Shown: positions 1-45,490 of the stretch, one piece after another
Layout of the letters: each line of letters starts with the position of its first letter
How positions within the stretch are numbered: position 1 is the stretch's first letter
Source: a virus
Virus record (IMG/VR): IMGVR_UViG_3300005594_000003
Location: 1-45,490 of that record
Strand: one strand, 5' to 3'
DNA length: 45,490 nucleotides
Notes under the pieces: model-generated
Databases searched by the model: none
What the model saw: only the letters and a program-made list of their open reading frames with translations
What the model was told of the DNA's origin: nothing
Program-made: the position numbers and the translations under genes

Positions 1-120
1 CCAACCTTGAGGCACAGCGTGAAGTTCAACAAGCGAAAGATGCCGCGATTGAGGCCGAGAAGGCCGCGCAGGCTGCGAAGAAAGATCAGGTCAAAGGGCT
101 GCGCACCGTCACCCGCTACA
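1..120. repeat. Left copy of 120-bp terminal direct repeat (assembly circularisation overlap)
   Basis: Bases 1-120 are identical to 45371-45490, compared base by base. The repeat lies inside one open reading frame that continues correctly across the join, so the contig is a circular or circularly permuted molecule with a unit length of 45,370 bp. A repeat of this size inside a coding region looks like an assembler overlap rather than a physical phage terminal repeat. True virion ends are not visible here. Confidence 0.95.
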
Positions 121-269
121 AGATCGACAGCCACAAGACCGCGCTGGCCGATATCTACAAAACCGACCCGGAAGCAATCGTTGCCTTTGTCGATGAATAC
201 GTGCGCCGGAACCACAAGACCCGCGCCATTGCTGGCGTGACCGTAACCCAAGAGCAAGAGGCATACTAA
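3..269 (+). CDS. Coiled-coil early protein, C-terminal part (continues from 44944)
   Basis: This is the 3' end of the gene that starts at 44944. Across the circular join the full product is about 231 residues. The visible part is rich in Ala, Glu, Lys and Gln with heptad-like spacing, then a more globular C-terminus ending in QEQEAY. The stop codon TAA shares its last base with the ATG of ssb, so the two are translationally coupled. Its place between the ERF annealing protein and SSB suggests a role with the recombination module, but I recognise no family. Confidence 0.85.
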   Translation, partial: NLEAQREVQQAKDAAIEAEKAAQAAKKDQVKGLRTVTRYKIDSHKTALADIYKTDPEAIVAFVDEYVRRNHKTRAIAGVTVTQEQEAY

Positions 270-709
270 TGCAGAAACTAATCATCGCAGGCACCACGGG
301 CAAAGACGCCGTGTTGCGCCGTACAGGCAGCGGAGACGCCGTGCTGGGGTTCTCGCTGGCCGTGGATAACGGCAAGGACAAGAACGGCCAGAAGCGCGAA
401 ACCACATGGTACGATTGCAGCATCTGGGGGAAGCGGGCTGAAAGCCTTGAGCGGTACATTACCAAAGGCACCAAGCTGACCCTTGAGGGACGCCCGACCG
501 TCCGCGCCCACGAGGGCAAAGCCTATCTCGGCATTTCCGTAAGCGACCTGACGTTTCAAGGCGGCGGGGATAGCGGCGGTCAATCGCAGGGCTATGACAG
601 CGGCAGCACGGGCAACTATGACGCGCCGAGCGGCTACGGCGCGGGCGGTAACCCGAATAGCGGGCGCGACCTAGATGACGAAATTCCATTCAATTACAAC
701 TACTTGTAA
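269..709 (+). CDS. ssb: Single-stranded DNA-binding protein
   Basis: A 146-residue protein with an N-terminal OB-fold of the bacterial SSB type: an MQKLIIAGTTGKDAVLR opening, a WYDCSIWGKRAE segment and a TKLTLEGRPTVRAHEGKAYL segment, about residues 1-100. A Gly/Ser/Gln/Tyr-rich linker follows, then an acidic tip DLDDEIPF. SSB coats single-stranded DNA in replication and recombination and recruits partners through that tip. Here five residues, NYNYL, follow the tip, which is normally the extreme C-terminus. The gene follows the ERF gene and the coiled-coil gene, the usual arrangement of a phage annealing module. The start overlaps the upstream stop. Confidence 0.95.
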   Translation: MQKLIIAGTTGKDAVLRRTGSGDAVLGFSLAVDNGKDKNGQKRETTWYDCSIWGKRAESLERYITKGTKLTLEGRPTVRAHEGKAYLGISVSDLTFQGGGDSGGQSQGYDSGSTGNYDAPSGYGAGGNPNSGRDLDDEIPFNYNYL

Positions 710-712
710 GAC

Positions 713-1141
713 ATGATGCGGCAAGCCCTCACACCAGAGCAGGCCGGGCGGCTGGCGGAGTGGGTCGAAGGACTTACCCCGCCGTTCACCCTGACCATGC
801 GCGAAGGCAAGGTGCGGACCATTTCGCAGAATTCTTTGCTCCACAAATGGTACGGCGAGATAGCCCGCCAGAAAGGCGACAGAACCGCCGCGCAGGTAAA
901 AGGCCAGTGCCACCGCGAATACGGTTTGGCAATCAAGCTGCGTGACCCGCAGTGGGCTTGGATATGGAACCACAGCGCCGGGGCGTTGGATTATGAGCGG
1001 CAATGCAAGGTGCTGGCTTCGGGCGTGTTCAACGTATCCAGCAGCATGACCGTAGCCGAATTGACCGAATATATGGACGCCATGCAGCAGGACTACACCG
1101 CGCAGGGGGTCAGACTTACGCAGCCGGAGGATAAGCAGTGA
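713..1141 (+). CDS. NinB/YbcN-like recombination protein
   Basis: 142 residues. The central motif RTISQNSLLHKWYGEIARQ, at about residues 36-54, and the C-terminal VSSSMTVAELTEYMDAMQ region resemble the NinB/Orf/YbcN family of phage recombination mediators, which act with SSB and annealing proteins on single-stranded DNA. Position directly after ssb and ERF supports this. Two consecutive ATGs mark the start and the Shine-Dalgarno is weak. The stop overlaps the next GTG start by four bases. The family assignment is from motif and context only. Confidence 0.7.
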   Translation: MMRQALTPEQAGRLAEWVEGLTPPFTLTMREGKVRTISQNSLLHKWYGEIARQKGDRTAAQVKGQCHREYGLAIKLRDPQWAWIWNHSAGALDYERQCKVLASGVFNVSSSMTVAELTEYMDAMQQDYTAQGVRLTQPEDKQ

Positions 1142-1494
1142 GAATTTTAGTATGTGGCAGCCGCCATTGCGACGAAGAATTGAGCGACCTTGTATGGAAT
1201 AGGCTGCAAGACATTATCCCCGGAAATGAGCCTTGCACAATCATTCACGGCGCGGCACCGGGCGTCGATACTCAGGCAATGATTGTTGCCGACATGCTGC
1301 CCAACTGTAAGCACCTGCCATTTGAGGCGGAATGGAACAAGCATGGCCGCGCCGCTGGACCCATCCGAAACAAGCGGATGCTGGACGAGGGCAAGCCGGA
1401 TTTAGTCGTCGCATTCCCCGGCGGGCGCGGGACTGCAAACATGGTCAAGCAAGCTAAGGCTGGCGGATTCAAGGTGATTGAGGTCACGCCATGA
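1138..1494 (+). CDS. SLOG/YspA-like (DUF2493-type) nucleotide-binding protein
   Basis: 118 residues starting with GTG in a GTGA overlap. It opens with MRILVCGSRH, has IIHGAAPGVDTQA at about residues 39-51 and PGGRGTANMVKQAKAGGFKVIEV near the end. These are the glycine-rich loops of the SLOG (YspA/DprA-related) Rossmann-like fold, which binds nucleotides or nucleotide-derived ligands. Such small stand-alone proteins are frequent in phage early regions and their role is not settled. Coding overlaps with both neighbours indicate one operon. Confidence 0.8.
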   Translation: MRILVCGSRHCDEELSDLVWNRLQDIIPGNEPCTIIHGAAPGVDTQAMIVADMLPNCKHLPFEAEWNKHGRAAGPIRNKRMLDEGKPDLVVAFPGGRGTANMVKQAKAGGFKVIEVTP

Positions 1495-1877
1495 ACAAGC
1501 CCCTCCGCCGCACCCCCATGCGCCGCAAGTCGAAGAAGCGGGCCGCGCGTGAGGCATCGCCAGAGGGCCGCGAAGATGCGGAGTATCTGGCGAAGGTCCA
1601 CAACCTGCCGTGTGTCATATGCGAAGGCTTTGGCATGACGCAGAACAGCCCGACAGAGGCGCACCACGTCAAGAGCGGGCGTTTTGGCAAGGACAGGACG
1701 CCCGACAAAATGGCAATCCCGCTCTGCCACTCGCACCACAACAAGCTGCGGCCCTACCCCGGCGACGAAGACAAGATCGGCTACCACAACGCGCAGGCCA
1801 CATGGGAAAGCCTGTACGGCGAGGACCACGAATACAGCGCGGCAACCCGCGACAGGATTGAAAGGATGATGTTTTGA
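1491..1877 (+). CDS. Ref-like HNH-fold nuclease
   Basis: 128 residues with a very basic N-terminus (residues 1-25), then CVICEG at about residues 41-46, EAHHVKSG, and PLCHSHHNKL. This CxxC / HH / CxxHH layout matches the phage P1 Ref (RecA-dependent nuclease) and DUF968-type HNH families, in which zinc-stabilised His-Asn residues cut DNA. In the P1 system Ref cuts at RecA-bound D-loops, so a role in recombination fits its place in this module. The exact family is inferred from motifs. Start and stop overlap both neighbours by four bases. Confidence 0.8.
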   Translation: MNKPLRRTPMRRKSKKRAAREASPEGREDAEYLAKVHNLPCVICEGFGMTQNSPTEAHHVKSGRFGKDRTPDKMAIPLCHSHHNKLRPYPGDEDKIGYHNAQATWESLYGEDHEYSAATRDRIERMMF

Positions 1878-2116
1878 AAGAGATAGGCTACATCACGACT
1901 GGCATTGTATTGGGGCTTTTCGTCGGCTCGTTCGCAGCTGCAATAGATCACCAAGACGCATGGCGGGAAGGCCGAGAGGACGTTCTAAACTCGACCGTGA
2001 CCGTTGGGGGCGAAGATACCCCCTGCGCCGCTTCAATCCCTCTCAGCGTACTAGCCGAAATGGTAAACGCTGGCGTGATGGACTGGCACCGGGTTTGCGA
2101 AGGGGGCGACCAATGA
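1874..2116 (+). CDS. Small membrane-anchored protein
   Basis: 80 residues starting with TTG, chosen because TTG overlaps the upstream TGA as in the rest of this operon. Residues 5-25 (IGYITTGIVLGLFVGSFAAA) form one membrane segment or an uncleaved signal anchor, followed by a soluble acidic part with two cysteines. No family recognised. Confidence 0.65.
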   Translation: MKEIGYITTGIVLGLFVGSFAAAIDHQDAWREGREDVLNSTVTVGGEDTPCAASIPLSVLAEMVNAGVMDWHRVCEGGDQ

Positions 2117-2277
2117 ACGGACACGCCGAAACCCTGCAACGCAACCTATCCGCGCTCCAACGCACGACCGTCAAACAAAAGGCCGAGATCAACCGCCTAT
2201 GGCGCAAGGTGGAGAGCCTGACCGCAGACAAGGCCGCGCTATTGGCTGATTTGAAGAAAGCACGAGGTGAAGCATGA
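2113..2277 (+). CDS. Short coiled-coil protein
   Basis: 54 residues from ATG at 2113, overlapping the previous stop. The sequence is a nearly continuous amphipathic helix (LQRNLSALQRT, INRLWRKVESLTADKAALLADL) with leucine-rich heptads. No family recognised. It lies in the tightly packed rightward early operon. Confidence 0.65.
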   Translation: MNGHAETLQRNLSALQRTTVKQKAEINRLWRKVESLTADKAALLADLKKARGEA

Positions 2278-2375
2278 CCAAGCTACTACGCCGCATTAGG
2301 GCGATGTTCCGCCCCGGCTGCACAAGGGGCTGCAACCAAGGGCGGGACTGCCCGCTGAGAAAGGGGAAGCGATGA
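2274..2375 (+). CDS. Cysteine-rich micro-protein (33 aa)
   Basis: 33 residues from ATG at 2274, which overlaps the preceding TGA, to TGA at 2375. The C-terminal half carries GCTRGCNQGRDCPLRKGKR. A CNQGRxCPLR tail is typical of very small phage early proteins, and the four closely spaced cysteines suggest metal binding. The four-base overlaps at both ends and the motif are the reasons for calling so short a gene. Confidence 0.6.
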   Translation: MTKLLRRIRAMFRPGCTRGCNQGRDCPLRKGKR

Positions 2376-2719
2376 GCAAGGTGGACATTTCAAGCGAGGC
2401 GGTGGAGCGGCTGGTTCAAGCTGTAGCAGTTGATGCAGTAGCGGTCAGCGCCACAACTATTGTCACCCTCCGCGCCCAAGCCGAACGGATCAAGGAGTTG
2501 GAGGGGCAGAAAGCCAACATCGCCAAGGTCTGCGAGGGATACCGGGAGCAGGCCAACGAAAGCTGGCGCAAGGCTAAGACAGCCCGCAATGACGCGCTGC
2601 GGAATGTGCGAGCCATTGCGAAACGGTACGACGACGAAGCCACATGTATGAGTTGCGCCGACACCGTGGGCATTCTCCGCGAGATTGATGCCCTTATCGA
2701 AGGAGCCACCAATGACTGA
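2372..2719 (+). CDS. Early coiled-coil protein
   Basis: 115 residues, helical throughout. The N-terminus (VDISSEAVERL, then LRAQAERIKELEG) resembles that of the leftward early protein at 38216-38533 (TDISREAVEAA, MRAQADRIQELEG), so the two probably share an N-terminal module. A CMSCADTVGILREIDALI segment lies near the C-terminus. Function unknown. Confidence 0.65.
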   Translation: MSKVDISSEAVERLVQAVAVDAVAVSATTIVTLRAQAERIKELEGQKANIAKVCEGYREQANESWRKAKTARNDALRNVRAIAKRYDDEATCMSCADTVGILREIDALIEGATND

Positions 2720-3257
2720 TGAACGGATAGAGCTAAAGCCATGCCCGTTTTGCGGGGAGGCTGTGACCCTAAAGGAAGCATCAGAGAACCTCATGGTGAT
2801 TGTTTGCGGAACCGACAGTACGTGCATCGGGTCGGGGGTTTCGATTTCCTTCCTGAGACGTGACACGACGAAAGCAATTGCCGCATGGAACACCCGCGAC
2901 ACTATGGATCGCCTAGTAGCCGAGGGGCAGCGATGTGACGCCATGACACCGCAGGAGGCGGCGAAGGTGCTGTTGGCCGCTGTCGATGCATTTATGAGCG
3001 GCGAAAAACTGACCGAGGAACAGCGCGAACTGGAAAGGACTGCGGTAATTGCGGGCGCGTTTGCCGGTGGCGCTTACGATAGATATTGGCCCAAGGGAGG
3101 CGGCGAATATCACGCCCTGACTCGCGTGTTTTTGCTCGCGCTTATTGACCCGGACCATGCCGAACTTGACTACCTGCGGACCGATCCAAGCGCGGGACAA
3201 ACGGCGCGTGATGCAAGAGCCGCCCTCCGCGCTATCTCGGAGGGCAGCCATGAATAA
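2712..3257 (+). CDS. Lar-type zinc ribbon fused to a second small phage domain
   Basis: 181 residues from ATG at 2712, which overlaps the preceding stop. Residues 1-74 (ELKPCPFCGEAV, then VCGTDSTC, then AIAAWNTR) are a complete Lar/restriction-alleviation-type zinc ribbon, whose relatives modulate type I restriction. From the internal Met in MTPQEAAKVLL (ATG at 2943) the protein closely resembles the separate 101-residue protein at 9103-9408 (shared EY..L...FL.ALIDP....LD.LR.DP.AG..AR). It therefore looks like two genes fused in frame. Separate translation of the second half from 2943 cannot be excluded. Confidence 0.75.
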   Translation: MTDERIELKPCPFCGEAVTLKEASENLMVIVCGTDSTCIGSGVSISFLRRDTTKAIAAWNTRDTMDRLVAEGQRCDAMTPQEAAKVLLAAVDAFMSGEKLTEEQRELERTAVIAGAFAGGAYDRYWPKGGGEYHALTRVFLLALIDPDHAELDYLRTDPSAGQTARDARAALRAISEGSHE

Positions 3258-3603
3258 CGCACTAGACGACCTGATTGAGAAGGTGGAGGGGGGAAAGGCG
3301 ACACACGCTGACTTCCAAGCCGCCGCTTATGTCCTCGAAGGCTTTCACGGCAGAGCGCAAGAGGCATACGAGGAACACTGTCTGACAGCCGCCTGCGTAG
3401 TCCATGAAGAAATGCTGCCGGATTGGGAATGGGAAGTTTCAAACCATGGCGGCACAGAAGGGCGCTCCGCAGTGCAGCTACAGGTGAAAGGCGACCCGCA
3501 GGATAGGGAATGGGTTTGGGGTATCGACGCAATCCCCGCCCGCGCTTGGTTAATCGCCATACTCAAGGCAATGAAGGAGGGGAAGGACGATGGCTCTTTG
3601 TGA
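3250..3603 (+). CDS. Hypothetical early protein
   Basis: 117 residues. It begins NNALDDLIEKVEGGKATHADFQAAAYVLEGF, an opening common in phage proteins of unknown function that start with a LDDLIEK helix, and ends with ARAWLIAILKAMKEG. The start ATG lies eight bases before the previous stop. No function can be given. Confidence 0.65.
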   Translation: MNNALDDLIEKVEGGKATHADFQAAAYVLEGFHGRAQEAYEEHCLTAACVVHEEMLPDWEWEVSNHGGTEGRSAVQLQVKGDPQDREWVWGIDAIPARAWLIAILKAMKEGKDDGSL

Positions 3604-3892
3604 TTATGCTCTCTGCCACAATTGCCAAGGCAAGGCATTCTATGACGCAAACATATCGGACCCCAGGTATTGCGCGACTTGGGACCCCAGCGAGGAATCT
3701 GAGCCGATTGATTTAGCGGTTCTATGCTCCGAATGCGCCAAGTCTCATGTGGCTATCATAGTGCCGCGCCACACGGGGGATATGGGTATTTGCCGTTTCT
3801 GCATGGGGTCGGGCGAAAGTGGGCCAGATCAGGTTTGCGCGGTATGCGAAGGGAGCGGGGCAGATACCGAGAAGGAGGGGAAGGACGCATGA
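3590..3892 (+). CDS. Zinc-binding protein with DnaJ-like cysteine repeats
   Basis: 100 residues. It contains CDYALCHNCQGKAF, VLCSECAKSH, and a paired CRFCMGSGESG and CAVCEGSGAD. The last two are CxxCxGxG elements like the zinc-binding repeats of DnaJ, arranged as one zinc centre. The earlier cysteine pairs could form a second. Such small zinc proteins are frequent near phage integrases but have no assigned role. Overlaps the previous gene by 14 bases. Confidence 0.65.
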   Translation: MALCDYALCHNCQGKAFYDANISDPRYCATWDPSEESEPIDLAVLCSECAKSHVAIIVPRHTGDMGICRFCMGSGESGPDQVCAVCEGSGADTEKEGKDA

Positions 3893-4047
3893 GCCAGCCG
3901 ACCGACAAGAAGGTGATGGACCTTGTTGCCAAGTGGGAGGCCACGGGGCGCATTGTCCGAAAGGTTATCATCGAAGGCAAGCGCATTGAGGTTGAGTTTG
4001 ACCGCGCACCCGTCAAAGGCGTGACTTTGGATAACGTCAAATGGTGA
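3889..4047 (+). CDS. Small basic protein preceding the integrase
   Basis: 52 residues from ATG at 3889, in an ATGA overlap. The sequence alternates a helix (VMDLVAKWEATG) with short charged strands (VRKVIIEGKRIEVEFDRAP). Its stop lies inside the start of the integrase gene, so the two are co-translated. Position just before int would fit an excisionase-like or accessory factor, but there is no clear winged-helix motif, so this is only a possibility. Confidence 0.6.
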   Translation: MSQPTDKKVMDLVAKWEATGRIVRKVIIEGKRIEVEFDRAPVKGVTLDNVKW

Positions 4048-5030
4048 AGCGCTTTTTGCCGAGATACGTCTACCGGATGGGCCGCAACGGCTATCTGTAC
4101 TATCGGCATGACGGGGTTTCGCACCGGATGCCTGACGATCCGGCAAGCGCCGAGTTTGCGCAGGAATATGCCCGCCTGCGGAGTGGCCGCGCCCTTCCAA
4201 CATCCAAGCGCACCGTCAAGAAGCTGATCGCGTCCTACCTATCCTCGCCCAAGTGGGAGGGGCTGTCGCACAACACGCAGAAAAGCTACCGGCAATCGTT
4301 TCGTTACCTCGAAGAGAAGATCGGCCCATACGATCCAGCCCGAATTAAGCCGCATCACGTCTATGACATGCGCGACAGCATGACAGACAAGCCGACCACC
4401 GCCAAGCGGCGCGTAGGGGCGCTGTCAGTGCTTATGCAGCACGCAATCAAGCTGGGGTGGATAGAGCGCAACCCCGTTCACCCGCGCTTTGAACACCTCA
4501 AGACCAAGAAGCCACCGCGCCAGCCTTGGCCGCTCGAACTGATCCAAGCCGCCCGCGATACCGCTGACCCCGAAACGCTGCTGATCTTTGAAATGCTGCT
4601 AGGCACCGGGCAACGCATCAGCGATGTGCTGGCAATGCAGTGGGGCCACATTGAAGATGGGGGGATATGGGTCACTCAGAGCAAGACCAAGGCGCGGCTA
4701 TTTGTTCCGTTCACCGACCGCCTGCGGGATATGCTCGACGCCACGCAGCGCCGGGGGCTGTACATCATCACGCTGCCAGATGGTCGCCCCATGAAGTACA
4801 ACAGCGCGTACAATCGCATGATGGAACTGCGCAAGTCTATCGGAGCCGAGGCGTATGACAATCACGCTCTGCGCCATTCTGCGGCCTCTGAGATTGCCTC
4901 ACTCCCCGGCATGACCGACGAACACGTTAAGGCGCTGACAGGCCACACAAGCGCCGGAATGGTCCGCCTGTACTCAGGGCCAGCAGGTCAGAAAGCGCGT
5001 GCGAAAGAGGCTCAGAAGGCCCGGAAATGA
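4041..5030 (+). CDS. int: Tyrosine recombinase integrase
   Basis: 329 residues. An N-terminal Arg/Tyr-rich arm-type segment and a SAM-like core-binding domain (about residues 55-155) precede the catalytic domain. Catalytic residues visible: Arg192 in GTGQRISD, a Lys in SKTKA (215-217), His275 and Arg278 in NHALRHS, His302 in LTGHTS and Tyr311 in VRLYSG. It catalyses integration of the circular genome at attP and, with a directionality factor, excision. It is the last gene of the rightward early operon and is followed by a terminator, with the probable attP just beyond. A complete set of catalytic residues argues for a functional lysogeny module. Confidence 0.95.
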   Translation: MVKRFLPRYVYRMGRNGYLYYRHDGVSHRMPDDPASAEFAQEYARLRSGRALPTSKRTVKKLIASYLSSPKWEGLSHNTQKSYRQSFRYLEEKIGPYDPARIKPHHVYDMRDSMTDKPTTAKRRVGALSVLMQHAIKLGWIERNPVHPRFEHLKTKKPPRQPWPLELIQAARDTADPETLLIFEMLLGTGQRISDVLAMQWGHIEDGGIWVTQSKTKARLFVPFTDRLRDMLDATQRRGLYIITLPDGRPMKYNSAYNRMMELRKSIGAEAYDNHALRHSAASEIASLPGMTDEHVKALTGHTSAGMVRLYSGPAGQKARAKEAQKARK

Positions 5031-5054
5031 CGCTGGAACGGCCCGTGAACGGAA

Positions 5055-5076
5055 GGGGAAAGCTGTTCCCTCTTTT
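5055..5076 (+). terminator. Intrinsic terminator after integrase
   Basis: A six-pair stem with arms GGGGAA and TTCCCT around a five-base loop is followed by CTTTT. It lies 25 bases past the int stop and would end the rightward early transcript. Confidence 0.6.
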
Positions 5077-5345
5077 GAACGCGGAGCTATCCAACATGTA
5101 AATAACTGAAATAAAACGACAAAACAGGCCATAGAGATGGTTAAGAAAGACTTCACTATGACGCCGATTCAATCGCTTAGGTTCTGAAATTCAAAAGACA
5201 TAGCGAAAACAAAGCCGGAATCTTATACCGCCTGTGGAACAGCCTAGAGGTCTGCGCGAAACCTGCGCCCGCCATGCACTTACGGGGAAACCGGATGCAG
5301 AGCGGGGCTATGGTTGCCGATGGTTAGCGGGGGGATTGGAAACTA
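5077..5345. other. Non-coding spacer, probable attP region
   Basis: I see no credible gene here. The stretch from about 5085 to 5220 is clearly richer in A and T than the surrounding DNA and contains short inverted elements such as TGAA-A-TTCA. A spacer of this kind beside a tyrosine integrase is where the attachment site and arm sites are normally found. No tRNA 3'-end sequence is visible, so the core cannot be pinned down. Confidence 0.4.
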
Positions 5346-5576
5346 TTACGGAAGTTTGCGCAGCGGCTTAGCAACCATTGGCCGGACTGGATACCCCCAC
5401 CGTTTGCCATCCCACCGCGTCTTGCGCCCGTCCCTACGCTTGACCCACGCCAGCCATTCTGAGGAAGTCGGCCAGACTGAGGACATATCCCACGCGACAG
5501 ACTGTATCGTCTCGCGGCCTAAAGTATCGATAGGTCGGCTAGGGAAGCGCCGTAGCGGGTCGTTACGCCTTGCCAT
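5346..5576 (-). CDS. Small basic tryptophan-rich protein
   Basis: 76 residues (MARRNDPLRRF...). The ATG at 5576 is preferred over the one at 5582 because AGAGG sits six bases before the former and directly abuts the latter. The product is strongly basic, with WLAWVKRRDGRKTRWDGKRWGYP in the middle, which suggests nucleic-acid binding. It overlaps the end of the upstream gene by 14 bases and is last in the leftward group. No family recognised. Confidence 0.55.
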   Translation of the reverse strand: MARRNDPLRRFPSRPIDTLGRETIQSVAWDMSSVWPTSSEWLAWVKRRDGRKTRWDGKRWGYPVRPMVAKPLRKLP

Positions 5577-5850
5577 ACTCATCCTCTGGAACCGTGTCGT
5601 CTAGGCTGTCACTATCCAGCGTGGCTAGCATGTAGTCGAACAGCCCCCACTGGTGACAAGTTGCGCAGCTTGCTTCGTGCATTGTGCAGCGCGGCCCCCA
5701 GACATGCTCAATGACGGTGGCTATTTCGGACATACCACGATTCATTGCTGCACGATATGTTTCGCGCTCTTTTGGCTGGCTAGGCATCGCCTCAGCGATT
5801 CCCCTAGCAATGTACTGCAACTGCGCTTGAGTGAACGTGCCTTGGTTCAT
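5563..5850 (-). CDS. Hypothetical protein
   Basis: 95 residues, with GGAGAG upstream of the ATG. The N-terminus reads FTQAQLQYIARGIAEAM. The C-terminal half has four Cys/His residues (CTMHEASCATCHQWG), a possible zinc site. No function known. Part of the leftward group 6607-5346. Confidence 0.6.
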   Translation of the reverse strand: MNQGTFTQAQLQYIARGIAEAMPSQPKERETYRAAMNRGMSEIATVIEHVWGPRCTMHEASCATCHQWGLFDYMLATLDSDSLDDTVPEDEYGKA

Positions 5851-5884
5851 GCCTCTCTCCTATGTTGAGGGGGGCTTAGCCCTC

Positions 5885-6115
5885 CTATTCAGACTCTTGC
5901 GGCGGATACCAACGGCGCAGCACACCCTCGGGGTCTTGGCAAAAGAACGTGTGCCCCTGCATCGCATTGATGGATCGCCTTAGCCGCTCAATCTCGCGCG
6001 CCTGCTGTTCGATTTTCATTTCCTTGATGAGCAATTCATCGGCGGCACGACCACAAAGGTCGGCAACGTGCGTCTTCGGGCCGACCTCGGCCAGCAATTC
6101 ATCCCTAAGCCCCAT
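5885..6115 (-). CDS. Hypothetical coiled-coil protein
   Basis: 76 residues with a good Shine-Dalgarno (AAGGAG) before the ATG. A helical middle (LLIKEMKIEQQAREIERLRRSINAM) is followed by a short aromatic tail. This size and the closing HTFFCQDPEGVLRRW are unassigned. Confidence 0.6.
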   Translation of the reverse strand: MGLRDELLAEVGPKTHVADLCGRAADELLIKEMKIEQQAREIERLRRSINAMQGHTFFCQDPEGVLRRWYPPQESE

Positions 6116-6127
6116 ACCTTGCTCCTT

Positions 6128-6607
6128 TTAAGACTTCCGGGCGCGGGTAGCCCGCACCGCTGCTGCATTTGCCAGCGCCCCAACTGAGGCGATGAACTCC
6201 GACATATCGTCACCCGGCATGAACAACGCCGAACCGTTGTCTTTCAGCGTGTGGATATAGACCGACAGGCCAATATCGAAGCACTGATCGAGGGTATGCT
6301 GTGCGTGTTTTTGAGAGAACCCGACAGCCAGCGGAGTTGAGAAAAACACCTGTCCGTGCGGCAGTTTAAGCTTTGCCATACGGTAGAAGAAGTCAGCCCG
6401 CAGGGGTAGCTTGCTGGGCCAGTTTGTCGTGCGAACCTTGCGCACGTCCTCAACGAATACGGGCGACACATCGGCCCCGCCTAGCAAGTCCTCTGGGATA
6501 CCCCATGTGCGGGCTTGGGCAATCTGCGTTGCCTCACTCGGAAGCCACGGGTGCAGCGTCACAAGTGCGAACTTGTTGGATTTGGACGGGGTTTCCTTAC
6601 GGGTCAT
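6128..6607 (-). CDS. Unknown protein, first gene of the leftward switch group
   Basis: 159 residues. The N-terminus has LVTLHPWLPSEATQIAQARTWGI, the middle FYRMAKLKLPHGQVFFSTPLAVGF, and the C-terminus SVYIHTLKDNGSALFMPGDDMSEFIASVGALANAAAVRATRARKS. The basic Ala/Arg-rich tail could bind DNA. I do not recognise the family. It faces away from the accessory genes that start at 6727, with a palindrome-bearing promoter region between, as expected for a self-regulated gene at a switch. The Shine-Dalgarno is poor. Confidence 0.65.
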   Translation of the reverse strand: MTRKETPSKSNKFALVTLHPWLPSEATQIAQARTWGIPEDLLGGADVSPVFVEDVRKVRTTNWPSKLPLRADFFYRMAKLKLPHGQVFFSTPLAVGFSQKHAQHTLDQCFDIGLSVYIHTLKDNGSALFMPGDDMSEFIASVGALANAAAVRATRARKS

Positions 6608-6726
6608 GGCGCTGCACTGCTTTCTTTCAATTTCCTTACAACGTAAAGAAAGAGGTTGCGCTAGTCAAGCAGTAATGCTATCTTACATCATACAGAAAGC
6701 ACCAAATAGAGAACATGGAGTAACCA
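6608..6726. promoter_or_regulatory. Divergent promoter region with palindromic candidate operator
   Basis: Rightward: TTGCGC (6656-6661), a 17-base spacer and TATCTT (6679-6684), about 40 bases before the ATG at 6727. Leftward: TTGACT (reverse strand, 6668-6663), 17 bases and TACGTT (6645-6640). A 21-base imperfect palindrome at 6631-6651 (arms TTTC.TTAC and GTAA.GAAA around AAC) overlaps the leftward -10. A second inverted pair, CTTTCTTT (6620-6627) and AAAGAAAG (6645-6652), overlaps it. This is what a shared operator would look like, but the regulator is not identified. Confidence 0.5.
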
Positions 6727-6936
6727 ATGGCCCACGAAAGCAACGGCACAATCAAGAAGATCAACCTTGACGATGGCATCGCTTGGATTGCCCGGAATGA
6801 CGACACCAGCGGCGCTCCGCATGAAGTCGCGCAGATTGTCAGCGTCCTATTGCTGGCCGACCTGTTTGGCAAAACCCCGGCCAGCATCGCGCGGCGAGTG
6901 ATCCGCTACAAAAACACCCACGGGCAGGCCGCTTAA
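6727..6936 (+). CDS. Small hypothetical protein, first gene of accessory array
   Basis: 69 residues, with GGAG before the ATG. Sequence: an acidic N-terminus (INLDDGIAWIARNDD) and a helical C-terminus (VAQIVSVLLLADLFGKTPASIARRVIRYKN) with some helix-turn-helix character. It is the first gene after the divergent promoter. No family recognised. Confidence 0.6.
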   Translation: MAHESNGTIKKINLDDGIAWIARNDDTSGAPHEVAQIVSVLLLADLFGKTPASIARRVIRYKNTHGQAA

Positions 6937-7073
6937 TGGCTCGCCGCTGGCAACCCAAATACTCCTGCACCTGCGCCGCCTGCGGGTGGCGCGGGAAGCG
7001 CACCCGGCGCATGATGTCCAAGCCCTGCCCCAAGTGCGGCGGGTGGCGTACCATCACAGCCGACCAATCCTAA
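6936..7073 (+). CDS. Zinc-ribbon mini-protein (45 aa)
   Basis: 45 residues from an ATG whose first base is the last base of the preceding stop. It contains SCTCAACGWRGKR and KPCPKCGGWR, the CxxC pairs of a rubredoxin-like zinc ribbon, with clusters of Arg and Lys. It ends DQS and is followed by the repeated boundary sequence of this array. Confidence 0.65.
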   Translation: MARRWQPKYSCTCAACGWRGKRTRRMMSKPCPKCGGWRTITADQS

Positions 7074-7090
7074 AAACCCCGGAGGCGCCG

Positions 7091-7348
7091 ATGGGCCTGC
7101 AAGATGAACTAGAAAGGGTCGAAGCCGAAGCGGCTCGGCTGCGCCGCGAGATAGCGGCAGGGCCGTGCCGCGAGCATGGCCACGACTGGCAATTCTATGG
7201 CGGCACGAACGCCGGATGCGGGCCCGACTGCGGATGCTCGGCGCCGGTCAACGTCTGCGCCAAGTGCGGCGACTGCGACTATGGCGAAAACGATGGGGCC
7301 GAAGCGGTCCGAACCGACTGCGCTGCCGCGCAGTCCAAATCCAACTAA
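7091..7348 (+). CDS. Cys-rich zinc-binding protein
   Basis: 85 residues from ATG 7091 (GGAGG six bases upstream). An N-terminal helix (LQDELERVEAEAARLRREI) is followed by a Cys/His-rich part (CREHGHDW, CGPDCGCSAP, CAKCGDCDYG), probably one or two zinc sites. Ends KSN at a boundary repeat. No family recognised. Confidence 0.6.
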   Translation: MGLQDELERVEAEAARLRREIAAGPCREHGHDWQFYGGTNAGCGPDCGCSAPVNVCAKCGDCDYGENDGAEAVRTDCAAAQSKSN

Positions 7349-7362
7349 CCCCGGAGACACCT

Positions 7363-7575
7363 ATGACATTGAACCGGAAAGAGGCGCAAAGGATGGATCG
7401 CTACATCCAAGCCGCCAAAGCAGCCCGAGAGGCACTTGAGCCGCACCCGTCTTGGAAGCGCGAGGAACTGAGGGCGAAGGCGCTCATCGCGATCCGCGAT
7501 GCCTGCGGCGGGACGCCCGGAACGGATGCCGTCTATGAAAACGCCGAGCGAACCCTCGGCATCAAGTCCAACTAA
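7363..7575 (+). CDS. Small helical protein
   Basis: 70 residues from the ATG just after the repeated boundary sequence. Helical and charged (LNRKEAQRMDRYIQAAKAAREALE, ELRAKALIAIRDACGG). Ends KSN. No function known. Confidence 0.6.
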   Translation: MTLNRKEAQRMDRYIQAAKAAREALEPHPSWKREELRAKALIAIRDACGGTPGTDAVYENAERTLGIKSN

Positions 7576-7592
7576 CGCCGACGGAGAGAACC

Positions 7593-7832
7593 ATGAAAGC
7601 ATATACCATTCCCGTGATTGCAGCGGCTCAACGGGTATCCATACAGCAAATGGAAGGCTTGGATCGCCACGAACACCGCGACCTCGACACGCTCGAAGCT
7701 GCTGGCTTGATGGATAAAGGCATCTGCGAAGATGCCGAAATGCAAGATAGCCTAGAGGTTGGCGAAACCATGTGGACCTTCAATGCGGATGGGGACGCGC
7801 TGATAGCAGCCCTTCGCGGCGAATCCAACTAA
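7593..7832 (+). CDS. Small acidic protein
   Basis: 79 residues, acidic, starting MKAYTIPVIAAAQRVSIQQ. Its predicted pattern is strand-helix-strand. It begins and ends at copies of the boundary repeat and ends ESN. No family recognised. Confidence 0.6.
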   Translation: MKAYTIPVIAAAQRVSIQQMEGLDRHEHRDLDTLEAAGLMDKGICEDAEMQDSLEVGETMWTFNADGDALIAALRGESN

Positions 7833-7846
7833 CGCCGGAGGCACCT

Positions 7847-8230
7847 ATGAGCGACCAATTTCTGATCGAGAAGCGCGGCCTTTACTACCGCCCGAACTCC
7901 TGCGGATACACGGGCCTAAAACGAGAGGCAGGCCGATACTCTTTTGACGATGCAGCGATCCACGCGGGGCCAAATGGCCCAGATGGATCAACCGATGGCA
8001 TGGGCATCTGGCGCGAGGATGAAGCACCTCAGTTTTCCACTTCATGCCCTTGGGATGTGAAGCTGATTGAAAAAACCAGATTGGATACTTTGCGCGAAGC
8101 CCACCTTGCGGTCAGCAAGGCTCGAACTGAGGTGATCCACTCTGGCGTCGTCGCATATGTGCAGGGAGTCGCGAAGGGACATAGCCGTTCCGAAGACGCC
8201 ATCGCCGCTTTGATCCAACAGTCCAGCTAA
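7847..8230 (+). CDS. Hypothetical protein with FLIEKRGLYYRPNSCGYTG motif
   Basis: 127 residues. The N-terminal 35 residues (LIEKRGLYYRPNSCGYTGLKREAGRYS) form a short module that recurs at the start of many phage proteins of unknown role. A disordered Gly/Asp stretch and a C-terminal helix follow. It lies between two boundary repeats and ends QSS. Confidence 0.65.
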   Translation: MSDQFLIEKRGLYYRPNSCGYTGLKREAGRYSFDDAAIHAGPNGPDGSTDGMGIWREDEAPQFSTSCPWDVKLIEKTRLDTLREAHLAVSKARTEVIHSGVVAYVQGVAKGHSRSEDAIAALIQQSS

Positions 8231-8244
8231 CCCCCGGAGGCACC

Positions 8245-8775
8245 ATGCCAAACCATATTGTGAACGAAATCCGCCTCCACGGCGTCGAGGCGGCAAAGGT
8301 TCGCGCCATCGCATCTGGCCCGGAGCGCGTGATCGACTTTGAGAAGCTGCTGCCCCTGCCGTTGAACTTCTGGCCCGGCAGTGTGTCGATGGCCCACAAG
8401 CAGGCTTTCCCCGGAACCCATCTCGATGCAGCGACGGAAACGTGGGGGACGAAGTGGAACGCCTACGCGTTGACCGAAGACAGCTTGCGGGAAGATGGGA
8501 CAGACACGATCCTGACCTTTGAAACCGCATGGGCACCGCCACGGGGATGGGTTGTGGCCGTTTTCAGCACGCTGGAATGCGACATCACCCACCACTGGCA
8601 GGACGAAGGCAGCGATGATGTGTATCGCGAACGCTACACGTTCACCGGTGACAACAGCATGTTTTTCCCAAAGTGGGAGACGGATGTTGTCGAACAAGGA
8701 AGCGACGATCACCGCCGCCTCTACAAACTGCAATGGGGTGTTGAAACCCCCGCCGAACTCGCAGAGTCCAACTAA
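8245..8775 (+). CDS. DUF1281/YubB ferredoxin-like domain protein
   Basis: 176 residues. It has NHIVNEIRLHG at the N-terminus, DFEKLLPLPLNFW, WGTKWNAYAL at about residues 67-76 and FETAWAPPRGWVVAVFS at about 92-108. These match the DUF1281/YubB-type ferredoxin-like fold found on plasmids and phages, whose biochemical role is unknown. Flanked by boundary repeats and ending ESN. Confidence 0.75.
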   Translation: MPNHIVNEIRLHGVEAAKVRAIASGPERVIDFEKLLPLPLNFWPGSVSMAHKQAFPGTHLDAATETWGTKWNAYALTEDSLREDGTDTILTFETAWAPPRGWVVAVFSTLECDITHHWQDEGSDDVYRERYTFTGDNSMFFPKWETDVVEQGSDDHRRLYKLQWGVETPAELAESN

Positions 8776-8789
8776 CCCCGGAGGCACCT

Positions 8790-9089
8790 ATGAAGCCCAC
8801 GACCGCCCCCCCGCTTGATGCAACGCGCATACCGCGCCCCCTCCGTGAATGGCACGAAGATCACGGCGACGTGCTCTGGTGGTGCTGGGGATGGGATGGC
8901 GAACGCTGGCTGGATGAGCCGCCCTATGTCGGCTCGCCGCTAGACTGCGGGCAAACCGTCGAACTCCACACGCACCGCGAAACAGGTGAAGCGCCCGCCG
9001 CCCGCATCTTCGTAGGCGGCTGGCCCGGATACCATACGCACTGGACGCCGCTGCCCTCGCAGCCCTACGCGCCCAACCAGACCAACTAA
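8790..9089 (+). CDS. DUF551-like protein
   Basis: 99 residues with an aromatic core (VLWWCWGWDGERWLDEPPYVGSPLD) and a closing GYHTHWTPLPSQ. A C-terminal HWxPLP signature is shared with DUF551-type proteins, including those at 42760 and 43014. Role unknown. Between two boundary repeats and ending QTN. Confidence 0.6.
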   Translation: MKPTTAPPLDATRIPRPLREWHEDHGDVLWWCWGWDGERWLDEPPYVGSPLDCGQTVELHTHRETGEAPAARIFVGGWPGYHTHWTPLPSQPYAPNQTN

Positions 9090-9102
9090 CCCCGGAGGAC
9101 AT

Positions 9103-9408
9103 ATGACCCAGCTAAACTTGATGGACGTGCAGCAGGCCGCGAGCGCCGCTCTTGCGGCCCATGAAAAATTCATGGGGGGCCAGCCGATCACGGCAGAGGA
9201 AAATGCCATCGCTGATGCCGTGATGAAGGCAGGCTGCTACGCCGTTGCTGCCTATGAAGCGCACGTTCCTAAATCGGGCAGCGAATACAGCACTTTGCTC
9301 TGGGCATTCCTGACAGCCCTGATCGACCCGCTATCCAAAGACCTCGATGCGCTGCGAGAAGACCCCGCCGCCGGTGAGGTTGCACGCGCTTCGCGCAACC
9401 AGTCCTAA
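9103..9408 (+). CDS. Paralogue of the C-terminal domain of the Lar fusion
   Basis: 101 residues with GGAGG before the ATG. Nearly its whole length aligns by eye with residues 78-175 of the protein at 2712-3257: QAAS.ALAAHEKFM.G..IT.EE, then AAYEAHVPKSGSEYSTL, then FLTALIDP and LREDPAAGEVARA. This shows the domain exists on its own and as a fusion in one genome. Function unknown. Confidence 0.7.
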   Translation: MTQLNLMDVQQAASAALAAHEKFMGGQPITAEENAIADAVMKAGCYAVAAYEAHVPKSGSEYSTLLWAFLTALIDPLSKDLDALREDPAAGEVARASRNQS

Positions 9409-9436
9409 AATCCCCCATGCATACATGGAGAAGACG

Positions 9437-9619
9437 ATGTTTGACGTGATCGAAGTGGACATTGTGACCCGCAAGGTTCGCATGATGGGTCAAGATAAGA
9501 CCGAGAAGAACGCCGAAGCGATTGAACGGATGGCTCTAATGCGGCGCGGGACGGATGATAACTTTTTCACCACTGTCCCGGCAGGTCTTTATCAGGACGG
9601 CGACACCTACAACGCCTAG
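9437..9619 (+). CDS. Small hypothetical protein
   Basis: 60 residues from ATG 9437, preferred over 9425 because GGAG lies six bases before it. Sequence MFDVIEVDIVTRKVRMMGQDKTEKNAEAIERMALMRRG suggests a small alpha/beta fold. No family recognised. Confidence 0.6.
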   Translation: MFDVIEVDIVTRKVRMMGQDKTEKNAEAIERMALMRRGTDDNFFTTVPAGLYQDGDTYNA

Positions 9620-9628
9620 GAGGCATAT

Positions 9629-9754
9629 ATGCGCTATCTTGCAATCACCATCACGCCGTTCATTTGGCACTGGCCGCACATTGACCGGGACTTGAGCGCG
9701 GATCATGTGATCCGCTTCGGGCCATTCAATCTTTCAGGCATTCTATCAGACTGA
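9629..9754 (+). CDS. Micro-protein (41 aa), hydrophobic N-terminus
   Basis: 41 residues, with a strong AGGAGG before the ATG at 9629. MRYLAITITPFIWHWPHIDRD then a polar end. The good ribosome binding site and packing within the operon are the reasons for the call. No function known. Confidence 0.55.
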   Translation: MRYLAITITPFIWHWPHIDRDLSADHVIRFGPFNLSGILSD

Positions 9755-9784
9755 CACCCCCCCCTAGCGCAGAAGGAGAGAGAC

Positions 9785-9922
9785 ATGCTCGGAACGAAAC
9801 TCCCCACATGCCCAAAATGCGGCGCGGGCGCGACCTATGGCCCCGGCAGGGAGGTTATATGCCCTCGCACTAAACAGGGTCTTTGCGATGGACCGATAAA
9901 GCCCACAGGAGCCACCCCATGA
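9785..9922 (+). CDS. Zinc-ribbon mini-protein (45 aa)
   Basis: 45 residues with AAGGAGAG upstream. CPKCGAGATYG and two later cysteines (VICPRT, GLCDG) suggest one zinc site. The stop overlaps the next ATG by four bases. Confidence 0.6.
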   Translation: MLGTKLPTCPKCGAGATYGPGREVICPRTKQGLCDGPIKPTGATP

Positions 9923-10188
9923 CAGCACCGGAACGGATATGGATAGATAACGAACGGTATGAACAACGCTGGCATATCGGGAAGCCGCCTACGTCAGACC
10001 GTTACGCGCATGTGCACGGGGAATACGTCCACGAACGCCTCTACACCGCCCAGCAGGAGACAATAGCGGCGCTGGTGGAGGTGCTGACCAAGCTGGAACG
10101 CATTTGCGTCAATCGCCAGCCTGACAAGGTAGCTGACGGGGTGCAGATATGCCGCGCCGCCCTCGCACGAGCAAAGGAGCAAGCATGA
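9919..10188 (+). CDS. Hypothetical phage protein (PERIW type)
   Basis: 89 residues from ATG 9919. It opens MTAPERIWIDNERYEQRWH and later has EYVHERLYTAQQETIAALVEVLTKLE. This is a common phage small-protein architecture: a short sheet with an aromatic RIWID motif, then a long helix. Function unknown. Overlaps both neighbours by four bases. Confidence 0.65.
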   Translation: MTAPERIWIDNERYEQRWHIGKPPTSDRYAHVHGEYVHERLYTAQQETIAALVEVLTKLERICVNRQPDKVADGVQICRAALARAKEQA

Positions 10189-10397
10189 CGCTTATCATTG
10201 ACCTGAAACGCGCCCTACGCGAACCAGAGTACCGCGCCGAACTATCTGAGGAATTGGAGGGCGGCGTTACTGAGATGGTTATGGAGGAATCCGCAGACCG
10301 CATAGACGCGCTAGAGAAGGCGCTGCAACGTGTCGAGTGGGAGGGAGATGAGCATTCGCAGCAGATTGCCCGCGCCGCGCTTGGGGAGGGAGATTGA
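10185..10397 (+). CDS. Small acidic helical protein
   Basis: 70 residues from ATG 10185. TLIIDLKRALREPEYRAELSEELEGG then a second helix (ADRIDALEKALQRVEWEGDEHSQQIARAAL). No family recognised. Confidence 0.6.
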   Translation: MTLIIDLKRALREPEYRAELSEELEGGVTEMVMEESADRIDALEKALQRVEWEGDEHSQQIARAALGEGD

Positions 10398-10627
10398 TGG
10401 CGATACGTGTCCGCATGAACGGGCGTATGTTCTGCGCTGCTATGACTGAACCGATGCCGGGCGACACATACATTGACGATACGCTGCATCATGAACTTTG
10501 CGCCGTTCATCGCGTGATCGTATCGGAACCCGCAGATTTACACGCGAAAAGCGCCGAATGGTGGTGGCGAAACGCAGTCCCGGCAGGCACCGTTATTGAT
10601 CCGCATTTTATTGGAGAAGATAGGTAA
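10397..10627 (+). CDS. Hypothetical protein
   Basis: 76 residues from ATG 10397, preferred over the TTG at 10394 because GGGAGGG lies six bases upstream. The ATG shares one base with the preceding stop. Sequence MAIRVRMNGRMFCAAM then DTYIDDTLHHELCAVHRVIV suggests a small beta-rich fold. No function known. Confidence 0.6.
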   Translation: MAIRVRMNGRMFCAAMTEPMPGDTYIDDTLHHELCAVHRVIVSEPADLHAKSAEWWWRNAVPAGTVIDPHFIGEDR

Positions 10628-10707
10628 TGGCATATATGCGCTGCCTATTCATAGGTGCTATGGCCGCATCATGCTGGATAGCGATTAACAGCCCTATCCC
10701 CCTGTAA
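10627..10707 (+). CDS. Putative micro-protein with membrane segment (26 aa)
   Basis: 26 residues starting on the last base of the preceding stop. MRCLFIGAMAASCWIAI is hydrophobic enough for one short membrane segment. It would be the last gene of the rightward accessory array, ending 14 bases before the convergent late operon. Weakly supported. Confidence 0.35.
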   Translation: MAYMRCLFIGAMAASCWIAINSPIPL

Positions 10708-10721
10708 CCGCCAATAACAGC

Positions 10722-11852
10722 CTAATTCCAAAAGCCGTGATTGAGCGTCAACAGCCGCCCGCCGCCCTTGCGATAGGCAACGCCGATCATCTCGGACGGG
10801 CTGTTATACAGGTTTTCCCGCGCATGGCGTCCGAGAGGGGCAATCGCCCGCACCTGATTGAACGTCATGCCCGTTTCATCCATCGCCCGCTCTTTCAGGC
10901 GGTGAAGGTGGCCGACCCACAACTCGCGGAAAACGGCGCCGGCCCATAGCTGGGGATAGGCCGTGGCGAAGGCCAAGACAAATTCGGTCGGGTTCTTTTT
11001 CAGGTCGCCGTGATGGCTGGCGATGAAGTTGCCCTCCCAAGCATGGGCAAACACGTCGATGCCATCGGTCTCAATCGTTACCCGCGCTTCATTGCGATAC
11101 CGCTGCTTTAGCGCCGCTCTAAGGATACGCGCGGTCTGCGGGTCATGGTTCCCCCGCAGCGACTTGTAAATCACATGGTCGGAGCGTTCTAGCGCCTGCT
11201 CAATGCGCCACGCTTCCACCTCTGTCGCAACGTCTGTGGTGTCGTCATACTCAGCGTCTACCGCCAGCGGGTGCTTGCTCTGCGGTGTCAGGTTTGACGG
11301 GTCATTCTGCTCAGTGAAGTCGCCGTTGTTTACGATGATAGTGCACTCAGCCGGGGGAAGCCGCTCCAGCAGGTCAGACGTGCCGGATTTAAGCCGATCC
11401 ACGCAGTCTGCGGTGCCGTAGTCACCCACGCGCATTGAAAGGTGCACGTCACTGGTGGGGATGAAATTGCGCACGTCTGAGCGCGTCTGTAGGGGGCGTT
11501 TGATAGCAGGGGCGGGGCGTATGTTGTCCAGCCTATCCGCGATGCGTTCTAGCACGTCCTCCGGCTCGTCGTCGGTCTTGGGCTTTAGCTGGACGCTGTA
11601 GCTGATCCCGTCCTCGGATTTGGTCTTAATCCAAGCGAGGTTTGGCACCATCTTTGTGCCTGCCGCTTCCATGCTGTCGCGTATGGCGGGGTCAACGTCT
11701 AGCCCCCTCGCCTTTCCGATCATCACCCGATGCCGGAACGTGTTGATATTCACGCCAAGCGCCGCAGCCGCCGCCGTGTTGCTGTTGTGATGCTCTGCCT
11801 TGGCTTGGATCGCTTCAAGGCATTGCGCGTCTGTGAGGGGCGGCGTAGGCAC
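10722..11852 (-). CDS. Metallophosphoesterase with N-terminal helix-turn-helix
   Basis: 376 residues, GTG start immediately after the preceding stop. The N-terminus (residues 8-50, NTAAAAALGVNINTFRHRV) is a helix-turn-helix of the Fis/resolvase kind. The C-terminal domain has the calcineurin-like metal ligands in order: SDVH (134-137), NNGD (175-178), GNHD (234-237), HHGD (280-283) and GHLH (314-317). Such enzymes are two-metal phosphodiesterases or phosphatases, and in phages they are usually linked to DNA processing. It is the last gene of the leftward late run. The substrate is unknown. Confidence 0.85.
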   Translation of the reverse strand: MPTPPLTDAQCLEAIQAKAEHHNSNTAAAAALGVNINTFRHRVMIGKARGLDVDPAIRDSMEAAGTKMVPNLAWIKTKSEDGISYSVQLKPKTDDEPEDVLERIADRLDNIRPAPAIKRPLQTRSDVRNFIPTSDVHLSMRVGDYGTADCVDRLKSGTSDLLERLPPAECTIIVNNGDFTEQNDPSNLTPQSKHPLAVDAEYDDTTDVATEVEAWRIEQALERSDHVIYKSLRGNHDPQTARILRAALKQRYRNEARVTIETDGIDVFAHAWEGNFIASHHGDLKKNPTEFVLAFATAYPQLWAGAVFRELWVGHLHRLKERAMDETGMTFNQVRAIAPLGRHARENLYNSPSEMIGVAYRKGGGRLLTLNHGFWN

Positions 11853-12107
11853 TCAGGAAGCCTCACCCGTCTTGCGGCGCAGGTTGTCAACGCCCTCAAG
11901 ATACCCGTCCACCGATACACGGACGCAAAACACGTTGTATTTCATGCGGGGGTTAGTCACCCGCTCATTGAGGAACTTGGTCATGCCTGCGCGGGTCTTT
12001 TCGCACTCAGCAAGGGTGGCGTAGGTTCTCGGCTCATAGCCGTCGATAACGTGCGGAGACAGGTCCGCTGGCGTTGTGAATAACGCCACCAGTACAAACC
12101 AGTGCAT
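11853..12107 (-). CDS. Small protein with short hydrophobic N-terminus
   Basis: 84 residues with AAGGA eight bases before the ATG. Residues 1-14 (MHWFVLVALFTTPA) are hydrophobic and may be a short signal peptide or anchor. Two cysteines follow. It abuts the metallophosphoesterase gene. No family recognised. Confidence 0.55.
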   Translation of the reverse strand: MHWFVLVALFTTPADLSPHVIDGYEPRTYATLAECEKTRAGMTKFLNERVTNPRMKYNVFCVRVSVDGYLEGVDNLRRKTGEAS

Positions 12108-12169
12108 GGCAGTTTCCTTTTGAGGGGAGGCCGCTTATTCCAGCGGCAGGGGGTGGATCAGGGGGGCGG

Positions 12170-12484
12170 TTAGCTGCCCCGATCAAGCAAAATGCGGGTG
12201 TCTAGGTGGATCGCCTCGGTCCTGCGGTCCACGTCAGCCATGTGCACCTCAATCTCAGCCAGCCGCGCGGCAATCTGCCGGACCTCTGCTAAGACGTACT
12301 CCGTCCGATCAGGCGGCGGCGCGGCATGGCCCACCTCAACGGGGGATTTCTTCGCGCCTTTGCGAACCGCTAGAACCGCGCTGACGATCCCAGCGAAAAG
12401 GCCCGCGATACCTGCCCATGCTTCCGGCTCAATGCTGTTTATAAAATGAAGCATCAGCAGCAGACCTATACGCAGCAAGAACAT
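12170..12484 (-). CDS. Membrane-anchored coiled-coil protein, holin-associated
   Basis: 104 residues from the first ATG. A second ATG at 12454 is equally possible and neither has a convincing Shine-Dalgarno. One membrane segment (AWAGIAGLFAGIVSAVLAV) is followed by a basic patch and a long coiled coil (VLAEVRQIAARLAEIEVHMADVDRRTEAIHLDTRILLDR). This resembles small phage proteins of the DUF2730 kind encoded next to lysis genes. It overlaps the holin-like gene. Confidence 0.6.
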   Translation of the reverse strand: MFLLRIGLLLMLHFINSIEPEAWAGIAGLFAGIVSAVLAVRKGAKKSPVEVGHAAPPPDRTEYVLAEVRQIAARLAEIEVHMADVDRRTEAIHLDTRILLDRGS

Positions 12485-12866
12485 CGAAGGCGGCTAGCGC
12501 TAGATAAGAGCCAGCGCCAGTTGTGAGGGCGGCAGATTGCCCACTGAGCGCAGGTACTGCAAAGAGGACGGCAAGGCCCGCGAACAGGCCCGCGCCGAGA
12601 ACGGCACCAACGCAGCGCAGGATGGGGGAGCGCCGCCAGTTGCCGTTGATAAATAGCCCCGCCATTCGCATGATCGCTATGACGGTCAGAGGCACGGCTA
12701 AGGCCACCTCATCAATGCCAAGCTGGCGGAATGCGGCGAATGCAACGCTGGTGGCAAGGGTATCGCCGGGGAGCGCCAGCGTCAGGGCAAAGATCAGGAT
12801 GATAATGCTATTTTGCCATTCCATCCCGCGCCCATGTTGGAGAAACGTGTCAGCCATGCGGGTCAT
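12429..12866 (-). CDS. Multi-spanning membrane protein, holin candidate
   Basis: 145 residues from the ATG at 12866, chosen because it forms an ATGA overlap with the o-spanin stop and has AAGGGA upstream. Hydrophobic segments: IIILIFALTLALPGD, ALAVPLTVIAIMRMAGLFI, VGAVLGAGLFAGLAVLFAV and a weaker YLALAAFDVLAAY, so probably four helices. Position between the spanins and a second membrane protein supports a holin or lysis-control role. No named family recognised. Confidence 0.6.
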   Translation of the reverse strand: MTRMADTFLQHGRGMEWQNSIIILIFALTLALPGDTLATSVAFAAFRQLGIDEVALAVPLTVIAIMRMAGLFINGNWRRSPILRCVGAVLGAGLFAGLAVLFAVPALSGQSAALTTGAGSYLALAAFDVLAAYRSAADASFYKQH

Positions 12867-13075
12867 TTCAGCCATCCCTTGCGGCATCCGGCCTCATGGC
12901 CCAGCACAACGTCTGTACCCGGCTCGCCTACCGCGTCTGGCGTCTCTGGGTGCTGCTCAAGCCCCGCCCGCAACCCCTGAATAGAGCGCGTGTATTTCTC
13001 GCCACAAAATGCGGCGTCACTCACACCCGCGCAGCCTGACAGTCCAATGAGCGTCAGCGCAATTATCAATCGCAT
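12863..13075 (-). CDS. Rz1: Rz1-like outer-membrane spanin lipoprotein
   Basis: 70 residues from ATG 13075 (AGAAGGA upstream). MRLIIALTLIGLSGCAG is a lipoprotein signal peptide with an LSGC lipobox. The mature part is short and polar. The gene starts inside the i-spanin gene and overlaps its last 59 bases in another frame, the classic Rz/Rz1 arrangement. The lipoprotein would sit in the outer membrane and join the i-spanin across the periplasm to disrupt the outer membrane at lysis. Confidence 0.75.
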   Translation of the reverse strand: MRLIIALTLIGLSGCAGVSDAAFCGEKYTRSIQGLRAGLEQHPETPDAVGEPGTDVVLGHEAGCRKGWLK

Positions 13076-13202
13076 CTGAAATATCCTTCTCGCGTTCAAT
13101 TTGGGTTTCACGGTTGCTGTTGCGGGCATCCTTGCCGCCGAGCCAATACGCCGCGAAAACGACAGCGCAGAGGGCCACCACCACGACAATAACGCGGGTC
13201 AC
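13017..13202 (-). CDS. Rz: Rz-like inner-membrane spanin
   Basis: 61 residues, GTG start in a GTGA overlap with the preceding gene. A single N-terminal membrane helix (VIVVVVALCAVVFAAYWLGG) is followed by a charged helical segment (NRETQIEREKDISDAI). It is shorter than lambda Rz, so the periplasmic arm is brief. Topology, overlap with the lipoprotein gene and the lysozyme nearby support an i-spanin. Confidence 0.7.
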   Translation of the reverse strand: MTRVIVVVVALCAVVFAAYWLGGKDARNSNRETQIEREKDISDAIDNCADAHWTVRLRGCE

Positions 13203-13396
13203 GTCTTGCCCCCTCGCGCCTTGGCAATGCGGGATGCAATGAAGGTGCCTGCGAAGGTCAGACCGCCGCCGATGATTGTGGCGAGGTCGTCTAAGTTGAC
13301 GGTCAAGGTGCCTGCGCCTTCGTCAAAGGACGCCCAGCCCATGCCAGCGATGAACGCGGAAAGCGCGTAGAGGATCATGCGGATTGCGAGTGCCAT
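13199..13396 (-). CDS. Small holin-like protein (65 aa)
   Basis: 65 residues from ATG 13396, chosen because AAGGA lies seven bases before it. The upstream in-frame ATG at 13411 has no such site. Two hydrophobic segments (MILYALSAFIAGMGWA and TIIGGGLTFAGTFIASRIA) with a basic C-terminal tail ARGGKT are typical of small class II holins or antiholins. Directly follows the lysozyme gene. Confidence 0.65.
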   Translation of the reverse strand: MALAIRMILYALSAFIAGMGWASFDEGAGTLTVNLDDLATIIGGGLTFAGTFIASRIAKARGGKT

Positions 13397-13397
13397 G

Positions 13398-13949
13398 TTA
13401 TTTCCTTCCAAAGAGGGATTGGATCGCTGCGACGATTGCGGCCCACAGAGAGGGCTTGCCGGGGATTTCGGTTGCCGGGGGCGCGGTGGGGGCCGCAGGG
13501 GTCAGGAAAAGTTCACGCTCTGCCTCACGGCGGCGCACCAATCCGCGCAAAACCTTACCGCCCGCCTTGCTCCACATCAGGATCGCATCAGCCGCGCCAT
13601 GCTTGTCGCCTGCATTGAACTTGCGCAGGGCGGTGGAGCGCTTGAACGCAGAAGGCCCAATGTTGTAAGCTAGGGAAACAAACGCGCCGAACTCGTTTTC
13701 ATTGATAGGCGCGGTAATCGCCGGACGGATATCAGCGGCGAATTTCTCAACGCCACGGCGCAAAAACTCGGTCGCCTGTGCCTCGCTGATCTTCATTCCC
13801 GGCTTGGGGTCGATACCAACGCCAGCGCGGCCCGTTGTGCCGTAGCCAATCGTCCATGGATCGCCCCCTGTCGCGGGGTCTGGGTATGCTTCCGCGCGAA
13901 AGCCCTCGAACCTCTTGATGAGGTCGAGCGTTGCTCGGTTTACTGTCAT
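13398..13949 (-). CDS. Lysozyme (glycoside hydrolase family 24) endolysin
   Basis: 183 residues. The T4/P22-type catalytic triad is visible: Glu15 in KRFEGFR, Asp24 in AYPDPAT and Thr33 in WTIGYGTT. VSLAYNIGPSAF and RGLVRRREAERELF are further family signatures. The enzyme cleaves the glycan of peptidoglycan. About 35 C-terminal residues beyond the domain include a Pro/Ala linker and a hydrophobic helix (LWAAIVAAIQSLFG) that may attach it to membrane. There is no N-terminal signal, so export would depend on a holin. Confidence 0.92.
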   Translation of the reverse strand: MTVNRATLDLIKRFEGFRAEAYPDPATGGDPWTIGYGTTGRAGVGIDPKPGMKISEAQATEFLRRGVEKFAADIRPAITAPINENEFGAFVSLAYNIGPSAFKRSTALRKFNAGDKHGAADAILMWSKAGGKVLRGLVRRREAERELFLTPAAPTAPPATEIPGKPSLWAAIVAAIQSLFGRK

Positions 13950-13959
13950 ATGTCACCTG

Positions 13960-14157
13960 TTATTTAGGAAAGCGCCGCTCATAGCTGCTGCGGCAGTGGG
14001 GCCAATCATCGCGCCGAAAGAACCCGTCGAAGATAAGCACCCACACCCACCACAAGCCCCGGTCACGACGCCACCACGCATAAGCGCAGAGCGTCATGTC
14101 CCAGCCCGTCAGCCAGCGGCAGAGGCGGCGGCTAACGGCTTCACATAGGGGGAGCAT
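13960..14157 (-). CDS. Small Trp/Arg-rich membrane-associated protein
   Basis: 65 residues with a tryptophan-rich hydrophobic stretch (LCAYAWWRRDRGLWWVWVLIFDGFFRRDDWPHC) and basic ends. The start overlaps the end of the upstream gene by one base. A later Met (MTLCAYAW) is an alternative start. Position before the lysozyme suggests a link with lysis or with virion decoration. No family recognised. Confidence 0.5.
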   Translation of the reverse strand: MLPLCEAVSRRLCRWLTGWDMTLCAYAWWRRDRGLWWVWVLIFDGFFRRDDWPHCRSSYERRFPK

Positions 14158-14963
14158 TAGGCGAAGATGGAGGGGAAACGCTCCGCCGCCGCGCCCGTCA
14201 GCGAATTCAACGTGCTTGCATCAGTCCCGCCAACATACTCATTCACGACAAAAAGCTGCGCGATTGAGGAATTGTCACCATCCAGAGCCAAGGCGGGCGT
14301 TGAAAGCGGGTCGTAAGTGGAGAACATCGTTAGGCGGCTATCAGTCAGGCCCAAGCTGTTGACGAATGTGTTGCCCAAAGTCCCATCCACCCAGACCTTT
14401 AATGTCGTTGCAGAAATATCGTAGGAGACAACAATATGGTGCCAATCTGCCGTAGTAGCGGGTGCATCACCAATGACAGTAACAGTGCCGGAGCTATTGA
14501 ATTTTTGCAACCGCACAAGATCGCCAGTGCGGAGGGCGATACCGAAGGCCCCGCCGTTACTCCCGGCAATCCCCGCGATACCGCCGCTCGTATTTGTTGA
14601 AGCCTTACCGACAAACGAGATCGTCCAGTCACCTGTCCGATTCACGATCCCGCTGTCCGTATAAAGCCCGCCAACCGGGTCGGAAGATTTCGCCTTGTAA
14701 TGCGGCGCATCATCGGGGCCACCACCCTCAACGAAGCTAGGGAACACCCCTGCCACAGTTGGCCCTGCATAAGATGGCACGTCGCTTACACCCGCCTTGG
14801 TATTCGCGACCCCGCCAGACTCAATGGCATTGAGCCACGGCGCTGCCATAAATGAGGTATTGCTGTTCAGCAGAAGCGCCCGCTCTGAGGGCGTCAGCAC
14901 CTTATCCCCCGCCCCAGAGAACGCCGCGTCTGCAATTACATTTACAAGTGTTTTGGTTGCCAT
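14157..14963 (-). CDS. LamG/concanavalin-like virion protein
   Basis: 268 residues. The C-terminal two thirds have the LamG pattern: GDWTISFVGKA, then ADWHHIVVSYDISATTLKVW, then VDG, and a late SRLTMFST strand. A helical N-terminus (TLVNVIADAAFSGAGDKVLTPSERALLL) comes first. LamG folds bind carbohydrate, so a tail-fibre-associated or host-surface-binding role follows from its place after the receptor-binding protein. No catalytic residues seen. Confidence 0.7.
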   Translation of the reverse strand: MATKTLVNVIADAAFSGAGDKVLTPSERALLLNSNTSFMAAPWLNAIESGGVANTKAGVSDVPSYAGPTVAGVFPSFVEGGGPDDAPHYKAKSSDPVGGLYTDSGIVNRTGDWTISFVGKASTNTSGGIAGIAGSNGGAFGIALRTGDLVRLQKFNSSGTVTVIGDAPATTADWHHIVVSYDISATTLKVWVDGTLGNTFVNSLGLTDSRLTMFSTYDPLSTPALALDGDNSSIAQLFVVNEYVGGTDASTLNSLTGAAAERFPSIFA

Positions 14964-14975
14964 TTTCCGGTTTCC

Positions 14976-16727
14976 TTAGATGTCCATTGTGAAGGGGAGA
15001 AGCCAATCATTCGAGGCAACTGCAGAGCCTGCGAGGGCGTGAGTAACAGTGCCGCGCAGGTTGCCCCGCGCCCCGTTTGTGTTATCGCCAGAATACGCGC
15101 CGGACCCGCTCTCGACAGCGTATCCCACCCGCGTTGCGCCGACGCTTGCGGCAGATGCCAGGGTCAGCGTGATAGATTTGCCCAAGGTAGATACAGCAGT
15201 CACCGCAATATCACCTGACGGCGTTTCGACGCTGAACCCCTTCGAGGCACCAACGTCCGAAACAATATCGAATGTAGTATCTATTTCGATGTTTCCGCCA
15301 AATGGAACTGCGCAATCCAGCCGGATAGAGGTGCTTGAAAGCCACTTGTGAGAGATGACTTGAACAGGCTGAAACCCCGTTCCGTAATAGCTGGCCAACG
15401 CGGCGCGTCCCATCATTTCACCAAGGCGTCGATAGCCCGTCACGGTCGGGTGATTCCCGTTGGGGTTTGCCGTAGGTTCAATTTCGACAGCGTAGGTGGG
15501 CGCGGCCACGACAAACAGGTGCGGGGCGCGGCGGGCGGCTTCTTGACACGCAGCCTGCCAAGGCGTCATGCGCAACGACCCGCTGTAATAGCTGGCACTT
15601 GTGCAGTGCAAAACCGCTACGCATTGCCTTTCTTGACCGTATATGATCTCGGCCATCTCCTGATGGTCTTGCCGCCATCGCATGATGTGACCAACCGTTT
15701 GCTCAACTGTTGCATTCTGTGCCGCATCCGCCTCTCCTTCGTGCATGTGTAAAACAGACAAAACAGGCTTGAGGTTTTCCAGTTGCGCGAAATAACTAAC
15801 CTCTCGGAAAATGCGCAGGCTTTCTCGCCATCTGCTAGAACCGCGCATAAGTTCAAAATAGGGTTTGCCCCCAAAGGCCGAGACTGTTGCGACCATTTTG
15901 GGCGACGACCCAAGGGCGGATTCCAGAGCGCCGACCATATAGTTCACCGCAGACAGCACCGGAGGCTCATAGCCGGAACTGGCGACAAGATCACCGAACC
16001 CCTCAGCAGGCTGCCCTAGAGGCATAACGCCCGGTGACAGCATAAGGGCGACACCAGAATGCAACGCCGTTGTGGAATATTCTGTAGCCACCGAACCCTG
16101 CGTGAAACTCTGCCCGATAGCATGGTTGTGGTGTATCTCACGCTGAACCACCGCCGCGAGGCTTGGGTCGGTCGTGTAATTAGTACCCGTGTTCAGAACG
16201 TAATAAGGCGCCCCCCCTGTCCCGGTGCGCCCCCCCGCATCCATTTTGACTTCCCGGCCTGCTAATTTAGTTGTGAATACCTTTAGGCTTTCGACCTTCA
16301 CCCGCCGTCCTGCATAGTCAACTTTTACGGTTTCTGTCTGTAGAGACGCCCACACGAAAAGGCTTTTTGTATAGTCTATCGCCTGCTGTTGTGCATTGCT
16401 GACTGGCTTGTCCGCGTCGGACGTGTTGTCGGCATTTCCGAGACCGATCTGAACCTTTGTAACGCCGTGGGGGTTGGCAGAATTATTGACGTGCAGCGTG
16501 AAAGCCTCCTCCTGCGCATCCAGATCATCTATGATGGCTTGCAGCGCAGAAGGATCACCCAGCGTCTGCGCCACTTGGATCAGGAGCGTCCGCAAGTCGC
16601 GCTTGGTAATTGGCTTGCGGGAGGTGGAACGGTCGCCAACAGGCAGATCACCAACGCCCCCCTGCCCGTCTCCGGTGTAGCCCTCAAAATCCCGCAAGAT
16701 GCGGTTTACATCGTCAACAAATGGCAT
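14976..16727 (-). CDS. Tail fibre / receptor-binding protein with SGNH-esterase-like domain
   Basis: 583 residues from ATG 16727, preferred over a TTG at 16766 because a G-rich Shine-Dalgarno precedes the ATG and the TTG lies in a terminator hairpin. Residues about 77-115 (HVNNSANPHGVTKVQIGLG, then NADNTSDADKPVS) match the tail-fibre repeat of T5-like and Mu-like fibres. The middle has SGNH hydrolase blocks: GQSFTQG (about 205), HMHEGEADA (about 327) and GNHPTVTGY (about 425), as in sialate O-acetylesterases. It probably removes O-acetyl groups from host surface glycan while binding. The usual catalytic Asp three residues before the His is not evident. Confidence 0.75.
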   Translation of the reverse strand: MPFVDDVNRILRDFEGYTGDGQGGVGDLPVGDRSTSRKPITKRDLRTLLIQVAQTLGDPSALQAIIDDLDAQEEAFTLHVNNSANPHGVTKVQIGLGNADNTSDADKPVSNAQQQAIDYTKSLFVWASLQTETVKVDYAGRRVKVESLKVFTTKLAGREVKMDAGGRTGTGGAPYYVLNTGTNYTTDPSLAAVVQREIHHNHAIGQSFTQGSVATEYSTTALHSGVALMLSPGVMPLGQPAEGFGDLVASSGYEPPVLSAVNYMVGALESALGSSPKMVATVSAFGGKPYFELMRGSSRWRESLRIFREVSYFAQLENLKPVLSVLHMHEGEADAAQNATVEQTVGHIMRWRQDHQEMAEIIYGQERQCVAVLHCTSASYYSGSLRMTPWQAACQEAARRAPHLFVVAAPTYAVEIEPTANPNGNHPTVTGYRRLGEMMGRAALASYYGTGFQPVQVISHKWLSSTSIRLDCAVPFGGNIEIDTTFDIVSDVGASKGFSVETPSGDIAVTAVSTLGKSITLTLASAASVGATRVGYAVESGSGAYSGDNTNGARGNLRGTVTHALAGSAVASNDWLLPFTMDI

Positions 16728-16744
16728 CAGTTGCCCCCATGCAG

Positions 16745-16763
16745 AAAAGCCCGCCAAGGCGAG
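16745..16763 (-). terminator. Hairpin terminator between tail tip and fibre genes
   Basis: On the minus strand, arms GCTCGCC and GGCGGGC (one G-T pair) around a TT loop are followed by TTTTC. It lies about 25 bases after the tail tip stop and just before the fibre ATG. It would reduce or end read-through, so the fibre gene may be expressed at a different level. Confidence 0.5.
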
Positions 16764-16787
16764 CAAAGTTTAGGAATTTGTGTTGTT

Positions 16788-18902
16788 TTAGGTTGTGGTG
16801 ATGTTGGCAGGCCCAGCCGGGGAGCCTTCGACGCCCGACACGTTGGCCGCTGCGACCCAATAGTTGTATTCAGTTGCCGCCGTGATTGTGTCGTCGGAGA
16901 ACTCAGAGATTTGCCCCGATACGCCGCCAGTTGTGCCGACTAGGGCCGCGTCACCGAATACAGCCGTTTCGCTGCGATAGATGCGCAACTCATGGAATGA
17001 GCCAGTCGGGTTGCGCCAGTTTAGGTTGACGCGCCCGGTGCCGTTGGATGCGAACAACTCAGAAGGTGCGTCCGGTGCCGTGGCGTCGATCTGCACCGTG
17101 ATAGTGCCGAGGTTTTCCCACTCATCCGGCTCATAGAAAACGCCATCAAAGCGAGCTTGCGCGTTATAGTCTCGTCCGTCCTCGACCGCGCCGGATTGCG
17201 CCGTGTATCCGGTCGCCTGCATATCGATCCATGGGCCATAGACGGTTTCTGGGATGCCCTCGCTGCCGCCATCATCATAGGTCGATGTGCGGTATTGCGC
17301 CTCAACCACGATATCGTTGCGGCCTGCGATTGGCACGGCGTCCACCTCAAGAACCGCGATGCGATTGCCTGCCGATGCCTGCACCACTCGCTGAGAGAAC
17401 ACCGCCGAGATTTCCGGCGCTTCGCTATTGCCCGATGCGGGCAGCGGCGTAGGCGGGTCGCCCGCTTCTTCTGGAGTCCATTCACCAGATGCCCGATCCA
17501 CCTTTGCAAGATCAATCCGGCACTGCAATTCAATCGGGTCAAATTCGTGGTCTAGCACCTCGTATTCGCCTTGGATCACTCGCCCCGAACCGTCCTCCGG
17601 CTGGTAGTCCAGCAGGATCGTGTGACGCTGCGCATGTTCACGCGGGAAACGTGCCTTTAGCCCGACAAGGTTGGTGATGATGGATACCTTGGCCCGGTTG
17701 TCGTCGTGAAACTGCTCCTTAGCCAAACGCCGCGCCTGCGCACGGTTTGGACACATCGACAGTTCGTATTCCTTGACGATTTCGCCTTCAATTGCCAGCC
17801 GCGTATCGTCGCGCCACGGATCAACCTCCGTGACCGTGTATTTCTGCGAAGCATCCATGTGCAGCACCCGCAGGACGTTGTAGCCCTCGCGCTCACTGAT
17901 TGCCTCGCTGGTCTGAATTTCCTTAATGTCCTTTGCCGTGATTGTGCAGGCAGGGGTGCCGAAGCTGCCGCCGATCAGGCCAATGCGCCCGTCCTGCATC
18001 TCATAGGCGCGGATACCGGAACTTGCGTGCATCCGGTCCAGCACGTCCGACGGTGGCTCATCGAGCGTCCAGTAGCCCCAAAGGCGCAGGCGTGGCGCGG
18101 TGCCGCCTTCAAGCTGCGGCACGGCTTCATCGGACACGTCCGCCATCGCCGAGACGCTATCCCAATTGATATCTGCCGGGTCGATCTTGAACCCGTCCTC
18201 ATGGGTGAGGAAATGCGACTGTACCAGCGCGGCGTTATCGGCATATGCGGTAGAAACATCTCGTGGGTCATAGACCGCCTGCCCGTGGATCACCCATTGC
18301 AGCGTCGTATTGTAGGACTTGGGGAACACCTTGGAAAAGTCATTGCCCTTCGGCGCTTTCATCTGCGCGAGGAACGTGGCCTGATTGGTCAGCTTCCGGT
18401 CGGCATCCCATGTGGTGAACTCTGCAATAAGGTCAGCATAATCACCTCCAAGCGTAGAGCCGTCGCGGGTCTGCACGTTGACATATTCCGACAGCTTGCC
18501 CGCCTCCACGTCGCCGCTTGCGTCCAGCGTGACCGCCTCACTGTCTACCCAGCACTCCTCAAAGCTGGTGATTTCGCCGTGCGATACCATGACAAGCTGG
18601 TAAAGCACCCCGTCTTTCACCTCGAAGAACGCGCGAATGCCGCCCGCGAGGTTTTCACCGACATAGATGCGGCGCGGGGCCGATGCCTGACTGATAACCG
18701 CTTGGATTTCGCTCTGCGGGATACTCACGCTTGGGGCCAATGCGCGGGAAATGGCGCTCAGGGCCAGCGAAACAGCCGCGTTTGCCACGGCCACCCCGAT
18801 AGACGTAGCGGTTGCGATAGAGAAGCCCGCCGCCGCTGCCAGATAGCCGCCCGCGTAGGCGATAGCGTTTACCGCAATCCCAATAGCTGTGAAAATTGCC
18901 AT
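16788..18902 (-). CDS. Tail tip / host specificity protein J-like
   Basis: 704 residues. The N-terminus is hydrophobic and Ala-rich (residues 1-55, several helix-like stretches). The central region has the phage J/gp13-type pattern (APRRIYVGENLAGGIRAFFEVKDGVLYQLVMVSHGEI, then WVIHGQAVYDPR). A fibronectin type III domain closes the protein (APDAPSELFASNGTGRVNLNWRNP onward to VSGVEGSPAGPANITTT). Lambda J-type proteins form the central tail tip and contact the host receptor. Preceded by a GNAT-like gene and followed by a terminator and the fibre gene. Confidence 0.8.
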   Translation of the reverse strand: MAIFTAIGIAVNAIAYAGGYLAAAAGFSIATATSIGVAVANAAVSLALSAISRALAPSVSIPQSEIQAVISQASAPRRIYVGENLAGGIRAFFEVKDGVLYQLVMVSHGEITSFEECWVDSEAVTLDASGDVEAGKLSEYVNVQTRDGSTLGGDYADLIAEFTTWDADRKLTNQATFLAQMKAPKGNDFSKVFPKSYNTTLQWVIHGQAVYDPRDVSTAYADNAALVQSHFLTHEDGFKIDPADINWDSVSAMADVSDEAVPQLEGGTAPRLRLWGYWTLDEPPSDVLDRMHASSGIRAYEMQDGRIGLIGGSFGTPACTITAKDIKEIQTSEAISEREGYNVLRVLHMDASQKYTVTEVDPWRDDTRLAIEGEIVKEYELSMCPNRAQARRLAKEQFHDDNRAKVSIITNLVGLKARFPREHAQRHTILLDYQPEDGSGRVIQGEYEVLDHEFDPIELQCRIDLAKVDRASGEWTPEEAGDPPTPLPASGNSEAPEISAVFSQRVVQASAGNRIAVLEVDAVPIAGRNDIVVEAQYRTSTYDDGGSEGIPETVYGPWIDMQATGYTAQSGAVEDGRDYNAQARFDGVFYEPDEWENLGTITVQIDATAPDAPSELFASNGTGRVNLNWRNPTGSFHELRIYRSETAVFGDAALVGTTGGVSGQISEFSDDTITAATEYNYWVAAANVSGVEGSPAGPANITTT

Positions 18903-19318
18903 TAGTCTACCTTTTTAACCATCTGGACCTCGGCCACCGTGTAGCCGCGCCGCTCAAGGATGCGCTGCGCTGCGCCGCCTGCCGCACTCATCTTGATTAG
19001 GGTCGCGCCCTGTTCTGCGGCCCATGTCTCGAAAGCCCGCAAGAGCCGCAGGCCGCTGCGGTCAGAGGCAAACCAGCCCAGCTCGAAGGCCACTGGCGCG
19101 GGACTGATAACCGTCTGCATGATCCGTCCCGCGATGAATCCGCCAGCGGATACGAAAACCACGCCCTGAGGGTTGCGCAGCAGGCCCATCAGCGTTTCAC
19201 CGGCTTGCAGGCGGCAAACGCGCTGAGGTCCTCGCACGGATGCCGCAAGCGCTTCCGTCATGTCTATAAGGGCGGGAATATCCGCCTCGGTCGCCGGACG
19301 GGTTCGCGAATCGCTCAT
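18902..19318 (-). CDS. GNAT-like acetyltransferase-fold protein in tail module
   Basis: 138 residues from ATG 19318 (AGAGGA ten bases upstream). It begins RPATEADIPALIDMTEALAAS, has GGFIAGRI and FELGWFASDRSGLRLLRAFETWAAEQGATLIKM, and ends AQRILERRGYTVAEVQMVKKV. This is the GNAT order, although the RxxGxG/A acetyl-CoA loop is modified (SDRSGLRLL). It sits between tail hub and tip genes, where similar proteins occur in other siphoviruses. Whether it is an active enzyme or a structural assembly factor is unknown. Confidence 0.65.
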   Translation of the reverse strand: MSDSRTRPATEADIPALIDMTEALAASVRGPQRVCRLQAGETLMGLLRNPQGVVFVSAGGFIAGRIMQTVISPAPVAFELGWFASDRSGLRLLRAFETWAAEQGATLIKMSAAGGAAQRILERRGYTVAEVQMVKKVD

Positions 19319-19358
19319 AGCGTGCAATCCTCTCGGGATTGTATTGATGGAGATTGCA

Positions 19359-19607
19359 ATGAAATTGACGCTTGAAGGGCTAGGCCCTGACATTTCCGTA
19401 GAGATGGATCACGTCGAACCCGGACTAAGGCGGGCAAAGTTCGACCTCATGACCGAGAACGGGATTCATGAGGGGGCAGGATCAGCTTCGATATCGGTGA
19501 TCATTTCCCTCGCAGATACTGTTGATCTGCAATCTGCCGAGAAAGACGCTCGAAGAGCCGTTGCTCGATTTTTGCGAAAAGCAGCCGATACGCTAGACGA
19601 CGAATGA
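19359..19607 (+). CDS. Opposite-strand moron candidate in tail module (82 aa)
   Basis: 82 residues from ATG 19359, with GGAG seven bases upstream. It lies on the plus strand between minus-strand tail genes, divergent from the GNAT-like gene. Sequence MKLTLEGLGPDISVEMDHVEPGL then SASISVIISLADTVDLQSAEKDARRAVARFLRKAADTLDD: a beta-rich first half and a helical C-terminus. Orientation against a long late operon suggests expression from its own promoter, perhaps in lysogens. No family recognised. Confidence 0.6.
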   Translation: MKLTLEGLGPDISVEMDHVEPGLRRAKFDLMTENGIHEGAGSASISVIISLADTVDLQSAEKDARRAVARFLRKAADTLDDE

Positions 19608-19640
19608 ACATTTCCTGATCTCCTTTAAGGTGTGGTTGAG

Positions 19641-20225
19641 TTAACTACCGGGAACCCATGTGATGGCTTTGTCTTTTAGGCCCGCGATGAACGCCATGCC
19701 GGTATCGCCAGGGAACCGCGCCCGCTGGTCTGCATCCGTCCAGCGTCCGAAAGGTGGCTTGCCCTGCCGAGATAGCCGCCCGTAGGCTTCCAGTTCGATC
19801 ACCCGGCTATCTGCGGAGGACGTGCTGCGCATGTCGCGCATCTTGCCTTGGAACATGCTGATAGGGTCGCCAATGAGCCGCCCTTGGTGTTCCCCGTCCC
19901 GCTCAACCGTGCTGAAAAGCTGGTAGAACAACTGGCAGCGGCGGTTGTTTACTTCGGTCGCCTGATTATCGCACCGCGCCACCATTTCCGGCGATGCTGC
20001 GGGGATTTCAAACCGCACCATGCCCGCACTCATGCCGTATGTGAGGCTCATAGCCCCGATCTTGATAACGTCGCCCGTGCCTTGATACTCAACCCCGCCC
20101 GCTGTCAGCGGCCCATAGCCCAGCCACCAGTTTTGCGGGTTGGTGGCGAAGTCCATCTGGCAGAGGATCGTGCAGGCCACATCACCGCGCCGTAGGTCTT
20201 CGTCGGGAATGTCGTGGATGCTCAT
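19641..20225 (-). CDS. Minor tail protein (tail hub type)
   Basis: 194 residues from ATG 20225 (GAGG six bases upstream). Sequence features: VACTILCQMDFATNPQNWWLGYGPL, TGDVIKIGAMSLTYGMSAGMVRFEIPA and LFSTVERDGEHQGRLIGDPISMFQGKM. Size and place after the tape measure and before the tip are those of a hub or L-like minor tail protein in HK97-type siphoviruses. Exact family not certain. Confidence 0.65.
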   Translation of the reverse strand: MSIHDIPDEDLRRGDVACTILCQMDFATNPQNWWLGYGPLTAGGVEYQGTGDVIKIGAMSLTYGMSAGMVRFEIPAASPEMVARCDNQATEVNNRRCQLFYQLFSTVERDGEHQGRLIGDPISMFQGKMRDMRSTSSADSRVIELEAYGRLSRQGKPPFGRWTDADQRARFPGDTGMAFIAGLKDKAITWVPGS

Positions 20226-20249
20226 GTGTAACCTCGGCAACGCGAAAGA

Positions 20250-20264
20250 CCCCGCTGAACGGGG
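20250..20264. terminator. Short bidirectional-type terminator hairpin
   Basis: Arms CCCCG and CGGGG around CTGAA, with CATTTT on the plus-strand side and TCTTTC on the minus-strand side. It lies between the stop of the 20295-20666 gene and the start of the minor tail gene, so it could insulate the inserted gene. Confidence 0.45.
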
Positions 20265-20294
20265 CATTTTCTAGGTAGATTGTTAGTGCTTGGT

Positions 20295-20666
20295 TTAGTT
20301 GGCTTTGGGCCTCAGTTGGCGGCTGACGGCGGTATCTCTTAGTTCATTATAAACATCTTTCGTGACCCAAACCCCAAAGCACTTTACAGGTTCTTGTCGC
20401 GTTTCACCGCAAAACTTAGATAACTCTTCTAAGGAAGATTGCCCAAAGTTCACCATGCGCATCCATCTTGGCTCTGATGGACGAGGCTCCATGACTTTCA
20501 TTTTGGGCGCAACTTCGGCTGGCAAAATTTCTATACAATATAGATAAAATTCTTGGCAAGCCTCTCGTATGGTTGCGTCTGTCCAACCCCCACGGGCATC
20601 TAGAAAGCCTTCATTTACGAGCCTTCCGGCTAGCCGATTTGAGATTAATTTATTTGATTTAGTCAT
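20295..20666 (-). CDS. Moron candidate inserted between tail genes (123 aa)
   Basis: 123 residues from ATG 20666, chosen because GGGAGA lies six bases before it. Non-coding flanks of 116 bases upstream and about 70 bases downstream, plus a terminator-like hairpin, separate it from tail genes that otherwise overlap. Its base composition is visibly richer in A and T than its neighbours. Sequence KSNKLISNRLAGRLVNEGFLDARGG, then EACQEFYLYCIEILPAEVAPK, and FCGETRQEPVKCFGVWVTKDVYNELRD. Unknown family. A lysogenic-conversion or accessory role is an inference from the context. Confidence 0.65.
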   Translation of the reverse strand: MTKSNKLISNRLAGRLVNEGFLDARGGWTDATIREACQEFYLYCIEILPAEVAPKMKVMEPRPSEPRWMRMVNFGQSSLEELSKFCGETRQEPVKCFGVWVTKDVYNELRDTAVSRQLRPKAN

Positions 20667-20782
20667 TTCCGTCTCCCAACGGCCCACTTGGTTAAGCGCG
20701 GCAGGCCGGGTGGATAACCGGCTTTTCGGGTGCGACCCTATCCGCGCAATTAGTATGACAGAAAACCCCACGCCATGGAAGA

Positions 20783-21451
20783 TTAGAATGCCTCGATGAA
20801 CGAGATAGAGCCGGGGCGCACCGGAGATGGCCCCCGAAAGCCGCCCACCTGATCACCAGTCTCCATGCGGCACTTGAGGCGCAGTTGATCGACCACGACC
20901 AATTCGCCCGCGTCATAGCCGCCTCGGATGTTCGGCATCACAGAAACGCGGATTGCGGTTTCGCTTTCGTCTATCGCGCTGACGTTTGTGACTTGGTAGA
21001 AACGATCCCCAAGCGTGATGTAATGCCCCGGCCAAAGCTGAGACAACGCGGGCTTATCCACGTCGATGTAGCTGTCCCGGTGCGATGCCGCCGTGCGTAA
21101 AGTGAAACCGTCAAACGGGTCATTGGCCCAGCCTACATGGTCAAAGGTCCACTCAGGCGCAGAGCCATTCGGCGCGAGCATCCTTCCATTGGCGTCATTC
21201 GGTCGCCACTGAACGCAGATAGGTACAACACAGGTTGCCCCTGCCGCTTCCATCTGTGTGACAAAGGACGATAGAGCAAGGTGGCCCTGCATACCCACCG
21301 CTGCGAGGTCCATCTCCAGCTTCCACATGCCATTGAGTGTGGGGGTAGCAAAGCTCTCACCGTCGATATTAGTAAACGGGGAAAGCCGAAGCCCGCTGAG
21401 TTTCGGCTCGGTTGATTGCACCTTAACCGGATATGGAAACGCAACCTGCAT
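20783..21451 (-). CDS. Minor tail protein (distal tail type)
   Basis: 222 residues, beginning one base into the tape measure stop. Beta-rich, with LSGLRLSPFTNIDGESFATPTLNGMWKLEMDL, then ITLGDRFYQVTNVSAID and a late RPGSISFIEAF strand. It directly follows the tape measure, the place of the distal tail protein in siphoviruses. No specific family recognised. Confidence 0.65.
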   Translation of the reverse strand: MQVAFPYPVKVQSTEPKLSGLRLSPFTNIDGESFATPTLNGMWKLEMDLAAVGMQGHLALSSFVTQMEAAGATCVVPICVQWRPNDANGRMLAPNGSAPEWTFDHVGWANDPFDGFTLRTAASHRDSYIDVDKPALSQLWPGHYITLGDRFYQVTNVSAIDESETAIRVSVMPNIRGGYDAGELVVVDQLRLKCRMETGDQVGGFRGPSPVRPGSISFIEAF

Positions 21452-23787
21452 CAGCGGCCACCTCTGAGATATTTATTGTCCGACTGCGCGCGGGTGTTTT
21501 CTTGGATGCCCGCGCGCACCACCTCAACAGAAACGTCTGTAGATATGGTGCTGACACGGGACGCGAACATCGGCCCCTCTTCGATGATTACACGCAGTAC
21601 GCCGCCCGCCCCGGCACTCTGGCCGTTTGGAATGACCCGCTCGCCGCGCTCTAAGATCGCAGGCACCTCGTTAGGCCGAAGCCCTGCAATGCCGCCGTTG
21701 TGATATCGTGGAGCGCCTTTGAATACTGCCGGTGATACAGAGCGCCCGTGGCCGTAGCCGTCTTTGCCCGCCGTGCCGCCGCTGTGGAGAATGCCGGGGA
21801 TGATAGCGCCGCCGAGCAACCCGCCCTTACCCCCTCCGCCAAGCCAGCCTGTACCTGTTCCGCTGGCGAATGGCCCCTCGTTGAACAGCATCGCTTGCAA
21901 GGCAGCTTTCGCCAGAGACTTCGCAAGGTTTTCCAGAACGCCCGCAAGGCTTTCGCCCTCCACAATGGCGTCAATGAACCCATCTTTCAGGTCTTGCTGA
22001 ACACCCTCAAAGAAAGACGCGCGCTCCTGTGCCTGCTGATATTTCTCAGTCAGGGTGCCAATGCTTGCCGCTTGTCGGTCGATCTGCTCACGCAGCGTCT
22101 CGCCAGTTGCAGCTTGTCGCGCATCAAGGTTCAGACCGCGCTCTTTGGCCTCATCAAGCAGCTTGTACTTGGCAGTCAGCCCCGCAATTTCGGATTGCGT
22201 CATGCCGATCATCTCAATCTGACGCTCGATGTTCACCAGATCTTTATCAGACGCCTCGAATAGTCCCGGTTCTTCCCGCTTTGATCGCCCCTTTGTCCCG
22301 CCGCTTTTCGTTTTGGACGATTTAGCCGTCGCCTTAGCCGCATCTGATTGAGCTTTTCGCCACTTAATGACCGCCTGCCGGTATTCCTCCGCTGTTTTAG
22401 CCGATTCAATTGCGATATCCCGGTTCTTTGCGTAAATTTCGCGGCTCGAAGGGTCCGCCCCGCTTGCAAGCGGGGTTGCATCAACCTGAGCCGCTGCGAT
22501 GGCACCCGCGCGGCCCACCGGATCGTCCCTATAGTCATATTCAATCTTGGCGCGCGCAACGTCTGAAATTCCCTGTGCGGCTAGGTTGATCGCATTGCTC
22601 ACCGCACGGCCTAACTCATCCGCCAGTCGCCCTGCTTGGCTTGCCGCGCCGCTGATTGAACCTGCTGCCCCATCCATGCCGCCTTGAAGTGACCGCGCCT
22701 CAAGCCCCGCCTCTGCGATCTTTTCGGCCAGAGCCTTAGCTCCACCCTCCATTTCAGAGATTGGGCCAAGTGCTTCCTCAAGCGCCGCGAGAACGTCTTG
22801 AGCAGCAGAGGCGACCTCTTTCGGCCCCCTAGCCTGACCAAGGGCCTCAAGGGCAGATGCAACTGACCGCGCCTGATCTTCGCTTAGACCCAACTCAGAA
22901 CGCATGGCTTTAAGCGTTTCATTCAGGTTGGTGACGCCCTGCATCTGCTGCAAGCCGCCAAGCGCCTTATCTTCAAACGTACCAAACTGCCGTGACAGTG
23001 CGCGAGTGGTGTCCTCAAGCTCTGTGAGTGCCGTACTTTGGCTGATATCCCGAAGTGCTTGCAGAAACTCTCGCGCAGCCCCCGTCGCGGTCCCGTATTT
23101 CTCCGCAATGTCAGCGGTCGGCACAGCAGCACTCTCAACCGCCGACCGATAATCTTGAACGGAGGTCCGTAGAACATCAATCTTATCGTTGAGGCTTTCT
23201 GCTTCCTCACCAGTCAAAAACAGGGCGGATGTCAAAGGCACCGCCACAGCCACCACAGCACCCAACACAGCACCAAGGACGCCAAAGCCGCCAAGCAACT
23301 GCGGCAACTGCTGACCAAGGGCAACGCTCGCAGCCGTGCCAGCCCCGACCTGTACCGCGAAGTCACCCACCTGATAAGCCACGTTCTGGATGCCGCCCCC
23401 CATGCCGCGCGTAGCCCCAGCAAGCCGCTGCGCACCCGCAGTCGCACGCGTGTATTCGGCATTCAGTCGTTCAAGGGCCGCGTCATACTGCTGAGTGTTA
23501 AGCGCCCCCAGTTTCTGTGCGCGATTAAGGTCCGCCAGTTCAGCCTCATAACGCTTAGATGCCGCGAAAAGAGGGTCATACTTCGACCGCAAGCGGTCCA
23601 TCTCCCTCCCAATCGTCGCCGCGCTGGCCTCAGCAGTCTTCGCCATCTTGGCGTTGCTGTAAGAGAACTGCTTTTCGATTTGTGTAGCGCTATCAGAACC
23701 CACCTTGCGCGCGCGCGCCATCTGCTTTTCAAACTTGGCAAGAGACGCCTCAAGGCGCAGCATCAAGGCGGTTTCGACTTCAGCCAT
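21451..23787 (-). CDS. Tail tape measure protein
   Basis: 778 residues. It starts with a long coiled coil (residues 1-120, SLAKFEKQMARARKVG). A hydrophobic segment near residues 165-195 (VLGAVLGAVVAVAVPLTSALFL) follows, then more coiled coil, and a Gly-rich C-terminus (GTGTGWLGGGGKGGLLGGAIIPG, then YHNGGIAGLRPNEVPAILERGERVIP). The C-terminal GLRPNEVPAILxxGExVI motif is the standard one of phage tape measures. Length sets the tail at roughly 100 nm by the usual 1.5 angstrom per residue rule. The start overlaps the chaperone stop by one base. Confidence 0.92.
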   Translation of the reverse strand: MAEVETALMLRLEASLAKFEKQMARARKVGSDSATQIEKQFSYSNAKMAKTAEASAATIGREMDRLRSKYDPLFAASKRYEAELADLNRAQKLGALNTQQYDAALERLNAEYTRATAGAQRLAGATRGMGGGIQNVAYQVGDFAVQVGAGTAASVALGQQLPQLLGGFGVLGAVLGAVVAVAVPLTSALFLTGEEAESLNDKIDVLRTSVQDYRSAVESAAVPTADIAEKYGTATGAAREFLQALRDISQSTALTELEDTTRALSRQFGTFEDKALGGLQQMQGVTNLNETLKAMRSELGLSEDQARSVASALEALGQARGPKEVASAAQDVLAALEEALGPISEMEGGAKALAEKIAEAGLEARSLQGGMDGAAGSISGAASQAGRLADELGRAVSNAINLAAQGISDVARAKIEYDYRDDPVGRAGAIAAAQVDATPLASGADPSSREIYAKNRDIAIESAKTAEEYRQAVIKWRKAQSDAAKATAKSSKTKSGGTKGRSKREEPGLFEASDKDLVNIERQIEMIGMTQSEIAGLTAKYKLLDEAKERGLNLDARQAATGETLREQIDRQAASIGTLTEKYQQAQERASFFEGVQQDLKDGFIDAIVEGESLAGVLENLAKSLAKAALQAMLFNEGPFASGTGTGWLGGGGKGGLLGGAIIPGILHSGGTAGKDGYGHGRSVSPAVFKGAPRYHNGGIAGLRPNEVPAILERGERVIPNGQSAGAGGVLRVIIEEGPMFASRVSTISTDVSVEVVRAGIQENTRAQSDNKYLRGGR

Positions 23788-24320
23788 TATTTCAGCGCCT
23801 CCGGTTCGTATTTGGCAAGGATCGCATCGAACTCTTCCTCGGTTGGAGGTTCGGCCTTCTTGCTCCCGGCATTGAAGCCGCGCACCATGTTGATGAAGTC
23901 GGAATAGGTCATTTCGCGCAGGTCATTTGGCGACATGTTGAACTCGCGGCAAATTTGGCTGACCTCGGAAAACCGCATCGGCTCAGGCTCTGCGCCGCCA
24001 CTGGATGTGTCGTCTTCCTCAACGCCTGCCATAAGCGCGATAAGGATATCTCCCGCCAACGCAGCGTTGTCGTGCCACGGCTGATGGTCGAAGTGCTTTT
24101 CCATTAGCTGCTTGGCTGCAACCTTATTCTCGCCGCCGCCGATCAGCGCAATTCGGATTGTATGCCAGATGTCCTCAGCACGGAATCTGCCCGAAGATAC
24201 GCGCAAAAATATCGCGCCAATAGCATCCTTTCCGCAGGCTTCCTCAAGATCGAGAACCCCGCCGAAAGTGAGCCGGAAAAGACGATCCTTCCCGGCCCAT
24301 TCTGTAACCACCTCAGCCAT
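23787..24320 (-). CDS. Tail assembly chaperone, gene-transfer-agent type
   Basis: 177 residues from ATG 24320. The N-terminal part (AEVVTEWAGKDRLFRLTFGGVLDLEEACGKDAIGAIFLRV, then IALIGGGENKVAA) matches the family seen in the Rhodobacter gene transfer agent (GTA_TIM/DUF3356). The C-terminal part (FSEVSQICREFNMSPNDLREMTYSDFINMVRGFN) resembles a separate TAC domain. Both are in one frame, so the frameshift-made G/GT pair of lambda is replaced by a single fused product. It binds tape measure and tail tube subunits during tail assembly. Confidence 0.75.
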   Translation of the reverse strand: MAEVVTEWAGKDRLFRLTFGGVLDLEEACGKDAIGAIFLRVSSGRFRAEDIWHTIRIALIGGGENKVAAKQLMEKHFDHQPWHDNAALAGDILIALMAGVEEDDTSSGGAEPEPMRFSEVSQICREFNMSPNDLREMTYSDFINMVRGFNAGSKKAEPPTEEEFDAILAKYEPEALK

Positions 24321-24763
24321 TAGGTGGCGTCGGTCCAAGTGCGCTGACCCGCACCGGAAATGGTTGCGCTAAATGTTACCTTGCCGCTTGTCTCCTTGCC
24401 CAACTCAAGGCCACCCAGATAAGCAGGCAGCGTCCAGAACCCACCGTTATCAACGGCAGATTCATCCAGCAGAATTTTAATGTTCTTTTCAGTGCCGCCA
24501 TCTGCCCACTCGCGCCATGTGGGCCAAGCCTCAGTTGTCACCATGCCGCTGATAGTGACGCTGGTGTCTTGGCTCTCAAGGTGCCGCACGATAACCGCCG
24601 GGATGTCCAACGGGTCGTCACAATCCAGCACAGTGTTTTCGCCAAGGTTGTTCGTCAGCGTGATGCCAAAGGTGTTTGCGCCGCATGTATGCGCGAAGGT
24701 TTCAGGGCTACCCCCGTCGCCGAGTTGCACAATAAGACGTGTAGTCTGCTTTCCCGTCGCCAT
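24320..24763 (-). CDS. Major tail (tube) protein
   Basis: 147 residues. MATGKQTTRLIVQLGDGGSPETFAHTCGANTFGITLTNN, then VLDCDDPLDIPAVIVRHLESQDTSVTISGMVTTEA, and GKVTFSATISGAG at the end. This beta-rich pattern with a VTISGxV strand is that of siphovirus tail tube proteins (TP901-1-like). Position before the tail chaperone and tape measure agrees. Confidence 0.8.
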   Translation of the reverse strand: MATGKQTTRLIVQLGDGGSPETFAHTCGANTFGITLTNNLGENTVLDCDDPLDIPAVIVRHLESQDTSVTISGMVTTEAWPTWREWADGGTEKNIKILLDESAVDNGGFWTLPAYLGGLELGKETSGKVTFSATISGAGQRTWTDAT

Positions 24764-24765
24764 AG

Positions 24766-24939
24766 TTATTTCTCCTTCTGGGTTGACGGTTTCTTGCCGC
24801 CGATAACTTCGGCAACGCCACGGGCCACAAGCGCATCTGCTGTCGCTTGCGGAACCGATGCTTCTGAGCCAGCCTTGAATGATTGGCTTTTGCTCGAACT
24901 GATGCGATGATGCGCATCTTGTTTGAGTTTGATTTTCAT
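24766..24939 (-). CDS. Small late protein (57 aa)
   Basis: 57 residues from ATG 24939 (GGAAACC upstream), ending two bases before the major tail gene. MKIKLKQDAHHRISSSKSQSFKAG then ASVPQATADALVARGVAEVIGGKK. It has the look of small DUF7210-type phage proteins (a KxGxxxxVPxxxAxxLVxxGxAxxI core), which are found in head-tail modules without known role. Five bases of overlap with the good Shine-Dalgarno support translation. Confidence 0.6.
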   Translation of the reverse strand: MKIKLKQDAHHRISSSKSQSFKAGSEASVPQATADALVARGVAEVIGGKKPSTQKEK

Positions 24940-24951
24940 GGAGGTTTCCTT

Positions 24952-25251
24952 GTGACGCCTACAATTAAGTTTCTGATTGGGTCTGCTTGCGCGGCCCTAA
25001 TTGCAGCCGCTGCATACTTGTCCCTGTCCGAGCATCAGGAAAACCAACGGCAAGCGCAGGCGCGACAAGCAGTGGCTGATTCAGTGGACGCCCGAAGGAA
25101 GAAGAAAAATCTGGATGAGTGCCGAGAGGTCGTCACGGCTTGGGATGACGGCAGCAAAGGCCCAGCCATCAAGAAATACGGGACAGGGGCTAAGGAGGGC
25201 ATATATTTCTGCCGCGCCTTAATAGACCTTTCTAAGCCTAGGAACCCTTGA
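24952..25251 (+). CDS. Opposite-strand membrane protein, moron candidate
   Basis: 99 residues from GTG 24952, with GGAGG eight bases upstream. A single N-terminal membrane segment (FLIGSACAALIAAAAYLSL) is followed by a charged helix and a C-terminal part with two cysteines (NLDECREVVTAWDD, IYFCRALIDL). It runs on the plus strand between the tube-region and neck genes and its end overlaps the convergent neck gene by 14 bases. Topology and orientation fit a lysogen-expressed protein such as a superinfection exclusion factor, but that is inference. Confidence 0.6.
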   Translation: MTPTIKFLIGSACAALIAAAAYLSLSEHQENQRQAQARQAVADSVDARRKKKNLDECREVVTAWDDGSKGPAIKKYGTGAKEGIYFCRALIDLSKPRNP

Positions 25252-25651
25252 TTGCCTTGTTGATATTGCGAGTAAGTCTAGACTTTACCCGCCGTCTTCG
25301 TGTCCTCCAGACCGGATAAAAGAAAGGGTTGGCAGGCATGTTCTTAGTGCCGAACTCTTGGAATCGAGCATAGAATGCGTCCCCGCCGCCCGCATAGATC
25401 GTGATGCGCAGGGTTGAATATTCCTTGCCCCCCACTGTGCCGACTACCATTGAACCTTCTGGCGCATCACCCCACGTCCAGTTTATGGAATCTCGCAATG
25501 TGCCGCCGTTGACGTCACGAACCGGCGCGACCCGCTTCATATCGCTTACGATCTCTTCTGCGTTCTGCTCCAAGGTGTCTAGCGCGGCCTGACGAACCTT
25601 ATCCGGGATCGCGGCCCACCTTCGGTTGAAGTCTGCCAACCCTTGGGCCAT
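25238..25651 (-). CDS. HK97 gp10-like head-tail joining protein
   Basis: 137 residues. DKVRQAALDTLEQNAEEIVSDMKRVAPVRDVNGGTLRDSINW is the characteristic HK97-gp10 opening. Then FYARFQEFGTKNMPANPFFYPVWRTRRRRV carries the EFGTxxMxAxPFxxPA-type motif. It belongs to the neck between portal and tail. Abuts the DUF3168 gene. Confidence 0.9.
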   Translation of the reverse strand: MAQGLADFNRRWAAIPDKVRQAALDTLEQNAEEIVSDMKRVAPVRDVNGGTLRDSINWTWGDAPEGSMVVGTVGGKEYSTLRITIYAGGGDAFYARFQEFGTKNMPANPFFYPVWRTRRRRVKSRLTRNINKAIKGS

Positions 25652-26055
25652 TAGGCATCCTCCATGTTGGCGGTCACGGTTACAATGCCATGACCGGTGA
25701 TGCCGTCGCTATCCCGAAGAACACGAACCGCCTCTACATTCATTGTAATTAGCGCGCTATCGCCTGCGTCAGCCTCGTACCCGTGCAGCGCCTTCTTAAC
25801 CGCGTCCGCAATCTCCTTTGCAGGCCGAAGCCGCCCGTGGTCCACCGCCCAGCAGTCAAGCTGGATTGTCTCATACCGCCCGTCGATACACTCCATATCA
25901 TCAGGGCTGTAATCAGATGGACCAAATGTAATGCAGGGGTAATCTGCGCCCGCTGGCATTCGGTCGAAGATGCGATCTCCCACGAGTGCGTGAACGCCGG
26001 TATCCGCCACAAGGCGCTGATAGATGAGGGTTTGTAGGTCAATCGACGTACTCAC
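25651..26055 (-). CDS. Tail completion / terminator protein (DUF3168)
   Basis: 134 residues. STSIDLQTLIYQRLVADTGVHALVGDRIFDRMPAGADYPCITFGPSD is the standard DUF3168 opening, and ETIQLDCWA plus a C-terminal HGIVTVTANME complete it. These proteins form the tail terminator ring. Confidence 0.9.
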   Translation of the reverse strand: MSTSIDLQTLIYQRLVADTGVHALVGDRIFDRMPAGADYPCITFGPSDYSPDDMECIDGRYETIQLDCWAVDHGRLRPAKEIADAVKKALHGYEADAGDSALITMNVEAVRVLRDSDGITGHGIVTVTANMEDA

Positions 26056-26387
26056 ACTGTCACCCCGCTTTCACACGTCAACTCGATATAACGCCGATCA
26101 TCTGTAGGGATCGCTGTACGGATATTGTAGATTGTGCCGCTACGCGCATCGCGCATTCGCCATTCTGGGTTGATGGTGCGCGTCTCATCGTTTGCCCAGA
26201 TAGTCACAACAACGGGCTGCTTGCCCTGCAATCTTGCCGCGACCACAGCTTCACTGCCCCGCAGAAACCGATAATGCGCCCGCGATGTGAATTGCTCGAC
26301 CCAATCTAGCGCCTCACCACCGGACCCGTCAGGGACGCCAACAAGAGCGTCGAAAGCAACCTTGTAATACATATCAGACGGCTTCAT
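26052..26387 (-). CDS. Head-tail adaptor / head closure protein
   Basis: 111 residues from ATG 26387, selected because GGAGG lies upstream with proper spacing. VGVPDGSGGEALDWVEQFTSRAHYRFLRGSE, then QPVVVTIWANDETRTINPEWRMRD and IYNIRTAIPTDDRRYIELTCESG match the phage head-closure (SPP1 gp16-like) family. Overlaps both neighbours by four bases. Confidence 0.85.
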   Translation of the reverse strand: MKPSDMYYKVAFDALVGVPDGSGGEALDWVEQFTSRAHYRFLRGSEAVVAARLQGKQPVVVTIWANDETRTINPEWRMRDARSGTIYNIRTAIPTDDRRYIELTCESGVTV

Positions 26388-26974
26388 TCGCCCACCTCCC
26401 AAGGTCTAGGCTTGCCGTGAAAACAAACAACCCGTGCGCTACTAGGAACGCCCTGCTGGCAATGCTTCTTCCAACTGACCACAGCACCCGGCAAAACGTC
26501 CTGCCAGTACGCGCGTCCCTTGGTTAACGGCTCAATGAAACCCTGATCTCCGAACCAGCGCGGCGTCGTGCATCGCGCCATATGCCCGGCAGGGTCTTCG
26601 CAGAACCGTTCATAGATGTGCGTGGCGTCGCCGCTCCAAGCCATTAGCCCAGACCCCATTTCGCGAACTCGTGGGTTAAAGTCGCGCAGGGCGATGAACT
26701 CATAAGCCGCAGCCGCATCAAAGAACGGGGCAAGATCGCCGCAGACGGTTGTATCAAGATCCATGTAAAGCACCGGCCCAGAGAACCGGAACAACTCTAT
26801 TTTTGCCCACCAACCGGGCCAATCATGCTTTAGCGCGGGATCACCCACATCAGACAGGCAGATGAACTCGGCATCGGGCGCATATCTCGCGCATTGCATT
26901 CGGAGCCGGGCAACGTGGCTCAATTCGTATTCACCGCCGGAACGCAAGACCGTCAAAACCTTCTGATCGGTCAT
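26384..26974 (-). CDS. Glycosyltransferase-like protein (GT-A, DxD)
   Basis: 196 residues. It has an alternating beta-alpha start (KVLTVLRSGGEYELSHVARLRMQC), LYMDLDTTV with a DxD metal-sugar nucleotide motif at about residues 72-74, and FGDQGFIEPL as in GT8-like enzymes. It lies within the head-tail connector genes with four-base overlaps, next to a second sugar-enzyme-like gene. It may glycosylate virion proteins or alter host surface sugars. The acceptor cannot be told from sequence. Confidence 0.75.
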   Translation of the reverse strand: MTDQKVLTVLRSGGEYELSHVARLRMQCARYAPDAEFICLSDVGDPALKHDWPGWWAKIELFRFSGPVLYMDLDTTVCGDLAPFFDAAAAYEFIALRDFNPRVREMGSGLMAWSGDATHIYERFCEDPAGHMARCTTPRWFGDQGFIEPLTKGRAYWQDVLPGAVVSWKKHCQQGVPSSARVVCFHGKPRPWEVGE

Positions 26975-27588
26975 ATAACGTCCTCAAATTTGGCCTTGGG
27001 GTAATTACGCAGCGCCGACTTCGGCGAGCAGTTCAAAACCTCGATACCCGTCTTTTCGATTTCCCTCGCCGCAGCGTCGATAGATCGCCGCCACCGCTCA
27101 GCGTTGCCAGCCGTGGGGTTGTTCAGCCCCGCAGGGTGCGCCCCGTGCCAGTGAAGGCCGTTACGGATGCTCATGTCATAGCCAACCAAAAGGATGCGCT
27201 TAACACCGAATTGAACGCCCAAGTTCAGGCAGTGAAAGCCGCTATTCCCGCCCCAGCCTACCGTCCCTTTTGGCTCATGATAAAACCGATCATCCGGCTT
27301 CATGCAGATCACCCGCTCAAGCCCCCACTCTTCGCAGGCCGATTGCTCAATGCAGAGTTTTACGCCCTCAAATTCCGGCGCTCCGTCATTCTTATTCCAC
27401 CAGTTCGCATCGCAGGCGAAAAGCATGTCTGCCCACGGCACCAAGCGCCATGAACTGTTGATAGCGATTACCTTTGCCCGGCCCTTTGCTCGGCTTAGGT
27501 CAACGTCCTTTGCGGAGGGTCCGCTCGCCACCAATACAAGCGTTTTGCTCTCCCACTTGGGCCACCAACTAGGCAAGAGGCGGGTCAA
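26971..27588 (-). CDS. DUF115/sialyltransferase-like Rossmann protein
   Basis: 205 residues. KTLVLVASGPSAKDVDLSRAKGRAKVIAINSSW is the GSGPS nucleotide loop of DUF115/MAF-type and CST-like glycosyltransferases. VGWGGNSGFHCLNLGVQFGVKRILLVGYDMS and LHWHGAHPAG follow. The set indicates a nucleotide-sugar-using or related enzyme. It overlaps the next glycosyltransferase by four bases, so they are made together. The 5' end overlaps the connector gene by 20 bases. Confidence 0.65.
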   Translation of the reverse strand: MTRLLPSWWPKWESKTLVLVASGPSAKDVDLSRAKGRAKVIAINSSWRLVPWADMLFACDANWWNKNDGAPEFEGVKLCIEQSACEEWGLERVICMKPDDRFYHEPKGTVGWGGNSGFHCLNLGVQFGVKRILLVGYDMSIRNGLHWHGAHPAGLNNPTAGNAERWRRSIDAAAREIEKTGIEVLNCSPKSALRNYPKAKFEDVI

Positions 27589-27895
27589 CGAGGCGATACA
27601 AGAGCATTTCGGCGCGGTAGGGCAACCCGCCCGGCCTACCCTTCATTTCGTCGTCGCCCTGAAAGATATGCTGGCCCGTAATGATTGCCGCGCGTTTGAT
27701 GCGTTCAGGCACAGTTGCCCCGCTTACCAGCTCCCCGCCGCTATCCAAGTCAAGGTAATCTTCGACCCGTTTATCTAGGTAGTCGATCACAGCCTCAGAT
27801 GCCGCGCCGATGATACCCGTGAGGTCCGCGTCGTCGTCGTCGTGGTAGATATTCAAAGCGTCCTTGAACTCTGCCAGCGTTGCGAGGGTCGCCAT
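27569..27895 (-). CDS. HK97 gp6-like head-tail connector
   Basis: 108 residues from ATG 27895, which follows a GTG that is a less likely start, and GAGGG lies seven bases before the ATG. LATLAEFKDALNIYHDDDDADLTGIIGAASEAVIDYLDKRV and IKRAAIITGQHIFQ are the gp6 connector motifs. It forms the ring below the portal. Confidence 0.9.
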   Translation of the reverse strand: MATLATLAEFKDALNIYHDDDDADLTGIIGAASEAVIDYLDKRVEDYLDLDSGGELVSGATVPERIKRAAIITGQHIFQGDDEMKGRPGGLPYRAEMLLYRLVDPPLA

Positions 27896-28668
27896 CACTT
27901 AACCCTCACAGTTTTAGGCTCAGGGGCCGATTTCAACTCACCGTCCTTACCGTCGCGGCCCTTCTTGACCGAAAGACGCCATCCGTCGCCCGTTCCGGGT
28001 CGCTCGCCAGTTTCCTTCTGCGCAACCCACATGGACCCGCCAAAGCTGACCACATCGCCAGCCGCGTACTCCTTGCCCTCAGAGAAAACCCCGCGATCCA
28101 GCATAACGGGCAGCGAGAAAGACCGCTCAACGATCTTAGCGCCGCGCTGGAACCGGAATGTGAACCCGCGCTCCCCGTCATGCTCAATGTCCATGTCCTC
28201 GAAGCCGATGCCATCCGTGCCGTCTTTGCCGGGTGCGCCATCCTTACCAACAATCGCGCCAAGCGTTTTTGTCTCGCCATTTGTTAGGGTCACTGTCAGT
28301 TCGCCATCTCGGTCGATAAATGCCCCAGCAAGCCCCACGCCATCCTTGCCATCCGCTCCCTTTTCACCCGGCTGACCGTCTCTACCATCCGCGCCATCTG
28401 CCCCGTCTTTTCCGTCTTGGGGCATCGGGATCGCGTCAAGAAACGCCTGCACCTGTTCCTTCAGGTCAGGCAAAACATCATCAATCGTGACGCTTTCCCC
28501 ATCTTGTCCCGGTGCGCCATCCTTGCCCGGCTCGCCAGCCTCACCCTTTTCAGGCTCCGGCATGTCCGCAAGACGTTTTTCCAGTGAGGCAATGCGCTGC
28601 AACAGCGGCGCGGTCTGCGCCTTCACAATACCGGCCAGTTCCTCGCCAAATGCTTTCGCGTCGATCAT
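27895..28668 (-). CDS. Collagen-like protein with carbohydrate-binding-module-like domain
   Basis: 257 residues. The N-terminal coiled coil (residues 1-40) precedes Gly-X-Y collagen-like blocks (GEAGEPGKDGAPGQDG, GKDGADGADGRDGQPGEKG, GKDGAPGKDG) alternating with short globular parts. Near the C-terminus, YAAGDVVSFGGSMWVAQKETGERPGTGDGW matches the type 5/12 chitin/cellulose-binding module. Gly-X-Y segments probably form a trimeric stalk. It lies between the portal and connector genes, so a capsid or neck decoration fibre is likely. Start overlaps the portal stop. Confidence 0.8.
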   Translation of the reverse strand: MIDAKAFGEELAGIVKAQTAPLLQRIASLEKRLADMPEPEKGEAGEPGKDGAPGQDGESVTIDDVLPDLKEQVQAFLDAIPMPQDGKDGADGADGRDGQPGEKGADGKDGVGLAGAFIDRDGELTVTLTNGETKTLGAIVGKDGAPGKDGTDGIGFEDMDIEHDGERGFTFRFQRGAKIVERSFSLPVMLDRGVFSEGKEYAAGDVVSFGGSMWVAQKETGERPGTGDGWRLSVKKGRDGKDGELKSAPEPKTVRVK

Positions 28669-29996
28669 GCGACCTCCATAGCTTTCCGCATGGAAAGCAG
28701 GGTTTCCGCCACGAAGGCGCGTTCTTCTGTTTCTGGGTCAGGCTCAGTCACGGTCGGCTGGGGCTGGGCGCTAGACTGTTCAATCAGCAGCTTGTCACGG
28801 GCGGCAATCGCCTCAATGCTATGGTCTTGCTCCTGCATGTAGACCGTGGAACCGCCTGTGATGCCATCAAGGTTCAGCCGCTCCCGACGCTCATCCAGCG
28901 TCATGAGGCTTTTGCCGCGCTCCAAGACTTCCATCTGAGTTGCGCTATCCATGCGCAGAAGGCCGTCAACGTCGAAGGCTGTTTTCACCTTAACGCCATC
29001 CATGCCTAGCCCATCGTCAAGACAGCTTTCCGCGTCCTCGATCAGACCTTGCAGAGACTGCCCGTAATACTCGACGTTGAGCGATTGCAGGTTGTTTGCC
29101 GTGGGCATAGGGCCAAGCCCAACCTTGTAAAGCGGGATACCGTATGTCGTGGCAATCGTCTCGGACGTCCATTTCAATTGCTCAACAAGCTGAGCATCCG
29201 AGGCCGCAACCGTGATGGGGTCAAACTTCAATCCATCGCCCATAACCGCGATCTTGCCCGCGTTCTTCCCGGTGTAGCTAGTCTCAAAAGCCTCTTTCAG
29301 ACGCTTTGCCGTCTCATCCCCGATCTTACCGGGGGCCGACAAAATGCCACCCGGCTGCGCCTGATTCCCAAAGAAATTCGTGCTGCTCTCTGAGATATTC
29401 TGGCTTTGGGTCGCGGCCACTCCGTTAGCGTAAATTGGCGAAAGCCCAACAAGAGGGTGGAAGAGACAGTTCCAGCGGTCATGGATGACTTCAGAGGCCG
29501 GTACCGTCACGGAGGTATTCACCCCGGAAAGGTTGTCGTCAGCCAATTGATAGAACACGTCACCGCTATCAGAAACCAGCACCTGAACCCGGTTAGGGTC
29601 TAGGATGTGCAGCTTTTGAACCGTGCGGCGCTCATCGCGCTGCTTCAAAACGTATGTATTGCCCGCCGACAGCTTGGACAGGAACCAAACCTCAAAGAAT
29701 TGGTTGCGCGTCTGGAAATGGTTGGGCTTGCGCAGCAATCTAGCCGCCTGTGCGCCCTCAGTTTCCTTCCATACCCGACCATCGCGGCGCATCACCATAA
29801 CGCGCAACTTCGCGATATCGCGGGCAATCATGCTCTGGCAGCGGAAAACGAACGGGTTCGCCAGAACGCTGTTGCGGTCAACAGTGATGTTGCGCTGCCA
29901 GTTTCCGGTATTCGCCTCATAAATGGGATGCCATCCCGAATTTGGGACGTTATTTAGCGCTTTCTGGCGCGTAATGTTTAGCCCCAAGAATTTCAT
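28665..29996 (-). CDS. Portal protein (HK97 family)
   Basis: 443 residues. VLANPFVFRCQSMIARDIAKL, then FFEVWFLSKLSAGNTYVLKQR, EVIHDRWNCLFHPLVGLSPI and ETIATTYGIPLYKVGLGPMPTANNLQSLNVEYY are HK97-type portal motifs. Twelve copies form the ring for DNA entry and tail joining. The Shine-Dalgarno is GAGGCGGG seven bases before ATG. Confidence 0.95.
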   Translation of the reverse strand: MKFLGLNITRQKALNNVPNSGWHPIYEANTGNWQRNITVDRNSVLANPFVFRCQSMIARDIAKLRVMVMRRDGRVWKETEGAQAARLLRKPNHFQTRNQFFEVWFLSKLSAGNTYVLKQRDERRTVQKLHILDPNRVQVLVSDSGDVFYQLADDNLSGVNTSVTVPASEVIHDRWNCLFHPLVGLSPIYANGVAATQSQNISESSTNFFGNQAQPGGILSAPGKIGDETAKRLKEAFETSYTGKNAGKIAVMGDGLKFDPITVAASDAQLVEQLKWTSETIATTYGIPLYKVGLGPMPTANNLQSLNVEYYGQSLQGLIEDAESCLDDGLGMDGVKVKTAFDVDGLLRMDSATQMEVLERGKSLMTLDERRERLNLDGITGGSTVYMQEQDHSIEAIAARDKLLIEQSSAQPQPTVTEPDPETEERAFVAETLLSMRKAMEVA

Positions 29997-29999
29997 AGT

Positions 30000-30236
30000 T
30001 TAGCCCGCCTCTGCGATCTTCTCACGCAAGGTAGCGGCATCCCACCCGCCGAAGGGCTTCTTGCCAAGCACCCGCTTATATTCCTCGCGCAGCACTGTCC
30101 GCTCATCGGTCTGGACAGGTGCATCGGTCGCTTCATCAGCCTGCATATCGCGGCGATTATAACCGAGTTTCGCGGCGATCTTGGCAAAACGCGGGTCACG
30201 CGCCGCCATCATTCGGTTTGCGTAGTTTTGGCGCAT
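30000..30236 (-). CDS. Small protein between capsid and portal genes
   Basis: 78 residues, GGAG eight bases before ATG. Basic N-terminus (MRQNYANRMMAARDPRFAKIAAKLGY) and a C-terminal small helical part (LREEYKRVLGKKPFGGWDAATLREKIAEAG), which resembles a HeH/SAP-like fold. It could bind DNA or capsid. Function unknown. Confidence 0.65.
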   Translation of the reverse strand: MRQNYANRMMAARDPRFAKIAAKLGYNRRDMQADEATDAPVQTDERTVLREEYKRVLGKKPFGGWDAATLREKIAEAG

Positions 30237-30261
30237 GTGGGGAACTCCAATAGAGGTGTAG

Positions 30262-30281
30262 GCCGGGCCGAATGGCCCGAC
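30262..30281 (-). other. Stable hairpin after capsid gene
   Basis: Arms GTCGGGCC and GGCCCGGC around ATTC form an eight-pair stem (one G-T pair) between the capsid stop and the next ATG. There is no T-run after it, so it may protect the capsid mRNA end or attenuate rather than terminate. Confidence 0.45.
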
Positions 30282-30291
30282 CTGTTATCGG

Positions 30292-31692
30292 TTAGGCGCT
30301 AGGGAGACCCCAGTTCACCGAATCCAGAACCGCAACCGCCGAGGCACGACGCTTCGACCAGTTCAGAATGCGCTCAGCGCGGAACGCAACCGAGTTGGTC
30401 TGCCACATCGACACCATGGAAGTCGCGGTGCCGGTTGCCGAGGCGTTGGTCGGGTTGTCCAGCATCTGCAACGAAGCCTCACGGGACATATCCACGGCAA
30501 CACCGCCTTCATCACCGAAGTAGATATCGGAAGCGTTGGCGAGGGCCACATAGCCGCCAGCAGACACAGGTGCGAGGTATTCCGACACGATAACCGGGAT
30601 GCCCTCGAAGGTACCACCGCGCATGGTGATGCCGCTGAACTCTTGCTGACCCAGCGGGTTGCGCATCAGGGACAGGGCAAGGGCGGTGTTGGAAGACATG
30701 ATCCAAACCGCAGTGGACGGCGGGTTGTTCGCGGCCACGAATGTCGCCATCAGCGCACGGATATCTTCGCGGATCGCATCAGCGTCATTGCCTGTCGAAG
30801 TGATCGCAGAAACGCCATTGGTGATCGACGCCGGGGATACGCCAGCCGAAGCAGAAACAGCCGGGTCAATGAACGTCTGGTCAATCCGCTCAACAACAGC
30901 ACCGGCCAGCGCGTCACGCATCAGCATATCAGCCGAAGGAGAAGACTTGCGGATCAGTTCTTCGGTCACAACCGCAATGGCAGCGACTTTCAGTTCATCC
31001 AGCGTGGTACGGCTGTAGTCGAAGCTGGTCAGCGGCTTGGGCTGCCCCTCACCGACCCAGTAACCAGTACCGCCGCCAGTCTGACCCAGCAGGGGAACAC
31101 GGAAGGGGACGGTCCGCAGGCCGGGGATGCCTTCGGTGCCGAACTTGCCAACAATCGTCATGGGGCGCAGGAACTCCGCGAAGTCCGCGTAGATCGACGT
31201 TTCTTCGCCAACGAGGTTTTCCGCCCAGTTGCCGGAGATCGAAGACCCAGCCGTGACAGTAGCCTTGCTGACAAGGCCGTACACGTTGGAATCCTCGCCA
31301 TACAGGCGCTTGGCAACCTCGCGCTTGGGTTCACTGTCCAGATGAGAGATGGCTTTGACTTTGGCCAGTTGCGCAAACTCAATGCCGGGTGCGGCTTTCG
31401 CCGCCTTCACTTTCACCGGGGCGCGGTGGTCGCGGGAATCCGAGCCTTCGGACGCCTTTGCGCCAGCCACGGGCTTTGCACCGGCTGCTTTGGTCGCTTC
31501 AAGATCACGCAAGTCAGTAAGCTCAGCGTCAATTTCTTTGACCTCAGCTTTGAGAGTGTCAAATTCCTCTTTTTCCTCGGCGGTCTTGCTTTCGCCGCGC
31601 TCAACGGCTGCATCTTGGATTTCTTCCATGCGGGCCTGAGATGCCGCACGCTTCGCCTCAAACGCGGCGATTTGCTCTGCAAGAGTTTTCAT
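30292..31692 (-). CDS. Nested in-frame start for major capsid protein
   Basis: The codon for Met190 of the fusion is preceded by AAGGAGGGC, seven bases from the ATG at 31692. This is one of the best Shine-Dalgarno sites in the genome, and it would be out of place inside a gene read only as a fusion. The nested product has 466 residues: scaffold coiled coil plus HK97 capsid fold. I infer that capsid protein is made in excess from this site and a smaller amount of protease arrives as the fusion. Confidence 0.75.
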   Translation of the reverse strand: MKTLAEQIAAFEAKRAASQARMEEIQDAAVERGESKTAEEKEEFDTLKAEVKEIDAELTDLRDLEATKAAGAKPVAGAKASEGSDSRDHRAPVKVKAAKAAPGIEFAQLAKVKAISHLDSEPKREVAKRLYGEDSNVYGLVSKATVTAGSSISGNWAENLVGEETSIYADFAEFLRPMTIVGKFGTEGIPGLRTVPFRVPLLGQTGGGTGYWVGEGQPKPLTSFDYSRTTLDELKVAAIAVVTEELIRKSSPSADMLMRDALAGAVVERIDQTFIDPAVSASAGVSPASITNGVSAITSTGNDADAIREDIRALMATFVAANNPPSTAVWIMSSNTALALSLMRNPLGQQEFSGITMRGGTFEGIPVIVSEYLAPVSAGGYVALANASDIYFGDEGGVAVDMSREASLQMLDNPTNASATGTATSMVSMWQTNSVAFRAERILNWSKRRASAVAVLDSVNWGLPSA

Positions 31693-32259
31693 GTTTTTGC
31701 CCTCCTTGGGCGTCAATGATATGGGTTTTCGGTGTTTTCCCGTGACGCCGGGAGCGTTTGCGCCTTTAGCGCGAGGTGCAGCCTTGCCAGTGCCAGTCGC
31801 GGCGGGTTTGGCTGCATATTCTTTGACGGTCGCGATGGATGCTTCCGCATTGGCGGGGATTGTCACGGCGCTAAGCTCTAACCATTCCCACTCGTTGAAG
31901 CGGACGCCCCAAGTGCCTTCGATCTGCTCGACCTCAAGCCCGCGAAACCCGATAGACAGGCCGCGCACGAGGCCGGATTTGATAAGCGCCCAATACTTGT
32001 CAATTTCAGCTGTTACACCGCGCGAAACCTTGGCGACAATCTCAATGCCCTTGGCCGTGACTGTCGCTTCTGTGACGTGCCCAATAGGGTCGCCGTGGTC
32101 GTGCTGCCAAAGCAAAGGAATGGGCAACTGAAACTTGGCCCCCTCTGGCATAACCACATCATCCATGCGGTCAGTAGCTGGGGTTGACGCGATGCCGGTA
32201 ATGGTGCCGGAATCGTCGTCTATTCCCTTGATCTCAAGGGTTGAAAAGGCGCGATCCAT
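30292..32259 (-). CDS. Prohead protease-major capsid protein fusion
   Basis: 655 residues. Residues 1-150 are an HK97-type (U35) prohead protease: RAFSTLEIKGIDDDSGTITGIAS, LLWQHDHGDPIGHV (candidate His53/His55), then GLVRGLSIGFRG with catalytic Ser102. A linker leads to residue 190, where the capsid protein begins with a coiled-coil scaffold domain (TLAEQIAAFEAKRAASQARMEEIQDAA, to about residue 250), then the HK97 fold (SISGNWAENLVGEETSIYADF, and on to the C-terminus). Protease and capsid are separate genes in most relatives. A strong internal start exists at 31692. Shine-Dalgarno GGGGG precedes the long start. Confidence 0.92.
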   Translation of the reverse strand: MDRAFSTLEIKGIDDDSGTITGIASTPATDRMDDVVMPEGAKFQLPIPLLWQHDHGDPIGHVTEATVTAKGIEIVAKVSRGVTAEIDKYWALIKSGLVRGLSIGFRGLEVEQIEGTWGVRFNEWEWLELSAVTIPANAEASIATVKEYAAKPAATGTGKAAPRAKGANAPGVTGKHRKPISLTPKEGKNMKTLAEQIAAFEAKRAASQARMEEIQDAAVERGESKTAEEKEEFDTLKAEVKEIDAELTDLRDLEATKAAGAKPVAGAKASEGSDSRDHRAPVKVKAAKAAPGIEFAQLAKVKAISHLDSEPKREVAKRLYGEDSNVYGLVSKATVTAGSSISGNWAENLVGEETSIYADFAEFLRPMTIVGKFGTEGIPGLRTVPFRVPLLGQTGGGTGYWVGEGQPKPLTSFDYSRTTLDELKVAAIAVVTEELIRKSSPSADMLMRDALAGAVVERIDQTFIDPAVSASAGVSPASITNGVSAITSTGNDADAIREDIRALMATFVAANNPPSTAVWIMSSNTALALSLMRNPLGQQEFSGITMRGGTFEGIPVIVSEYLAPVSAGGYVALANASDIYFGDEGGVAVDMSREASLQMLDNPTNASATGTATSMVSMWQTNSVAFRAERILNWSKRRASAVAVLDSVNWGLPSA

Positions 32260-32270
32260 AGCGGCCCCCT

Positions 32271-33947
32271 TTAAATTGTCAGAAATTGATATTCCGGCTG
32301 CGCATCGACTTCGGACTTGATGAACCAGCCGAGCGCCATAATCAGCGCCACAGCGCCGTCGATCTTGTTGCCCGGCAGTTCCTTGCGCGGGTAAACGTTG
32401 TCTTTGTTGTCGAAGTGACCGACCACGTTGCCGATCATCCAGTTTAGCACCGCGTTGCCGGGGTGATGTATCCGACCTTCACGCATCATAGCGTCAAGAG
32501 TCTTTGTCGCTTCGCTCATGTTTGCCACGGTCTGCCGAAACTCATCAGCGGGGAAATTATCCCGCTGAAGGTTACTAATCATGTGCTGCGCCTGCCAAGG
32601 GTCAGCCACAACCGCTGAGATATTCCGACCCGGCGTTTCCAGCCTGATTTCGTCCTCAATTACGCCAAAGTCGATAGTCTCGCCCGGTGTGGCGTAGATA
32701 TCCCCCTGCATTTCCCAACCCCGATACATCGGGTGGCGATCTTCTTCGATAGCCGCGCGGGGCAGGTAGAACGAAGGGAATGCGTAGAAGTGATCCTTCC
32801 CATCCACCTTGCGCTTGTAGACGTTCAGCTTGGCTGCAATGTCGATCTTGCTGGCAAGGTCCAGCGCGATAACGCTTTCGTCTTCCGCAAAGTCGGCTTC
32901 ATCAAGCGATTTGTCTTCGCACTTCCGCCAATGATCCGTGTCAAACAGAGCGTGGTTAGCATCCACCCAGATATCTAGGTGTTTGGTGAAATAATTCGTC
33001 CGGTCCTGCGCGTTTTCCTTTGCCTTCGACGCCATCTGCCGAACGTGCGCGGGGTCAACTGAGATGCCATAGTTGGGATTGGCCTTAATCAGCGATTCCT
33101 CACAGTATGGGTCGTCTCCCTCATCAATCGTGTAGATGATCCCGAAGGTGGCGTTTGCCATTTCCCCGCTGGACGCCCCAGAAAGCACCTTAGAAACGAA
33201 GTCTCGGACCTTGTAGCAAACCCCGTGCTTGTTGAACCCCGCCGTTGTAATCGCCCAGAGCATTGACTGGGGCCGCTTGCCCAAGCCTGTCTCCAACACC
33301 TCATAAACTTCCGGCGTCTTGTGCGCGTGAAGCTCATCCACAATCGCCATGTGGATGTTGAGGCCGTCCAGCGTATGACCGTCAGCCGATAGCGCCTGAA
33401 ACGTACCGTTTGTCCGCTCTTGCGTGATTGCCTGCGCCGGAACTTTGACGCCAAGGCTCTTGAGCATCCCCGGCATTTTGCGCGCCATCGCCTGCGCAAC
33501 CCTAAACACGATCCGCGCTTGGTCCCGCGTAGTCGCTGCGCTGTAGACCTCCGATCCTTCTTCACCGTCTGCCGCCAGCATATACAGGCCAAGAGGTGAG
33601 GAAAGCGCCGACTTGCCGTTGCCGCGCGGCACTTCGATGTAGACGCTGCGAAAGCGCCGATTGCCCTTTATATCCACCCAGCCAAAAGTCGTAGTCAGGA
33701 TAAACGCCTGCCACGGCTCCAACTTGATCGTCTCACCGCGCCGGGCCAGTTCGCCCTTCACATGAGGGCAAAGCTCTACGAATTTGCAAACCCTCTCGGC
33801 TTTCGCCTCATCGAAGCGATAGCCCTCAGGCGGCGATGCCAAGTCATTGACTTGCCGTTGACAGGCTTGCACCACATACCGGCAGGCCGGAATTTCACCA
33901 GCGACGACTTGCTCTGCATATCGCCGCGCCGTTTCAACGTGGCTCAC
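32271..33947 (-). CDS. terL: Terminase large subunit
   Basis: 558 residues, GTG start in a GTGA overlap with terS. Walker A PRGNGKS (Gly111-Lys112), Walker B MAIVDELH (Asp204-Glu205) and an RNase H-like nuclease with Asp363 in ALDLASKID. EVPRGNGKSALSSPLGLYML and GWFIKSEVDAQP at the end follow the HK97/P27 type. The protein pumps DNA into the prohead and cuts it. HNH and TerS genes lie upstream. Confidence 0.95.
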   Translation of the reverse strand: MSHVETARRYAEQVVAGEIPACRYVVQACQRQVNDLASPPEGYRFDEAKAERVCKFVELCPHVKGELARRGETIKLEPWQAFILTTTFGWVDIKGNRRFRSVYIEVPRGNGKSALSSPLGLYMLAADGEEGSEVYSAATTRDQARIVFRVAQAMARKMPGMLKSLGVKVPAQAITQERTNGTFQALSADGHTLDGLNIHMAIVDELHAHKTPEVYEVLETGLGKRPQSMLWAITTAGFNKHGVCYKVRDFVSKVLSGASSGEMANATFGIIYTIDEGDDPYCEESLIKANPNYGISVDPAHVRQMASKAKENAQDRTNYFTKHLDIWVDANHALFDTDHWRKCEDKSLDEADFAEDESVIALDLASKIDIAAKLNVYKRKVDGKDHFYAFPSFYLPRAAIEEDRHPMYRGWEMQGDIYATPGETIDFGVIEDEIRLETPGRNISAVVADPWQAQHMISNLQRDNFPADEFRQTVANMSEATKTLDAMMREGRIHHPGNAVLNWMIGNVVGHFDNKDNVYPRKELPGNKIDGAVALIMALGWFIKSEVDAQPEYQFLTI

Positions 33948-34336
33948 TGCATACCAAACTGAGAAAAGGGATCATCCGGCTCATCGTCTTTCCCTTGATG
34001 TACTTTCGACCGATCCACAGGCGTTGCACCAAGCGATGAAATGGCTTGGCGGTACGCCGTGAAGAACGAGGCGGGCAGATCGGGCGTCTTGCCCATGATC
34101 TCTGCCCGCATGATTGACGCGACCTCAAGCGCCGCCCGATCCTCATACACCAGCCAACCGAGTTCGCTGGCGAATGTCTTCCACGCCTTCTTCGCATTTG
34201 GACTGAGATAATCTGGCGCAGAGCCAACCCCCTTGCCGCTCATCTCAGGGTCAGAGCGATCACGGAACCGCTGAGGGTCTTTCGCCGCTGCGCCGGTCAA
34301 CTTGGCCTTCGATGTAGGCACTCTAGGACGCGGCAT
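33944..34336 (-). CDS. terS: Terminase small subunit (P27-like)
   Basis: 130 residues, AAGGTG seven bases before ATG. Basic N-terminus (PRPRVPTSKAKLTGAAAKDPQRFRDR), then LSPNAKKAWKTFASELGWLVYEDRAALEVASIMRAEI, the P27-type small terminase core. It recognises the packaging site. It precedes terL with a four-base overlap. Confidence 0.88.
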   Translation of the reverse strand: MPRPRVPTSKAKLTGAAAKDPQRFRDRSDPEMSGKGVGSAPDYLSPNAKKAWKTFASELGWLVYEDRAALEVASIMRAEIMGKTPDLPASFFTAYRQAISSLGATPVDRSKVHQGKDDEPDDPFSQFGMQ

Positions 34337-34378
34337 ATATATTCACCTTACCGAATGTTTGAATTGCGGATGTTTACG

Positions 34379-34753
34379 TTAGATGGGTTGGTCGGTTTCC
34401 AAGATGGACCCATTTTCAAACTCAGACACCCCCCCTACCGGGTACCCGTCCAGACCCACCGGCCTGTAAGCCAGCTTTGCACGCTCAATTGCCTCCACAT
34501 CATCACCGTAACGGTCCTCAATGCTGCGGCAGGGTCCATCGTGACAGCCTTTGCATACCGACCGAAGATTGCCGGGGTCGAAGTGTCCCGCCTCATAGAG
34601 GTGATGCGGCCTTGTGTGATCCACTACCGCGCTTGTGCGCTTGCGTTTGCCTTGCTCTAGCAGGGTGCCGCACATCCGGCATGTCCATAGGTCTCGGTCT
34701 AGCACCTCAAGCCGGAGCCTGCGCCAACGTGGCGTCCTGTGAAGATCAGCCAC
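34379..34753 (-). CDS. HNH endonuclease next to terminase
   Basis: 124 residues, GTG start. RTPRWRRLRLEVLDRDLWTCRMCG, then VVDHTRPHH, GHFDPGNLRSVCKGCHDG give the zinc-binding CxxC pairs and the HNH active site (DH, N, H). HK97-type cos phages need such a nuclease with TerL for cos cleavage, so a cos site is expected close by. The upstream Shine-Dalgarno is weak. Confidence 0.88.
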   Translation of the reverse strand: MADLHRTPRWRRLRLEVLDRDLWTCRMCGTLLEQGKRKRTSAVVDHTRPHHLYEAGHFDPGNLRSVCKGCHDGPCRSIEDRYGDDVEAIERAKLAYRPVGLDGYPVGGVSEFENGSILETDQPI

Positions 34754-34844
34754 TACCTGCTGCCCTCATGTCTCCATGCCATGTGGTTAGCCTCGCTGGG
34801 GGTTTGCGTATCGCCGCCGCGTTGCGCCTATGTGCGCTGAGAAA

Positions 34845-34932
34845 TGGCGGAAAGCCGAGGAGTCGAACCCCCATCCTTTCGGAGTCGTCACGGTTTTCAA
34901 GACCGCTTGCCGCCCGCGCAGCGAGACTTTCC
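34845..34932 (-). tRNA. tRNA-Ser(UGA)
   Basis: 88 bases with an encoded 3' CCA. Acceptor GGAAAGT pairs with GCTTTCC. The anticodon stem GCGGT/ACCGT holds the loop CTTGAAA (anticodon TGA). A GAAA-capped long variable arm and a T-loop TTCGACT are present. The T-stem has one mismatch and a G-T pair. Likely functional and reads UCA codons. Confidence 0.85.
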
Positions 34933-34940
34933 GTATATGT

Positions 34941-35027
34941 GGCAGAGCGCATCGGTCCCGACCCGAAGACCTTGCGGCCCGTACAGATTAGCAATCTGCC
35001 CCAGCACCTAGCTAGTTTACGCTCTGC
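34941..35027 (-). tRNA. tRNA-Ser(GCU)-like element, atypical
   Basis: The acceptor arms GCAGAGCG and CGCTCTGC form eight pairs. The anticodon stem GCAGA/TCTGT with loop TTGCTAA gives anticodon GCT. A variable arm (GGGCC, GCAA loop, GGTCT) fits serine. The D-stem CTAG/CTGG lies after an over-long linker. The T-arm has only four pairs (TCGG/CCGA), a non-canonical loop and two bases between it and the acceptor, and there is no encoded CCA. It may be a decayed or unusual tRNA. Confidence 0.5.
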
Positions 35028-35107
35028 GTTGTCTGATGACCCGCGCATGTCCGAGGCCGTAGCCAAGTGCAGAGGCGCGTGTCGTATGTTGGGGTATCCG
35101 GCTCATG

Positions 35108-35156
35108 GCTTGGGATAGCGGCCTTGCGTTCGCCCCGTTGCTGCCTTTGCCCAAGC
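35108..35156 (-). other. Hairpin element with seven-pair stem
   Basis: Arms GCTTGGG and CCCAAGC, exactly complementary, enclose 35 GC-rich bases between the second and third tRNA-like elements. It matches no known RNA family I can recognise. Confidence 0.3.
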
Positions 35157-35177
35157 GGTTCATAGCAGCGAATGTGT

Positions 35178-35255
35178 TGGCGGCGGCACCGGATTCGAAC
35201 CGGACCCGATAAACTAGGTTGGACCCTAGCTATCCTGCCCATGCAGCGTTCCGCC
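35178..35255 (-). tRNA. tRNA-like element with six-base anticodon loop
   Basis: 78 bases with encoded CCA. The T-arm is canonical (CCGG, loop TTCGAAT, CCGG), and the acceptor GGCGG/CCGCC holds except for one mismatch below. The anticodon stem is CTAGG/CCTAG with only six loop bases (GTCCAA) instead of seven. The D-loop is very short. A CCA (Trp) reading keeps U33 but breaks the stem; TCC (Gly) loses U33. Identity left open. Confidence 0.5.
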
Positions 35256-35317
35256 GATATGGTGAGACGCGCCCGGCTAATGACACACCGGCTGCCCTGC
35301 TGGGGATAGTGCCAGAC

Positions 35318-35364
35318 GCGCTCTGCTCAGTTCATCGACTCGCAATGACCTGAGCGGAAAGCGC
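35318..35364 (-). other. Extended hairpin next to the initiator-like tRNA
   Basis: GCGCTT and GCTCAG pair with CTGAGC and GAGCGC with a small internal loop (TCC opposite A), giving about 12 pairs around a 19-base loop. It begins six bases after the CCA of the tRNA-Met on the transcript. It may be a processing signal or a degenerate RNA gene. Confidence 0.35.
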
Positions 35365-35370
35365 CTAACT

Positions 35371-35447
35371 TGGTTGCGGAGGATGGATTTGAACCACCGA
35401 CCTCTAGGTTATGAGCCTAGCGAGCTACCCGACTGCTCCACTCCGGC
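35371..35447 (-). tRNA. tRNA-Met(CAU), initiator-like
   Basis: 77 bases with encoded CCA. The body TGGAGCAG, GGTAGCTCG, loop CTCATAA, GGTTCAAATCC and the 3' end CGCAACCA follow bacterial initiator tRNA. The acceptor carries an extra C relative to a standard initiator (bulge or end mismatch). The anticodon stem is CTAGG/CCTAG, without the three G-C pairs normally needed for initiation. It may serve elongation or be partly degenerate. Confidence 0.75.
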
Positions 35448-35514
35448 ACCAAGCTGGAATCAAAAGCGCCCAGCATCCTTTTCATACACTGGGCGCAAAT
35501 CGCTTGCGATTATA

Positions 35515-36156
35515 TTACGCTATTCCGCCCCGCTGGTCAACAACCTCAGACACCTGTTGCAGCGCCTCGACAAAGCGGATTCCGCGCGGGGTAATCCCCT
35601 CCGGCGTCATGGGTTCAATCCGGCCCTTCACCACGTCCCAGATAGCCGTCTGCTCAAGTGCTGAGAGGTGCATGAGATACCCGTGCCAGCGCGTCCATGC
35701 GTTTACCGCATCCCGGTGCTGCTCATCCTCGCTGCGGAGATCAACCTGATCGTCCGCGCGGGTGCCGAACCGCTCCGGCTCAGTCTCGATCTTGGCCACC
35801 TTCGGATGCATACTCACGCCAAGCACCATCCGATGATAGCGGTCATTGGCCTGCGTAAGCCCCGTGTAGACGCGCCAAAGCCTCGCCGCGCTGTCAGGGT
35901 CGCAAAATGCCCTAATGGCCCTCCCTGCCGCCTCTCCGTAAGCCTGACGGGCCATTTCCTCGCGTGAGGTGGCGGGATCAAGCCCCATCATGCGGGCGCG
36001 GGCGTCCAAGACGGTATGCCTCGCCTCTGGGTCTGCCTCAATCTGCGCCATCCTTGCCCGTCCCTGTAGCTTGCGGGGGTTGCCGACCTTCGCCAATTCG
36101 GGGAGGTCCAGCTTTGCCCGCCGCTTGTTCCGTAGTCGCTCAGCCTTGCTGGTCAT
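35515..36156 (-). CDS. Hypothetical protein upstream of late genes
   Basis: 213 residues from ATG 36156 (AAGG upstream). Basic N-terminus (KAERLRNKRRAKLDLPELAKVG), then ARARMMGLDPATSREEMARQAYGEAAGRAIRAF, ANDRYHRMVLGVSMHP and ALEQTAIWDVVKGRIEPM. Mostly helical. Its place, last in the early-left operon before the tRNA island and late genes, fits a late-gene activator or packaging factor, but no motif proves this. Confidence 0.65.
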   Translation of the reverse strand: MTSKAERLRNKRRAKLDLPELAKVGNPRKLQGRARMAQIEADPEARHTVLDARARMMGLDPATSREEMARQAYGEAAGRAIRAFCDPDSAARLWRVYTGLTQANDRYHRMVLGVSMHPKVAKIETEPERFGTRADDQVDLRSEDEQHRDAVNAWTRWHGYLMHLSALEQTAIWDVVKGRIEPMTPEGITPRGIRFVEALQQVSEVVDQRGGIA

Positions 36157-36376
36157 TGAATAGCCTTTCTGCCTGCTGGATCGGACACGAAAGCGCCCGG
36201 TAGTAGTCCACCATGTTCTGCAACGGGGCATTGCGGCCCCGCTCTTTTGCCAGCTTCCGTTTCGCGTCCATGAATTGCCGCCGATACTTCTCCACCGTGC
36301 TGGCCTGCGTCTCGACCCGCTGCCGTAGCTTGGCGTTGTCTCGCTCTAGCTGGTGGATGCGTTGGGAGGGGGTCAT
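36140..36376 (-). CDS. Small coiled-coil protein
   Basis: 78 residues from ATG 36376. One long basic coiled coil (QRIHQLERDNAKLRQRVETQASTVEKYRRQFMDAKRKLAKER), then LQNMVDYYRALSCPIQQAERLF. The 3' end overlaps the next gene by 17 bases. Function unknown. Confidence 0.65.
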   Translation of the reverse strand: MTPSQRIHQLERDNAKLRQRVETQASTVEKYRRQFMDAKRKLAKERGRNAPLQNMVDYYRALSCPIQQAERLFNDQQG

Positions 36377-36570
36377 TGGATAATTCCCGCGAAAGTCAGT
36401 GTTAATAATGCGAAAAGAAGCGCGACCATCGGCAGCATGGATAGGGCAAACCCCCACTTCGCGCCGCCTGAGAGACGGAAGCAGAAAAACATCCAACCCC
36501 AAAATGCCCCGATAAAAGCCCCCGCCCCGATCAGGACGCCGAGAGCCTTTGCCATTGCGATCCAGATCAT
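36373..36570 (-). CDS. Two-helix membrane protein
   Basis: 65 residues, GGAGG seven bases before ATG. Two hydrophobic helices (ALGVLIGAGAFIGAFWGWMFFCF and FALSMLPMVALLFALLTLTFAGII) flank a short RLSGGAKWG loop. ATGA overlaps on both sides. Membrane role unknown. Confidence 0.65.
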   Translation of the reverse strand: MIWIAMAKALGVLIGAGAFIGAFWGWMFFCFRLSGGAKWGFALSMLPMVALLFALLTLTFAGIIQ

Positions 36571-37196
36571 GCCCCAGCCTCCTTCACAGCCGCCGCTATC
36601 CGGTCCTTGCAGCTAACGTGGGCAAGCTGGTACTCGTAACAGCTTCCGTATTTGCCGCGCGTGACTACGCCCTCTGCCAGCATCCGGCGCAGGGTGGTGT
36701 CGAGCGAGGCCATGGGGTTCTTGCTGAGAAAGCCAGACCGCTTGACGATCTTAGCGAGGCTCAGGCGATCCCCGTCCGATAGGGCATCCATGATGGCTTC
36801 GCGGGCGGTACTGGGCCTTCCCTGAGACAAGCGCCAGACGCTAATCCTCAACTGGCCCTTGCAGATGAACCCAAGCGCAAGGATGCCTTGCTTATGCAGG
36901 GCGCTTAATGCCGCGCGGGCGCTCTCTATCCCCGACCGACCGGAAAGGCCCACTGCCGTTGCAACATCAGACGCCGTGCGCTCGCGGCCATCTGCCATGA
37001 GGTCCGCAATCTGCTGCTGCCGGGGTGTCGCCCTCGGCTCCTTGGTTTTCGGGCGCTGTGCATCCTCGCGCATCTTCGTGGCCAGCCAATCCTCCAGCCC
37101 TTCCGGTGACGGGTCATTGCGCAGAGTGAATGCCGGGACGCTGCTTGCTGCCTTGATGTGCGCTTGCGTGGTGTGATGGCGGATCATTGCGGTCAT
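36567..37196 (-). CDS. Winged-helix protein with two HTH segments
   Basis: 209 residues. Two winged-helix-like parts: residues about 60-120 (PRQQQIADLMADGRERTASDVATAVGLSGRSGIESARAALSALHKQGIL) and about 130-195 (AREAIMDALSDGDRLSLAKIVKRSGFLSKNPMASLDTTLRRMLAEGVVTRG). This suggests a DNA-binding regulator. It is one of three successive HTH genes in the early-left operon. Confidence 0.7.
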   Translation of the reverse strand: MTAMIRHHTTQAHIKAASSVPAFTLRNDPSPEGLEDWLATKMREDAQRPKTKEPRATPRQQQIADLMADGRERTASDVATAVGLSGRSGIESARAALSALHKQGILALGFICKGQLRISVWRLSQGRPSTAREAIMDALSDGDRLSLAKIVKRSGFLSKNPMASLDTTLRRMLAEGVVTRGKYGSCYEYQLAHVSCKDRIAAAVKEAGA

Positions 37197-37735
37197 TGCG
37201 CTGCCCCCTGTGTTGCCGTTTCAGTGAGTGACCAGAGGTAATGCGTACCAACGTCGCGGCTCACCACTTTGCCACCCCTGCGAAGCTGGCCCCGCAGGCA
37301 GTAGCCTATCTGGTTCGTCGTTAGGTCAGCGCCTTTTTCCCGCACCTTTTCCGCGATCTGGCGGGTTGTCATTTCGCCCTGCATCACAGACATGACCAGC
37401 CGGGAGATTTCCCCGCGCGGCAAATCGTTGATGTTTCGCCGCGTATCCTCAGAGCCTTTCAGCAAGTGACGATCCACCTTTCCTGTGCTGTAAACATTGC
37501 TAAGAAAGTCAGCATCCATGCCCGCCAGTTCGCAAACCATGCGGAAGTCTTTGCCGCACTGGCGTATCCAGCGGTCAGCCGTGATCTGCTCCATCTTGTC
37601 TTGCCGCGCGTTGCCGTCATAGGTGGCGTCGATGAAAGCCCGGTGCAGAACGGCCTGCCACATTTCACGCGATGCCGCTGCGCCGCTGTGGGCATGTACC
37701 TGCTCGTCAGATGCGATTAGTCCGATGTGGCTCAT
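37193..37735 (-). CDS. Probable DNA-binding regulator
   Basis: 180 residues. The N-terminal half contains QAVLHRAFIDATYDGNARQDKMEQITADRWIRQCGKDFRMVCELAGMDADFLSNVY, a helical region resembling those of phage replication or regulatory proteins. The C-terminal part (RLVMSVMQGEMTTRQIAEKVREKGADLTTNQIGYCLRGQLRRGGKVV) is a winged helix. Four-base overlaps with both neighbours. Confidence 0.65.
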   Translation of the reverse strand: MSHIGLIASDEQVHAHSGAAASREMWQAVLHRAFIDATYDGNARQDKMEQITADRWIRQCGKDFRMVCELAGMDADFLSNVYSTGKVDRHLLKGSEDTRRNINDLPRGEISRLVMSVMQGEMTTRQIAEKVREKGADLTTNQIGYCLRGQLRRGGKVVSRDVGTHYLWSLTETATQGAAQ

Positions 37736-37989
37736 TGCATACGCTCCCCTGCTGGTGGGTTGTTGACGCCGAAAGGCGATAGGCTCTCAGGGTCGCGGGA
37801 TGCGAAGCCCTGCCGGACAACGCGCCATGTCAGCCCGTTGCGCTTTACGAAGTTGTTGAGGTCCACAAGGCGCATCTCCAGCACCTTCGCCGCCTCTGTC
37901 TGGGTCATGCCCCGCGCTTCCAGAGCCATGACGGCTTCGGCCTTTTCAAGCGCGTGGCGGTCGAGCATTTCTTTCCATGTCTCGGTCAT
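37732..37989 (-). CDS. Small helix-turn-helix protein
   Basis: 85 residues. AEAVMALEARGMTQTEAAKVLEMRLVDLNNFVKRNGLTW is a clear helix-turn-helix of the sigma-70 region 4/Fis-like kind. A short polar tail follows. Probably a transcription regulator of the early-left region. Confidence 0.7.
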   Translation of the reverse strand: MTETWKEMLDRHALEKAEAVMALEARGMTQTEAAKVLEMRLVDLNNFVKRNGLTWRVVRQGFASRDPESLSPFGVNNPPAGERMQ

Positions 37990-38219
37990 GCCAGCGCCCC
38001 CTCGTACATCTCAAGAATTGCGGTTTCCTCGGCCAAGTCGTCGCGGTCACGCTTGCGACGGGCGATTACCTTGCGGACAATGGCGGCGTCATACCCAAGG
38101 CCCTTCAATTCCGCGAAAACCTCCTTCGTCGCTTCGGCAATGTCGGCCTTCTCGCTGTTGAGGCGTTCGATCCGCTCCACAAAGGCGCGGAGTTCGTCGG
38201 CTGCTACTCGGTCGGTCAT
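37986..38219 (-). CDS. GapR-like nucleoid-associated protein (DUF2312)
   Basis: 77 residues from ATG 38219. ADELRAFVERIERLNSEKADIAEATKEVFAELKGLGYDAAIVRKVIARRKRD is nearly diagnostic of DUF2312/GapR. In Caulobacter, GapR binds overtwisted AT-rich DNA ahead of replication forks and stimulates gyrase and topoisomerase IV. A phage copy in the replication operon may promote fork progress on phage DNA. Full domain length, with no extension. Confidence 0.9.
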   Translation of the reverse strand: MTDRVAADELRAFVERIERLNSEKADIAEATKEVFAELKGLGYDAAIVRKVIARRKRDRDDLAEETAILEMYEGALA

Positions 38220-38533
38220 TGTGCGGCCCTCCCGACGAGCGAGCGGCTGATCTTTTCCAGCCCGGTCAGAACGCCATGCACCCAATCCACGACAGGCCCA
38301 GTGTGGTGCTTGCCGTCGAGCAATAGCCGATGTTCCCCCGTGTCGTTTTCTGTAATGTTGGCGCTAATCGTATCGGCCTGCCATTTGATCGCCCCTTCAA
38401 GTTCTTGGATGCGGTCAGCTTGGGCGCGCATTATCCCGGCGTATTTATGGCCCGCTGGATATCCCAAAGCCTTCGCCTCATCGTCCAGTTCTGCACATGC
38501 GGCCTCCACCGCCTCGCGTGATATGTCGGTCAT
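38216..38533 (-). CDS. Early-left coiled-coil protein
   Basis: 105 residues. The N-terminus (TDISREAVEAACAELDDEA, MRAQADRIQELEG) resembles the rightward gene at 2372, suggesting a shared module. Middle DTGEHRLLLDGKHHTGPVVDWVHGVLTGLE. Function unknown. Overlaps gapR and the loader gene by four bases. Confidence 0.65.
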   Translation of the reverse strand: MTDISREAVEAACAELDDEAKALGYPAGHKYAGIMRAQADRIQELEGAIKWQADTISANITENDTGEHRLLLDGKHHTGPVVDWVHGVLTGLEKISRSLVGRAAQ

Positions 38534-38961
38534 GCTGTCTCTCCTGTGTGGTTGGCGCGGCGAACTGCGAAGCCCGCCTGCTTGACGTATTCGGCAACGC
38601 GGGCGCGTTCCTCGGCTGTGGGTTCGGGGCGTTCCGGCTCCGCTGGCGCGGGCTGGCGAACAAGCGTTGGGCGCGGCATGGCCTCACGGGCCAAGACATA
38701 GATTGCCCCCGGTGTCGGCTTGCGGCGCGGCTCTTCGCGCTGGTACTGGATGCAGGCTTTCTGGATTGCGTCTTGCGGCAAGCCTTCCAGCACATCGGCC
38801 CAATCCTTGCCCATCGCTGCCGTTAGCGCCTCGCTGTCGTCGTCGCGCCAGTAGTGGCTTAGAAGGGTGAACGAGCGGCCAGCGATCCACTCACGATGAG
38901 ATTGCCGCTCCTGAGATGAAGGCGTTTTGCTTGAATTCTGATTTGCTAGGGCGTTTGTCAT
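38530..38961 (-). CDS. Probable replication accessory / helicase-loader-like protein
   Basis: 143 residues. GGAGG six bases before the ATG at 38961 fixes the start and means the first 71 bases overlap the initiator gene in another frame. LLSHYWRDDDSEALTAAMGKDWADVLEGLPQDAIQKACIQYQREEPRRKPTPGAIYVLAREAM is a helical domain found next to replication initiators in phages. A Pro-rich linker and a basic tail follow. By analogy with lambda O-P it may load helicase; the identity is inferred. Confidence 0.65.
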   Translation of the reverse strand: MTNALANQNSSKTPSSQERQSHREWIAGRSFTLLSHYWRDDDSEALTAAMGKDWADVLEGLPQDAIQKACIQYQREEPRRKPTPGAIYVLAREAMPRPTLVRQPAPAEPERPEPTAEERARVAEYVKQAGFAVRRANHTGETA

Positions 38962-39787
38962 TTTGTCCTCCGTGGATTGCTCTGAAAGGGGCTGGCGTTA
39001 TTGCCGGGGCGTTCTTGGCGGCTGCGAAGTGGCGCAGCGGCTCAATGAAATATCTGAGGCTACCGGGCGGGCCGTCGCGCTTGCGCTTCGCAGTCTCGGC
39101 CACGATTTCGAGCGTCTCGCTTTCGCTGAGAGAAAGATCATTGCGGGCCTTGTCGAACTCCGCGAACTCTGCGCGGCCTCCGATGGTCCTGCCATTTGCT
39201 GTGAGTCCCGATGCGTCATGGCCTGCGGCAACCAAAACCTTCTCGCGAAAGGTCAGGTCCGCGCCCGCGCTATCATCATCAATCTTATCTGTATTTGGTT
39301 CTGGTTCTTCGCGATATGTCTGCGACGGCTTTTCTAAGCTATTGTTTTTATTATGTGCGCCGCTGTTTTCAGCGAGATTATCTCCAGATTTACTTGAGAT
39401 TATCTCCGGTTTATCTCCAGATGATCCCGCGTTAATCTCCAGATCAGAGGTTTTAGCCTGCCCGGCGGATGAGGCATTTTCGGATTGCTGCCCCTGATAT
39501 TTCTTCTGCTTGGCCTTTTCCTTCTCCGCTCTGCCGTTGCAGATCAGGCCGTCTTTTACGCTGATCTTGCCCCGCTCAATCAGAGATTTGCGCAGCGAAT
39601 TCCACTTGCGAACAGATGTGCCAAGTTGGCCCGCGATGTACTGGGGATCATCTGGCAAGCCCCGTGCGCCCATCATATAGATGAGGTCCAGCACGAGGCC
39701 GTATGCGCCCTTCTCTTCCAGCGACATGCCTGCCGTGCCTTCAAAGAAGTCGCGCGGGTAGCGGGGATAGTAAGGTAGAGCGTTCAT
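38891..39787 (-). CDS. Replication initiator, DUF1376 family
   Basis: 298 residues from ATG 39787. ALPYYPRYPRDFFEGTAGMSLEEKGAYGLVLDLIYMMGARGLPDDPQYIAGQLGTS is the DUF1376/YdaU domain (1-80), with winged-helix character. A low-complexity linker (about 100-190: KSGDNLAENSGAHNKNNSLEKP) contains the iteron DNA. A C-terminal helical region ends in FIEPLRHFAAAKNAP. DUF1376 proteins are phage initiators, as lambda O is, and the origin also lies inside this gene. Confidence 0.85.
   Translation of the reverse strand: MNALPYYPRYPRDFFEGTAGMSLEEKGAYGLVLDLIYMMGARGLPDDPQYIAGQLGTSVRKWNSLRKSLIERGKISVKDGLICNGRAEKEKAKQKKYQGQQSENASSAGQAKTSDLEINAGSSGDKPEIISSKSGDNLAENSGAHNKNNSLEKPSQTYREEPEPNTDKIDDDSAGADLTFREKVLVAAGHDASGLTANGRTIGGRAEFAEFDKARNDLSLSESETLEIVAETAKRKRDGPPGSLRYFIEPLRHFAAAKNAPAITPAPFRAIHGGQNDKRPSKSEFKQNAFISGAAISS
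39374..39444. repeat. Four iterons, candidate replication origin inside the initiator gene
   Basis: Four copies of TTATCTCCAGAT or close variants start at 39378, 39400, 39411 and 39433 (the second ends CCGGTT; the fourth is TAATCTCCAGAT). Spacing is 22, 11 and 22 bases, whole turns of DNA. Since 11 is not a multiple of three, the copies fall in different reading frames and are not repeats of protein. An AT-rich stretch lies at 39330-39355 (CTAAGC, then TATTGTTTTTATTATG). This is the lambda-type origin plan. Confidence 0.7.
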
Positions 39788-40170
39788 GCGGCCCCCGTTT
39801 CTGCTGTCTTGACGCCCCACTCGCTGAGGCATTCGCGCACGTCTTCAATGCTGCGGACAACGGCCACCCGATAACCAAGGCTACGCAGTTGGTCGTGAAC
39901 CTCTTTCTGCGCATCGGGCACGCGCCTGCCCTCGGCTTTCACCTCCAAGAAGAACGCGCCCAATTCGGCAGGCGGCATGACCACAAGGTCAGGGAAGCCC
40001 GTGACGGTCCCTGCCAGCTTGTTGTTCTTCGCATGAAGCATTGCAGCCGTGCCGCGCTTGCGGCGGTGCTCGTTAGGGCTATGATGGACCAAGGCACCCG
40101 GCAGGACGCGCCGCAGGAAAGCGACGATGCTGCGCTGGATCGGCCCTTCTCTGTCGATAGGCTTTGCCAT
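39784..40170 (-). CDS. VRR-NUC domain nuclease
   Basis: 128 residues. HHSPNEHRRKRGTAAMLHAKNNKLAGTVTGFPDLVVM and FFLEVKAEGRRVPDAQKEVHDQLRSLGYRVAVVRSIEDV hold the PD-(D/E)xK residues Asp61, Glu76 and Lys78. VRR-NUC enzymes, some of them structure-specific or junction-resolving, are encoded in many phage replication modules. Overlaps DUF1376 by four bases. Confidence 0.92.
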   Translation of the reverse strand: MAKPIDREGPIQRSIVAFLRRVLPGALVHHSPNEHRRKRGTAAMLHAKNNKLAGTVTGFPDLVVMPPAELGAFFLEVKAEGRRVPDAQKEVHDQLRSLGYRVAVVRSIEDVRECLSEWGVKTAETGAA

Positions 40171-40379
40171 TAGCTGCGCCTCGCAATCTCGCGGTCGATG
40201 TAGAACCGGGCCTTTTCCAAGTCCTCAATCGCATCGCCCTTGAGGTCTGCCCGCCAAATGTACTTAACGGCATTGCCGAGGCAGAACCCCATGTGTTCGG
40301 TGATCTGGATGCACTCCACCTTCGACGGATGGCTGGTGTAGTGCGGCGGCTGGTTAACCATGTCGGGCTTGTCGCTCAT
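40170..40379 (-). CDS. DUF3310 protein
   Basis: 69 residues. VNQPPHYTSHPSKVECIQITEHMGFCLGNAVKYIWRADLKGDAIEDLEKARFYIDREI is the complete DUF3310 domain. It is widespread in phage nucleotide/replication modules; the role is not known. Overlaps the nuclease gene by one base. Confidence 0.92.
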   Translation of the reverse strand: MSDKPDMVNQPPHYTSHPSKVECIQITEHMGFCLGNAVKYIWRADLKGDAIEDLEKARFYIDREIARRS

Positions 40380-40621
40380 ACACGCACCTCAATGACGTCG
40401 GAATTCCCGACATCATCCCCGGCCTGCGCCTCCAGCGAATAGCTTGCGACCCGCGCCCCGGTGTCTGTCTCGACCATGGCGCGGTTGATCTTGTGCCCCG
40501 CTTGGCGAAGGTCATAGATGCGGCCTGAAAGCCGGAAACAGCCGCACAGGCTAAGCGCGTCCATCGGCGTGATGTGACGGCCTGCCTTGAGGGCGGAGAG
40601 GATTTGGTCGGTCTGGGTCAT
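40376..40621 (-). CDS. Helix-turn-helix domain protein (HTH_39 type)
   Basis: 81 residues from ATG 40621. TQTDQILSALKAGRHITPMDALSLCGCFRLSGRIYDLRQAGHKI is the common phage HTH_39 winged helix. A beta-rich tail follows (VETDTGARVASYSLE). Probably a DNA-binding accessory protein. ATGA overlaps on both sides. Confidence 0.85.
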   Translation of the reverse strand: MTQTDQILSALKAGRHITPMDALSLCGCFRLSGRIYDLRQAGHKINRAMVETDTGARVASYSLEAQAGDDVGNSDVIEVRV

Positions 40622-41271
40622 AGGTCGAAGCCCTCCTGTTCTGCGTCGGAACGGCTCAACATCAGCAGGCGGGTATCTTCGGGGCGGGTCTTGCCATCCC
40701 AGACATACCAAGCGTTGAGCATCGGCGGCGCACCGGCTCCGGTGAAGTCAATACGCCAGCGCATGAGGTAGACACGGGCGGGAGGATTCCGCGCCCAAAG
40801 GCCAGCCCGCGATTCCGCGCCGGGCCAGTTGAACGGCAGCAACAGCGCCATGTAATCAACGCCGAGAACGTCCAACGCGTGGCGGTTCCATGCCCCTGTA
40901 TTGCACTCGCAAAAAGGTGGGTTGGTTACGATTGCGTTTGCTGGTGCCGTCGAAAAGTCATAGAATGAGCGAAGGTCAGCTCCCGCGCCACGGTCTACAA
41001 GATCCGAGCATGTGACGCTGTATCCCGCCGCCTCAATTTCGCGCGCCATAGCGCCATCACCGCAGGCAGGCTCCCAGATGGTAGGGAACCGATCAAGATA
41101 TGCTTTCTCAGCCTTTAGAATGGCTCTGGTTGGCTCTGGCGGGGTTGGGTAGAAGTCGTCTTTCTCGCGCGGCATCTCGTCCACAAAGACAGGAACGCCG
41201 TCGATAAGATCCGCCATTACCGGATGCGCCGTTTTCCCGGTCGCTCTGAAAAGCCCGCGCGCGCTGCTCAT
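40618..41271 (-). CDS. DNA adenine methyltransferase-like protein
   Basis: 217 residues. WEPACGDG (residues 66-73) is SAM-binding motif I, AAGYSVTCSDLVDRG follows it, and NPPF (117-120) is motif IV of N6-adenine methyltransferases. DFYPTPPEPTRAIL at the N-terminus is typical of phage-borne orphan enzymes. It may protect phage DNA from restriction or mark it. The recognition sequence is not predictable here. It follows a terminator, so it may need antitermination or its own promoter. Confidence 0.85.
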   Translation of the reverse strand: MSSARGLFRATGKTAHPVMADLIDGVPVFVDEMPREKDDFYPTPPEPTRAILKAEKAYLDRFPTIWEPACGDGAMAREIEAAGYSVTCSDLVDRGAGADLRSFYDFSTAPANAIVTNPPFCECNTGAWNRHALDVLGVDYMALLLPFNWPGAESRAGLWARNPPARVYLMRWRIDFTGAGAPPMLNAWYVWDGKTRPEDTRLLMLSRSDAEQEGFDL

Positions 41272-41283
41272 ACGTCACCCCCA

Positions 41284-41316
41284 AAAGGCCCGGCGACGGG
41301 GAGAAACGCCGCCGGG
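41284..41316 (-). terminator. Intrinsic terminator/attenuator in early-left operon
   Basis: On the minus strand, arms CCCGGCGGCG and CGTCGCCGGG form ten pairs (one G-T) around an eight-base loop, followed by CCTTTTGG. It lies between the membrane-protein gene and the methyltransferase gene and would separate immediate-early from delayed-early genes. Confidence 0.65.
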
Positions 41317-41401
41317 CTAGTTGGCCGACCGTCATGGCAACGGCTGGCTACAGGAGGAACTGACGCAGTAACGTACCGCTGCGCCTCGGATGCTGGGGAG
41401 G

Positions 41402-41683
41402 TCATGCTGCGATCCAAAAAATGTAGGCCAGCGTTGTGAGATTGATGACTATGGAGATTGCGCAGATGATATTGGCCTTGCCGTAAGCGGATAACGCCCG
41501 ATCATACGCTGCCAAGGATGATTGCTGCATGTCCTCCGCAAGGTCTGCCGCTTCGCTTGCTGCATCAATCGCGTCAGCTATCTCGCGCAGGTATTCGGCG
41601 CTTATGTGACCACCACCACGAGCCGCATGGACGCGCAGGCGCTCTGGCAGGGTCAGTATGTCGGGGGCTGTGCGTGTGGTCAT
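41402..41683 (-). CDS. Tail-anchored membrane protein
   Basis: 93 residues. The N-terminal two thirds are helical and acidic (LPERLRVHAARGG, EYLREIADAIDAASEAADLAEDMQQSSLAAYDRALSAYG), then a single C-terminal membrane helix (IICAISIVINLTTLAYIFWIAA). It directly follows the Cro-like gene with a four-base overlap and is before a terminator, so it is expressed immediately. Exclusion or host takeover is possible but unproven. Confidence 0.65.
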   Translation of the reverse strand: MTTRTAPDILTLPERLRVHAARGGGHISAEYLREIADAIDAASEAADLAEDMQQSSLAAYDRALSAYGKANIICAISIVINLTTLAYIFWIAA

Positions 41684-41886
41684 TGCGCGGACTCCGCCAT
41701 CTTCTCGCGGATCGCCTTAATGGTAGACCAACGAAGTTCACGACCCGCCTCTAAGTCGCGCAGCAAGTTGGGGTCTCTGACGGCCCAAACACCAAAAGCG
41801 GTTTTGGAAACGCCATGCTCTTTGCGGTAGCGGGAAATGTCCGCAACCAGCCTTTCAATTTCGGGGTTTTGGGTGTGTGCGTTCAT
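41680..41886 (-). CDS. Cro-like DNA-binding protein
   Basis: 68 residues. EIERLVADISRYRKEHGVSKTAFGVWAVRDPNLLRDLEAGRELRWSTIKAIREKM is a compact XRE-type helix-turn-helix. It is divergent from the repressor and first in the leftward operon, like cro or an anti-repressor. Its promoter's -10 (TAAAAT) ends only six bases before the ATG, so the mRNA may be leaderless. Confidence 0.75.
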   Translation of the reverse strand: MNAHTQNPEIERLVADISRYRKEHGVSKTAFGVWAVRDPNLLRDLEAGRELRWSTIKAIREKMAESAQ

Positions 41887-41892
41887 GACACA

Positions 41893-41921
41893 ATTTTAGG
41901 AAACTTCCTAATGCATTGCAA
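41893..41921 (-). promoter_or_regulatory. Leftward early promoter
   Basis: Reverse strand: -35 TTGCAA (41921-41916), 17-base spacer, -10 TAAAAT (41898-41893). Operator 41896-41911 covers the -10 and spacer. Initiation seven bases after the -10 would fall at the A of the ATG at 41886. Confidence 0.75.
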
Positions 41922-41980
41922 GCATTTTCACTAGGACACTTCCAATTAGACGGGACGCGCCCATATAGGCTATATCCTAA
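41896..41980. promoter_or_regulatory. Left operator cluster, three 16-bp sites
   Basis: Site 1, TTAGGAAACTTCCTAA (41896-41911), is a perfect inverted repeat apart from its central pair. Site 2, CTAGGACACTTCCAAT (41931-41946), matches 12 of 16. Site 3, ATAGGCTATATCCTAA (41965-41980), keeps the outer TAGG/CCTA halves. Spacing is 35 and 34 bases. Site 3 lies on the likely -10 of the repressor promoter, site 1 on the leftward promoter. The arrangement resembles a lambda operator. Confidence 0.75.
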
Positions 41981-41983
41981 TCC

Positions 41984-42313
41984 ATGGAGAGAGACCCAAT
42001 AAACATGCTAGTCGCCAAGAACATCAAAGACTTGATGGAAGCACGTCATATCGACGCGGCGAAGCTGGCAAGAGCAGCGAACATTAACCCGACAGGTATC
42101 TATGATATTCTGTCAGGTAAGAGCCAAAGCCCGAAGATCGTAACCTTAGATAAAATTGCTAAGGCTTTGCGAGTACCCATTTCCGCACTATTTGAAACGG
42201 CCACCGATCTCGAACTCAAGTCAGATATTCTCGCCCTTATTGAGCGCCTACCCGCCCCTCAGCGTGAATTGCTCCTGAAGACTGCTCAGGCTTGGACTGA
42301 AGAAGCCGAATAA
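41984..42313 (+). CDS. CI-like repressor, short form (no peptidase domain)
   Basis: 109 residues. AKNIKDLMEARHIDAAKLARAANINPTGIYDILSGKSQSPKIVTLDKIAKALRVPISALFE is an XRE helix-turn-helix (residues 10-70). A short helical tail (LKSDILALIERLPAPQRELLLKTAQAW) probably dimerises. There is no S24/LexA peptidase domain, so induction would not be by RecA autocleavage. TATATC at 41971-41976 is a candidate -10, with the start eight bases on and no Shine-Dalgarno, as for lambda cI from PRM. Flanked by operators. Confidence 0.85.
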   Translation: MERDPINMLVAKNIKDLMEARHIDAAKLARAANINPTGIYDILSGKSQSPKIVTLDKIAKALRVPISALFETATDLELKSDILALIERLPAPQRELLLKTAQAWTEEAE

Positions 42314-42344
42314 CTTCCAATTTCAGCAGAATTAGCTGCCCCCG

Positions 42345-42376
42345 CGCCATTGAGTTAACCTCGGTGGCGTTTTTTT
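42345..42376 (+). terminator. Intrinsic terminator after repressor
   Basis: Arms CGCCATTGAG and CTCGGTGGCG (two G-T pairs) with a five-base loop, followed by seven T. It lies 32 bases after the repressor stop, a strong rho-independent terminator that isolates the repressor from the rightward early operon. Confidence 0.9.
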
Positions 42377-42444
42377 GTCCTAATGTGTTCATGCTTTACC
42401 CCCCAATGTTAACTTAGATAGCATAACGAACCTGTGTGTGTATA

Positions 42445-42497
42445 TTAGGAAGTTTCCGAAAATACTGCTTGACGATAGGATATTTCCTAACTACCTT
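42445..42497 (+). promoter_or_regulatory. Rightward early promoter with right operator pair
   Basis: -35 TTGACG (42469-42474), 17-base spacer, -10 TACCTT (42492-42497). Operator ATAGGATATTTCCTAA (42475-42490) fills the spacer, and TTAGGAAGTTTCCGAA (42445-42460) lies just upstream. Both match the left sites, so the same repressor should control both arms. Confidence 0.8.
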
Positions 42498-42547
42498 CTT
42501 TCCTACAGGCCACAACGGCCAGCCACAAGGCACATGGAGAGAACGCA

Positions 42548-42763
42548 ATGCAACACTTCACCTTTGACACCAACGACCCCGCCCCGATCTTCGCGCACAT
42601 CACTGCTGCTGGCGAGGCTGCGGGATTCACAGCCGAGGCGCTCAACCAGCTTGTTGACTGCTTTGAGCAAGACCTCCCCAGCATCTATGACCTGCCGCCC
42701 CTCGACTGGCACCGCGTAGACGACGACACCCCGCAAGGTGGTGCGCAGGAGGCGGCGCGATGA
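42548..42763 (+). CDS. First rightward early protein
   Basis: 71 residues, GGAGAG before ATG. FTFDTNDPAPIFAHITAAGEAAGFTAEALNQLVDCFEQDLPSIYDLPPLDWHRVDDD: acidic, helical. First gene downstream of the repressed promoter, like a lambda N position, but it is acidic, unlike N. Function unknown. Confidence 0.65.
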   Translation: MQHFTFDTNDPAPIFAHITAAGEAAGFTAEALNQLVDCFEQDLPSIYDLPPLDWHRVDDDTPQGGAQEAAR

Positions 42764-43017
42764 ACTGGCAACCTATCAAGACAGCGCCGAAGGATGGGAG
42801 CATTTTCTTGGCATGTAATGCAAACCCCGGCTTTCAGAAACCTGCCTGCATTTATTGGGACGATGGGTCGAGGTCTCTTAGCATTACGGGGCATTGGCGG
42901 ACATCGTTCCACGAACCAGCCGGGGTCAACCGTTTCACCCACTGGATGCCCCTCCCCGCAGCCCCCGTAGACGACGAGCAGACGCCCCCTAGTGCGGCGC
43001 AGGCGGTGCGGACATGA
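42760..43017 (+). CDS. DUF551 protein
   Basis: 85 residues. MNWQPIKTAPKDGSIFLAC and FTHWMPLPAAP are the start and end signatures of DUF551. The role is not known. A paralogue follows. Confidence 0.8.
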   Translation: MNWQPIKTAPKDGSIFLACNANPGFQKPACIYWDDGSRSLSITGHWRTSFHEPAGVNRFTHWMPLPAAPVDDEQTPPSAAQAVRT

Positions 43018-43286
43018 AGCAGACAGGCGGATATTTCGACAGCGGGTGTAGCTTAGAGGTTGCAGAGCCTGATCCGAACGGTTGGCAGCCCATCGCTACC
43101 GCGCCCAAAGATGGCACCGGGTTCCTGTACTTCCAGAAGCTGCCGTTTGGGCAGAAATGGATTGGCAGCGCAATCTATCATGAGGGCAAATGCCTGCACG
43201 TTCAGTGGAGCGGCGAAGAAGCCGAGTGGACGACGATCAACCCCACGCATTGGAAGCCGCTGCCCGGCGATCCGGTGGCAGCATGA
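43014..43286 (+). CDS. DUF551 protein, paralogue
   Basis: 90 residues. NGWQPIATAPKDGTGFLYFQ and THWKPLPGDP repeat the DUF551 pattern seen just upstream, with a 22-residue N-terminal extension (QTGGYFDSGCSLEVAEPDP). The pair probably arose by duplication. ATGA overlaps on both sides. Confidence 0.8.
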   Translation: MKQTGGYFDSGCSLEVAEPDPNGWQPIATAPKDGTGFLYFQKLPFGQKWIGSAIYHEGKCLHVQWSGEEAEWTTINPTHWKPLPGDPVAA

Positions 43287-43468
43287 CCCCACGCTGGACC
43301 GCCCAAGGCGACGGGCTGTTCACGGCACCGGGCGGCTACTCCGCAGACCAGCACAGCCCGCTAGAGGACCGCTACACGCTGCTCCTGCCCTGCGGTGCCA
43401 AGCATACCGGGACCGCGCAGGAATGCCGCGATTTTGCGGCGAAACACGCAAAGGAGAACGCATCATGA
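43283..43468 (+). CDS. Small hypothetical protein
   Basis: 61 residues from ATG 43283. TPRWTAQGDGLFTAPGGYSADQHSPLEDRYTLLLPCGAKHTGTAQECRDFAAKHA looks like a small beta-rich fold with a helical end. No family recognised. Confidence 0.6.
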   Translation: MTPRWTAQGDGLFTAPGGYSADQHSPLEDRYTLLLPCGAKHTGTAQECRDFAAKHAKENAS

Positions 43469-43785
43469 CACTCCACCAGCCTATCCCACAGGTGCCGCTA
43501 TCACAGCCCGCGCCGATGTATCTCAAGCAAGCCCCGCTGGCAGACAGTGAATGCGACGTAACAGACGCATGGAACGAGCGGAACGACCCTGAGAACGAAG
43601 AAGGCGCAATTGCGACAGCCTTCTTTGAACACGCAACCGACCACGGGCAGACGCAGGCGACGATGATCGGCCTCGCCATCGAAGAGGACGGCCTGACGCT
43701 ATTTTACACCGGCTATGGGGCGCTCGCAATGCTTGGAACGCAAGCCGTTTGCCGGATTGAGCAGGTACACGGGGAGACGCTGTAA
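43465..43785 (+). CDS. Hypothetical protein
   Basis: 106 residues from ATG 43465 (AAGGAG upstream). Pro-rich N-terminus, then TDAWNERNDPENEEGAIATAFFEHATDHGQTQATMIGLAIEEDG. Acidic. Its stop shares a base with the next start. Function unknown. Confidence 0.6.
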   Translation: MTLHQPIPQVPLSQPAPMYLKQAPLADSECDVTDAWNERNDPENEEGAIATAFFEHATDHGQTQATMIGLAIEEDGLTLFYTGYGALAMLGTQAVCRIEQVHGETL

Positions 43786-44069
43786 TGACCGATTACAACG
43801 ATGGTAAATGGCACCGCTGGGACAATGGGTCGCGACCTATCGACTCCCGTTCAAAGGTTGATTTCCTCACCAGAGAGGGCATGAAAACCGATTGGGTGGC
43901 TGGCAATTGCATATGGGGCGATACGTGCCACCCGATCTTAGCCTTCCGCGTCACCGAAGAATACAAAGAGCCGCGCGAGTTCTGGCTGCTTGAAATAGAT
44001 GGCGGCACAACAATTGCCTTAGAAAGTGATGTAGGTGACTGCATCCATGTCCGCGAGGTGCTGGAATGA
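43785..44069 (+). CDS. Hypothetical protein
   Basis: 94 residues. DYNDGKWHRWDNGSRPIDSRSKVDFLTREG and FWLLEIDGGTTIALESDVGDCIHVREVLE. A beta-rich pattern similar in style to DUF551 proteins (short, Trp-rich, context of phage early genes) but no signature. Overlaps the next gene by four bases. Confidence 0.6.
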   Translation: MTDYNDGKWHRWDNGSRPIDSRSKVDFLTREGMKTDWVAGNCIWGDTCHPILAFRVTEEYKEPREFWLLEIDGGTTIALESDVGDCIHVREVLE

Positions 44070-44263
44070 TCACGCAATCCCACCCCTCCGAACACGTCCA
44101 ACGCCAGCAGAGCGAGCCGCGCAAGATGCTGACCGTGCCGATGTTCGTCGCCGGTCTGGCGCTATCCGTAGCGGGCCTGATCGGCGGGCATATCGCAAGC
44201 AAAGGCATCGCTAATGTTGCGCACTTCAACGCGAACACGCCCTTCACCATGAGAGGATTTTGA
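44066..44263 (+). CDS. Small single-span membrane protein
   Basis: 65 residues. Polar N-terminus (residues 1-20), one membrane helix (MFVAGLALSVAGLIGGHIA) and a short polar C-terminus. Precedes the ERF gene. Function unknown. Confidence 0.6.
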   Translation: MITQSHPSEHVQRQQSEPRKMLTVPMFVAGLALSVAGLIGGHIASKGIANVAHFNANTPFTMRGF

Positions 44264-44264
44264 T

Positions 44265-44942
44265 ATGAACGCCAAGACCGATATTAAGCCGCAGCACAAC
44301 TGCATCGCAATCGCGCTCGCCGCAGCACAGGCTCAGATGGGGCGGGCTCTCAAGTCCGCGACGAACTCGCACTTCAAGAACAAGTATGCCGACCTCGCCA
44401 GCGTTGTCGAAGCCTGTATGCCCTCACTTAACGCGCATGGCATCGCAGTTATCCAGCCGACCACGGATGAGGAAAGCGGGCGCTTTGTTGAAACGATCCT
44501 CATTCATGGCGAGAGCGGCGAAACGCTCAAGTGCCGCGTCCCGCTGATCGTGCAGAAAAATGACATGCAGGGCTACGGCTCCGCAGTTACCTATGCCCGC
44601 CGCTATGGGCTTATGAGCATGGCTGGCATCGCGCCGGAGGACGACGACGGGAACGACGCGGCCAAAGCCGCGCCCAAAGAGCGCCGCCAAGAAAAGCCAG
44701 CCCCCCCCAACCCCGAAGCCGTGGCCGATGGGATGATTGCCGCAGTCAAAGGCGCAGATAGCGAAGACCGCCTGAAAGGCATTTGGAGCAGCGACAAGTT
44801 CAAAGCTGACTTGGCGTGGCTGCGCAAGCAAAGCCCAGAGAAGGCCGCTCACGTTGAGGCTGCAAAGGACTTCCGCAAGCAAAGCCTCTCACAAGCGAAC
44901 CACGACCTTGACGACGAACTGCCCGAATTTGAGGACGCATAA
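44265..44942 (+). CDS. erf: ERF-family single-strand annealing protein
   Basis: 225 residues. IAIALAAAQAQMGRALKSATNSHFKNKYADLASVVEACMPSLNAHGIAVIQP, then LKCRVPLIVQKNDMQGYGSAVTYARRYGLMSMAGIAPEDDDGND are ERF domain signatures (residues 10-130). The C-terminal part is charged and helical. ERF proteins anneal complementary strands in phage recombination and genome circularisation. SSB, NinB-like and Ref-like genes follow. Confidence 0.95.
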   Translation: MNAKTDIKPQHNCIAIALAAAQAQMGRALKSATNSHFKNKYADLASVVEACMPSLNAHGIAVIQPTTDEESGRFVETILIHGESGETLKCRVPLIVQKNDMQGYGSAVTYARRYGLMSMAGIAPEDDDGNDAAKAAPKERRQEKPAPPNPEAVADGMIAAVKGADSEDRLKGIWSSDKFKADLAWLRKQSPEKAAHVEAAKDFRKQSLSQANHDLDDELPEFEDA

Positions 44943-44943
44943 A

Positions 44944-45490
44944 ATGAACGATATGACCCCCGCCGCAATCGGCCACAACGGCCCGCCCGACCCCATTGAC
45001 GAAATCAACGCCTCTTTCGAGGCCGACCGCGAAGAAGCCTCCAACTGGACCGATGGCGCACCCGTTGAGAATGAAGCGCAGATGAAGGCGGTAGACGCCC
45101 TGCGCAAGTCCATGCGGGAATGGCGTCTATCGCTTGAGAAGGGCCAGAAGGCCGCGACCGCCCCGCTCCGCGCCGTGTATCAGGCCGAGTTGGACCGTTG
45201 GAAGCCGACCATTGAGGACGCCAAGCGCATCGAAGGGTGCCTTGTCTCAACTGTCGATGCCTTCAAGCGCAAGCTGAAAGCCGAGAAGGAAGCCGACGAA
45301 CGTGCAGCATGGGAGGCCGCGAACAAGGCCCGCCGCGAAGCCGAGGAAAAGGCCCGCGCCGCAGATGCATCCAACCTTGAGGCACAGCGTGAAGTTCAAC
45401 AAGCGAAAGATGCCGCGATTGAGGCCGAGAAGGCCGCGCAGGCTGCGAAGAAAGATCAGGTCAAAGGGCTGCGCACCGTCACCCGCTACA
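44944..45490 (+). CDS. Coiled-coil early protein, N-terminal part (continues at base 3)
   Basis: N-terminal 182 residues of a protein of about 231. It begins NDMTPAAIGHNGPPDPIDEINASFEADREEA. A NGPP motif near the start is common in alphaproteobacterial phage proteins. Residues about 55-165 are a long coiled coil (VDALRKSMREWRLSLEKGQKAA, then ADERAAWEAANKARREAEEKARAAD). Two bases separate it from the ERF stop. The window end cuts it; circular continuation restores the frame. Confidence 0.8.
   Translation, partial: MNDMTPAAIGHNGPPDPIDEINASFEADREEASNWTDGAPVENEAQMKAVDALRKSMREWRLSLEKGQKAATAPLRAVYQAELDRWKPTIEDAKRIEGCLVSTVDAFKRKLKAEKEADERAAWEAANKARREAEEKARAADASNLEAQREVQQAKDAAIEAEKAAQAAKKDQVKGLRTVTRY
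45371..45490. repeat. Right copy of 120-bp terminal direct repeat
   Basis: Identical to bases 1-120. See the left copy for interpretation. Confidence 0.95.

Follow-up and report, generated by a model that had tools for sequence, protein, structure and literature searches.

A repeated stop-to-start junction element as a probable boundary of single-gene cassettes in alphaproteobacterial phages

The DNA analysed here (the window) comprises 45,490 nucleotides, positions 1 to 45,490 of the IMG/VR virus record IMGVR_UViG_3300005594_000003. A terminal repeat of 120 bases makes the phage look circularly complete, and the window encodes a tyrosine integrase, a terminase, a portal protein, a major head protein and a tape measure protein, so the phage is apparently temperate and complete. 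The features considered in this analysis are collected in Table 1, including a rightward array of small genes joined by a repeated junction element, the two genes that border this array, and the single-strand annealing protein, recombination mediator, single-strand DNA-binding protein and Ref-like nuclease encoded elsewhere in the window. A stretch homologous to the left border gene (61% DNA identity) also adjoins the arrays of two other loci, L056 and L071, and the exonuclease of the right flank, used as a search anchor, returned one relative, in which no clear junction element was found.

Table 1. Genes and junction elements of the window (positions count from its first letter)
Feature	Coordinates	Strand	Remarks
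Single-strand DNA-binding protein (SSB)	269..709	+	
NinB/Orf recombination mediator	713..1141	+	
Ref-like RecA-dependent nuclease	1491..1877	+	
Tyrosine integrase	4041-5030		profile of an ordinary phage integrase
Left array border, divergent gene	6128..6607	-	no family
Zinc-ribbon-like protein, 45 aa	6936..7073	+	ends ADQS; Pfam matches weak, below cut-off; first gene with the element at its end
Junction element, TCC/TAA form, TCCTAAAAACCCCGGAGGCGCCGATG	7068..7093	+	stop of 6936-7073, start of 7091
Cassette gene, 85 aa	7091..7348	+	ends SKSN; part similar to Rhizobium phage proteins
Junction element TCCAACTAACCCCGGAGACACCTATG	7340..7365	+	
Cassette gene, 70 aa	7363..7575	+	ends IKSN
Diverged junction element TCCAACTAACGCCGACGGAGAGAACCATG	7567..7595	+	
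Cassette gene, 79 aa	7593..7832	+	ends GESN; homologue search, none found
Junction element TCCAACTAACGCCGGAGGCACCTATG	7824..7849	+	
Cassette gene, 127 aa	7847..8230	+	ends QQSS; homologue search, no clear match
Junction element TCCAGCTAACCCCCGGAGGCACCATG, Ser-Ser form	8222..8247	+	
Cassette gene, 176 aa, DUF1281_C/Api92-like (PF18406)	8245..8775	+	ends AESN
Junction element TCCAACTAACCCCGGAGGCACCTATG	8767..8792	+	
Cassette gene, 99 aa	8790..9089	+	ends NQTN
Junction element ACCAACTAACCCCGGAGGACATATG	9081..9105	+	
Last cassette gene, 101 aa	9103..9408	+	ends RNQS; paralogue (42% identical) elsewhere in the window
Orphan left half TCCTAAAATCCCC	9403..9415	+	closes the last cassette; neither Shine-Dalgarno nor start follows directly
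Right array border, exonuclease	10722-11852	-	
Erf-family single-strand annealing protein	44265..44942	+	candidate enzyme of short-homology exchange

The sequence-only reading had described one short sequence, made up of TCCAACTAAC, CCCGGAGGCA and CCTATG, at seven junctions of the array, and a position-weight profile of the element recovers all seven, every window copy lying on the + strand. The copies at 7340, 7824 and 8767, which that reading called nearly identical over 26 bases, differ from one another at one or two positions, and a search with the 26-base consensus allowing up to three mismatches returns no other site in the window and nothing in 100 shuffles; the four other full copies (7068, 7567, 8222 and 9081) are diverged, also as described. 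The copies at 7068 and 9403 place the stop one codon earlier (TCC TAA), and the TCCTAAAAACCCC form of the former recurs in loci L059, L062 and L076, with TCCTAAAAACCCA in L065. The accompanying statement that most of the proteins end in Ser-Asn or a near variant stands if the variants are counted; exact Ser-Asn closes four of the eight.

The exact 26-base pattern gave no match in the viral contigs searched; a relaxed pattern matched 9 viral and 12 bacterial contigs, and a second relaxed pattern 23 viral contigs. Five of the 12 bacterial matches belong to Rhodobacterales (Brevirhabdus, Actibacterium, Pseudooceanicola, Salipiger and Aquimixticola), the profile detecting the element in four of these five genomes, and the others are isolated matches in distant taxa and look like chance. 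Matches in enterobacterial plasmids, which fall within a gene for an MFS transporter and on the opposite strand, likewise look like chance and were set aside. In whole bacterial genomes the matches cluster at a prophage locus, with no match for a reversed control pattern, and in the Salipiger family four of 397 genomes were matched, three of them at known prophage loci. The element is almost absent from host chromosomes, and the hosts make no use of it in their own genes. Beyond the window phage, related copies are present in (i) at least 22 alphaproteobacterial phages or prophages, including the named relative Aurantimonas phage AmM-1 with four copies at gene junctions, and (ii) the Phaeobacter inhibens plasmid pP88_h, with several copies in a small-gene array. 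A profile built from all carriers detects 93-94 elements in 26 phage sequences (the window and 25 loci), and at a score of 10 it finds 2 sites in second-order Markov-shuffled sequence versus 93 in the real sequence. Altogether, 116 elements across 23 carriers occupy 0.59% of 952 kb, a figure from a set that favours the element, as the carriers were collected through it.

The consensus of the element reads ARTCC-AACTAA-CCC(C)-GGAGG-CACC-ATG, with TCC and CCC nearly invariant and the middle variable, and recurrent forms include TCCAACTAACCCC, TCCTAAAAACCCC and TGAATCCAACAATCCCC. The distance from stop to start is mostly 12-20 bases, leaving no room between array genes for a terminator plus a promoter, and the spacer between the two halves varies by several bases through C-runs and longer insertions. 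Many junctions are diverged, with fewer than 23 identical bases. Right halves are only slightly more similar within a phage than between phages (p = 0.012), which amounts to weak homogenisation of the element within phages.

The stop codon of the upstream gene occupies all three frames of the element, its offset from TCC being +6 (55 genes), -4 (9), +3 (7), -3 (5) or +5 (3), with a few others, and it may lie before, within or after TCCAAC. Of the 55 genes with the stop at +6, 50 have TCC as their penultimate codon and none has another serine codon there, so that serine at this position is always encoded by TCC (50 of 50), compared with 49 of 285 serine codons inside the genes. The last codon of this class is AAC in 34 and the non-synonymous AGC in 16, and never the synonymous AAT, which makes up 33 of the 148 asparagine codons inside genes. 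The occupation of three stop frames and the avoidance of synonymous codons indicate that DNA or RNA is conserved here, not the peptide, and bear out the earlier argument that translational coupling alone would not preserve the final coding bases.

The same data weigh on the proposal that selection maintains the C-terminal Ser-Asn as a functional peptide tag. That proposal could draw on the Ser-Asn or Ser-Ser ending of most of the 55 genes with the stop at +6 and on the L106 copy of the cassette family F2, which keeps Ser-Asn through other codons (TCA AAT). Homologues that carry the element terminate in Ser-Asn or a close variant of it, and close homologues without it also lack Ser-Asn: the L005 homologue of the gene at 8245 (77% identical) ends GKSPSA, and the homologue of the gene at 8790 in Labrenzia phage vB_LagS-V1 (67%) ends APTFL. 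Survival of Ser-Asn away from the junction, which would have spoken against the sequence-only reading, is therefore not what these copies display. The L106 copy is an exception, as is a remote homologue (30%) in L006 that ends ESN through other codons; the former is read as a relic and the latter as a coincidence. Contradicted by the frame and codon data, the peptide tag was rejected, and its probability is put close to nil.

A more serious alternative sees in the element a signal for regulation or translation, selected gene by gene, the mosaicism being ordinary and breaking at gene ends by chance. Such a signal could be a binding site for an RNA or protein of the phage or host, or an extended signal for ribosome binding and coupling. 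The element lies nearly always at a stop-start junction and along the direction of transcription, contains the Shine-Dalgarno sequence and is conserved among unrelated phages, and comparable repeats upstream of starts are described as start-associated features, namely the SAS of Cluster K mycobacteriophages (PMC3203893) and a SAS-like repeat in phage Mordin (PMC4611695). On the other hand, the left half also occurs by itself: orphan left halves that end an open frame, with no Shine-Dalgarno or start after them, number 19 on the array strand versus 2 on the opposite strand, and about two per set are found in shuffles. The orphan left halves of L059 and L071 are directly followed by a strong hairpin that is predicted to be a terminator. 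The left halves of L074 and L056 present the same terminator-like picture by eye. The presence of the left half at gene ends without a following start, including ends before predicted terminators, argues that the element is not merely an initiation signal.

Two RNA pairings were considered within the same alternative and rejected. A UCC...GGA hairpin that would mask the Shine-Dalgarno is possible, yet it is weak (about -3 kcal/mol) and cannot form in the GAGAGG, GCGAGG and CCCGAGG variants. For a pairing of TCCARC with the 3' end of the 16S rRNA, immediately upstream of the anti-Shine-Dalgarno, the position with respect to the Shine-Dalgarno is not collinear; presumably the alphaproteobacterial 16S end would also not find its better partner in TCCAAC, the commoner form. 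A common phage trans-factor was also discarded, as no protein family is shared by all 23 carriers and none occurs in more than 10 of the 23, a search that would miss remote homologues. Together with the absence of the element from the hosts' own genes, these observations render a purely gene-by-gene signal unlikely; some translational or RNA role of the element would nevertheless also explain part of its conservation.

The distribution of homology around the element bears directly on gene exchange. Clustering of the proteins that adjoin junctions yielded 16 families with more than one member, often in phages that otherwise share nothing, and in most of 19 homologous pairs DNA similarity sets in at the start codon or up to 31 bases ahead of it and stops 3-34 bases past the stop codon. 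These limits place the breakpoints inside the two flanking elements. Among the 23 carriers, 52 segments with a length of 150 bases or more and at least 75% identity are shared, either by weakly related phages or by two places in a single phage. Both ends fall in the element in 22 of the 52, versus 0.16 expected from random placement, a null that takes no account of the fact that phage homology in general tends to end where genes end, and the 22 are non-independent, representing by our count about nine cassette families with F1 and F2 making up most of them.

Single genes common to otherwise unrelated phages reach 76-99% DNA identity, including cassettes shared by L062 and L063 (97-99%), L058 and L071 (90%), L059 and L065 (90%), L059 and L068 (87%), and the window and L056 (83%). 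Near-identical duplicates within one array occur in L063 (99.5% DNA, 100% protein), L059 (95%) and L061 (89%), flanked by different neighbours, and four phages hold F2, a gene of 100 aa, in a total of five contexts, at 86-95%. Instead of a fixed gene order, homologues of two window genes lie between other neighbours elsewhere, that of the gene at 8245..8775 in L004/L074 (81% identical) and those of the gene at 8790, with the element, in Aurantimonas phage AmM-1 (78% aa) and L056 (84% aa); across the alphaproteobacterial phages and prophages searched, related copies of the element enclose different genes. The related pairs AmM-1/L060 phage and G016/G029 are alignable over 68-78% outside the array versus 0-23% inside it, as aligned by blastn (tblastx was uninformative, GC-rich frames giving full coverage). 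G030, a distant relative of the window phage, carries an array at the matching position and shares no cassette with it. As a pattern, the breakpoints in the element support the proposal of the sequence-only reading that these boundaries serve for the exchange of genes as cassettes.

The reading preferred here, with a probability of roughly 0.7, takes the repeated junction for a common cassette boundary at which alphaproteobacterial phages exchange single accessory genes. The left half (ARTCC-AACTAA-CCC) would form the 3' end of a cassette gene, and the right half (CGGAGGCACC-ATG) would provide the ribosome-binding site and the start of the next cassette. Because unrelated cassettes all carry the element, recombination within about 25 bases of homology could join any two of them with both reading frames intact, the product retaining a working stop, Shine-Dalgarno and start. 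In this manner alphaproteobacterial phages may exchange accessory genes one at a time, add them to an operon-like array or duplicate them there.

Judging from the sequences, the pairing itself would take place in the element, catalysed by a phage annealase (Erf here; RecT or Rad52-like in some carriers) or by the host recombination machinery. Red-beta needs at least 23-27 bp for pairing and RecA at least 31-34 bp, and the Erf protein of phage D3 recombines diverged sequences (PMC3945230). The many junctions with fewer than 23 identical bases speak against such pairing, as does the weak homogenisation within phages. A recognised Erf, RecT or Rad52-like annealase is present in only seven of the 23 carriers, which excludes a universal annealase for all of them as currently recognised; the remaining carriers would need a different enzyme, annealases that escaped recognition, or host RecA acting on longer stretches of flanking homology.

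Movement of the cassettes by a dedicated site-specific recombinase of the integron or invertase type, with the element as its site, is highly improbable, because the spacer varies and the carriers have no protein family in common. The size of the element is near that of many recombinase sites, and a resolvase-type serine recombinase diverges beside the L074 array (Pfam E 3.5e-44), with DNA homologous to this region beside the arrays of L060, L064 and L069; it is, however, found neither beside the window array nor beside most others. The tyrosine integrase of the window has the profile of an ordinary phage enzyme, and the variable spacer and lack of visible dyad symmetry differ from known sites.

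The origin of phage genome mosaicism is an old question, and the present case combines numerous copies in numerous phages with breakpoints that fall within the sequence. Boundary-mediated exchange hence becomes directly testable in lysogenic marine bacteria, and the element provides a tag for small accessory genes in circulation among the phages of Rhodobacterales and related hosts, almost none of these genes having a known function. A further step would regard the element as a nucleotide adapter, kept for exchangeability or read by a host factor, that makes cassettes plug-compatible across unrelated phages, an integron counterpart that works with no dedicated recombinase; this generalisation is doubtful at present.

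Compared to known systems, the arrays resemble integrons in their co-oriented one-gene cassettes, each closed by a common 3' element, but the element is far shorter and its spacer is variable. No integron-type IntI integrase is tied to the window array, which is bordered by the 6128-6607 gene and the exonuclease, and no attC-type inverted-repeat site was found, three forms of the element folding to short stems of -2.3 to -3.5 kcal/mol. Morons are likewise additional single genes between phage genes; they carry their own promoter and terminator, whereas the genes described here are packed as one array.

The SAS and ESAS of Cluster K mycobacteriophages are multi-copy, lie in one orientation directly before starts with the Shine-Dalgarno inside, adjoin unrelated genes and are absent or rare in host genomes (PMC3203893), all of which the present element shares. 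However, SAS genes mostly follow gaps of more than 50 bp (PMC3203893), whereas the element overlaps the previous stop, and the SAS descriptions include neither a conserved half at the 3' end of a gene nor a link to homology breakpoints, both of which are present here; the 13-bp SAS consensus GGGATAGGAGCCC has no match in the window at up to two mismatches. Citrobacter phage Mordin carries a 26-bp repeat, CCAACAATCCTAAACTGGAGAATCTA, upstream of several small genes (PMC4611695), the first ten bases of which equal CCAACAATCC of one variant found here, but this repeat of an Enterobacteriaceae phage lies in longer intergenic regions with further repeats and in a different Shine-Dalgarno context.

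Among the papers searched, none describes the junction sequence in a phage context. The closest precedent is that of the short conserved "boundary sequences", or linkers, proposed for the mosaic modules of lambdoid phages and cited in PMC3029335. In that proposal, a short common sequence at module borders allows general or annealing exchange of unlike genes; here, correspondingly, 116 elements stand beside unrelated genes and homology ends at the element in 22 of 52 segments. Unlike in those boundary sequences, one and the same element recurs at successive single-gene borders, spans stop, Shine-Dalgarno and start, and is common to otherwise unrelated phages of several hosts. The boundary-sequence principle is therefore old and the SAS-like appearance is familiar; the element itself, its spread among alphaproteobacterial phages and the localisation of breakpoints within it appear to be new.

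Several copies of the junction element lie within a small-gene array on the 41-kb plasmid pP88_h of Phaeobacter inhibens, which is possibly a phage-plasmid, the array being located downstream of an acyl-homoserine-lactone synthase gene. This plasmid and two further loci also display an extended junction variant, in which a similar insert, CCCCAACCCCGAAACGCACC or close to it, separates the left half from the ribosome-binding site.

Immediately upstream of the cassette array, four phages share homologous DNA (67-73%). In L074 this DNA encodes a serine recombinase of the resolvase type (Pfam E 3.5e-44), whose gene is oriented divergently to the array. In three phages, including that of the window, the array is bordered by a divergent gene of no family. 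A 300-base segment is present twice in L061 (83%); its boundaries consist of the left half alone and lack the half with the Shine-Dalgarno. The last cassette gene of the window has a paralogue, 42% identical, elsewhere in the window. The annealase type differs at about the same place, the window phage encoding Erf and its distant relative G030 a Rad52-like protein.

Coordinates of the features in the window and in compared phage, prophage or plasmid loci (L, G)
Feature	Locus	Position	Strand
Element array	L126 (pP88_h)	6001-8295	
Extended junction	L066	7267; 9134	
Extended junction	L124	3362	
Extended junction	L126	7537	
Array-upstream DNA	L074	3707-4457	
Array-upstream DNA	L060	5927-6685	
Array-upstream DNA	L064	36-651	
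Array-upstream DNA	L069	7579-8284	
Divergent border gene	Window	6128-6607	-
Divergent border gene	L056	7721-8263	
Divergent border gene	L071	796-1313	
Duplicated segment	L061	4338-4635; 6236-6546	
Last cassette gene	Window	9103-9408	
Annealase, Erf	Window	44265-44942	
Annealase, Rad52-like	G030	34253-34681	
Iteron-like repeats	Window	39378-39440	

Besides the junctions, the window comprises iteron-like direct repeats (TTATCTCC...) with a spacing of 11 bases. Regarding known systems, the published 26-bp repeat of Citrobacter phage Mordin (L083, 8683-15217; PMC4611695), perhaps through convergence or a common cause, has CCAACAATCC in common with one junction variant of these phages.
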